Of a stretch of DNA of 41,073 nucleotides, positions 1 to 41,073 are shown piece after piece. The stretch comes from Rhizobium sp. Q54 (GTDB taxonomy: Bacteria; Pseudomonadota; Alphaproteobacteria; Rhizobiales; Beijerinckiaceae). Both the position numbers and the translations under genes were made by a program. The notes below the pieces were generated by a model. It was not told where the DNA came from and did no database searches. It was given only the letters and a program-made list of their open reading frames with translations. The first letter of the stretch is position 1; each line of letters opens with the position of its first letter. The DNA lies in contig CAMCUC010000022.1 of NCBI GenBank assembly GCA_945878875.1, forward strand, positions 1 through 41,073, in the 5' to 3' direction.

Positions 1-122
1 CCATAGACCGCAAACACTTTCGCGTTGCCAATCTTCATGTTGGGATCGAGCTGCACCTGAACGCTCCCGTCGCCGTCTGTGCAACGGGTAATGTGGGCTG
101 GCGGCTTGGTCATGATGTTCAT
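1..122 (-). CDS. bchL: BchL, DPOR iron protein subunit, N-terminal fragment
   Basis: Start of the NifH-like ATPase of dark-operative protochlorophyllide reductase, which passes electrons to BchNB. Only the first 40 codons are in the window. They contain the family's leader pattern ([12 protein letters not shown], then KVFAVYG immediately before the P-loop), so the Walker A motif and the cluster cysteines lie past the left edge. The ATG at 122 is 19 bases after the bchH stop and is preceded by AGGAGC at good spacing; a second in-frame ATG at 113 is possible but further from that site. It is the last visible gene of the bchFNBHL run. The assignment rests on the N-terminal sequence and gene order. 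Confidence 0.9.
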
Positions 123-141
123 GGCTTGCTCCTGTCGTCGA

Positions 142-3100
142 TCACGCGGCCATCTCCACGGCCACGCCCTCGATGTGATCTTCAATGTCTTCGCTGGCGC
201 GACGCAACGCATCGAGCGTCGCCTCGTCAGCGTTCCAGTATTTGCGCTCGTTGGCTTCAATCAGACGACTTGCGACTTTGGCCGCAGACGTTGGATTGAG
301 AGCCGTCAGACGTGCGCGCATTTCAGGGTCGAGCATATAGGTCTGCGCGATCTTGTCGTAGACCCAGGAATCAACTTCGCCAGTTGTCGCCGACCAGCCC
401 ATGGTGTTGGTGACATGGGCCTCGATGTGCCGCACGCCCTCATATCCATGTTTCAGCATGCCCTCGTACCATTTGGGATTGAGGATGCGTGTGCGCGTCT
501 CCAGCGCCACCTGTTCGTTGAGCGTGCGCACTGCGCCAGCGCCGCGCGTCTGGTCGCCGATATAAATGGCAGGCGCCGCGCCGCTGGCGCGTTTGGCCAG
601 GCGCGACAGGCCGCCAAGATTATCGAAATATTGATCGAGCGTGGTGACGCCCAGCTCGACGGATTCAAGGTTCTGATAAGCGATGTCTACATTGGCCATC
701 ACTGCGTTGAGCAGCGCGGGCTGGCGCGCCGACTTGCCGTTGCGGCCATAGGCAAAACACTTGCGGCGCGCATACATTTCGGCCAGCTCGTCTTCCTCTT
801 CCCATGCGCCGCTCTCGACAGCGTGGTTGAGATTTGAGCCATAGGCGCCGTCAGCGTTGCTGAAGACGCGCAGCGCCGCAGTCTCAATGTCGCAGCCATT
901 GGCCTGCATGTATTCGAGCGCATGCTTGCGCACGAAATTCATCTCAACGTCTTCGTCGGCGCTGGCGGCAAGGAATGTGGCTTCCGCCAGCAGGCGCGTT
1001 TGCAGCGGCATAAGATCGCGGAAAATGCCGGACAGCGTAACGATCACGTCGATGCGCGGGCGAGCAAGCTGTTCAAGTGGGATCAGTTGCGCGCCGCAAA
1101 GACGGCCATAACCGTCAAAGCGCGGCTCGGCGCCAAGCAGGTTTAAAGCTTGCGCTATCGGTACGCCCTGCGATTTCAGATTGTCCGTGCCCCACATCAC
1201 GAAAGCGATGGTGCGCGGGAACGCTGCGCCGTCGCCGACATGGCGCTCGATCAGCAATTGCGCATGGCGTGAGCCCTCAGCCATCGCAAAAGCGCTGGGA
1301 ATGCGGAACGGATCGAAGCCGTGCAGATTGCGCCCCGTAGGCAGCACTTCCGGCGTGCGCAGAAGATCGCCGCCCGGCGCGGGGCGAATGTAGCGAGCGT
1401 CTAACGCGCGCAGGATGGCGGGAACTTCGTGCTCTTGTTGCAGCAGCGCATTCGTGTTCGCCAGCGCGCTCAACGCCTCAACCTGCTCTGGCGCAGCGCT
1501 GATCGTGTTTGGCGCGGCGCCGTCCACCAGTGCTGTGATTTCCTCACGGGTGGGCTTCACGCCTTGCGCATTGTCGGCCATCGACAGTAGCGTATCGATG
1601 CGATCTTCGCGCGCGGCGGGCTTGCCGACGACATGCAGGCCATGCGGGATCAGCGTATATTCCAGCTCCAGAACGCGGTTTGACAAAGCGTCAATCTGCG
1701 CATCGGGCTCAAGCCATTCCGGCTCGGCTTGCGCGAGATCAACGCTGGCCGCTTGCGCTTGCAGGAGAGGCGCAAGTCGCGCGCGCTCTGCGTCAGCGTC
1801 CGGCCCCAAAGCGCGCCAGCTTTCCAGCGATGATTTCAACTCCAGCAGGCCGCGATAAAGGCCCGCGTGCGCGACGGGCGGCGTGAGATAGCTGATGAGC
1901 GTAGCGGCCGCGCGGCGCTTGGCGATGGCGCCTTCCGACGGATTGTTCGACGCATACAGATAAAGGTTCGGCAGGTCGCCAATCAGACGCTCGGGCCAGC
2001 AGGCGCTTGACATGCCGCATTGCTTGCCGGGCATGAATTCGAGCGCGCCATGGGTTCCAAAATGCAGCACGGCGTCCGCACAAAAATCCTCACGCATCCA
2101 GCGATAGAAGGCCGAAAACGCATGGGTCGGCGCAAAGCTCTTCTCAAACAAAAGGCGCATCGGATCGCCCTCGTATCCAAACGCGGGTTGCACGCCGACG
2201 AACACGTTTCCAAATTGTGCGCCAAGCACAAAGATCGACGCGCCGTCGCTTTGCTGGCGACCGGGGGCCGGCCCCCATTGCGCTTCAATCTCGTTGAGAT
2301 AACGCTCTTCGCGCACGTGATCTTCAGCCGATATGCACGCATGAACATTGGCCTGCGCGCCATATTCGGCTGAATTTCCTTTCAGCATGCAATCGCGCAA
2401 AGCATCCACGCTTTCGGGCAGATCGACTCTGTAACCAGCTTCTTTCAGGCCACTGAGCGTATTATGCAGCGATTCAAAAACCGAGAGAAACGCCGCAGTG
2501 CCAACGCTGCCTGCGTTCGGCGGAAAGTTGAACAGCACCACGCCGATCTTGCGTTGCGCAAGCGGTGTCTTGCGCAACGATACGAGTTTCTCGACGCGCG
2601 CAGCCAATATCGCGACACGGCCCGCATCGGCCTGCATGTCGCGCCCGCCGTCGCTGGCCGCTGACGAGCGACCGCCAAACACGGTCGGGCTTGTCGCCCC
2701 GTCGAGTTCGGGGATCGCGACCATTACGGTGGCTTCTACCGGCATCAAGCCGCGCTCGGATTCGTTCCATTGCTCCAGCGTCTGGAATTCAAGCGGATGG
2801 GCGGCCAGATAGGGAACGTCCAGCGTGCTGAGGATTTCTTCGGCGGCGCGTGAATCGTTATACGCAGGCCCGCCAACGAGCGAAAAGCCGGTGAGCGACA
2901 CGAGCGCGTCAATCGTTGGCCTGCCGTCTTTCATGAAGAATTGTTCAATGGCGGGGCGCGCGTCCAGCCCGCTTGCGAAGGCCGGAATCACGCTGAGCCC
3001 ACGCGCTTCCAGCGCTGCGATGGCGCCGTCGTAATGCGCCGTATTGCTTGCCAGAAGATACGAGCGCATGACGATGACGCCGACCGTGCCACGCGCGCCG

Positions 3101-3831
3101 TTCGAGAGTGCGCGCACCGCTTGCGCATCCTCGCCCATGCGGCCTTTAAGACGCGGGTGGTAGACGCCAACCTCGGGATATTCCACCGGATCGCCCACTT
3201 TGACGCTGCCGCGCAGCGCTTTGCGCGGGCCTTCGGCATAGCGGTTGATGAGGAAGCCGACGAGATTCACAACGTTGTCGTCGGAGCCCGCGAGCCAATA
3301 TTGCAGCGTCAGGAGATAGGCGCGCACGTCCTGCGCAGCGCCGGGGATGAATTTCAGGAGGCGCGGAATTCGGCGCAGCATTTTCATCTGCTTGGCGCCG
3401 GCTACCCCGGACTTCTCGGTCTTGCCGCGCAGTTTCTTCAAGAATGCGCGCAGGCCGCCGCTGGAATGGGTGGTGAAGCGCCCCATGCGCGTGAGCTTGG
3501 CGACCTCGCCCGCCGACATGGCCACAACCATAGCATCGCATGAATCGCGCCGGGCCTGAAGCGCCGGAAGCACACATTGAATATGGTCTTCCATGAACAA
3601 CATGGTGGCGATGACGATATCGGCTTTGGCGATGTCTTCGTTGCAATTCTCCAGCGCGAGCGCATCTTCGCCCCATTGCGCGGCCGAATGCAGCGTTAAT
3701 GAAAGGCCGGGGATTTGCCGACGCAAAGCGGTTTCAGCGCGTGCGACCGCACTCGCCAGATGATCGTCAAGGGTGACGATCGTGACGCGGATTGGCGTCG
3801 GCTCAACGGCCGAAGTGCGCTTTGGCGTCAT
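142..3831 (-). CDS. bchH: BchH, magnesium chelatase large subunit
   Basis: Porphyrin-binding subunit of Mg-chelatase, which inserts Mg into protoporphyrin IX with the BchI/BchD ATPases as the first committed step to bacteriochlorophyll. It is 1229 aa, normal for the family. The N-terminus ([13 protein letters not shown], then [10 protein letters not shown]) and the signature [15 protein letters not shown] near residues 589-604 are typical CobN/BchH. The ATG at 3831 was chosen because the homologous sequence begins there and GGAG stands 8 bases upstream; the open frame extends further upstream but only inside bchB. It overlaps the bchB end by 29 bases, which implies translational coupling. Its partners bchI and bchD are not in this window. 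Confidence 0.97.
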
Positions 3832-5395
3832 ACAACGTCTCCACATCGATACGGGCCATGCCATGCTCAAGCGCAAAGGCTTCAGTGTTGCGTCTTGCTT
3901 TGCCGCGCACAAAAAACGGGATTTTGCGAAGCTCTTTTTCCGCGTCCATAGACCACGCGGGCGCAGCGGTTTGCGTCGCAACCAGAACGTCGCCCTGTTC
4001 CTCTGCGACAGGCGCCGGAGCGCTGTCTTCAATCTTGATAGCGGCCTCAGCAGGCGCCTCGCCATGACCCAGATGCGAGGGCGATATGCCGTCGCGAAAT
4101 TCAAAATCACCCCGGAACATGCCGATCAAATGCTCTTCAAGCCCCATCATGAGCGGATGAACGAGCGTATCGAACAGAACATTGGCGCCTTCAAAACCCA
4201 TTTGCGGCGAATAGCGGGCCGGGAAATCCTGCACATGTACGGGCGCCGAAATCACTGCGCATGGCACTCGCAAGCGCTTGGCGATATGGCGCTCCATCTG
4301 CGTGCCCAGCACCAGCTCGGGAGCCGATGCTGCAATGGCTTCTTCAACGTCGAGATAATCGTCGCTGATAAGCGCTTCAACGCCATGACGGGCTGCGGCT
4401 TCACGCACCTCGCGCGCAAACTCGCGCGAATACGTGCCAAGGCCAACGACTTTGAAGCCGAGTTCCTTGGCCGCGACGTCTGCGATTGCGATGGCGTGCG
4501 TTGCATCGCCAAACACAAAGACGCGCTTGCCCGTGAGGTAGGTTGAATCGACCGAGCGCGAATACCACGGCAGGCGCGAGGATTGCTGGCCCAGAAGCGC
4601 GCTGGCGTCCACGCTTGCAAGCTCTGCTACCTCAGCGATGAAAGCGCGCGTGGCGCCGATTCCGATGGGAATCGTGCGCGTGAATTTCTGGCCAAAGGTA
4701 CGCTGCAAATAGGTCGCAGCCTGACCCGCGACTTCCGGATAAAGCACGACGTTAAAATCAGCCTCACCAAGGCGCGCGATATCGGCGGGATTGGCGCCAA
4801 GCGGCGCCACCACATTGACGTCAACGCCGATCTGCTCAAGCAATTTCAAGACTTCCGTGAGATCGTCGCGATGACGGAAACCCAAGGTGGACGGGCCTAA
4901 AATGTTGCATGTCGCGCGCGCGCCTTCTGCGCGAATATGCGGAGTTGACGGCTTCTGGCCCGCCAGCGTGCGAACGATGCGATAGAAGGTTTCCGACGCG
5001 CCCCAGTTTTCCTTGCGCTGATAGGCTGGCAATTCCAGCGCAACAACGGGAATATCGAGCCCCAACGCCTGCGCGAGGCCGCCCGGATCGTCCTGAATGA
5101 GTTCAGCCGTGCAGGATGAGCCAACGATCAAAGCATCGGGCTTGAAGCGCTCAACAGCGTCGCGCGCGGCGTTCTTGAACAATTCCGCCGTGTCGCCGCC
5201 AAGATCGCGCGCCTGAAACGTCGTGTAGGTGACAGGCGGGCGCGTATCGCGGCGCTCGATCATCGTGAACAACAAATCGGCGTAGGTGTCGCCCTGCGGC
5301 GCATGCAAAACATAATGCACGCTCTTCATGGCGGCGCAGATGCGCATCGCGCCAATGTGGGGCGGGCCTTCATAAGTCCAGAGGGTGAGCTGCAT
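3803..5395 (-). CDS. bchB: BchB, DPOR catalytic subunit B
   Basis: Subunit of the BchN2B2 catalytic component of light-independent protochlorophyllide reductase, which reduces the C17=C18 double bond without light. It is 530 aa. The start [12 protein letters not shown] is the family N-terminus. The unusual cluster ligand Asp36 (APQGD) and Cys95 (GSSCTAE) fall at the same positions as in Rhodobacter, which confirms the start at 5395. An open frame continues upstream for 51 codons inside bchN but is not homologous. The bchN stop is one base away (TGAgATG), so the genes are coupled. The C-terminal region after about residue 430 carries the usual variable linker (Ala/Pro/Glu-rich) before the last conserved helix. 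Confidence 0.97.
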
Positions 5396-5396
5396 C

Positions 5397-7168
<1,772 letters not shown>

Positions 7169-7415
7169 GATCCCCCCTGTATGGCAATATCGAGAGGCTA
7201 GTTGACGACTATATGACTGTCAATTAAATTTGACGTCTAGACAGCCTTACACTACAAGTTTACACGTATTGCACGGCTAGCGCTCAGGTGCTTAGATCAG
7301 CCGATGCTCGTCGTTTACGGGAAGCAGACAGGCGGCGGTCGCCTTGCAGCTTGATCCCGGGGCGGTGGGCGTCAAGTTCGGACCATAAGGAACCGGACAT
7401 TGGGAGGGATGGCTT
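7169..7415. promoter_or_regulatory. Divergent bchF/aerR control region
   Basis: Gene-free 247 bases. It contains TTGACG at 7202-7207, then the near-palindrome TGTCAATTAAATTTGACG at 7218-7235 (TGT-N12-ACG, one base off the PpsR/CrtJ consensus TGT-N12-ACA), then a second one-off match, CGT-N12-ACA, at 7234-7251 that shares two bases with it. On the minus strand, TGTCAA reads as a perfect -35 box TTGACA, with TAGCCT 17 bases on as a weak -10 for bchF, so a bound repressor would cover the bchF -35. The aerR ribosome site is GGGAGG, 8 bases before its ATG. Operator function is inferred from sequence. Confidence 0.6.
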
Positions 7416-8342
7416 ATGGCGCATCTCGATAAGAACGCACTGGGTATTTACTCCGACAATTCAGGCGAAGGCGGGCTCAGCAATTCATTTCTCGGTGAAA
7501 TGCGGGATATGAGCTTTGCTATGCCCCCGGATCCCGCCAACACCACGCTGGCGGGTATCGTCGAAGCTGAAATCATCCCGAGGCTGCTCCTTGTCAATAA
7601 AGCGCGGGTCTTTAACGCCTCCCCAGATTCCGTCGCCAAACGGGAAACCATCTCGGCTGAAGACGTGGAAGCGTTTTGCGAAATCGTACGCTCCCGGCAG
7701 ATCGACGAGATTGACGCTTTCGTGTCCTCCATTTGCGCCAGAGGCGTAGACACGGACAGCGTAATGCTGAACCTGCTGGCGCCCACCGCGCGCCTGCTTG
7801 GGCGGATGTGGGAGCGCGACGAAAGCGATTTCGCAACCGTCACCATCAGCCTGTGCCGCTTGCAGCAGGCCTTGCGCAAGATAGCGGGCCAGCATGGACA
7901 ATCGACCAGCCCTGTGAAGCCTCCACACCGAATCCTGCTGGCAACATCTCCGGGCGACCAGCACAATTTTGGACTGTTGATCGTCGATGAGTTCCTGCAT
8001 CGCGCAGGCTGGGACGTGTGTTCTTTGCCAGCAGCAACGGGTGCCGACATCGAACGCAGGGTCAAACGCGAAATTTTCGAAATCGCTGGACTTTCTTTAA
8101 GTCAGGAGGCATTGCTTCCAGACATTGAAACATTGATCGCTAATATTCGGCGCTCGTCGCTAAACCCGAATATTGCGATCATGGTTGGAGGTTGCGTTTT
8201 CGCCGAACGCCCGGATCTCGTCGCCAAGGTTGGAGCCGACGCTCTGGCTCTGGACGGCAGGGACGCTGTGGTGCAAGCAGAAAAGCTTGTGGTCGCCCTG
8301 CAAGATTCGACTGGGCTGAAAGCTAACGAGAAGGCCATATGA
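7416..8342 (+). CDS. aerR: AerR/PpaA-type B12-domain antirepressor
   Basis: Cobalamin-binding-type regulator that in Rhodobacter relatives binds CrtJ/PpsR and modulates its DNA binding in response to light and oxygen. It is 308 aa: a variable N-terminus, a helical domain at about 45-160 containing RLLGRMWERDESDFATVTI (typical of B12 sensor modules), then a Rossmann-like domain at about 170-300. The B12-ligand motif is seen as DQHNFG with His183, and MVGGCVFAE fits the cobalamin tail pocket. It lies immediately before ppsR, the usual aerR-ppsR order. The ATG at 7416 has a strong GGGAGG site. No output or photosensory domain is fused. The family call is firm; bound cofactor and direction of action are inferred. 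Confidence 0.88.
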   Translation: MAHLDKNALGIYSDNSGEGGLSNSFLGEMRDMSFAMPPDPANTTLAGIVEAEIIPRLLLVNKARVFNASPDSVAKRETISAEDVEAFCEIVRSRQIDEIDAFVSSICARGVDTDSVMLNLLAPTARLLGRMWERDESDFATVTISLCRLQQALRKIAGQHGQSTSPVKPPHRILLATSPGDQHNFGLLIVDEFLHRAGWDVCSLPAATGADIERRVKREIFEIAGLSLSQEALLPDIETLIANIRRSSLNPNIAIMVGGCVFAERPDLVAKVGADALALDGRDAVVQAEKLVVALQDSTGLKANEKAI

Positions 8343-8400
8343 TTCATCCGGGCCATTTCCTTTGCGTCACGCACTCCTGCTTTGTTGCGGGGGAAATCTC

Positions 8401-9804
8401 TTGACCCAATTTTACGCGCCCGAAAAATCTATCGGCGCAATGGATGCAAACAGCGCCGCGCGTTTGCTGGTCGCGGCCTCCGACATTACCCTCGTTCTTG
8501 ACGACAAGGGCGTCATCCGCGATTTTGCGGTTGGCGGCGAAAGCTTCACGAAGGACCGCGAATGGCTCGGCCAGAAATGGATCGAGACGGTCACGGTCGA
8601 AAGCCGCCCCAAGGTCGAGGACATGCTGCGCGAGGCGCAAAATAACTCGATCGCGCGCTCGCGGGAGATCAATCATCGCCTGAGCAGCGGGCAGGACTTG
8701 CCTATCCGCTATTCAGCGTTCCAGATCGGCAAGAGCGGACGTGTGCTCGCGCTTGGCCGCGATCTGCGGATGATCAGCCAGCTCCAGCAGCGCCTTATGG
8801 AGGCGCAGCGCACCACGGAGCATGAATTCCTCCGTCTGCGCAGCGCCGAAACGCGCTACCGCATTCTGTTCCAGATGTCGGAAGAAGCGGTCATCATTGT
8901 TGATGCACACTCACTCAGGACAGTGGACGCCAACCCGGCAGCCGCCGCATTGATCGAAACCACCTCCGGCAAGCTGGTCGGGCGCCCCTTGAGCGACATT
9001 TTTGACGTTTCGGCGCGCGTTGCGATGGAGGGACAGCTTGAGAGCATCCGCACCATCGGGCGCATCGAAGCCGTGCGGGGCCGTCTTGCAAGCCAGCGCG
9101 AGTGCTGGATGTCCGCCTCATTCTTCCGCCATGACGAAGGCGCGCAGATTCTCATCCGCCTGACGCCGGTGCTCGATAGCGCCGCGACACGGATTCCGGC
9201 TGTGAAAACGCAGGTTCTGCGCGTGATCGAGAGTCTGCCGGACGCCTTTCTGGTGGTCGATCAGGATCGCAAGGTTCTGGATGCAAACACCTCTTTCCTT
9301 GAGATCGCCGAGCTTTCCTCGCTGTCGCAAGCACGCGGCCAGCCGCTTGATCGCTGGCTGGGGCGCTCAAACGTTGACGTGAACGTGCTGTTCTCGAACC
9401 TGCGCGATCATGGCTCGGTGCGCGATTTCACAACCATCATTCATACCGATTACGGCGCCACCGAAGAGGTTGAAGTCTCCGGCGTCGCGGTGCCGGGCGA
9501 CAACCCATGCTATGGTCTGGTGATCCATTCCGTCGCGCGGCGCGGACGCCAAAGCCAACCACAGGCGGAAGACCAGGCCCGCAGCGCCGAGCAATTGGCG
9601 GAGCTGGTCGGTCGCGTGCCCTTGAAACAGCTGGTGCGCGAGACGGTGGAGATCACCGAGCGCATGTGTATCGAGGCTTCCTTGCGCCTCACCGGCGACA
9701 ATCGCGCCGCCGCCGCACAGATGCTCGGCCTCAGCCGCCAGAGCCTCTACGACAAACTGCGCCGTTATGATCTGGGCGACCTGCCGCAGGACGATTCAAA
9801 CTGA
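8401..9804 (+). CDS. ppsR: PpsR/CrtJ photosynthesis repressor
   Basis: Redox-responsive repressor of bch, crt and light-harvesting genes. It is 467 aa from a TTG start chosen because GGGGGA lies 8 bases upstream and because YAPEKSxG fits rhizobial PpsR N-termini; a TTG at 8362 and an ATG at 8440 are alternatives. Seen: an N-terminal PAS-like region, two further PAS domains (about 150-260 and 270-380), a Q-linker and a Fis-type HTH at the end (MLGLSRQSLYDKLRRY). Cys423 in ERMCIEA matches redox Cys424 of R. sphaeroides PpsR, but the position equivalent to Cys251 is Arg253, so an intramolecular disulfide of that kind is not possible. PpsR1 of photosynthetic Bradyrhizobium is similar. Confidence 0.95.
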   Translation: MTQFYAPEKSIGAMDANSAARLLVAASDITLVLDDKGVIRDFAVGGESFTKDREWLGQKWIETVTVESRPKVEDMLREAQNNSIARSREINHRLSSGQDLPIRYSAFQIGKSGRVLALGRDLRMISQLQQRLMEAQRTTEHEFLRLRSAETRYRILFQMSEEAVIIVDAHSLRTVDANPAAAALIETTSGKLVGRPLSDIFDVSARVAMEGQLESIRTIGRIEAVRGRLASQRECWMSASFFRHDEGAQILIRLTPVLDSAATRIPAVKTQVLRVIESLPDAFLVVDQDRKVLDANTSFLEIAELSSLSQARGQPLDRWLGRSNVDVNVLFSNLRDHGSVRDFTTIIHTDYGATEEVEVSGVAVPGDNPCYGLVIHSVARRGRQSQPQAEDQARSAEQLAELVGRVPLKQLVRETVEITERMCIEASLRLTGDNRAAAAQMLGLSRQSLYDKLRRYDLGDLPQDDSN

Positions 9805-9865
9805 CACAAACTTGCGATTCGAAAATACGATTCGTACAAGCGCTGTTTTGCCTTACATTTTTTAG

Positions 9866-9883
9866 TGTCAAACTTTCTGGACA
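9866..9883 (+). promoter_or_regulatory. PpsR/CrtJ operator upstream of bchG
   Basis: TGTCAAACTTTCTGGACA is an exact TGT-N12-ACA match with outer dyad TGTC/GACA. It lies 30 bases before the bchG ATG in the 109-base gap after ppsR. A weaker half-match (GCG-N12-ACA, 9840-9857) lies exactly 8 bases upstream, the usual spacing for paired CrtJ sites. The position suggests PpsR controls bchG-bch2-bchP apart from any readthrough from ppsR. Binding is not shown, only the motif. Confidence 0.7.
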
Positions 9884-9913
9884 GGTCGATGCTGGGCGTC
9901 TAGTCTGTCATTC

Positions 9914-10813
9914 ATGTCCTATGCAGCGCCCGCTTATCCCGCGCCCTCAGTCATACTTGAGCTGCTGAAGCCAATCACATGGTTTGCGCCGATGTGGGCA
10001 TTTATGTGCGGGCTTGTGTCGACGGGCGCCCCCCTGCTGGATCGGTGGCCGCTTGTGGTTGGCGGCATTGTGCTGGCTGGCCCGCTCGTGTGCGGCACAA
10101 GTCAGGCCGTCAACGATTGGTATGATCGCCATGTTGACGCTATCAACGAGCCGCTGCGCCCCATTCCATCGGGCCGCATGCCGGGCGAATGGGGCTTTTA
10201 CGTCGCGTGTTTTTTCACCGCGCTTTCCCTGCTGGTCGCGGCGCTGCTTGGCGCCGCCGTACTCGGCGCCGCTGTCGTTGGCCTCGCACTGGCGTGGGCC
10301 TACAGCGCGCCGCCGTTGCGGCTAAAGGCCAACGGCTGGTGGGGCAATAGCGCAGTTGGCCTTTGCTACGAGGGCCTGCCGTGGTTCACGGGCGCTGCCG
10401 TCGTCAGCGCGTCATTTCCCGATTGGCGCATCGTCACGCTGGCTTTGCTCTATAGCGTCGGCGCCCATGGCATCATGACGCTCAACGATTTCAAATCCGT
10501 CGAGGGCGATCTCAAGTCAGGCATCGCCTCCCTGCCCGCGCAATTGGGCGTTGGCCGCGCCGCGCGCCTCGCCTGCATCGTTATGGCCGCACCTCAATTT
10601 CTCGTCATCGGCCTGCTTGTTCAATGGGGCCAGCCTGTTCATGCGCTCATCGTGGCGGCGCTTCTGCTGGCGCAAGGCGTTTTGATGAAGCGCCTGCTGG
10701 CTGATCCGCGCGGGCGAGCGGCCTGGTATAACGCAACCGGCACAAGCCTTTACGTGCTTGGCATGCTGGCGTCTGCCTTTGCGCTGCGCAGCCTTTTGGG
10801 TGCGGGCTCATGA
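9914..10813 (+). CDS. bchG: BchG, bacteriochlorophyll a synthase
   Basis: UbiA-family membrane prenyltransferase that esterifies bacteriochlorophyllide a with geranylgeranyl diphosphate. It is 299 aa with about eight or nine hydrophobic segments. The first Asp-rich site is NDWYDRHVDAINEP near residues 68-81, followed by RPIPSGR, and a second conserved site LNDFKSVEGD lies near residue 194. These separate it from generic UbiA proteins. First gene of bchG-bch2-bchP, with a perfect PpsR site in front. Its stop overlaps the next start as ATGA at 10810-10813. Confidence 0.96.
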   Translation: MSYAAPAYPAPSVILELLKPITWFAPMWAFMCGLVSTGAPLLDRWPLVVGGIVLAGPLVCGTSQAVNDWYDRHVDAINEPLRPIPSGRMPGEWGFYVACFFTALSLLVAALLGAAVLGAAVVGLALAWAYSAPPLRLKANGWWGNSAVGLCYEGLPWFTGAAVVSASFPDWRIVTLALLYSVGAHGIMTLNDFKSVEGDLKSGIASLPAQLGVGRAARLACIVMAAPQFLVIGLLVQWGQPVHALIVAALLLAQGVLMKRLLADPRGRAAWYNATGTSLYVLGMLASAFALRSLLGAGS

Positions 10814-12144
10814 TCCCCGCCTTGAGCTGGTTCGCCATCGTTCGCATCGGGCTTGTCCAAACAGCCATCGGGGCCATCGTTGTGCTGACGACCTCCACTC
10901 TCAATCGCGTGATGGTGGTCGAGATCGGCCTGCCTGCGCTTGTGCCGGGCCTGCTGGTGACGCTGCATTATGCGGTGCAGGTGCTGCGTCCACGCTGGGG
11001 CCATGGCTCGGACGGTGGGCGCCGCCGCACGCCGTGGATCATCGCAGGGATGGGCGCGCTCGCGCTTGGCGGCGCGCTGGCGGCTGTGGCGACCGTGCTG
11101 ATGGAGACCAATCTGCCGATGGGGCTGGCGCTGGGCGCCTTCGCCTTCCTGCTGATTGGAATTGGCGTCGGCGCCGCAGGCACATCTTTGCTCACGCTGC
11201 TGGCCGAGCGCGTCGATCCGGCGCGCCGGGCGCCCGCCGCCACCATTGTGTGGACGATGATGATTATGGGCTTCGCCGTTACCGCAATCAGTGCGGGCAA
11301 GGCGCTGGAGCCATTCTCGTCGCAGCGCCTCATCATGGTGACGAGCGCCGTCTCGCTGATCGCGTTCTGCGTCGCCTGCATCGCCATTGCAGGCGTCGAG
11401 AAAATCCCCTCTCTGGCGCAAGGCGAGCGCGCGCAAGCGGTCCCGTTCCGGCAAGCGTTTATTGAGGTGTGGAGCGAGGCGCCCACGCGGCGCTTTACGA
11501 TTTTCATCTTCGTGTCGATGCTCGCCTATAATGCGCAAGACCTCATTCTGGAGCCGTTCGCGGGCATCGTCTTTGGCATGACGCCGGGCCAGTCGACGCA
11601 ATTGGGCGGCCTGCAACATGCGGGCGTGCTGGCGGGCATGATCCTTTGCGCTGTCGCAGGCAATCTGGCGGGCAAGGCGGAAACCGCTGTGTTGCAGCGC
11701 TTTATGGTGTGGGGCTGCGTTGCGTCAGGGCTCGCCATGCTTGGAGTCGCGATGGGCGGAATCGTCGGACCGACATGGCCGATCAAGCCTGCGGTGTTTG
11801 CGCTTGGCGTGGCCAATGGCGCCTTCTCAATTGCAGCTATCGGCACGATGATGGCCATGGCGCGCACCGGCAACCCGGGACGCGAGGGCGTGCGCATGGG
11901 CCTTTGGGGCGCCGCGCAAGCCATTGCGTTCGCGCTCGGCGGTCTTCTGGGCACGCTGGCGGTAGACGTCGCGCGCATCGCTTTTGGATCCCCTGTGCCA
12001 GCCTATACGCTCGTCTTCATGGGCGAGGCGGCGATGTTCATACTTGCCGCAATTCTGGCTGCAGCTGTCGCGCGGCGGCAAAAAAAGTCTACGCGCGAAA
12101 TGCAATTGCCTGAATTTGACAAGACCATGGAGCGTGCAAGATGA
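10810..12144 (+). CDS. Bch2/PucC-family MFS protein
   Basis: Major-facilitator-type membrane protein of the BCH2/PucC/LhaA family (PF03209), thought to help deliver bacteriochlorophyll to, or assemble, light-harvesting complexes. It is 444 aa with about twelve membrane segments. Seen: NRVMVVEIGLPALVPGLLV in the first segment, RWGHGSDGGRRRTPWI in the first cytoplasmic loop, and GVLAGM in the middle, all usual for the family. Its place between bchG and bchP is that of orf428 in Rhodobacter capsulatus, so it is the bchG-linked member, not the puc- or puh-linked one. It overlaps both neighbours by 4 bases (ATGA). The exact substrate or client is unknown. Confidence 0.9.
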   Translation: MIPALSWFAIVRIGLVQTAIGAIVVLTTSTLNRVMVVEIGLPALVPGLLVTLHYAVQVLRPRWGHGSDGGRRRTPWIIAGMGALALGGALAAVATVLMETNLPMGLALGAFAFLLIGIGVGAAGTSLLTLLAERVDPARRAPAATIVWTMMIMGFAVTAISAGKALEPFSSQRLIMVTSAVSLIAFCVACIAIAGVEKIPSLAQGERAQAVPFRQAFIEVWSEAPTRRFTIFIFVSMLAYNAQDLILEPFAGIVFGMTPGQSTQLGGLQHAGVLAGMILCAVAGNLAGKAETAVLQRFMVWGCVASGLAMLGVAMGGIVGPTWPIKPAVFALGVANGAFSIAAIGTMMAMARTGNPGREGVRMGLWGAAQAIAFALGGLLGTLAVDVARIAFGSPVPAYTLVFMGEAAMFILAAILAAAVARRQKKSTREMQLPEFDKTMERAR

Positions 12145-13349
12145 ACGCTGTTCAAGACAATTCTGTTGAGCAATTCGACGCTATCGTGATCGGCGGTGGA
12201 CCGGCGGGCGCCATCGCTGCGCAGGATCTGGCGAAAGCTGGCCGCAAGGTGATGCTGCTCGACAAGGCGGGACGCATCAAACCCTGCGGCGGCGCCATTC
12301 CGCCGCGCCTGATCCGCGACTTCGATATTCCAAACGAAGTTATCTGCGCAAAAATCCGCTCAGCACGCATGGTGGCGCCCTCTCACAAAGCTGTCGATAT
12401 GCCGATTGAAAACGGCTTCGTCGGCATGGTGGACCGCGACGTATTTGACGAGTTCTTGCGCGAGCGTGCGCAAGCTGCTGGCGCACAGCGACGCACCGGC
12501 ATGTTCGAGACCTTCTCGCGCGATGAAGACGGGCTATGCGCAATTGAGTATTTCGACAAGGCGGCTAAACGCATCGTCCGCGTTCGGGCGCGCTTTATCG
12601 TGGGCGCCGACGGCGCCAATTCCGCAGTCGCAGCGCAAGCCCTGCCTCCGGCCGGCCGCGCGCCGTTCGTGTTCGCCTATCACGAAATCGTCAAGGCGCC
12701 TGAAACCAGGCCAGACTCGCAAACCGATCCCACGCGCTGCGACGTATATTATCAGGGCGCGATCTCGCCCGATTTCTATGGCTGGGTTTTCCCGCACGGC
12801 GACAAGATGAGCATTGGCGTCGGCTCGGCAAAGAAGGGCTTCTCGCTGCGCAAGGCTGTGGCGCAATTGCGCAACCAGGCTAACCTCTCCGAATGTGAAA
12901 CCATCCGCTGCGAGGGCGCGCCGCTGCCCCTTTATCCCGCCAAACGCTGGGAAAACGGGCGCGACGTGGTGCTGGCTGGCGATGCTGCGGGCGTTGTGGC
13001 GCCAGCGTCTGGCGAAGGCATTTATTACGCGATGGCGACGGGCCGGTTGGCCGCTGAAGCCGTCGATGAAGCCTTGCGCACCGGCGATTGCCGCGCGCTC
13101 GCCACCGCGCGCAAGCGCTTCATGAAAGAACACGGACGCATTTTCTTCGTGCTCTGGGTGATGCAGACGTTCTGGTACAAAAGCGACTGGCGCCGCGAGC
13201 GTTTTGTGAGCCTGTGCCGCGATCCCGACGTGCAGCGCCTGACGTGGGAATCCTACATGAACAAGGCGCTCGTGAAGCGCGACCCGATGGCCCACATCCG
13301 CGTGTTCTTCAAGGATCTTGGGCATATCTTCGGTCTGGCGCGGACGTGA
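12141..13349 (+). CDS. bchP: BchP, geranylgeranyl reductase
   Basis: FAD-dependent reductase that saturates three double bonds of the geranylgeranyl tail of bacteriochlorophyll to phytyl. It is 402 aa. A Rossmann motif IVIGGGPAGAIAA lies at about residues 15-27, then IKPCGGAIPPRL, a GADGANS box near residue 156 and a GDAAGVVAPASGEGI box near residue 281, all typical of BchP/ChlP. It is the last gene of bchG-bch2-bchP, coupled to bch2 by ATGA. No isopentenyl isomerase gene follows, unlike in Rhodobacter; instead there is a repeat and then the convergent puf operon. Confidence 0.96.
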   Translation: MNAVQDNSVEQFDAIVIGGGPAGAIAAQDLAKAGRKVMLLDKAGRIKPCGGAIPPRLIRDFDIPNEVICAKIRSARMVAPSHKAVDMPIENGFVGMVDRDVFDEFLRERAQAAGAQRRTGMFETFSRDEDGLCAIEYFDKAAKRIVRVRARFIVGADGANSAVAAQALPPAGRAPFVFAYHEIVKAPETRPDSQTDPTRCDVYYQGAISPDFYGWVFPHGDKMSIGVGSAKKGFSLRKAVAQLRNQANLSECETIRCEGAPLPLYPAKRWENGRDVVLAGDAAGVVAPASGEGIYYAMATGRLAAEAVDEALRTGDCRALATARKRFMKEHGRIFFVLWVMQTFWYKSDWRRERFVSLCRDPDVQRLTWESYMNKALVKRDPMAHIRVFFKDLGHIFGLART

Positions 13350-13407
13350 ATTTTTGAAGATTAGCTTGCAGCGGCATTGCTAGCCGCCTTATTCGCAAAT
13401 CTCTCCA

Positions 13408-13522
13408 CGTCATGGCCGGGCTTGTCCCGGCCACCCACGCCCTGCGGAGGTTCGCCGCCGACATGCAAAGCCACGGCTTGCGCCGTTTACGTAGATGGGG
13501 GGGGACAAGCCCGTCCATGACG
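13408..13522. repeat. Interspersed palindromic repeat (MITE/REP-like)
   Basis: About 115 bases with matching inverted ends: CGTCATGGCCGGGCTTGTCC on the left (13408-13427) and GGACAAGCCCGTCCATGACG on the right (13503-13522), with one mismatch. The core between them (about 75 bases) has its own GC-rich stems. The CGTCATGGCCGGGCTTGTCCCGG type of end is a common scattered repeat in Bradyrhizobium, Rhodopseudomonas and Methylobacterium genomes (from memory, not searched). It lies between the convergent ends of bchP and pufC. No transposase is present. Confidence 0.6.
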
Positions 13523-13587
13523 GCATTGAGACCGCTGCTTTGTTCTGCGGGAATTGAGCTCTGCAGCGCAGCACGTAACCTGAGCAT

Positions 13588-13617
13588 AAAAAAGTCCCGC
13601 CCTCATCAGGCGGGACT
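13588..13617 (-). terminator. Rho-independent terminator of the puf operon
   Basis: Read on the minus strand, a 9-bp perfect stem AGTCCCGCC/GGCGGGACT (13593-13601 with 13609-13617, 7-base loop) runs into six Ts (13588-13593). It is about 50 bases past the pufC stop. The end of bchP lies far on the other side and no T-run exists for that direction, so it acts for puf. Confidence 0.85.
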
Positions 13618-13665
13618 ACAAGTTTCAGGCTTGGCTCGCGCTTTGCCGGCCGCGAGCCTGTGTGC

Positions 13666-14694
13666 TCAGCGCGGAGGAGCGCTGAGTTCCTTGATGTAGT
13701 CCTTGAGCATGCTGACGCCGCCCAACGGCTTGCTGACGCCCTGATGGCAGGTCGCGCAATTGGCCTTGGGCGCATCGCCTTCCGGCCCCAGACGCGTGGC
13801 CGGATAGGTTGATTTCAACGGCTCAAGATAAGTCGCGTTCAACCCCTGCACCATGCGGATGCCGTGCCACGCGGTGACACGTTGCGGCGGCGACTGGTCC
13901 CATTCGGCAAAGGCGCGCGTGTTGTGGCAGAACGTGCAATTCACGCCCAGCCCCGTCGACATGTGCATCATCAGAGAATAGGTCCGCTCCGTCGTGGCGA
14001 TGGATTCGCCCGGCGCGTCGGTGCTCAACGCATCCTTGCCGATGACGCGAATCTGGCCGGCGCTTGCAAACAGCGGCGTGAACGCGTCACGTGGCAATGA
14101 AGAATAGGAGGCGTTCGGCGCGGGCGTATTATGGCCCTTGTTGTCGGCAGCCGAGCCCGCGGCGATATGGTCTTTCTGCGAGAACCAGATGTTGGCGGGG
14201 ACCGGCTGTCCACGATGGCAGGTGTAGCAGGTGACGCCGGTCTCTGCGACATGGGGCTTCCATGTCGTGTTGATCGTGCGCGTCATCTCGATCATGCGCC
14301 GCGAGACGATTTTCGTATACATCGAATCGTCGGCCATGTTCTCGACGTTGTGGCAATAGGCGCAGCCCTGCTCAGGCGCCACCCATTCCGTCATCGCGCT
14401 CATCACGCGCAGAAACTGGCCTTCGCTCAAGTGCCCGAGCACCTTTACGTTCTGGTAGACCTCGGACGCTTTCGGCCCCGTGTCGTCGGCCTCTGGCTGA
14501 ACTTCCGGAATGGAATTGGCGAAGGCGATGGCCTCAGCCTTCGCCTTGTTGGTGATCTGGCTCATGCCCGTGCCGCGATAGCCGCTTTGCGCCGATTCCT
14601 GCGGCGGAAACTCGCAGCCAGCCACTAAACCTGCGGCCAGCAAAGCTCCAAGCAGCAGCGCTTTCTTGCGCGCGTGAAACCTCAAAGAACTCAT
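13666..14694 (-). CDS. pufC: PufC, tetraheme reaction-centre cytochrome c
   Basis: Membrane-anchored periplasmic cytochrome that re-reduces the photo-oxidised special pair. It is 342 aa. The N-terminus [19 protein letters not shown] is a lipoprotein signal with lipobox Cys27. Four CXXCH heme sites are visible: CAYCH, CYTCH, CTFCH and CATCH, with the distal Met ligands in helices ahead of each (for example RVMSAMTEW). The ATG at 14694 overlaps the pufM stop as ATGA; the upstream open frame is pufM sequence. Last gene of the operon, before a strong terminator. Having pufC separates this organism from Rhodobacter, which uses soluble or membrane c2-type donors. Confidence 0.97.
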
Positions 14695-15665
14695 CGCGCG
14701 CCTCCAGTCATAGCCGGATCGAGCACAGCGGGAACTGGCATTGGATAAGCCGGCGCCACGCCATGGTTGACAGCCCAAAGATACCAATTATCGACCACCG
14801 TGCCCGTGAGCAGGATCCCGATGCCGCCCGTCAGCGGGCATAACACGGCGAACCACCACGCCCAGCGATGGATCGATTCCATCGTAGCGTTGAATCCCAT
14901 CGTCCAGCGCCAGAACAGTGCCGCGCGCTCCGACGCCGTGCCACGATCGACGATCTGTTCAATCTCGCGCTCGCCGCCGTAACGACCTACCGCAAGAATG
15001 GTGGCCGCATGCATCGCAAACAACAACACCGATCCGTAAAGGAAGACGATGGATAGCGCGTGGAACGGATTGTAGAACAGGTTTCCGTAGCGAATGGAGA
15101 ACGCCGCCGTCCAGTCCAGATGCGGGAAGATGCCGAAGGGCACCGCCTCGCTCCATGAGCCCATCAGGATCGGGCGGATGAAGCCCAGCACCAGATAGAG
15201 CCAGATAGCAGCAGCAAACGCCCACGCCACATGCGTGCCCATGCCCAGCTGGCGTGCACGACGATACATGCGCAGCCACCACAACATGATCGACGCGGTG
15301 AGGAACATGCCCGCCATCAGCCACCAGCCGCCTTCGGCAAGCGGAGGAATGCTAAGGCCATATTTAGGCGCCGGCGGCTCAAGTCCGAGCCAGAACAATT
15401 GGCGGATGAACTGGACAAAATCCCAATTCACCGACGCGAGCATGTTAAGCCCGATAATCTCGAAGGCGATAATGCCGCACACCAGCGATGCAATGCCCGT
15501 ATAGCCGAGATAAATCGGACCTATTTGAGCATCTCCGAGTTTGCCGGCCCAATAGAAGAACAGGCTGTCCTTCGATCTTGGGAATGCTCCGACATCCGTC
15601 GGCGCGACGCCTGCGTAGGCAGGTCCGCGCACCTGGACGCGGGTGAAGATGTTTTGATAATCCAC
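14691..15665 (-). CDS. pufM: PufM, reaction centre M subunit
   Basis: Five-helix core subunit of the type-2 reaction centre, binding half of the special pair, accessory pigment, the carotenoid and QA. It is 324 aa. Seen: [17 protein letters not shown] at the N-terminus, the SHLDW-equivalent [10 protein letters not shown], the [14 protein letters not shown] special-pair region, and [16 protein letters not shown] with an iron-ligand His. It starts with GTG at 15665, supported by GGGAGG six bases upstream and by the conserved second residues; no nearby ATG fits. It begins 12 bases after pufL and couples to pufC. Confidence 0.97.
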
Positions 15666-15677
15666 GAGCGCCTCCCC

Positions 15678-16502
15678 TTAGCTCCAGATCGGAAGATCGA
15701 GCCACCAGCCCCACCATTCGGGCCAGCTGCGCGTCCAGAACGGTCCGCTGATGATGATGCAAACGGCGCTCCAGAACCCTGCCGACAGGGCAAGGAAGAG
15801 ACCGAGGCGATGAATGCCGAGAGCGCCGATCGAATAGCCGATCGTGTCACGGAAGAAGGTGTTCTCATGCTCCGCCGTTTTTACGACGTCGCCCTTCTTC
15901 GGGTTGGACGCCGACAGGATCAAAGATCCATGCAGCGCAAGCGCCATCGTCGTCGTGAAGAAGAACGTCACGGCGATCATGTGTGCAGGATTGTAGTGGA
16001 AGTGCAGATATTGATATCCAACGTTCGACACCCAATCGAGATGACTGAAGATGCCGTACGGAAAACCATGTCCCCATGCGCCAAGCAGCACAGGCCGTAT
16101 AACGACCAGCGACACGTAGGCGAAGATGGCGACGGAAAAGGCGAACGGCACATGATAGCCCATGCCCAGTTTGCGGCAGATCTCCACTTCGCGCAGCGCC
16201 CATGAAGAGAAGGCGCCGATCGCGCAGATCGTGATGACCTGCCACAGACCGCCTTCCATCAGCGGCGCAAGGCCAAGTCCATATTTCAAATCAGGCGGCT
16301 CAATGCTGATCTGCCAGGGGTTCCATGTTGGACCCTGGGAAGCGCCGTAGAAAATCAGCGCCGTTCCCAACACTGCAAAAAAGGCCGTCATGACGCCGAA
16401 GAAGCCGACATAAAACGGTCCGACCCAAAAGTCGAACATGTCGCCGCCTATCAGCGTGCCGCCGCGAACGCGATATTTTTTTTCGAAGCTGAGCATTGCC
16501 AT
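15678..16502 (-). CDS. pufL: PufL, reaction centre L subunit
   Basis: Core subunit of the photosynthetic reaction centre, binding bacteriochlorophylls, bacteriopheophytin and QB. It is 274 aa. [20 protein letters not shown] is the canonical N-terminus. Pigment and iron ligands are present in [31 protein letters not shown] and [10 protein letters not shown]. The ATG at 16502 is preceded by a GAGGGGGG run; the ATG at 16496 is an alternative. A 113-base spacer with a strong hairpin separates it from pufA. Confidence 0.98.
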
Positions 16503-16571
16503 CGCAATCCGCCCCCCTCTTTTGCGACGGCTCGTCTCGCCCGCCACAGAGCCAAATTATGACGCCGCCAA

Positions 16572-16596
16572 CCCGGACGGGCGAAACCCGCCCGGG
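16572..16596 (-). terminator. pufA-pufL intercistronic hairpin
   Basis: CCCGGACGGG (16572-16581) and CCCGCCCGGG (16587-16596) form a 10-bp GC stem with one mismatch around a 5-base loop, between the pufA stop and the pufL start, with no T-run. In Rhodobacter a hairpin in this place blocks 3' decay of pufBA mRNA and lowers downstream expression, giving excess LH1 over reaction centre. The same role is inferred here from position. Confidence 0.65.
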
Positions 16597-16615
16597 CTAG
16601 CCTTGTCGTTCTCAA

Positions 16616-16825
16616 TCAGCCGACAAAGTTCACGACGTATCCCACCGGAGCGGGAGCCGGCGCGATTTCGCTGGTCTTGACCCGCGACGCGCGCGGCCCT
16701 TCGATCCAGTTAAACCGGTCTGTGCTGAGCATGATGAAATGCAACGTGAACGCCAGCGTTGCAAGGAACAGGCCCAGTGCAATCAGCGACCGCCGGGGGT
16801 CCATGAGGAACCAAATCTTGTGCAT
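16616..16825 (-). CDS. pufA: PufA, LH1 alpha polypeptide
   Basis: Light-harvesting 1 antenna alpha subunit, one transmembrane helix surrounding the reaction centre. It is 69 aa: MHKIWFLMDPRRSLIALGL, then LATLAFTLHFIMLST with the bacteriochlorophyll-ligand His29, then the usual periplasmic tail ending in a Pro/Val-rich stretch. The ATG at 16825 has GAGGAG six bases upstream; the longer open frame is pufB sequence. It starts 10 bases after pufB. Confidence 0.96.
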   Translation of the reverse strand: MHKIWFLMDPRRSLIALGLFLATLAFTLHFIMLSTDRFNWIEGPRASRVKTSEIAPAPAPVGYVVNFVG

Positions 16826-16835
16826 GGCTTTCTCC

Positions 16836-17048
16836 TCAACCCAACATGGTGGTGACGCTGGCCGCAGCGCCCTCGAGAAGGGCGTAGCCCTTCGCGCTCG
16901 GGAACCACGGACGCCATTGCCACACAAGGAAATGTGCAACAATTGCGATTGCGATGTAACCGATCGTGCTGGTGACGAAGAAGGAATGATATTCCCTTGC
17001 TTCCTCGTCGTTCAGACCGGTTATAGTACTTCTCTTATTTTCCATCAT
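16836..17048 (-). CDS. pufB: PufB, LH1 beta polypeptide
   Basis: Light-harvesting 1 antenna beta subunit. It is 70 aa with NDEEAREYHSFF before the helix and AHFLVWQWRPW at its end. His39 is the bacteriochlorophyll ligand, His21 the conserved stromal-side His, and WQWRPW (43-48) the usual cap. A C-terminal extension of about 20 residues (FPSAKGYALLEGAAASVTTMLG) follows, a little longer than in Rhodobacter. Start at 17048 (ATGATG) with GGAGG six bases upstream; the next ATG (17045) is equally possible. Confidence 0.95.
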   Translation of the reverse strand: MMENKRSTITGLNDEEAREYHSFFVTSTIGYIAIAIVAHFLVWQWRPWFPSAKGYALLEGAAASVTTMLG

Positions 17049-17167
17049 ATCTAACCTCCGCTGCAAACCATCACGCCATAACGCCTGTTATGCGCATGAC
17101 GGATGCTTCAACGCGCAAGCGCGTCGATGATATCCCCCCGCTTACGCGGAGAGAGCTTGAGAGACGT
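17049..17167 (-). other. pufQ-pufB leader with small dyads
   Basis: A 119-base gap in the operon. Dyads CATAAC/GTTATG (17077-17092), ACGCG/CGCGT (17111-17124) and a short CCGC/GCGG stem near 17140 could form a folded leader ahead of pufB. No TGT-N12-ACA site is seen. A promoter or mRNA-processing site is plausible, as in other puf operons, but nothing here proves one. Confidence 0.35.
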
Positions 17168-17440
17168 TCATCCCATGAAAGCCATCGGAATCGTCGCACT
17201 CGCAAGTTCGTTGGCCTCTCCAAAAATAGAGCGGCGATTGGTGTTGGCGCCCTGCGCGCCGGTCAGCCGACCGACAAGCGCAGCAGCCACAAAAAGCGGA
17301 AACGTGAACACGTAAATAATCTTGTATTCACGGCTGTCGCGCGTAACGTGCGAGCGCTTGCGCTGCACTGGCGCTGCAGAACGAAGCGTCCATGAAGAGC
17401 CTCCCGAAAGCTCCCTGTCGGCACTGTGAAAAACACTCAT
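17168..17440 (-). CDS. pufQ: PufQ
   Basis: Small membrane protein between bchZ and pufB, implicated in bacteriochlorophyll supply or reaction-centre assembly. It is 90 aa with a basic, variable N-terminal third, one hydrophobic segment ([19 protein letters not shown], about 42-60), and the closing pattern ending in [10 protein letters not shown] that many alphaproteobacterial PufQ share. It overlaps the bchZ stop as ATGA at 17437-17440. The call rests on position, size and the single helix. Confidence 0.85.
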
Positions 17441-18888
17441 GACATGCTCCCTTCAAGCAAGGCGCGGCGAGCGCTTTGCACAAAATCTTCTGTAACGTGG
17501 TCGCTGCCCGCGTTGCGCGCATTGCGCTCGGCGGCGTCGCGAAGGCGGCGTGCGGCGCTGATGCGCACCAGCACAGGGCTTTGCTCCAGCACCTGATCGA
17601 GAAGGCGTTGTGCCTCATCGTTCCAGGGCAATTCTGCATCGAGTCGCGAGGGCGTGGCTTCAATGCGATCCATATCGCCAGCCAGGGGAAGAATATGAAA
17701 CAGCGCGTCAAACAGAGCGTTGCAAACTTCCTGCACGAGATAAACCGCGCCCGAATAACCCATGAAGGGCGTGCCGGTATGGCGCCTGATAATCGCGCCG
17801 GGAAACGAGGCGGGAATGAAGATCGCGCGCGAGCCCGCTTCCGCCATATACATGCGCTCGTTGAAGCTGCCGAACATAACAAGCGGCGGGCTCTGCTTGA
17901 TGGCGTCTCGCACTGCTGCGTTATCAGGTTTCACGCCAGCCTTGCGCGAGAAAGAGAATGCGCAGGGCAAGCCCATTTCCACTTCAAGGAAATTCCGCAA
18001 GCCGCGCGCATAAGTGTCGTTGGCGACAATCGCAAAACTTGCGGTGCCGAAAAAGTCTTGCGTGACGGAGCGCCACAAATCCCAGAGAGGCTTGATAGTC
18101 GTGTGCTTCTCGCGCTCGATGAACGGCTCGGGATCAAGCCCCAGCAACTCGCCCAGCGTGCGCAGAAATTTCGTCGTGCTATGCAGGCCGATCGGAGCCT
18201 GCAAATAGGGGCGTTCCAGCGTCTCACACAAGGCCCGACCAAACTCGCGATACATGCAGACGTTGACTTCCGCCTCGGCCAGTTTCGACACGTCGGCCAG
18301 ATGGCTACCAAGGGGAAATGTCATCGCGACTTCGGCGCCAATGCCCTCAACCAGCCGCCGGATTTCAGCCAGATCCGACGGCATGTTAAACGTGCCGTAC
18401 ATCGGCCCGATGATGTTGACCTTCGGCCTTGCGCCCTCTTTGCGGGCTTTCAGCTTTGGAACTTTCTTGGTGCCGTATTCTTTCCACAGCCAGACCAGTG
18501 ATCTATCAGCCGATTGCCATTGGTCTTCGTCGATGGTGCGCGGCAGAAAACGCTGGATGCTGGTGCCTTCGGGCGTTGCGCCGCCGCCGATCATCTCGGA
18601 GATCGAGCCTGTCACAACGACGCTTGGCATATCGGGATTGAGCGTTGTGTGCGCGCGCTTCATCGCCGCTTCAGTGCCGTGCTGGGCGAGTTCTTCTTCG
18701 CCAAGCCCCGTCACCACCACCGGCAATTCATGTGGCGGCAGACCGTCGGTGTAGTGCAAAACCGCTGTTACAGGCAGGTTTTCGCAACCCACAGGCCCAT
18801 CAATGATGACCTGCAGCCCCTTGATGGCGCAGAACGCGTAGACCGCGCCCCAATATCCGCCCGCCCTGTCATGATCGAGGATCAGCAT
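17437..18888 (-). CDS. bchZ: BchZ, chlorophyllide reductase subunit Z
   Basis: NifK-like subunit of chlorophyllide a reductase (COR), which reduces ring B (C7=C8). It is 483 aa. The N-terminus [19 protein letters not shown] and [11 protein letters not shown] with cluster ligand Cys35 are diagnostic. The C-terminus has the PCP-red-like helical region ending in [13 protein letters not shown]. It starts inside the bchY stop (TGATG, 1-base overlap) and couples to pufQ by ATGA, linking pigment synthesis and reaction centre genes in one superoperon. Confidence 0.97.
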
Positions 18889-20408
18889 CAGATTGCATCC
18901 TCCACATTGCGGGAGGCGGCGGCCTTCTCCATCTTGCGTCGGAAGGCTTCGCGGAACTCAGGACGATCTTTGGGCGCATCCTGCCAGACGCCGCTTGCGT
19001 GGCCGGTCCCGACGCCCTCAAAAAAATCTTTCATCTCGTCAAAGCGCGCTTTGCCGGCTATCGCAGCATTCACGACTGTTGCAAGAGAGCCTGCGCCGCT
19101 GGGGCCAAACAACGGTCTGGCAGAAACAAGATTGGTGAAATAGAGCGAGGGAATCGCCTGCTCCTTCGCCTTCTGCACGACAGGCGTTGTACCAATGGCA
19201 AGGTCGGGCTTGTATTCGTGGACGGCGGCAAGATCCTGCTCAAGCGAGGCGCGATAGACGACCTGCACGCCTTTGGCCTCAAGCCATTGCCGGTCAATGT
19301 CCGACCAGATCGTGCGCCCGCATGCTGTGCCGACATAACGCACGTCGGCGCCGCTTTCGATCAGCAGACGCGCGACAAGAAGCTCGGAGCCTTCATAGCC
19401 TGAAACGGTAATGCGGCCCTTGATGGGGGTGGCCGCAAGAGCCGAAGAAATAGCTGGCAGGAAGCGGTTTTGAGCGGCATCCACCTTGTCGCGCGCTACG
19501 CCGCACGCAGCCCCGATAGCCTCAAGCCAGGCTGCCGTGCCATCGCGCCCGACAGGGCCAGAACCAACGACGCTGCGGCCAGCGGCTTCAAACTCGCGGA
19601 TCGAGGCTTTGTAGAACGGATGAATTGCGGCGACCGCTGCGCAATCAAGCGCGCTGTAAAGTTCGCGCCATTCACGCGTGGGCACGACAGGTCCGGCGCC
19701 AAGGCCCATCGGCTCCAGCATCGCGCCGATGCCCATCGGATCGGCGGGGAACATCTCGCCCAGCAAAGTCACAGTGGGGCGGCCGCTTCTGCCGCCGCGT
19801 GGCGCCTGCACGGGGCCGCGTTCAGCTTCAGTGCGCGCATAATGCAACATTGCGCCCGCCAGCACGTCCTTGGCTTCCGCATGCGTGGGCACGCCAAAGC
19901 CTGGCACGTCGATTCCGATGATGCGGACGCCATTGATCTCTTTGGGCAGCAATTGCAGCGGCACGCCGGAAGCCGTCGGCACGCAGAGATTTGTGATGAC
20001 GATGGTGTCATAAAGCGCAGGGTCGGCCATCTGGAAGACGGCCTCGCGAATGTCTTCAAACAGCTTGCCAGTGACCAGCGTTTCAGAATTGAACGGCACG
20101 TATCCAACGGTACGCTTGGCGCCGTAGAAGTGGGAGGTGAACGTCAGCCCGTAGACGCAACATGCTGAGCCCGAAAGAATCGTGGCGGTGCGACGCATGC
20201 GAAGGCCAACGCGCAGAGAGCCAAACGCCGGGCACATGCTTTGCGGCTGATCGTGCGGGCCTTTGGGATAATCCTGCGCATAGCGCTCCAGCGTCTCGCT
20301 CTTGCCCGCAGCCTGCGCAGCCCGCAGCATCTCGTCGGCGCCTGCATGGCAGCCCGTAGCCTGCACTTTTGAGGCATCTTTGGGGAAGGGCGAGACGATT
20401 TCATTCAT
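18888..20408 (-). CDS. bchY: BchY, chlorophyllide reductase subunit Y
   Basis: NifD-like COR subunit. It is 506 aa. Cysteines in the expected places for the BchYZ cluster are Cys59 ([11 protein letters not shown]), Cys83/84 ([12 protein letters not shown]) and Cys142 ([13 protein letters not shown]). The ATG at 20408 lies 4 bases after the bchX TAA; upstream in-frame codons belong to bchX and show no homology. No clear Shine-Dalgarno, so translation probably depends on coupling. Confidence 0.97.
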
Positions 20409-20412
20409 GCCA

Positions 20413-21411
20413 TTACACCGTGTCGTACACAACTTCGAGGGACGGCTTTTCAAGCACCGAACGTCCACACATGTCCTCTATTGTGGCCGGATCAAGCACC
20501 ACGTTACGGCCAACGACTTCACTCTTGAACAAGCCAAGTAAATCATCCTGCGTCAGCGGCGTAGGGCGCACGGGCGGGGCAAGGCCGACGTTTTCAGCGA
20601 GATCTGAAAACAGCGAACCCCACACGCTGTTGGGCGTGCCGATGATTTCGTAATTGGCGCTCTTGCGGCGAATGTCTTCATCGGCAGGAATCGCCGCAAG
20701 CACCGGAATACCAACTGCTTTTGCAAACGCCTGCGCCTCGCCGGTGTGGTCGTCCTTGTTGATCACCATGCCCGCGACGCCGACATTGCCGCCCAGCTTG
20801 CGGAAGTATTCCACCGCCGAACAGACGTTGTTGGCGACATAAAGCGATTGCAGATCGTTCGATCCGACAACGATAACTTTCTGGCACATATCCCGGGCGA
20901 TCGGCAGGCCAAAGCCGCCGCAGACCACGTCGCCCAAAAAGTCGAGCAGCACGTAATCAAAGCCCCATTCGTGGAAGCCGAGTTTTTCGAGCAGCTCAAA
21001 ACCATGAATGATGCCGCGTCCGCCGCAACCGCGACCAACTTCCGGCCCGCCCAATTCCATCGCGAACACGCCGTCGCGCTTGAAACAAACGTCGCCGATG
21101 CGCACTTCGTCGCCAGCGAGCTTCTTCTTGGCAGAGGTCTCGATGATGGTGGGGCAAGCGCGCCCTCCAAACAGCAAGGACGTTGTGTCGCTTTTGGGGT
21201 CGCAGCCGATCAGCAGCACTTTCTTGCCCTGCTGCGCCATCATGTAAGACAGGTTGGCGAGCGTGAAGCTCTTGCCAATGCCGCCCTTGCCGTAGATGGC
21301 TATGATCTGTGTTTCCTTCTTCACCGGACCGGTGGAAGGCGCGTCCGGCTCAATCGCTGCTTCTTCGCGCAGGCGGCGGGCTACATCGTCCAGAACCATG
21401 GAATCGGTCAT
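20413..21411 (-). CDS. bchX: BchX, chlorophyllide reductase iron protein
   Basis: NifH-like ATPase that drives electrons to BchYZ. It is 332 aa. The Walker A YGKGGIGKS is at 40-48, and cluster ligands are Cys129 (GRGCGGRG) and Cys164 (DVVCGGF). LIGCDPKSDTTSLLFGG is the BchX version of the switch region and distinguishes it from BchL. The ATG at 21411 overlaps the bchC stop as ATGA with GGAG nine bases upstream; an ATG two codons earlier (21417) is an alternative. Its N-terminus of about 35 residues is acidic and variable, as in homologues. Confidence 0.97.
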   Translation of the reverse strand: MTDSMVLDDVARRLREEAAIEPDAPSTGPVKKETQIIAIYGKGGIGKSFTLANLSYMMAQQGKKVLLIGCDPKSDTTSLLFGGRACPTIIETSAKKKLAGDEVRIGDVCFKRDGVFAMELGGPEVGRGCGGRGIIHGFELLEKLGFHEWGFDYVLLDFLGDVVCGGFGLPIARDMCQKVIVVGSNDLQSLYVANNVCSAVEYFRKLGGNVGVAGMVINKDDHTGEAQAFAKAVGIPVLAAIPADEDIRRKSANYEIIGTPNSVWGSLFSDLAENVGLAPPVRPTPLTQDDLLGLFKSEVVGRNVVLDPATIEDMCGRSVLEKPSLEVVYDTV

Positions 21412-22349
21412 GCGCATGTTCTCCAGTCGAGCACCATTTTCAGGCAGGACGAATCCTCGAATGCGGTGCGATATGCGCTCGCCGCGTCGGCGGCGTCGCA
21501 AACGTGGGTGATGATGTCGTCAAGGCGCAAGGCTCCGTCGCTGAGCAGCTTTTGTACTGCGGCCATATCCGAGGGGCGCCATTCCGCAGCCACGCGCAAG
21601 CGCGCCTCGCGCATGAAAGCGGGCGCGAAATCAAACGAGGGCCGAGTATCGTAAAAGCCTGCCAGCACAATCTCGCCGCCAGGCGAAAGCCGCGCGATGA
21701 GATCGTCGAGCACGGATGAATCGCCGCTGACGTCATAGATCGAATTGTAGCTGCGACGTTCGTCCTGCGACGGGTCGATGACATCGTATCCATTAGCGCC
21801 CGTGCGACGGTTGGCGTTTTGCTCCCACACAACAGGCGCGCGATGGCCGCAGGCTATCGCCACGCGGGCAAGCAGACGGCCAAGAACGCCATGTCCGACA
21901 ATGAGTTCCGGGGGAGCAGCATGCTTAGCGGCTATTGCATGATAGGCGGTGGCGGCCAGCGCCAGCAGCACCGAATCTTCGCCCTCGCCCTCGGCGATAT
22001 TGGCAACGCGAACGGAGGGCGCAATCAGACGGCGCGCGGCACCGCCAAACAGGCCGCGCACATCCGCATAGCAATTGGAGCCCGGGACAAACACACGCTC
22101 GCCGATGCGCGCTTTGACGCTGGCGCCCGCATCAATCACGCGGCCAATGGATTCATATCCCGGCACCAACGGATACCCCATGCCAGGAAACGCCGGCATG
22201 CGCCCATTCCAGAGCAGGCGCTCGGTGCCAGTGCTGATTCCGCTGAACTCCACGTCGATCACCAGATCATCCGGTCCCGCTGGAATCAGCGACACCCGAT
22301 CGAGCGTAAGCTCGAAGGGCGCTTTCAGGATTATGGCGAGCGTATTCAT
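21408..22349 (-). CDS. bchC: BchC, bacteriochlorophyllide a dehydrogenase
   Basis: Zn-type alcohol dehydrogenase family enzyme that oxidises the 3-hydroxyethyl group to the 3-acetyl of bacteriochlorophyll a. It is 313 aa, shorter than usual medium-chain dehydrogenases, as expected for BchC. Seen: GISTGTERLLWNGRMPAFPGMGYPLVPGYES near the N-terminus and the LIVGHGVLGRLLAR nucleotide-binding turn near residue 150. First gene of bchCXYZ-puf. It has a GGAGG site 20 bases upstream and its own promoter with two PpsR sites. Confidence 0.96.
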   Translation of the reverse strand: MNTLAIILKAPFELTLDRVSLIPAGPDDLVIDVEFSGISTGTERLLWNGRMPAFPGMGYPLVPGYESIGRVIDAGASVKARIGERVFVPGSNCYADVRGLFGGAARRLIAPSVRVANIAEGEGEDSVLLALAATAYHAIAAKHAAPPELIVGHGVLGRLLARVAIACGHRAPVVWEQNANRRTGANGYDVIDPSQDERRSYNSIYDVSGDSSVLDDLIARLSPGGEIVLAGFYDTRPSFDFAPAFMREARLRVAAEWRPSDMAAVQKLLSDGALRLDDIITHVCDAADAASAYRTAFEDSSCLKMVLDWRTCA

Positions 22350-22391
22350 TGGGGACTCGCGTTTTTAAGGAGGAACTGCTCCGCTCAGATG

Positions 22392-22435
22392 TGTCAGTAA
22401 AACACGACACAAAAATATGTCAATCTTTCTTGACG
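22392..22435 (-). promoter_or_regulatory. bchC promoter with twin PpsR/CrtJ operators
   Basis: Proximal site TGTCAGTAAAACACGACA (22392-22409), an exact TGT-N12-ACA whose dyad extends to TGTGTC/GACACA. Distal site TGTCAATCTTTCTTGACG (22418-22435), TGT-N12-ACG. The gap is exactly 8 bases, as in the Rhodobacter capsulatus bchC promoter. On the minus strand a perfect -35 TTGACA (22418-22423) lies in the distal site, and TTTACT 16 bases on, a 4/6 -10, lies in the proximal site, so bound repressor would cover both boxes. Confidence 0.8.
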
Positions 22436-22458
22436 TAAATCAACATCAAGGTTTGAGA

Positions 22459-23574
22459 TCAGGTCGCCTCGACCATGCTCGCCAGCAGGGGTCTGGGCGT
22501 GCGCACGCTGCGCACCGTGTTGAATCCGGCCTTCTCAAGCATGGCTTTGATTTCGCTGGCTGGCCGAGGGCGGCCACTCCCCATCGCGAGGAGATAAAAG
22601 CCAAAATAGGCATCGCCCATAGCTTGGGCGCCCGGCGTGTCCGACATGGGCTCAGCAATGACGAGTTTGCCGCCGGGGGCCAAAGCGGCGCGAATGGCGC
22701 GCAATAGAATCATCGCTGGGCCATCGTCATGATCGTGCAGAACCCGAACGAGCGTCGCAATGTCAGGTTTGCTGGTGCTGTTTTGGCCCGGTAACGAATC
22801 CCTCAGAAAGTCGCAGCCGTAAGCCGAGACCCGCTCGCGCATACCCCGCCGCTCGATACTGGCGCTCGCCCGCTGCGCCACCGCGGGCAAGTCGACCGCA
22901 ATCGCCTGCAATTTCGGCCACCGCCGCACCGCTTCCATCGCAAAGCCCGCCTCGCCGCCGCCCACGTCCATCAACAGATTCGCACCGGCAAGCGAATATG
23001 AATCCAGCACGTCATGGCGCACCAGGGTTTGCGATTCGTCCATCAAACGGCTGTAGGCGCTCACTTTATCGTCAGCGATGGCGTCCCGGTCAGGGCTGCG
23101 GGCATAGGCCCAGAAGTCTGAAAGGCCCGCCTCGCTGGGGCCGCGCCGAAGCAGCGCCACGGGGTCGGCCATATCGGCATAGACCATGCGATGATGCGCG
23201 ATCATCGAGAACGCGCCCGGATTGCCCAGAAGCGCCGCGCCTTTCATGCCCAGCCCAAACGAATCAGCCCCGCGCTTGTCAACGAGACCCAATGCGGCGG
23301 CACCCAGCAGCAGGCGCTCTGCCGCTGCGCGTGAAAGCTTCATGGAATCAGCCAGATCGTCGAGGCTGCGGGCGCCATGGCGCAGCGCTTCAAACAGGTT
23401 CAGCTCCGCGCATGCGAGCAGAATTTGCGAATAGACAAAGCCCGCCGCCAGATCGAACGCCTGCCGGCCCTGACTGGCGGCAATGCGACGCGTCAGGAAA
23501 AAACGGGCGGCAAAAGATTGAAAACGCTGATCGGCGATCAAGTCGTTGCGCAAATCGCGCCAATGTCGAAACAT
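22459..23574 (-). CDS. crtF: CrtF, demethylspheroidene/hydroxycarotenoid O-methyltransferase
   Basis: SAM-dependent methyltransferase that methylates the tertiary 1-hydroxy groups of acyclic carotenoids on the way to spheroidene or spirilloxanthin. It is 371 aa from the ATG at 23574. An N-terminal winged-helix dimerisation domain (FDLAAGFVYSQILLACAELNLFEAL) is followed by the SAM loop MDVGGGEAG near residue 202 and the LHDHDD motif further on. The frame stays open to a TTG at 23607, inside crtE, so the start is uncertain; neither has a good ribosome site. Second gene after crtE, followed by the bchC promoter. Confidence 0.92.
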   Translation of the reverse strand: MFRHWRDLRNDLIADQRFQSFAARFFLTRRIAASQGRQAFDLAAGFVYSQILLACAELNLFEALRHGARSLDDLADSMKLSRAAAERLLLGAAALGLVDKRGADSFGLGMKGAALLGNPGAFSMIAHHRMVYADMADPVALLRRGPSEAGLSDFWAYARSPDRDAIADDKVSAYSRLMDESQTLVRHDVLDSYSLAGANLLMDVGGGEAGFAMEAVRRWPKLQAIAVDLPAVAQRASASIERRGMRERVSAYGCDFLRDSLPGQNSTSKPDIATLVRVLHDHDDGPAMILLRAIRAALAPGGKLVIAEPMSDTPGAQAMGDAYFGFYLLAMGSGRPRPASEIKAMLEKAGFNTVRSVRTPRPLLASMVEAT

Positions 23575-23587
23575 CAGGGACAAGCCA

Positions 23588-24454
23588 TCACGCAGCCAGA
23601 CGGGCAATGTCGTCAGGCAGGAAGCGCATCGCCTCCTGACGGATCAGACCGGACAATTCGGCGGCACGCGGACAAGCGGGAATGGCGGAAATGGCCATAT
23701 CCACCAGATCGTCGAGACGATGGATCGCCCCCTGCACGCCAAGCTCCCGACAAGCGCTGGGCCGCGCCAGCGCGACGTCGCGCCCGACCGGCTTGCCCAG
23801 AACGTTGGCGTCGCCAACAGCATCGCGAATGTCGTCAGCGACCTGATAAGCCTCACCAATATAGGCGCCGACATTGCGCCACGCCTCATGTGGGACACCC
23901 GCTGCAGCCGCGCCCGCCATCGTGGCGGCGGCAAACAATGATCCTGTTTTGGCGCAATGATAGCGCGAGAGATCAATCTGGGGCTCGCATTCCCAGGCCT
24001 GCCCAGCGGCGATGCCGCCAGCTGCGCCGCCTGCCTGGCTGACGATGCGAACAAGCGGACCAAGCCGCCCGGGGCGATTCTGCGCACCAACCGCCAGCGC
24101 ATCGAACGCCATTACGATCAGGGCGTCGCCGGTCAGCACGGCCAGCGGCTCGCCAAAGGCCCGATGCAACGAAAGCTTGCCGCGCCGCATGTCGGAATCG
24201 TCAAAACACGGCAGATCGTCGTGAACGAGCGAGGCGCAATGCAAAAGCTCAATGGCTGCGCCCGCGCCTTCCGCCAACGCCCAATCGTCGGCCCCGCACG
24301 CCCAAGCCACGCTCATGCAAAGCTTGGGACGCAGCCGCGCCCCGCCGGGAAACACGGCGTAGCGCAGTGCCGCCGCCAATTTGCGCGGGCTGTCTTGCTC
24401 AGCGCAGGCGATGGCCGTCTCAAGCGTCTGCTCAATCCTGTCGAGGGGGTCCAT
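23588..24454 (-). CDS. crtE: CrtE, geranylgeranyl diphosphate synthase
   Basis: Trans-prenyltransferase making GGPP for carotenoids and for the bacteriochlorophyll tail. It is 288 aa. The first Asp-rich motif DDLPCFDDSDMRRG lies near residue 80 and the second, VADDIRDAVGD, in the C-terminal half. GGARLRPKL is the substrate-binding region. The ATG at 24454 was chosen for its GGAGG five bases upstream; the longer frame would run through the promoter. It heads crtEF and has the same twin-operator promoter layout as bchC. Confidence 0.95.
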   Translation of the reverse strand: MDPLDRIEQTLETAIACAEQDSPRKLAAALRYAVFPGGARLRPKLCMSVAWACGADDWALAEGAGAAIELLHCASLVHDDLPCFDDSDMRRGKLSLHRAFGEPLAVLTGDALIVMAFDALAVGAQNRPGRLGPLVRIVSQAGGAAGGIAAGQAWECEPQIDLSRYHCAKTGSLFAAATMAGAAAAGVPHEAWRNVGAYIGEAYQVADDIRDAVGDANVLGKPVGRDVALARPSACRELGVQGAIHRLDDLVDMAISAIPACPRAAELSGLIRQEAMRFLPDDIARLAA

Positions 24455-24471
24455 GCTATCCTCCGCTCTAT

Positions 24472-24515
24472 TGTCATCCCAGCATGACACTACCTTACGT
24501 CTTGTCAACCTGACA
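24472..24515. promoter_or_regulatory. crtE/crtD divergent promoter with twin PpsR/CrtJ operators
   Basis: TGTCATCCCAGCATGACA (24472-24489) is a perfect TGT-N12-ACA and a full dyad, TGTCAT/ATGACA. CGTCTTGTCAACCTGACA (24498-24515) is CGT-N12-ACA, that is TGT-N12-ACG on the minus strand. The gap is 8 bases, the same as at bchC. A perfect minus-strand -35 TTGACA (24503-24508) lies inside the distal site, and the expected crtE -10 position falls in the proximal one. The same DNA can serve crtD on the plus strand. Confidence 0.8.
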
Positions 24516-24557
24516 CATGACGACTATGCCTGAAGCATGTGTTTCAGGGAGCAAAGC

Positions 24558-26045
24558 TTGCGTCAGCGCCATGTCATCATTGTTGGAGCGGGCGTCGGCG
24601 GCCTGATGGCGGCGCTGATTCTGGCTGGACGCGGCGTGAAGGTGACCGTGCTGGAGCGCGCAGCGACGCCGGGCGGCAAGATGCGGCAGATGTTTGACGG
24701 CGACGCTGCGATAGACGCTGGCCCGACAGTCTTCACGCTGAAAAAGATTTTTCAGGAAGCGTTCGCCAGCGTCGCTCTCGATTTTGACGCCTGCGCGCCC
24801 TCAACGCGCGCAAACGTTCTCGCCCGCCACGCGTGGGATGGTGACACGCAATTCGATCTCTTCGCCGACATTCCCCGCTCTATTGAAGCGGTAGGCAATT
24901 TCGCAGGCGCGGCGGAGGCTGAAGGCTTTGTGCGCTTTTGCGAGGATTCGCAGCGCGTATGGCGCTCGCTGGAACGCTCATTCGTGCGCGCGCCCGCCCC
25001 CTCATTCATGGGCATGCTGAAGGGTGCAGGCTTGCGTGGCCTCCCTGATCTGCTTGCGGTGAGCCCGTTTCAAACGCTGTGGGACCAACTTGATAGCTAT
25101 TTCAAAGACCCGCGCCTGCGCCAATTGTTCGGCCGCTATTCTACTTATTGCGGCTCCTCGCCATATCTTGCGCCCGCGACGTTGATGCTCGTCGCACACG
25201 TCGAGCAGGACGGCGTGTGGATGATTGAGGGCGGCATGCACCGGCTGGCGCAAGTAATTGCAGAACAGGGGCAGATAAAGGGCGCTGAATTTCGCTATGG
25301 CGTACACGTCGACAGCATGACCCGAGCGTATGACAGAAGCATTGTGAGGCTGGCCGACGGCGAAATAATTGAGGCAGACGCTATCATCTTCAATGGTGAT
25401 TCCAGCGCTCTCGCGCAGGGACTTCTCGGGCTCGATATGAAAAATGCTGCGCCGCCTGTGACGCCAAATCAGCGCTCGCTCTCAGCTATAACTTGGACTC
25501 TTTCGACGCGCACCCGCGGCTTTCCGCTGGTGCGGCATAACGTTTTCTTTTCATCAAATTACAAGTCCGAATTCGATGCGCTCGAAAGCGGTCGATTGGT
25601 CGACGATCCGACAATCTACGTCTGTGCGCAGGATCGCGGCGACGAATATGCCCCGCGCGACGCGCCTGAGCGCCTGCTTGCGCTTGTCAACGCGCCAGCC
25701 ATTGGCGATGCGCGCGAGCTTAACTCACAGGAGATCGCCGCATGCACGAGAAAAGCGATGGCGCGGCTGGGCCAATGCGGACTGCACATGGACACGGCGC
25801 CGAGCCTGCTACAAACAACAAGCCCCAATTGCTTCAACAACCTGTTCCCAGGCACGGGGGGAGCGCTTTACGGTCGGGCGTCGCACGGGTGGAGGGCCTC
25901 GTTCCAGAGGCCGGGCGTGCGGACGAAAATGCCGGGCCTCTATCTGGCGGGGGGCAGCGTGCATCCGGGGCCGGGCGTGCCGATGGCGGCGCTTTCGGGC
26001 TGGGCGGCAGCCACTTGCGCGCTGACGGACCTGACTTCTCGGTAA
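24558..26045 (+). CDS. crtD: CrtD, 1-hydroxycarotenoid 3,4-desaturase
   Basis: Phytoene-desaturase-family flavoprotein that introduces the 3,4 double bond into 1-hydroxylated acyclic carotenoids. It is 495 aa. FAD motif VIIVGAGVGGLMAALILAGRG near the N-terminus, TPGGKMR, DAGPTVFT, and the C-terminal flavin motif GLYLAGGSVHPGPGVPMA. DAGPTVFTLK with the GGKMR variant points to CrtD, not CrtI. The TTG at 24558 has GGGAG six bases upstream; the ATG at 24537 adds seven residues with no homology or good ribosome site. Divergent from crtE and followed by crtC. Confidence 0.92.
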   Translation: MRQRHVIIVGAGVGGLMAALILAGRGVKVTVLERAATPGGKMRQMFDGDAAIDAGPTVFTLKKIFQEAFASVALDFDACAPSTRANVLARHAWDGDTQFDLFADIPRSIEAVGNFAGAAEAEGFVRFCEDSQRVWRSLERSFVRAPAPSFMGMLKGAGLRGLPDLLAVSPFQTLWDQLDSYFKDPRLRQLFGRYSTYCGSSPYLAPATLMLVAHVEQDGVWMIEGGMHRLAQVIAEQGQIKGAEFRYGVHVDSMTRAYDRSIVRLADGEIIEADAIIFNGDSSALAQGLLGLDMKNAAPPVTPNQRSLSAITWTLSTRTRGFPLVRHNVFFSSNYKSEFDALESGRLVDDPTIYVCAQDRGDEYAPRDAPERLLALVNAPAIGDARELNSQEIAACTRKAMARLGQCGLHMDTAPSLLQTTSPNCFNNLFPGTGGALYGRASHGWRASFQRPGVRTKMPGLYLAGGSVHPGPGVPMAALSGWAAATCALTDLTSR

Positions 26046-26953
26046 CGGTTGCACAGAACGGTTATGCTTGGTGGTATGTTGACGCGATCAGCGACGACGG
26101 CGAATACGCGCTTACTATAATAGCTTTTATTGGTAGCGTATTTTCACCCTATTACAAATGGGCGAGACGGAGCGGGCCAACAGAACCGCTCAATCATTGT
26201 GCGATCAACGTCGCTCTTTACGGGCGCAAGCACCAACGCTGGACGATGACGGAGCGCTCAAAGCGCTTCGTAAAACGTGACAAGAATACGTTTGAGGTGG
26301 GGCCAAGCTCGATGCGCTGGGAGGACGGTGCGCTCGTTATCGACATTCATGAAATCAGCGCCCCTTTGCCACGACGCGTGCACGGGCGCGTGCGCCTGCG
26401 CCCGCAAGGATTATTCAGCGAAAGTTTTAATCTGGACGATGCGGGCCGTCATCGCTGGGGACCAATTGCGCCTGTGGCGCAGGTAGAAGTAGAGATGCAA
26501 CATCCTGATCTGCGTTGGAGCGGACAGGGCTATTTTGATCACAATAACGGCGACGAGCCGCTTGAAGACGCATTCTCCAGCTGGGATTGGTCGCGCGCGC
26601 ATGCCGGGAGCGATACGCTGATCCATTACGACGCGCTGACAAAAAATGGCGCCACGCGCACGCTTGGGCTGCGCTTCGTACCTAATGGAGAGATCGAAAG
26701 CATTCCCTCGCCGCCATCGCAACCGCTGCGCAAGACGCTTTGGCGCATAGATCGCAACGTGAGATGCGAGCCTGGAGCAAGGCCGAGCGTAGTAAAGACG
26801 CTCGAAGATACGCCATTTTATGCGCGTTCAATTGTTCAGACAAATCTTGGCGGAGAAGAGCTTCACGGCGTACACGAACGCTTGCGGCTGGATCGGTTCT
26901 GCGCGCCAATCGTGCAAGGCATGTTGCCGTTTCGTATGCCGCGCGTTAGCTGA
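26015..26953 (+). CDS. crtC: CrtC, acyclic carotenoid 1,2-hydratase
   Basis: Adds water across the terminal double bond of neurosporene or lycopene-type carotenoids, the step before CrtD and CrtF. It is 312 aa. The N-terminal family block GYAWWYVDAISDDGEYALTIIAFIGSVFSPYY begins about residue 14, then NHCAINVALYG and the C-terminal TPFYARSIVQT. The start is a TTG at 26015, overlapping crtD by 31 bases; no ATG or GTG fits between it and the conserved block, so the start is tentative. Its 3' end overlaps the 49-codon gene of the opposite strand by 8 bases. Confidence 0.92.
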   Translation: MRADGPDFSVTVAQNGYAWWYVDAISDDGEYALTIIAFIGSVFSPYYKWARRSGPTEPLNHCAINVALYGRKHQRWTMTERSKRFVKRDKNTFEVGPSSMRWEDGALVIDIHEISAPLPRRVHGRVRLRPQGLFSESFNLDDAGRHRWGPIAPVAQVEVEMQHPDLRWSGQGYFDHNNGDEPLEDAFSSWDWSRAHAGSDTLIHYDALTKNGATRTLGLRFVPNGEIESIPSPPSQPLRKTLWRIDRNVRCEPGARPSVVKTLEDTPFYARSIVQTNLGGEELHGVHERLRLDRFCAPIVQGMLPFRMPRVS

Positions 26954-27095
26954 CCTGTTCGGCGCGCTCGTTTTTGCGTTCCGCCTCGCGTTTCAAACGA
27001 TGCCTGCGCAGCAGCCATAATTCGCGAAAGCACCACGCGAGCGGAACGCCAAACGCAAAGGCAAGCTCAATAGGGCCATACCAGCGTTCGTCCAT
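26946..27095 (-). CDS. Small single-helix membrane protein behind crtB
   Basis: A 49-aa gene below usual length cut-offs. It starts MDERWYGPIELAFAFGVPLA, with a hydrophobic segment at about 8-29 and a long basic/acidic tail (RRHRLKREAERKNERAEQVS). Its ATG lies in the crtB stop (TGATG, 27093-27097), so it is translationally coupled to crtB. That coupling, the sensible membrane-plus-charged-tail design and the lack of any other gene in this space argue it is real. It would be a one-pass inner membrane protein with an amphipathic cytoplasmic tail. I recall similar small unnamed proteins near crtB in related clusters but cannot check. Function unknown; a CrtB anchor or partner is a guess. Confidence 0.7.
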   Translation of the reverse strand: MDERWYGPIELAFAFGVPLAWCFRELWLLRRHRLKREAERKNERAEQVS

Positions 27096-28165
27096 CAGGC
27101 CGCCCCAACATCCCGGCTTGTCGACGGCTGGCGGGCACGTTCCGCCGCCTCCATACGCTCGAACAAATCAATCACCCAGCCGACCTGCCCCGTGAACGAA
27201 CGATCTTGGCGCACAGGCGTTTCCTGTCGGGCTGACGCTGTCACAAGGTAAGCCGCCTCCGGCAAGGCAGGCTGCGGGCGCGCGGCGCCGGAGATCAACG
27301 CAGACGCCAACGAATGCGCCAGTAAAACAACCTTGCGCGATTTGGGGACATATGCGCGCTGACTCACGCTGTCCATGCCATTGGCTTTGATGCGTGCGCC
27401 AATGTCTGCGTATATGCGTCGAGCACCCCAGATTGCGTGGCGCGCATCAAAAGGCAACAGGGCGATGCCGCTCTCGGAGCGCTTGTAAAGGCGATCCGCC
27501 TCACCAAGCAGGCGCGCCGTCATGCGCGCAATCTGCGGACAAAAAACCGGATCAGCGAGCCAGACATCGGCATCAAGCCCCTCCTCCTCAAACCAGTCGA
27601 GAGGGAGATAAATGCGGCCCGCGCGAGCGTCCTCACCAACATCGCGGGCGATGTTGGTGAGCTGCATCGCGACACCAAGATCACACGCACGCGAGAGCGC
27701 TTCCGCATTGCGCACGCCAAGCAGCAACGTCATCATCGCGCCAACAGAGCCCGCGACCCGCACGCCATAGGCGCAGACGTCGGACAAAGTTTGATAACGA
27801 CGGCCGGCAGCATCCCAGGCAAAGCCCTCAATCAGCGCCATCGGCAACTCTACCGGCAGCGCGCGACGGGCCGCCATGTCACAAAATGCGCGATCAACGG
27901 GAGCATCGTACGGGCGCCCCTCATAGGCGCAATTAAGCCTGTGCCGCAGGGTCTCAACGGCATTGGACGCGGCGCCGATAGAATCCACCTCATCGTCAGC
28001 AACGCGGCAAAAAGCATAGAGCGCGTGCACATCTGGCCGAATGCGCGCGGGCAACATCAGCGAGGCTGCATAAAAAGATTTAGAGCCAATGCGCAAAAGC
28101 TCGCGGCAAGCAGAAAGATCGCTTGAACTGGCGTGACGGGGCCGGAGATCATCTGCGTAAAACAT
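27095..28165 (-). CDS. crtB: CrtB, phytoene synthase
   Basis: Head-to-head condensation of two GGPP to phytoene, the first carotenoid step. It is 356 aa. Asp-rich motifs: ALYAFCRVADDEVD near residue 55 and QLTNIARDVGEDARAGRIYLP near residue 170. IGSKSFYAASLMLP is the N-terminal block. About 15 extra residues precede it (MFYADDLRPRH), so a slightly later start cannot be excluded. An exact PpsR operator lies 35 bases before the ATG, so crtB probably has its own promoter in addition to readthrough from the ATP-grasp gene. Stop overlaps the 49-codon gene. Confidence 0.96.
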   Translation of the reverse strand: MFYADDLRPRHASSSDLSACRELLRIGSKSFYAASLMLPARIRPDVHALYAFCRVADDEVDSIGAASNAVETLRHRLNCAYEGRPYDAPVDRAFCDMAARRALPVELPMALIEGFAWDAAGRRYQTLSDVCAYGVRVAGSVGAMMTLLLGVRNAEALSRACDLGVAMQLTNIARDVGEDARAGRIYLPLDWFEEEGLDADVWLADPVFCPQIARMTARLLGEADRLYKRSESGIALLPFDARHAIWGARRIYADIGARIKANGMDSVSQRAYVPKSRKVVLLAHSLASALISGAARPQPALPEAAYLVTASARQETPVRQDRSFTGQVGWVIDLFERMEAAERARQPSTSRDVGAA

Positions 28166-28199
28166 GGCTCACCCCAACACCTCACGTCTACTTTGCCAT

Positions 28200-28217
28200 T
28201 GTCGCGCAGCGATGACA
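28200..28217 (-). promoter_or_regulatory. PpsR/CrtJ operator upstream of crtB
   Basis: TGTCGCGCAGCGATGACA matches TGT-N12-ACA exactly, with outer TGTC/GACA dyad, in the 62-base gap between the ATP-grasp gene and crtB. On the minus strand TTGTCA (5/6 of a -35) overlaps its upstream edge. It marks a separate, repressible promoter for crtB inside the P450 gene group. Confidence 0.7.
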
Positions 28218-28227
28218 AGCGAGTGCG

Positions 28228-29346
28228 TCACGAAATGCCCCGCCACAGAAAATCTTGTGACGCCGCCTCGCCAAACGAACAGTTTAACTTGCGCGACAGA
28301 GCGATGATTGGCCACGCCGACCAGGGTTGGCCCAACAACGGCCATGGATCATCGCGCGCCCATGTGACGTCGCGCACGCTGAGCAACATGCCAATGTTTG
28401 CGCGAAGCCGCGCCCAATCGCCAAAACTGGCCTGCGTTTCTGATAAACACGGCCAGAATTGCTGAAGTTGCACCGGTTTTCGTAACCGAATATGCAACGC
28501 GGGATCGATTATGCCACCAGCAATATCATCAGTTTCAAAAAAGTGAACGCCGCTGGTCAGGCGCGGATTACACTCGATGCCCCAGGACGTTCCAGACTCG
28601 TCAACGATGAAATCGAAAGAGATAAAGCCGCACCATTTTGCGGCGGCTACAAAGGTTGCGACCCATGCTTGTATCGCGTCGTTTTCAACGCGTTCAAAGC
28701 TCACTGCGACCGTGCCTGACATCATTGCGCCGCGATAAATAGCGCTGGCCTGCACCACGCCCTGATGGGCCAAAGCGCAGACGCTGTGCTCGGCGCCAGC
28801 TATTGCGCGCTGCAAGATTGCTCCCGGAAGGGCTGGCGTTTGTGCACCTTTTGCAAACATTTGCACGCCGATGCCCGCGCATGAATGGCGCGGCTTGAGG
28901 ACGCTGGCGCCGGAGCTTGCAAGCGTACTCGCCTCATCGCTATCAGCGGCATATGTTTCAGGTACGCTTAACCCATAATGCTGCGCAAACGCTATGAAGC
29001 CCGCCTTGTCGTGCAGCGCGAGCAGATGAGCTTGCGGCATCGCAAGGATTCGCACGCATGCTGGCACCCTGTCGCGCAAGGCCGCAACATACAGAATTTC
29101 TTCGGACACCGGCACGACCAGCCGCACGTTTTCAGTCTCAATGACCGCAAGCAGATCATCGAGAAACCCTTGCGATGCTTGTGCAGGAGCGCGCACCTGA
29201 TAGCTTTTGGAAACAGCGCGCGAGGCGCCCAGCACATGACGGGGAAACGGATCAGCAACAATCACGCGCCAGCCTGCGCGCGCAAAGCTGCGTGCGACGT
29301 CCAGCCCTTTGGGCAAGCGGCCAAGCGTGAGAAGCACCGTTTTCAT
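28228..29346 (-). CDS. ATP-grasp domain ligase-like protein, PGC-linked
   Basis: A 372-aa protein of the carbamoyl-phosphate-synthase-like ATP-grasp type. N-terminal Rossmann-like half (KTVLLTLGRLPKGLDVARSFARAGWRVIVADPF). The ATP-binding core contains VLKPRHSCAGIGVQMF with the nucleotide Lys, and the Mg site is WGIECNPRLTSG (E-x-N-P-R). Such enzymes join an acyl-phosphate to an amine, thiol or hydroxyl nucleophile; the substrates here are unknown. Its ATG overlaps the P450 stop as ATGA (29343-29346), so the two are made together. It is not a known bacteriochlorophyll or carotenoid gene, although it sits directly before crtB. A role in tailoring a carotenoid or membrane lipid is inference. Confidence 0.75.
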   Translation of the reverse strand: MKTVLLTLGRLPKGLDVARSFARAGWRVIVADPFPRHVLGASRAVSKSYQVRAPAQASQGFLDDLLAVIETENVRLVVPVSEEILYVAALRDRVPACVRILAMPQAHLLALHDKAGFIAFAQHYGLSVPETYAADSDEASTLASSGASVLKPRHSCAGIGVQMFAKGAQTPALPGAILQRAIAGAEHSVCALAHQGVVQASAIYRGAMMSGTVAVSFERVENDAIQAWVATFVAAAKWCGFISFDFIVDESGTSWGIECNPRLTSGVHFFETDDIAGGIIDPALHIRLRKPVQLQQFWPCLSETQASFGDWARLRANIGMLLSVRDVTWARDDPWPLLGQPWSAWPIIALSRKLNCSFGEAASQDFLWRGIS

Positions 29347-30722
29347 TGGGTCTTTGCCTGCGTCACGCGGCACATGATCTGCTGCACGGGACGCGTGGTG
29401 AGGCGCGCAGCCGGCTGAACCTGCGCGTCGGGCGCAAGATGAAAATCGAATCGTCTCACAAGATCAGCGATAATCAACACCGCTTCGACAGTGGCGAACG
29501 CGGCGCCTGCACAGACGCGGGGTCCAAGACCAAACGGGATATAGGCGCCGGGCGTCATCTCGCTTTCGCGCTCTGGTGCAAAGCGATCTGGATCGAAAAC
29601 GTCGGGTTCACGCCAATACTTTTGATGGCGATGCAACACCCATGGCGCCACGATCACAAGCGCGCCGCGCGGGATTTTCCGACCGCCTATCTTTGTGGCC
29701 TGCGTAGCTACGCGCGGAAGAAATGTTATTGGCGGATAAAGCCGCAGCGTCTCGCGAAATACGTTGCGTGTAAAAGATAACCTCTTGATATGTTCAAACG
29801 CAATCGCGTTATCCCCAGCAACTGATTGTACCTCTGCACGAATGCGCGCCACGATCTCCGGCTGTTTGGCGAGAATGAAAAATACCCATGTCAGCGCGCT
29901 TGCGCTCGTCTCGTGTCCGGCGAGAAACAGTACGCCCAATTGATCGATCAGCTCTGCACGCGTGAAGCCTTCACCCTCAATGTCGCGCGCCAGCGCAATG
30001 TTGCGCGCAATGTCGTCATAGCGCTCACCCTCTGCTCCGATATGGTTTGACAGCATGTCATCGAGGTGGCTGCGTATCAGCGCGCAAGCGTCGAGCACGT
30101 CCTTGCGCTGGGCTATTTTCGTCCACGCCTTATCCATAATAAGGCGACGAATTTCCACCTGCGCGACGCTACGTTCAAATAATGTGAACGCATCGAAAAC
30201 CTCGCGCGAGGCATCATGCTCAAGGCTGGTGGAAAAGACCGTCCGGCAGATGACGTCTGCGGTGAGGTGCGACATTGCAAGATCAAGACTGAACGAAGCA
30301 CCATCATGCGCATGGCGCGCAAGCGTTTCCATACAGACGCCGACGCTTTTCTCGATTGCGGAAAAAGCGCGATTAACGCGCATCATCGTCAAGGCGGGAT
30401 CGACCATTTCACGCTGGCGACGCCATGTCGCACCGCTTGAGACGAAGATGCTGTCGCCGATCAAGGGTTCGAGCGCGTTGACCATGAGATCAGACTTTGG
30501 AAAAACTCCCTCCGGGTCAATCAAGACGCTGCGTGCAAGATCAGGCCGGTTCACAAGCATTGTCGTGCGCCGCGACCAGCCGAGCGGGCCAATGTCCATG
30601 TGGTAGGCCGAGCCGGGCAGCAGTCCTAAAAGATTGCCGTCGCCGCTGAGCGCGGCGCGCATCAGCGACATTAGCGCATTGCGCGGCGCGGGCCGTGGCG
30701 GGCGATAATGCGCGAGTGTCAC
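29343..30722 (-). CDS. Cytochrome P450 in the carotenoid region
   Basis: A 459-aa heme monooxygenase. Seen: C-helix WRRQRE (100-105), I-helix oxygen-binding AGHETSAS (268-275), ExxR as ETLR (324-327) and heme loop FGLGPRVCAG with thiolate Cys404. WRRQR plus AGHETS resemble the CYP102/CYP175-like group that includes fatty-acid and carotenoid hydroxylases; substrate cannot be read from sequence. No signal or membrane anchor. It starts with GTG at 30722, with AAGGAG nine bases upstream. It is translationally coupled to the ATP-grasp gene and divergent from a DUF2306-like membrane protein. It needs O2, at odds with the oxygen-repressed genes around it, and no TGT-N12-ACA site is seen before it. 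Confidence 0.9.
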   Translation of the reverse strand: MTLAHYRPPRPAPRNALMSLMRAALSGDGNLLGLLPGSAYHMDIGPLGWSRRTTMLVNRPDLARSVLIDPEGVFPKSDLMVNALEPLIGDSIFVSSGATWRRQREMVDPALTMMRVNRAFSAIEKSVGVCMETLARHAHDGASFSLDLAMSHLTADVICRTVFSTSLEHDASREVFDAFTLFERSVAQVEIRRLIMDKAWTKIAQRKDVLDACALIRSHLDDMLSNHIGAEGERYDDIARNIALARDIEGEGFTRAELIDQLGVLFLAGHETSASALTWVFFILAKQPEIVARIRAEVQSVAGDNAIAFEHIKRLSFTRNVFRETLRLYPPITFLPRVATQATKIGGRKIPRGALVIVAPWVLHRHQKYWREPDVFDPDRFAPERESEMTPGAYIPFGLGPRVCAGAAFATVEAVLIIADLVRRFDFHLAPDAQVQPAARLTTRPVQQIMCRVTQAKTQ

Positions 30723-30806
30723 AGATTTATACTCCTTGTCTTTGCATAGCGCCCGCGCTGCGATAGATTACGAGATATTGCTCTTTTGCAGGGCTGGGGA
30801 GCGGGT
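30723..30806. promoter_or_regulatory. Divergent P450 / membrane-protein promoter region
   Basis: 84 bases between the GTG of the P450 gene and the ATG of the plus-strand gene. Only ribosome sites are clear: AAGGAG for the P450 and GGGGAG for the membrane protein. No TGT-N12-ACA dyad is present, so this pair seems outside direct PpsR control. Confidence 0.4.
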
Positions 30807-31541
30807 ATGGAGTACAAAATTTTCGAGGCTCTTGTCGTCGCCCACATCCTGACCGGATCCCTTGGCGCCCTGACTTTCTGGATGCCTGTGCTCGGCGCCA
30901 AGGGCACGAAGATGCATCGCCTGTCGGGGCGCCTGTTCGTCGTCACGATGTTGCTGACGGGCACGTTCGCCATCGGCATGAGCATATTGACGTTGCTGGA
31001 ACCGATGGGCACGCATCCCCATCTTGTGGGGAAGTTCGATGACGATTTCGTGCGCGGAATCTTCGGCTGGTTGATGCTGCATCTGGGCATATTGACGATC
31101 AATCTGGCTTGGTACGGCTGGCTTTGCGCGCGCAACAGGGCGCAGCGCGAACCCATGCGCGAATGGCGTAATCTTGCGTTGCAACCTTTGTTGCTGATTG
31201 CGGCGATCAATTGCGCAGCGCAGGGCTGGCTTATCAGCCAGCCTCTCATGCTCGGCGTCTCGGTAATCGGCATCGCCACTGTGCTCACCAATGTCTGGTT
31301 CCTTTACAAGCCAGCGCCCGGCGCCATGGACTGGCTGAAGGAGCATGTGAAAGCGCTCATTGGCGCAGGCATTTCCGTCTACACTGCGTTCCTGGCGTTC
31401 GGCTCCGTGCGCGCCTTTCCTGAACTCGCACTAAGTCCGGTTATGTGGTCTGTTCCGGCGGCTACCGGCATCGCGTTTATCCTCTGGCACTGGCGCAGGA
31501 TTGATCGCAAGCTGCACGCTCACAAACAGCGCGCCTCCTGA
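30807..31541 (+). CDS. DUF2306-like multi-pass membrane protein
   Basis: A 244-aa protein with about seven hydrophobic segments. The N-terminal part has AHILTGSLGALTFWMPVLG then KMHRLSGRLFVVTMLLTG, the spaced His residues and HRxxGR pattern seen in DUF2306-type membrane proteins, which may bind heme. The ATG at 30807 has GGGGAG at good spacing; a TTG at 30786 would add seven residues. It is divergent from the P450 and its last 22 bases overlap the end of crtI on the other strand. A redox or electron-transfer role next to a P450 is attractive but unproven. The family call is from memory of the pattern. Confidence 0.6.
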   Translation: MEYKIFEALVVAHILTGSLGALTFWMPVLGAKGTKMHRLSGRLFVVTMLLTGTFAIGMSILTLLEPMGTHPHLVGKFDDDFVRGIFGWLMLHLGILTINLAWYGWLCARNRAQREPMREWRNLALQPLLLIAAINCAAQGWLISQPLMLGVSVIGIATVLTNVWFLYKPAPGAMDWLKEHVKALIGAGISVYTAFLAFGSVRAFPELALSPVMWSVPAATGIAFILWHWRRIDRKLHAHKQRAS

Positions 31542-33028
31542 AACTCCTGCGCCGCAGGGATAAGATCAGCCACGATCTTCGCCGATGAAATCACGCCTGG
31601 AAGACCTGCGCCCGGATGTGTGCCTGCTCCAACAAGATAGAGCCCCTTGGCCTCCTCGCTCTTGTTGTGCGGACGAAACCACGCACTTTGAAACAATTGC
31701 GGCTCAAAAGAAAACGCCGCGCCCTTCTCTGAGAGCAGCCGGTCGCGGAAATCAAGCGGCGTCATGATTCGTGAGGTAATGATGCTTTCCGACAGACCGG
31801 GCATGATCGTATCTTCAAGCCGCTGCTCAATGGCTTTGCGATAACTTTCAGACTTTGTAACCCAATCGGTTCCGCTATCAAGATGGGGCACTGGCGCCAG
31901 CGCGTAAAAAGCATCGCAGCCTTCCGGCGCCAGCGATGGATCAGTCATCGTCGGGCGATGCAGATAAAGGCTGAAATCTTCCGCCAGAACCTTGCGCGAG
32001 AAAATATCCTTGAGCAATTCCTCATAGCGTGGACCAAGCACCATCATATGGTGATAGACGTCGTCATATTTGCGATTGGTGCCAAAATACCAGACGAACA
32101 GGCTCATGGAATAGCGGGCGCGCGAGAGCTTGGAATCCGTCCAGCGTTTGCGCTTTGTGTTGCTCATCAGCTTGCCGTAGGTCCAGGCGGCGTCGGCGTT
32201 CGAGATCACAAGATCGGCGTTCACGATCTCGCCGCCGACAAGCATCACGCCTGCAGCGCGGCCATTCTCGACGATGATTTGCTCAACTTGTGCATTATAA
32301 CGGATCGATCCGCCCAGCTTTTCAAGCAAGCGCACCAGCCCTTTCACGATGGCCCCGGTTCCGCCCATTGCGAAATGAACCAGATGCTGACGCTCCAGAT
32401 GCGAGATCAGGCAATAATAGGCGGTCGTCGTCAGCGGATTGCCGCCGATCAGCAGCGGATGAAAGCTGAAGGCAACGCGCAGTTTCTCATTGGTGAAATA
32501 TTGCCCAACCTTATTGTAAACTGAGCGAAAACCGCCAAGCCTTATCAAATCAGGCACCGACAGGATCAGCGATTTCAATTCGTGAAACGGTTTGTCGGCA
32601 AGGTCTTTGAATGCGACTTCATAAATCGCTTCGCTGTCTTTGAGGAAGCGGTCAAAGCCAGCAAGATCGCGCGGCTCGATGCGTTTGACCTCGGCGCGCA
32701 TGGCGTCAAGATCGGCGGCGCAATTGATGATCTCGCCGTCGTCAAAGCGGATTTGATAGAACGGATCCATCGCGCGCAGCTCGACATCGTCGGATAATTT
32801 TGCGCCCGCCAGCTCCCATATTTCTTCCAGCAAATAAGGTGCGGTGATAATGGTGGGACCACCGTCAAACGTAAAACCGTCTTGCTTGAAGACATAGGCG
32901 CGGCCGCCCGGCGCATCGAGTTTTTCAATAATCGTTACCCGCCAGCCTTTTGCAGCAAGCCGCACAGCGACGGCCAGACCGCCAAAGCCCGATCCAATGA
33001 CGAGCGCGTGGGGCGCAGAATTATGCAT
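31520..33028 (-). CDS. crtI: CrtI, phytoene desaturase
   Basis: FAD-dependent desaturase taking phytoene to neurosporene or lycopene; the downstream gene set (crtC, D, F, no crtA) suggests lycopene and spirilloxanthin. It is 502 aa. Dinucleotide motif ALVIGSGFGGLAVAVRLAAKG at the N-terminus, APGGRAYVF, FDGGPTIIT, and C-terminal GLYLVGAGTHPGAGLPGV. The ATG at 33028 has CGGAG nine bases upstream and overlaps the bchO end by 8 bases. Last gene of dxs-bchO-crtI. Unusually, crtI is not next to crtB, which lies 3.4 kb further left. Confidence 0.96.
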   Translation of the reverse strand: MHNSAPHALVIGSGFGGLAVAVRLAAKGWRVTIIEKLDAPGGRAYVFKQDGFTFDGGPTIITAPYLLEEIWELAGAKLSDDVELRAMDPFYQIRFDDGEIINCAADLDAMRAEVKRIEPRDLAGFDRFLKDSEAIYEVAFKDLADKPFHELKSLILSVPDLIRLGGFRSVYNKVGQYFTNEKLRVAFSFHPLLIGGNPLTTTAYYCLISHLERQHLVHFAMGGTGAIVKGLVRLLEKLGGSIRYNAQVEQIIVENGRAAGVMLVGGEIVNADLVISNADAAWTYGKLMSNTKRKRWTDSKLSRARYSMSLFVWYFGTNRKYDDVYHHMMVLGPRYEELLKDIFSRKVLAEDFSLYLHRPTMTDPSLAPEGCDAFYALAPVPHLDSGTDWVTKSESYRKAIEQRLEDTIMPGLSESIITSRIMTPLDFRDRLLSEKGAAFSFEPQLFQSAWFRPHNKSEEAKGLYLVGAGTHPGAGLPGVISSAKIVADLIPAAQEFQEARCL

Positions 33029-33920
33029 CAGGCTTTGCTCCGAGCAAAATACATTTATGCGCTATTGCGATGATGCGCGCGGCGATCTCAACGGGTCGTT
33101 CTTCGTGGGCGAGGTGACCAAGTCCGGGCAATTGCTCAACGCTCGTGTGCGGCAGAAGACGGCGCACGTCGAAGGCTTGTTCTGGTGAAATGGTGCGGTC
33201 TTTCGCGCCTGCCAGCAAATGCAGCGGCGTTTGCAGGCGTGGAAGATCGCGCTGCAGTTCAGCCAGATTCCAGTTCGCCATCATACGCAGCGTCGCGCCC
33301 ACATGCGAGGAATTGCCAGCCAGCTTGCGATAAAGCGCAATCCCGCGCGCATCAATGCGCGAGCCTGTTTCCTCCAGCAGGCGTTCAACCCCGCCTGTCC
33401 CGCCCGCATAGCGCGAGAATGCCCAGGGAACGAGCGGATTGAGGGTTAGTATTTTCGCCAATGCAGAATAGACTGGCCCGGTTGCGGCTGTGAATGGCAA
33501 CAACGCGGCGTTTAATCCTATGATCGCCTTGGGCGCGACGAGCCCGTCAAGCGCCATGCGAACGGCGATGGCCGCGCCCGCCGAATGGCCCACAATGAAC
33601 TCAGGCTCCATGGCCAGTTCGCGCAGCAGCGCAGCGATCGATTGCGCCATGGCCGGAAGGCTGAAGCCGGACGCGGACGGCACCTGTGTAAAACCCTGGC
33701 CGGGAAGATCAGGAGCAATTACGGTGAAGTGCGCAGCCAGAAGCGGCGCCAGATCACGCCATGAATGGTTAGAGGCGCCTGAACCATGCAGCAGCAAAAG
33801 CGCCGGGCCCTGTCCCATAATCTGCACATGCCATTGAAAACAAGCGGCAGGAATGAACCGGCTGGCGGCATGGTTTGGCCAATCGGCGCCGTCACGTTCC
33901 CACGCGAGTCTTGCGTTCAT
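33021..33920 (-). CDS. bchO: BchO, alpha/beta hydrolase of bacteriochlorophyll synthesis
   Basis: Alpha/beta-fold protein regarded as a Mg-chelatase accessory factor. It is 299 aa. [21 protein letters not shown] forms the oxyanion region, GHSAGAAIA is the nucleophile elbow with Ser, and GLGHLAHEE carries the catalytic His near the C-terminus. The ATG at 33920 follows GGGAAAG; it overlaps the dxs end by 29 bases. bchO usually follows bchI-bchD, but here it is between dxs and crtI with no bchID nearby. The family assignment is strong; its chemistry is not established. Confidence 0.9.
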
Positions 33921-35793
33921 CTCGTTCTTTCCCGGGCGTGGCGGTGCGCCCTTTGCGCATGGCGGAGCGTATCGGCACGGCGTCAAACGCAGTCAAAGCG
34001 GCGCGCACGATTCCATCCTTGTCGAGCCCGGCGGTCGCGAGCATCGCTTGCGGTGAATCATGCTCGATGAATTCGTCAGGCAGACGCATGGTGCGAATTT
34101 TCGCGCGGTCGAGCAGGCCCGAATCAGAAAGCTCCTGCAGCACAGCGGATCCAAAGCCGCCGCTGGCACCTTCTTCAATCGTCACCAATACCTGATGGCT
34201 GCAAGCGAGTTCGCGCACCAGCTCGGCATCAATTGGTTTGGCGAAGCGCGCGTCGGCGACGCTGACCGAGAAGCCAACCTTCTCCAGCTCATCTGCCGCC
34301 GCCAGCGCATCTCCCAGGCGAGAGCCCAATGAGAGCAACGCAACATCGCAGCCCTGCCGTAACATGCGCCCAACGCCAATAGAGAACGCTTGCGGCTCAG
34401 CTGGAATTTGTACGCCTGTGCCCTCGCCGCGCGGATAACGGAAGGCGATGGGGCCGTCGTCGTAGGCTGCGGCTGTGGCGACCGCGCCAGCAAGTTCGGC
34501 CTCGTCGGACGGCGCCATTACCACCATATTGGGCAGGCACGTGAGATAGCTGACGTCGAACGCGCCTGCGTGCGTGGGCCCATCAGCGCCCACAAGGCCA
34601 GCGCGATCAATCGCGAAGCGCACGTTGAGATTTTGCAACGCGACGTCATGCACGATCTGGTCATAGGCGCGTTGCAGGAAGGTGGAGTAGATCGCACAGA
34701 ACGGCTTCAGGCCCTGCGCTGCAAGCCCTGCCGCAAACGTGACGGCGTGCTGCTCGGCAATGCCCACGTCAAAGAAGCGATTGGGATAAGCCTTGGCGAA
34801 GCCATCCAGCCCGGCGCCTGCAGGCATCGCCGCGGTAATGCCAATAATACGAGGATCGCAGGCAGCCTCGCGCATGAGCGAATCTGCAAAAACTTTGGTG
34901 AAGGCTGGCGCCAGGGGCCTGCTTTTGGCCTGCGCGCCAGTGGCTATATCGAACTTGACCACGCCGTGATACTTGTCGCTTGAGGCTTCGGCGGGGGCGT
35001 AGCCCTTGCCTTTCTGCGTCACCACATGAATGAGGATCGGGCCCTCGTCCGCGTCGCGCGCCGTGCGCAGAACCGGCGTCAACGCGGCAAGATCATGCCC
35101 GTCGACGGGGCCGACGTAATGAAAGCCCAGCGCCTCAAACATCGAGCTTTTGTCCTGGCCGGAAGCGAGGCGCCCAAAATGTTTCGACATCGCGCCAACG
35201 GGCGGCGCTATCGACATGTCGTTGTCGTTGAGGATCACGATCAGGCGGCTCTTTAGCGCACCCGCATTGTTCATCGCCTCCCACGCCATGCCCGCCGACA
35301 TGGCTCCGTCGCCGATGATCGCCACCACGCGCTCATTGCCACCCAGAATGTCGCGTGCGGCGGCAAAGCCAAGGCCCGCCGAAATCGAGGTCGAGGAATG
35401 GCCGGCGCCAAAGGGGTCGTATTGGCTCTCGGCGCGGCGGGTGAAGCCGGACAGGCCGCCTCCCTGGCGAATGGTGCCCATGCGGGCGCGCCGTCCGGTG
35501 AGAATTTTATGGGGATAGGCCTGATGGCCGACGTCCCAGATCAGAATGTCCTTCGGTGTGTCAAAAACATAATGCAGAGCTACCGTCAGCTCGACCACGC
35601 CAAGCCCCGCGCCCAGATGGCCGCCGGTTTTGGAGACCGAGGCTATCATATCAGCGCGCACCTCGGCTGCGAGCGCAGGGAGGTCTTGCGGCGACAGATT
35701 ACGAATATCAGGAGGATTGGCGATAGAATCGAGCAAAGGCGTTACCGGAGTCGCCGTCGCAATCGTCTCCAGTGTCCAGGAATGTGACGACAT
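33892..35793 (-). CDS. dxs: Dxs, 1-deoxy-D-xylulose-5-phosphate synthase
   Basis: Thiamine-diphosphate enzyme that starts the MEP isoprenoid pathway from pyruvate and glyceraldehyde-3-phosphate. It is 633 aa. Seen: [25 protein letters not shown], the ThDP site [28 protein letters not shown], and the transketolase Pyr-domain stretch [17 protein letters not shown]. The ATG at 35793 has a long GGGGGAGGGG site six bases upstream; a TTG at 35823 would enter the operator. Clustered with photosynthesis genes, it is likely a dedicated or main copy whose output follows pigment demand. Confidence 0.96.
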
Positions 35794-35817
35794 GATTTGC
35801 CCCTCCCCCGCCGAAAG

Positions 35818-35867
35818 CGTCAAAGTTACTTTACACCTTGATCTGAAAATGACAAGATTGTCTTACA
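35818..35867 (-). promoter_or_regulatory. dxs promoter with two PpsR-like dyads
   Basis: On the minus strand, TGTAAAGTAACTTTGACG (35818-35835) is TGT-N12-ACG, and TGTAAGACAATCTTGTCA (35850-35867) is TGT-N12-TCA with an inner GACAA/TTGTC dyad. A -35-like TTGTCA in the second and TAAAGT 16 bases later in the first form a possible promoter covered by both. Each differs from TGT-N12-ACA by one base; spacing between them is 14 bases rather than 8, so confidence is lower than for bchC or crtE. Confidence 0.5.
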
Positions 35868-35973
35868 GTTTGTCTTGCGCTTTTTGGATGAGGCGCTGGA
35901 CATTCTCACCCGCCTGAAGCAATTCGGTTCTGACGGCAAAAGCGATGGCGAAGTGAATAGGGCGGCTGAAGAT

Positions 35974-37005
35974 ATGAATTCCGACAAATTGATCCTGCGC
36001 GCGCTTGGCGGCGAGGCGACCGCCCGTCGCCCCTTGTGGATGATGCGGCAGGCCGGGCGCTATTTGCCCGAATATCGCGAACTGCGCGCCACCACGAGCA
36101 GCTTCATGGAATTCTGCTTCAACCCGGCCAAGGCCGCCGAGGCGACCTTGCAGCCGATCCGCCGGTTTGGTTTTGACGCCGCGATCATCTTCAGCGACAT
36201 CCTCGTCATCCCCGAGGCCCTGGGCCAGAAGGTTTCGTTCGAGGCTGGCGAAGGCCCGCGCCTGCAGCCCACCGAATCACCCGCCGATCTCGACAAGCTG
36301 TTTCCTGAACTCGAAATCGCAATGCTCGCGCCCGTCTATGAGGCGCTTGAGCGCGTGAAGGGCGCGCTGGACGGCTCCACCACGCTGATCGGCTTTTGCG
36401 GCGCGCCGTGGACCATCGCCAGCTACATGATTGCAGGCAAAGGCACGCCCGATCAGGCGCCGGCGCGGCGCTTTGCCTATATGTATCCGGACGCCTTCCA
36501 GCGGCTGATCGACCTGCTGACCCGGGCCTGCATCGAGCATTTGTCCTTGCAGGTGAAGGCGGGCGCGGAAGTGGTGCAGATTTTCGATTCCTGGGCGAGC
36601 GTCCTGCCCGGCCCGCAGTTTGAACGCTGGTGCCTGGCGCCAGTGGCGCAGATCGCGAAGGCGATGAGGGCGCGTCATCCCAAGATTAAAGTGATAGCCT
36701 TCCCGCGCGGCGTCAGCCCGCGCCATGTCGGCGCTGTGGCCAATCTTGAGGGCGTCAATGGCGTCGGCCTCGACACTTCCGCCGATGTTGAGGCCTGCAT
36801 CGCCGCCACCCCTGCGCATGTCGCCTTGCAGGGCAATCTCGATCCGCTTCTGCTGCTGGCGGGCGGACCTGAATTGACCCGCGAGATCCATCGCATTCGC
36901 GACGCCTTCAACGGGCGCCCGCATATTTTCAATCTGGGCCACGGCATTTTGCCGCCTACCCCAATCGCCAACGTCGAATTGCTCATCAGGGAAGTTCGCA
37001 GCTAA
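35974..37005 (+). CDS. hemE: HemE, uroporphyrinogen III decarboxylase
   Basis: Converts uroporphyrinogen III to coproporphyrinogen III, feeding heme and bacteriochlorophyll. It is 343 aa, the family's length. The N-terminal signature RRPLWMMRQAGRYLPEYRELR and GFCGAPWTIASYM are diagnostic, with the catalytic Asp in FSDIL near residue 72. The ATG at 35974 was chosen by homology; the frame extends upstream to about 35875 over promoter DNA. Followed after 14 bases by the BLUF gene, likely one transcript. Confidence 0.96.
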   Translation: MNSDKLILRALGGEATARRPLWMMRQAGRYLPEYRELRATTSSFMEFCFNPAKAAEATLQPIRRFGFDAAIIFSDILVIPEALGQKVSFEAGEGPRLQPTESPADLDKLFPELEIAMLAPVYEALERVKGALDGSTTLIGFCGAPWTIASYMIAGKGTPDQAPARRFAYMYPDAFQRLIDLLTRACIEHLSLQVKAGAEVVQIFDSWASVLPGPQFERWCLAPVAQIAKAMRARHPKIKVIAFPRGVSPRHVGAVANLEGVNGVGLDTSADVEACIAATPAHVALQGNLDPLLLLAGGPELTREIHRIRDAFNGRPHIFNLGHGILPPTPIANVELLIREVRS

Positions 37006-37019
37006 CAAACAGGGGTTCG

Positions 37020-37427
37020 ATGATGCGACTGGCCCAGCTCATCTACATCTCGCGCCCCTTTGGCTTTGAAGCCCGCACGCTCGACAATATCTTGCTGAAG
37101 GCCCGCGCCAAAAACGCGCTCTCCGGGCTCACTGGCGCGCTCATCGTGCGCGCCGATCTCTACATGCAATTGCTGGAAGGCCCGCGCGAGGCCGTGACGG
37201 CGACGCTGGCGCGCATTGTAAGCGACGACCGGCATCTCGAAGTCTCGCTGATCCATTGCGGCGACGTCAATGAGCGCCTGTTTCCGCACTGGTCGATGCG
37301 CGACGATCCGGCGCGCTCGTGGATGTGGTCGCAGGAACAGGTGCGCGCAGGCGCCGCCCGCAACGCCGGCGCGGCTGAAGCGCTGGCCGTTTTCCAGCGT
37401 TTGGCGGCCGAGCCGCTGGAAGCCTAG
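37020..37427 (+). CDS. Short BLUF-domain blue-light receptor
   Basis: A 135-aa single-domain BLUF protein (flavin blue-light sensor). Key residues are all present: Tyr9 (QLIYIS), Asn32 (AKNALSGLTG), Gln50 (LYMQLLEGP), and Trp91/Met93 (FPHWSMRDDPARSW). The Tyr/Gln pair is what drives the red-shifted signalling state in AppA and PixD, so it should be photoactive. There is no fused output domain; the about 40-residue C-terminal region is Ala-rich and helical, so output must be by protein contact. Cotranscribed with hemE. A link to PpsR or AerR is inference by analogy with AppA. Confidence 0.93.
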   Translation: MMRLAQLIYISRPFGFEARTLDNILLKARAKNALSGLTGALIVRADLYMQLLEGPREAVTATLARIVSDDRHLEVSLIHCGDVNERLFPHWSMRDDPARSWMWSQEQVRAGAARNAGAAEALAVFQRLAAEPLEA

Positions 37428-37485
37428 ATTGCCAAAACTGTTGTGTTACTTTAGAGGCTTAGGAGAGTAATAGCTGGGGCGTTCC

Positions 37486-38310
37486 ATGCAAAAAGCAGTG
37501 TTTGGATTGTTTGTTTTTGGGGCGCTCCTTGCTGACGCACACGCCGCCGACATTCATCAACCCCGGGCCTCATCGCGCACGAATGTATCAGCGGCAAGTT
37601 GAGACGGACTCTACGCCGGCCTGAAACTCGGTGGCGATCTGGAACGTTTCCGTTGGGACTCAACTCCGACGTTTGCAGGACTGGTTGCAGGTGGAACGAC
37701 AATCCCCAGCAACCTTACAACACCGTTTTCAACATCCCTGAACTCAACCAACATCATAGCCGGCGGACAAATCGGCTATCAATGGCAGGTTCGTGAAGCT
37801 GTGTTCGGATTGGAAGCTGATTTTCAGCGGACGGGAGCTAATACTGGGCGTTTCGTTCCATTGGATCCGCCGGCTTCAGTCACAAGCGCCTTTGACACGT
37901 CGGGGCCGACCACAGATCTCCTCTCCGCAAAAGCACCTTATTCTGCGTCGCTCAGAACGCGCTTCGGTCTTGCCGTACAAGAAAGAGTTTTGATCTACGG
38001 AACGGCCGGTATCGCTTTCGCCAATGTGAAGGCCACCGGAAGTTATGTGGCGCGCACTGGTCTCGGGTCAGCTGCGGCCACCTATGAACGAAATGCGATT
38101 TTTACAGGCTGGACTGCGGGCTTTGGCGCTGAAATTGCCCGTACGGACAAATGGCTTTTAGGCGCTGAATACAGATATTCAGATTATGGCGGCAGGTCAT
38201 CGCAGCTTGGCTCATTGACCAACAATCCGTCGGGCCGCATCTGGAACATCAACAATTCGATTGGTCTTACATCCTCCTCAACAGTCCTGAAGTTGAATTA
38301 TAAACTCTAG
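37486..38310 (+). pseudogene. Outer-membrane beta-barrel porin gene with nonsense codon
   Basis: A 274-codon frame with an in-frame TGA at codon 39 (37600-37602). Codons 1-22 form a clean signal peptide (MQKAVFGLFVFGALLADAHA then AD). After the stop the frame continues as a porin-like Omp25/Omp31-type barrel: DGLYAGLKLGG, IIAGGQIGYQWQ, VFGLEADFQ, LIYGTAGIAFANVK, WLLGAEYRYSDYG, ending in VLKLNYKL with a basic/aromatic end typical of barrels. In this family the conserved block is W-x-G-x-Y-x-G; the stop sits exactly at the W, so TGG to TGA is the likely single change. The rest is intact, suggesting a recent event or a sequencing error. Confidence 0.8.
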
Positions 38311-38313
38311 GAC

Positions 38314-38332
38314 GCAAAAGCTCAGCTTTTGC
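38314..38332. terminator. Hairpin between convergent porin and DUF2786 genes
   Basis: GCAAAAGC (38314-38321) and GCTTTTGC (38325-38332) make a perfect 8-bp stem with a 3-base loop, between the TAG of the porin frame and the stop of the minus-strand gene. No long T-run follows on either side, so termination is only possible. Confidence 0.4.
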
Positions 38333-39041
38333 TCCGAATCGCCGGATTGAGCGCCAGCGCCGCGCCGGCCTCTCCGCCCGCCTCGTAGGCGCTGGGCGCA
38401 ACCATCCGCGTCGAGCGGCGCGTGGTGCGTAATTTCATATTGAGCTTTTCAAGTTCGGCATCCACCACGCTGGCTTTCAGCACCACAAGGTCGCGCCCGG
38501 CGCTGACGTTCACCGCATCGCGCTCCGCCTTCATGCGGTTCAGTTTTTCTGCGATGGAGGCGATCATGCCCAGCGTGAACGAGCTGTTGGCGATATACCG
38601 CTCCTGATGACGAAAGCGCTGGTAGGCGAGGGAATTCTTGAACCGCCCCAGCTCGGCGCGCACCGCCCCGTCGATCACTTCCGTCAAATAATGCGCGACT
38701 TCCACGTCGCTGCGCAGGCCAAAGAACACATAAGCCGCCTGCCCATCCGCATTCTTCTCGCGCCAGACACGGCAATCGCAAAAATGCGCGATGGCGCCGA
38801 TGCAGCCGTCGAGCGGAATGCGCTTCTTGCGATGGGTCTCAAACGCCATGCGGTCGCAGGCCGATTGCGTGATCTCGATATCGCTCAGCGACAGATCATA
38901 GCGATCCAGCAATTGCGCGACTTTTGCCGCCGCCAGCAGCGCCTCGGCCTGCGTGCAGCCATTGTCCATCGTCTTGGCGCGTAGACCCTGAATGCGTGTC
39001 TTCAACTTGTCGAGAGCCGCCAGATCGGGGCGCGCGTTCAT
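38322..39041 (-). CDS. DUF2786-containing protein
   Basis: A 239-aa protein. LKTRIQGLRAKTMDNGCTQAEALLAAAKVAQLLDRYDLSLSDIEI near the N-terminus is the DUF2786 helix pair; the middle (CIGAIAHFCDCRVW, HYLTEVIDGAVRAELGRFKNS) is the companion conserved region. The tail is Ala/Gly-rich. No enzyme motif is seen and the function of the family is unknown. Last gene of a minus-strand group with the Cys-repeat gene; likely flank, not part of photosynthesis. Confidence 0.85.
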   Translation of the reverse strand: MNARPDLAALDKLKTRIQGLRAKTMDNGCTQAEALLAAAKVAQLLDRYDLSLSDIEITQSACDRMAFETHRKKRIPLDGCIGAIAHFCDCRVWREKNADGQAAYVFFGLRSDVEVAHYLTEVIDGAVRAELGRFKNSLAYQRFRHQERYIANSSFTLGMIASIAEKLNRMKAERDAVNVSAGRDLVVLKASVVDAELEKLNMKLRTTRRSTRMVAPSAYEAGGEAGAALALNPAIRSKS

Positions 39042-39053
39042 GCTGGCTCCAGC

Positions 39054-39365
39054 TCAATTCATCAGGCAGTAAGCGCCGCTCTGGTGAAAGCCGGATGGAC
39101 AGGAACCTGATTTGGCAATCGCGGGCCTGGCGCTGCGGCTGCTCCCCAGACAATAATCGCCGCTCTGATGATAGCCGGAGGGGCAGCTGCCAACCTTTGG
39201 CAAGGCGGGCGCTGCGCCTGACGACGAGGGCGTGCAATAATTGCCACTTTGATGATAGCCGCTAGGACAAGAGCCTGTCTTGACAAGCGGCGTCTGAGCG
39301 AAGGCGCCCGAAGACGCGCCAGCCAGAACAAATGTTAGAATACGCAGTGCTGTCAGCATTTTCAT
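39054..39365 (-). CDS. Secreted protein with three CPSGYHQSG-x-YC repeats
   Basis: A 103-aa small protein. A signal peptide (MKMLTALRILTFVLAGASSGAFA, cleavage before QTPL) is followed by three repeats of about 27 residues, each with SCPSG(Y/F)HQSGxYC: two cysteines 12 apart, presumably disulfide-bonded in the periplasm or outside. Linkers are Ser/Ala/Pro-rich. The ATG at 39365 comes one base after the rsuA stop with GGGGGA at good spacing. Function unknown; the repeats suggest a stable extracytoplasmic domain, perhaps surface binding. Confidence 0.7.
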   Translation of the reverse strand: MKMLTALRILTFVLAGASSGAFAQTPLVKTGSCPSGYHQSGNYCTPSSSGAAPALPKVGSCPSGYHQSGDYCLGSSRSARPAIAKSGSCPSGFHQSGAYCLMN

Positions 39366-39366
39366 C

Positions 39367-40122
39367 TCATCCCCCGGTTTGCGCGCCCATAATAACTTCA
39401 CGCTCGCCCGCGTCCAGAACGCGCCAGGCGCCCGGCGCCAGATCAACCGGCAGCTCAAGCCCGCCCACGCTGGCGCGATGCAGCGCGGTGACATGATTGC
39501 CAATTGCTGCAAACATGCGGCGCACCTGATGATAGCGCCCCTCGGTGAGCGTGACGGCCGCTTGCGTGTCCGACAAGATTTCAAGTTGCGCTGGCAGCAG
39601 AGGCCTGTCTTCGCCCTTCAGCATCAACGCGCCAGAGGCGAAAATCTGCGCCTCGTCGCCCTTCAGCGGACGCTCGAACGTGACCAGATAACGCTTGGGG
39701 ATATGCCTTTTGGGCGAAATGATCGTGTGCAGGAATGCGCCGTCATCCGTGAGCAACAGCAGGCCGGACGTTTCCTTGTCGAGGCGGCCCACGGTCGAGA
39801 TCGCGGGATCGCGATGACGCCAGCGCAATGGCAACAGATCGAACACCAGATCGCCCGCCTCGTTGTGCGAACACGTCACGCCCACAGGCTTGTGCAGCAT
39901 AAGCACCAACCCCTGCAGAGGATCGAGCCCCTCGCCGTCAATCGTGAGGCGCGCGCGCAAGGCCTCGTCCACCGGCACGCGCTGTTCGATATTGGCAGCG
40001 ATCTCGCCATCCAGCCGGATACGGCCATTGCGCGCCATGATGTTGATCTCGCGCCGCGAGCCGTAGCCAAGATTCGCCAGCAGCTTGTCGAGACGCTGCG
40101 TCGAGGAGCCCGCCTTACTCAT
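39367..40122 (-). CDS. rsuA: RsuA-type 16S rRNA pseudouridine synthase
   Basis: Isomerises a uridine in 16S rRNA (U516 in E. coli). It is 251 aa. N-terminal S4 RNA-binding domain (TQRLDKLLANLGYGSRREI), then the catalytic loop VGRLDKETSGLLLLT with Asp near residue 115, and the EGRYHQVRRMFAAIG motif typical of RsuA/RluB/E/F. Rsu and Rlu subfamilies are hard to split by eye, so the exact target is tentative. It overlaps rsmC by ATGA. Confidence 0.88.
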   Translation of the reverse strand: MSKAGSSTQRLDKLLANLGYGSRREINIMARNGRIRLDGEIAANIEQRVPVDEALRARLTIDGEGLDPLQGLVLMLHKPVGVTCSHNEAGDLVFDLLPLRWRHRDPAISTVGRLDKETSGLLLLTDDGAFLHTIISPKRHIPKRYLVTFERPLKGDEAQIFASGALMLKGEDRPLLPAQLEILSDTQAAVTLTEGRYHQVRRMFAAIGNHVTALHRASVGGLELPVDLAPGAWRVLDAGEREVIMGAQTGG

Positions 40123-41033
40123 TTCTGCGCCTGATAAATCTTGTAGCCGCCACTTTCCGTCACCATCGTCACGCGGCGAAACAGCGGCGTCAAAATCGCC
40201 TCATACGGCAAATGGCGGTTGGCGGTGAGCCAGCACGAGCCGCCCGTGCGCAGCACTGCATGCGCGCGCTTGATGAAGCTCTGCCCCAGAGCCTGATTTT
40301 CAATCGCGCCCTCATGGAAAGGCGGGTTCGTCACCACGAAATCCAGCCCCGTCAATGCGGACGGCGCCAAAGCGTCGGCCCAGAGAAATTCCACGCGGGG
40401 ATCGTCAATGTTGCGCCTGGCCATGTCGATGGCGCGCCGGTCGATGTCGATCAGCGTGAGCCGCGTCACCTTCGGGCTCGCCAGCACGGCGCGCGAGAGC
40501 ACGCCGATGCCGCCGCCAAAATCAGCCCCCTTGCCGCTGAGCGCCGGCAGATGCTGCACCAGCAGCGCGCTGCCCGGATCAATCCGGTTCCAGCTGAACA
40601 CGCCCGGCTGCGACCACAGGCCCAGATCCTCGAGCAGGCGCGGCGCGCCCGCAGCCAGCGCCGCCTCAATCGCGGCTGGATCGCCGCCGCCTTGCGTGAC
40701 GCACAAGCGATGATGGCGCTTGGCTGACTCGGTAAAATCGCAGCCCAAGGTTTCGAAATCCTGCGCAAGGCGCGAGCCGCCCTTGTCCTTGGGCGCAAGC
40801 GCGACAAGGCGCGATCCCGGCTTCAGCGCCCGCAGCGCCAGCGCCAGCGCATAGCGCCGCTCCACCGTGCCCGCAGGCGCCAGCATAGCCATGCCGTTCA
40901 GCGAGCCCGCCGGGACCTCCGACAAGCTTTGCGCGCCGGGGCTAAGGGGCGAGAATTGCGCCGCGCCGGAATAGGCGCCCACCAGCGCCTCCATCGGCGC
41001 GCCGTAAACGTTTTCAAACTCGATCTCGATCAT
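40119..41033 (-). CDS. rsmC: RsmC-like methyltransferase (16S rRNA G1207 type)
   Basis: Class I SAM methyltransferase of the MTS family. It is 304 aa. The C-terminal half carries GADFGGGIGVLSRAVL (SAM loop, near residue 170), LIDIDRRAIDMARRNI, and the catalytic VTNPPFHEG near residue 232. The N-terminal half is a degenerate copy of the fold, as in RsmC. The closely related RlmG type cannot be excluded. Coupled to rsuA, giving an rRNA-modification pair. Confidence 0.85.
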   Translation of the reverse strand: MIEIEFENVYGAPMEALVGAYSGAAQFSPLSPGAQSLSEVPAGSLNGMAMLAPAGTVERRYALALALRALKPGSRLVALAPKDKGGSRLAQDFETLGCDFTESAKRHHRLCVTQGGGDPAAIEAALAAGAPRLLEDLGLWSQPGVFSWNRIDPGSALLVQHLPALSGKGADFGGGIGVLSRAVLASPKVTRLTLIDIDRRAIDMARRNIDDPRVEFLWADALAPSALTGLDFVVTNPPFHEGAIENQALGQSFIKRAHAVLRTGGSCWLTANRHLPYEAILTPLFRRVTMVTESGGYKIYQAQK

Positions 41034-41073
41034 GATCCCCGGCGCTTCAATTGGTGAATTGCATATTGCAGCA
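41030..41073 (-). CDS. C-terminal end of an unidentified upstream gene (partial)
   Basis: Fourteen codons reading LQYAIHQLKRRGS then TGA, with the stop overlapping the rsmC ATG as ATGA (41030-41033). That overlap is the dominant junction type of this window, which is the main reason to report it. Too short to assign. Confidence 0.35.
   Translation of the reverse strand, partial: LQYAIHQLKRRGS

Follow-up and report, generated by a model that had tools for sequence, protein, structure and literature searches.

A conserved three-gene cassette of a cytochrome P450, an ATP-grasp enzyme and a membrane protein beside carotenoid genes, a candidate carotenoid-tailoring unit

Here, we describe a cytochrome P450 gene and an ATP-grasp gene that lie side by side between crtI and crtB, inside a photosynthesis gene cluster (PGC) that makes up the window, i.e., the whole 41,073-nt stretch of DNA that was analysed. 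The source genome (G000) is 2.8 Mb in size and 93% complete. bchO also lies in the neighbourhood of the pair (Table 1).

Table 1. Features of the window that bear on the P450/ATP-grasp pair
Feature	Position	Strand	Basis or remark
PufLM reaction-centre genes	14757-16415		in window
crtF-like O-methyltransferase	22459..23607	-	name from PF00891 and cluster position
crtE-like polyprenyl diphosphate synthase	23588..24508	-	family profile matches
crtD, 1-hydroxycarotenoid 3,4-desaturase	24537..26045	+	NF045637, 645 bits (cut-off 580)
crtC, carotenoid 1,2-hydratase	26117..26953	+	NF045922, 297 bits, below cut-off 400; putative start, profile match begins at ~26117 within ORF 25742-26953
crtB, phytoene synthase	27095..28165	-	PF00494, 227 bits; NF045921, 393 bits, under cut-off 500
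PpsR/CrtJ-like palindrome TGT-N12-ACA	28200..28217	+	in the gap just upstream of crtB
ATP-grasp ligase-like enzyme	28228..29346	-	372 aa, counted from the overlap ATG; complete ORF ending on a stop
Cytochrome P450	29343..30722	-	459 aa, GTG start; complete ORF ending on a stop
Divergent intergenic region, P450/membrane protein	30723..30806	.	between the divergent starts
Polytopic membrane protein	30807..31541	+	244 aa; third cassette member
crtI, phytoene desaturase	31520..33028	-	TIGR02734, 608 bits (cut-off 238)

The original prediction, made from the DNA alone, was that the two genes are complete and joined by a four-base ATGA overlap, and coordinates, stop codons, profile matches and catalytic motifs all bear this out. 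The four-base overlap lies at 29343-29346 on the minus strand, where the plus strand reads TCAT and the coding strand ATGA. The P450 matches PF00067 with 266 bits (cut-off 22.8) and contains the motifs WRRQRE, AGHETS (268-273), ETLR (324-327) and the heme-loop Cys404; W100, A268-T272, E324, R327 and C404 are invariant across 19 aligned P450 sequences, the window protein included. It thus has the Cys heme loop, ExxR, AGxxT and family profile match of the P450 superfamily. The ATP-grasp protein matches PF02655 with 35.2 bits (cut-off 23.2), and K114, K151, D245 and E258-R262 are invariant across 24 aligned sequences, again with the window protein among them; with an intact ATP-grasp fold, the two Lys that bind ATP and the Mg-binding Asp/Glu...Glu-x-Asn motif in an intact E-x-N-P-R site, it is a member of the ATP-grasp superfamily. 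Its best NCBIfam match, nearly full length, is NF005315 (PRK06849, hypothetical protein, ATP-grasp), at 221 bits for the window protein and 204-258 bits over four cassette members, all short of the equivalog cut-off of 406 bits. The pair had also been described as running into crtB. crtB is indeed the next gene downstream, but its start follows the ATP-grasp stop only after a gap of 62 bp, which holds a PpsR/CrtJ-like palindrome, TGT-N12-ACA, so that crtB may have its own promoter. The window contains eight such palindromes against 3.39 expected, and four of 100 shuffles reach eight.

The pair had been regarded as a two-gene unit. The pair itself holds, but a third member had been overlooked, a polytopic membrane protein whose gene is divergent from the P450 gene and fills the space up to crtI, with which it shares a 22-bp convergent overlap (the ORF finder places its start at a TTG at 30786). 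His 13, 37, 70, 72 and 180 are invariant in an alignment of its relatives from which L036 was omitted. The structure model, with a pLDDT of 90.1, consists chiefly of long helices; Foldseek gave no confident fold match in the PDB (best E 0.095), and a sequence search gave no match at E <= 1. The protein scores 20.2 bits against DUF2306 (PF10067), below the cut-off of 31.6, and is not assigned to that family. In 44 of the 83 loci examined, the membrane-protein gene has a CrtD-type neighbour that shares its strand. An ORF script suggested a fusion of the two in L084 and L090; this was rejected, since a stop lies between the genes in L084 and the extension in L090 is out of frame.

When named genomes were searched with an alignment of eight ATP-grasp proteins, 199 relatives were found, and the 80 best were retained. 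The closest of these is 95% identical and lies on a metagenome-assembled genome (MAG) contig titled Rhizobium sp., and the second-closest (71%) is titled Beijerinckiaceae. Several lines of evidence from this and further samples argue that the three genes belong together. First, the P450 is present in 75 of the 80 loci and the membrane protein in 68. In the five loci without the P450 (L045, L050, L075, L079 and L099), the distance between the ATP-grasp start and a contig end is 35-412 bases; a P450 fragment is left in L079. The 80 loci include many Roseomonas MAGs and are not independent; however, when 87 ATP-grasp proteins were clustered at 70% identity, 33 of the 34 clusters had the P450 and the 34th (L134) is cut by a contig end. 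A separate clustering of the neighbouring genes excluded L033 and L027, which duplicate other loci. Second, in a genus/order sample, a P450 at E <= 1e-60 was found in 27 of 61 genomes, and the nine in which it reaches at least 60% identity (one as a contig-end fragment) are the nine with the cassette ATP-grasp; the P450s of the other 18 reach at most 39%. The co-occurrence of P450 and ATP-grasp is more than chance, with contig ends explaining the five exceptions. Third, all 76 P450/ATP-grasp pairs measured in the named loci lie on one strand, and 43 of the 76 have the exact four-base overlap, with start codons chosen mechanically. By contrast, in all six further loci from other families of the source order where both genes are visible (L132, L133 and L135-L138), they lie on opposite strands, ~30 bp to 5.7 kb apart; in L029, too, the strands are opposite. 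Because an operon alone is insufficient to account for genes that stay clustered on opposite strands, it is simpler to assume selection for co-localisation.

Fourth, the proteins share a history. Tree distances, computed with an identity floor and without L033, correlate between P450 and ATP-grasp (r = 0.80, 78 loci), P450 and membrane protein (r = 0.84, 72 loci), ATP-grasp and CrtI (r = 0.86, 57 loci) and membrane protein and CrtI (r = 0.72, 55 loci). In a first comparison, made without the floor, cassette proteins and CrtI showed no correlation (r near 0), which we attribute to paralogues being picked where CrtI is off the contig. Because the cassette proteins also correlate with CrtD (r 0.63-0.79) and with CrtB, BchO and a bchX-type ORF (20413; r 0.64-0.78, 17-27 loci), the correlations speak for joint descent rather than for exclusive pairing. 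Altogether, these findings confirm the unit and add a third gene to the cassette.

Gene neighbourhood gives good support to the carotenoid link. A crt gene is present in 74 of the 80 best named loci, and in 73 of these 74 the nearest one is no more than 300 bp away from the cassette; for the six loci without one (L066, L070, L077, L079, L108 and L111), the stretches examined span only 5-12 kb. The homologues thus turned out the opposite of mostly unlinked, both to each other and to crt/bch genes. Distant ATP-grasp relatives (~30% identity), on the other hand, occupy other, non-carotenoid surroundings, several of them in operons with genes for a beta-ketoacyl synthase III, an SDR, an MBL hydrolase, an F390-synthetase-like protein and sometimes a Rieske protein, and one elsewhere. 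None of the three cassette proteins matches a CrtE, B, I, C, D, F or CrtA family, and they are therefore not members of the canonical spirilloxanthin pathway. In agreement with what had been proposed for the P450 and ATP-grasp families, the accessible text of a review of spirilloxanthin biosynthesis names P450 twice, once as a general enzyme type and once to state that CrtA is not a P450, and contains none of the terms ATP-grasp, ligase and carboxyl (PMC10604819).

The cassette had been seen as a tailoring unit of the cluster. Its tie to crt genes stands, but what had been overlooked is that it is optional. In the source order, PufLM was found in 76 of 397 genomes and a close ATP-grasp match (E <= 1e-130) in nine, in a survey that scored the best few candidates per genome. 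All nine, from five genera, have PufLM (hypergeometric p = 2.3e-7 if the genomes are independent), while 67 of the 76 phototrophs lack the cassette ATP-grasp; phototrophy therefore does not need the cassette. Five further genomes of the order have distant ATP-grasp relatives (E 5e-59 to 3e-69), and PufLM was found in none of these. In a class-wide sample, PufLM was found in 26 of 385 genomes, the close ATP-grasp match only in the source genome itself, and distant relatives in four, two of them phototrophs. Among 74 genomes of the sphingomonad family, the one close match is that of the query's own genome (G459, Novosphingobium sp. AAP83), with distant matches in three. Plasmid records gave eight ATP-grasp matches, all distant, and no P450 match at E <= 1e-90. 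Of the 36 named loci without bch/puf or other PGC genes of the window nearby, 35 (L038 was left out) fall in 34 genomes that were searched, and PufLM was found in 29 of these and not in five.

In the source genus (37 genomes), eight genomes have the cassette, eight have PufLM and four have both (Fisher p = 0.049). The four cassette genomes without PufLM are 58, 63, 76 and 93% complete (the last being G024); all four have crt genes on the cassette contig, to which three add bchO or bchXYZ-type genes. The cassette is missing from four phototrophs of the genus, and in one of these (G033, locus L115), a gap of 28 bp between the crtI and crtB matches looks like an empty cassette site. The cassette occurs in cultured Rubritepida flocculans, Roseococcus suduntuyensis (L110), Paracraurococcus ruber (L037) and Novosphingobium sp. 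AAP83 as well as in two Roseococcus MAGs (L063 and L109), and its range covers Alphaproteobacteria and, by MAG titles, Gammaproteobacteria. The genera concerned are mostly known as aerobic anoxygenic phototrophs. We read the cassette as an accessory of phototrophs, present for the most part where reaction-centre genes are found as well. The suggestion that the P450 points to a role under oxic or semi-oxic conditions found no backing in the cyclase data: a match above the cut-off to the anaerobic cyclase BchE is present in 11 of 27 genomes with the cassette versus 8 of 33 phototrophs without it, and the cassette does not track its loss.

What might the cassette do? By sequence, the solved structures closest to the P450 are the carotenoid hydroxylases CYP97A3/LUT5, LUT5 scoring 231 bits with the family profile. 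Both the window P450 and CYP97 (LUT5/CYP97A3, CYP97C1) contain the standard P450 motifs, and the CYP97 substrates are carotenoids. However, CYP97 enzymes are plant plastid enzymes that act on cyclic carotenes, whereas the neighbours of the window P450 (crtC, crtD and the crtF-like gene) belong to the acyclic pathway, and the window gene, unlike CYP97, is coupled to an ATP-grasp gene. CYP families are named by a rule of more than about 40% identity to their members, and the similarity to CYP97 is distant and does not permit its substrate to be read off for the window P450. ATP-grasp enzymes convert a carboxylate to an acyl phosphate, which is passed to a nucleophile. Because the ATP-grasp protein would thus activate a carboxylate, the plain hydroxylation originally proposed fits less well than oxidation to a carboxylic acid or a route in which a small acid is activated and transferred to a hydroxyl group.

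On these grounds, we consider a carotenoid-tailoring function, in which oxidation by the P450 is followed by conjugation by the ATP-grasp enzyme, to be fairly probable for the cassette, and the two-step chemistry to be plausible. The P450 would act on a spirilloxanthin-type carotenoid and oxidise a methyl group or an aliphatic end of it, probably over several rounds and up to the carboxylic acid. The ATP-grasp enzyme would then make the acyl phosphate of this acid and join it to an amine or a hydroxyl; in a mirror variant, it would activate a small acid and attach it to the P450-hydroxylated carotenoid. The membrane protein might, at a guess, handle the pigment in the membrane or help the CrtI or CrtD step. 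The outcome would be a polar carotenoid that serves LH1 or photoprotection. The cassette falls within a known kind of carotenoid-tailoring gene sets; its ATP-grasp partner has no precedent known to us, and we know of no ATP-grasp enzyme that acts on a carotenoid. A more specific version, to which we give only tentative credence, is that the cassette makes an undescribed class of acyclic carotenoids with a P450-made carboxylate at an end or side methyl group, conjugated with ATP as amide or ester; the methyl oxidase that is missing for phototroph carotenoids would then be the P450, and LH1 would be tuned by the product. For the cassette-bearing Paracraurococcus ruber, a blue-shifted LH1 (856 nm) is listed (PMC12654162).

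Three other readings deserve weighing. The P450 alone might act on the carotenoid skeleton while the ATP-grasp enzyme activates a small acid, such as an amino acid or a sugar acid, for ester formation with the new hydroxyl, giving an aminoacyl or depsi-type ester rather than an amide of a carotenoid acid. The amino-acid ligases PylC (4ffl) and L-amino acid ligase (3vot) are among the fold relatives of the ATP-grasp protein, and ester-forming ATP-grasp enzymes exist, for example D-Ala-D-Lac ligase and the microviridin ligases. However, no residue or partner gene was found that points to an amino acid substrate, and we regard this route as rather doubtful. It is less probable still that the P450 makes only a keto, aldehyde or acid carotenoid, like rhodopinal or gemmatoxanthin, and that the ATP-grasp enzyme has a separate task. 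Gemmatoxanthin carries its C16 carboxyl free, together with a C19' formyl group (PMC8342508), and the opposite-strand loci indicate that the two genes do not always form one operon; against a separate task, close ATP-grasp relatives lack the P450 only at contig ends, and the two trees correlate.

Finally, the cassette might modify a bacteriochlorophyll side chain, a quinone, a hopanoid or a membrane lipid and lie near crt genes merely through the density of the cluster. bch/puf or other PGC genes of the window are near the cassette in 44 of the 80 best named loci, and in L070 the cassette adjoins genes like window ORFs 12141 and 9914, named bchP-type and bchG-type from their position, on a contig without crt genes. 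Yet the crt genes are nearer and more constant, the best solved P450 relatives are carotenoid hydroxylases, and three genomes have the cassette and crt genes together on a contig that lacks the reaction-centre genes. In Novosphingobium sp. AAP83, it is beside crtY (lycopene cyclase) on contig C13 with PufLM on C23, and in G614 and G531 it is with crtI (plus crtD in G614) and PufLM is on a different contig; all three are draft genomes, in which contig separation gives no real distances. That the trio stays clustered through rearrangements and with crt genes apart from reaction-centre contigs supports a carotenoid over a bacteriochlorophyll role. Even with drafts, the constant partner is still a carotenoid gene and not a reaction-centre or bacteriochlorophyll gene. 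No evidence was found here for the membrane lipid that had been named as an alternative target, and we judge non-carotenoid targets to be improbable.

A carotenoid-tailoring role for the cassette touches on pigments without assigned enzymes, which it could explain. Gemmatoxanthin, a methoxy, spirilloxanthin-like carotenoid, has two oxidised positions for which the accessible text of the report names no proven oxidation enzyme; for the carboxyl, CruH-like proteins are put forward there (PMC8342508). By analogy, this pathway may be a lead: it yields a methyl-oxidised spirilloxanthin-like carotenoid in a phototroph whose gene cluster is of Proteobacteria origin (PMC8342508). Roseococcus thiosulfatophilus is reported to contain a C30 carotenedioate and its diglucosyl ester (PMC12654162); it belongs to the genus of the cassette-bearing R. 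suduntuyensis but is another species, its pigment is C30, and the accessible text links no genes to it. Elioraea tepida is a maker of plain spirilloxanthin (PMC8781829). For rhodopinal, a 2023 review states, in its accessible text, that nothing is known of the genes (PMC10604819). Since the accessible parts of these sources report no known enzymes for adding the carboxyl or aldehyde to the acyclic carotenoids of phototrophs (rhodopinal in PMC10604819, gemmatoxanthin in PMC8342508), the cassette is a testable candidate, and its conservation beside the crt genes of cultured species opens the question to direct experiment. A description of the cassette was not found among the matches listed for the open-access literature, whose text was searched without figures; a cytochrome P450 is named in a figure legend on the Citromicrobium PGC and its flanks (PMC3338782).

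The cassette itself may in part be regulated in the manner of photosynthesis genes. The exact TGT-N12-ACA motif is absent from the divergent P450/membrane-protein region of the window. Across 66 such divergent regions, counted with a 60-bp flank, it is present in 15, many of them from related lineages, against a mean of 1.7 and a maximum of 6 in 100 shuffles; this suggests photosynthesis-type control of the cassette in some lineages.

Distant relatives of the ATP-grasp enzyme, at about 30% identity, lie in operons at six loci of other genomes (L117, L118, L139, L140, L141 and L147). The recurrent operon partners at these loci are an SDR/epimerase, an MBL-fold hydrolase and an F390-synthetase-like protein, named by a Pfam scan for L139 only, by annotation for L147 and by likeness of the sequence starts for L117, L118, L140 and L141; beta-ketoacyl synthase III is often also encoded there, as is a Rieske protein. 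The operons around the distant relatives represent a putative biosynthetic cluster.

PpsR-like sites (TGT-N12-ACA) occur eight times in the window versus 3.39 expected, and one lies immediately upstream of crtB (see table). Between crtI and crtB, one Sphingomonadaceae MAG and one Novosphingobium MAG (L088 and L104) share an additional gene; in L088, its product matches PF03641, possible lysine decarboxylase/LOG family, in Pfam. Seventeen loci in all, L036 among them, encode a conserved protein about 427 aa long, and bchO adjoins its gene in several of them; comparison with 35 ORFs of the window gave no match for it.

Features in the window and at compared loci
Feature	Locus	Position	Context
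PpsR-like palindrome	window	28200-28217	between ATP-grasp stop and crtB start
Additional gene	L088	4630-5214	near cassette; crtI/crtB flanking
Same-cluster gene	L104	4660-5238	near cassette; crtI/crtB flanking
Protein of about 427 aa	L036	1075-2334	one of 17 loci
Distant ATP-grasp relative	L147		Pontibacillus plasmid NZ_CP062975.1
Cassette	L037		Paracraurococcus ruber; itself listed at 854-856 nm
Cassette	L063, L109, L110		Roseococcus; genus of a phototroph listed at 854-856 nm
Cassette	Roseomonas loci		genus of a phototroph listed at 854-856 nm

In PMC12654162, an LH1 peak of 854-856 nm is listed for three aerobic phototrophs, R. thiosulfatophilus, P. ruber and Roseomonas sp. CK155. The genera of all three include loci with the P450/ATP-grasp cassette, and among the three listed there, the cassette was seen in P. 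ruber itself only. The match between this peak and the cassette-bearing genera may be due to chance.

The record titles Klebsiella pneumoniae, Asaia bogorensis and Rhizobium sp. (MAG loci L073, L047, L091 and L033) look doubtful for contigs that hold photosynthesis or crt genes of the kind found at cassette loci. In another MAG, the P450 is broken into two ORFs (L106:4942-6313), reflecting a frameshift or an assembly error.
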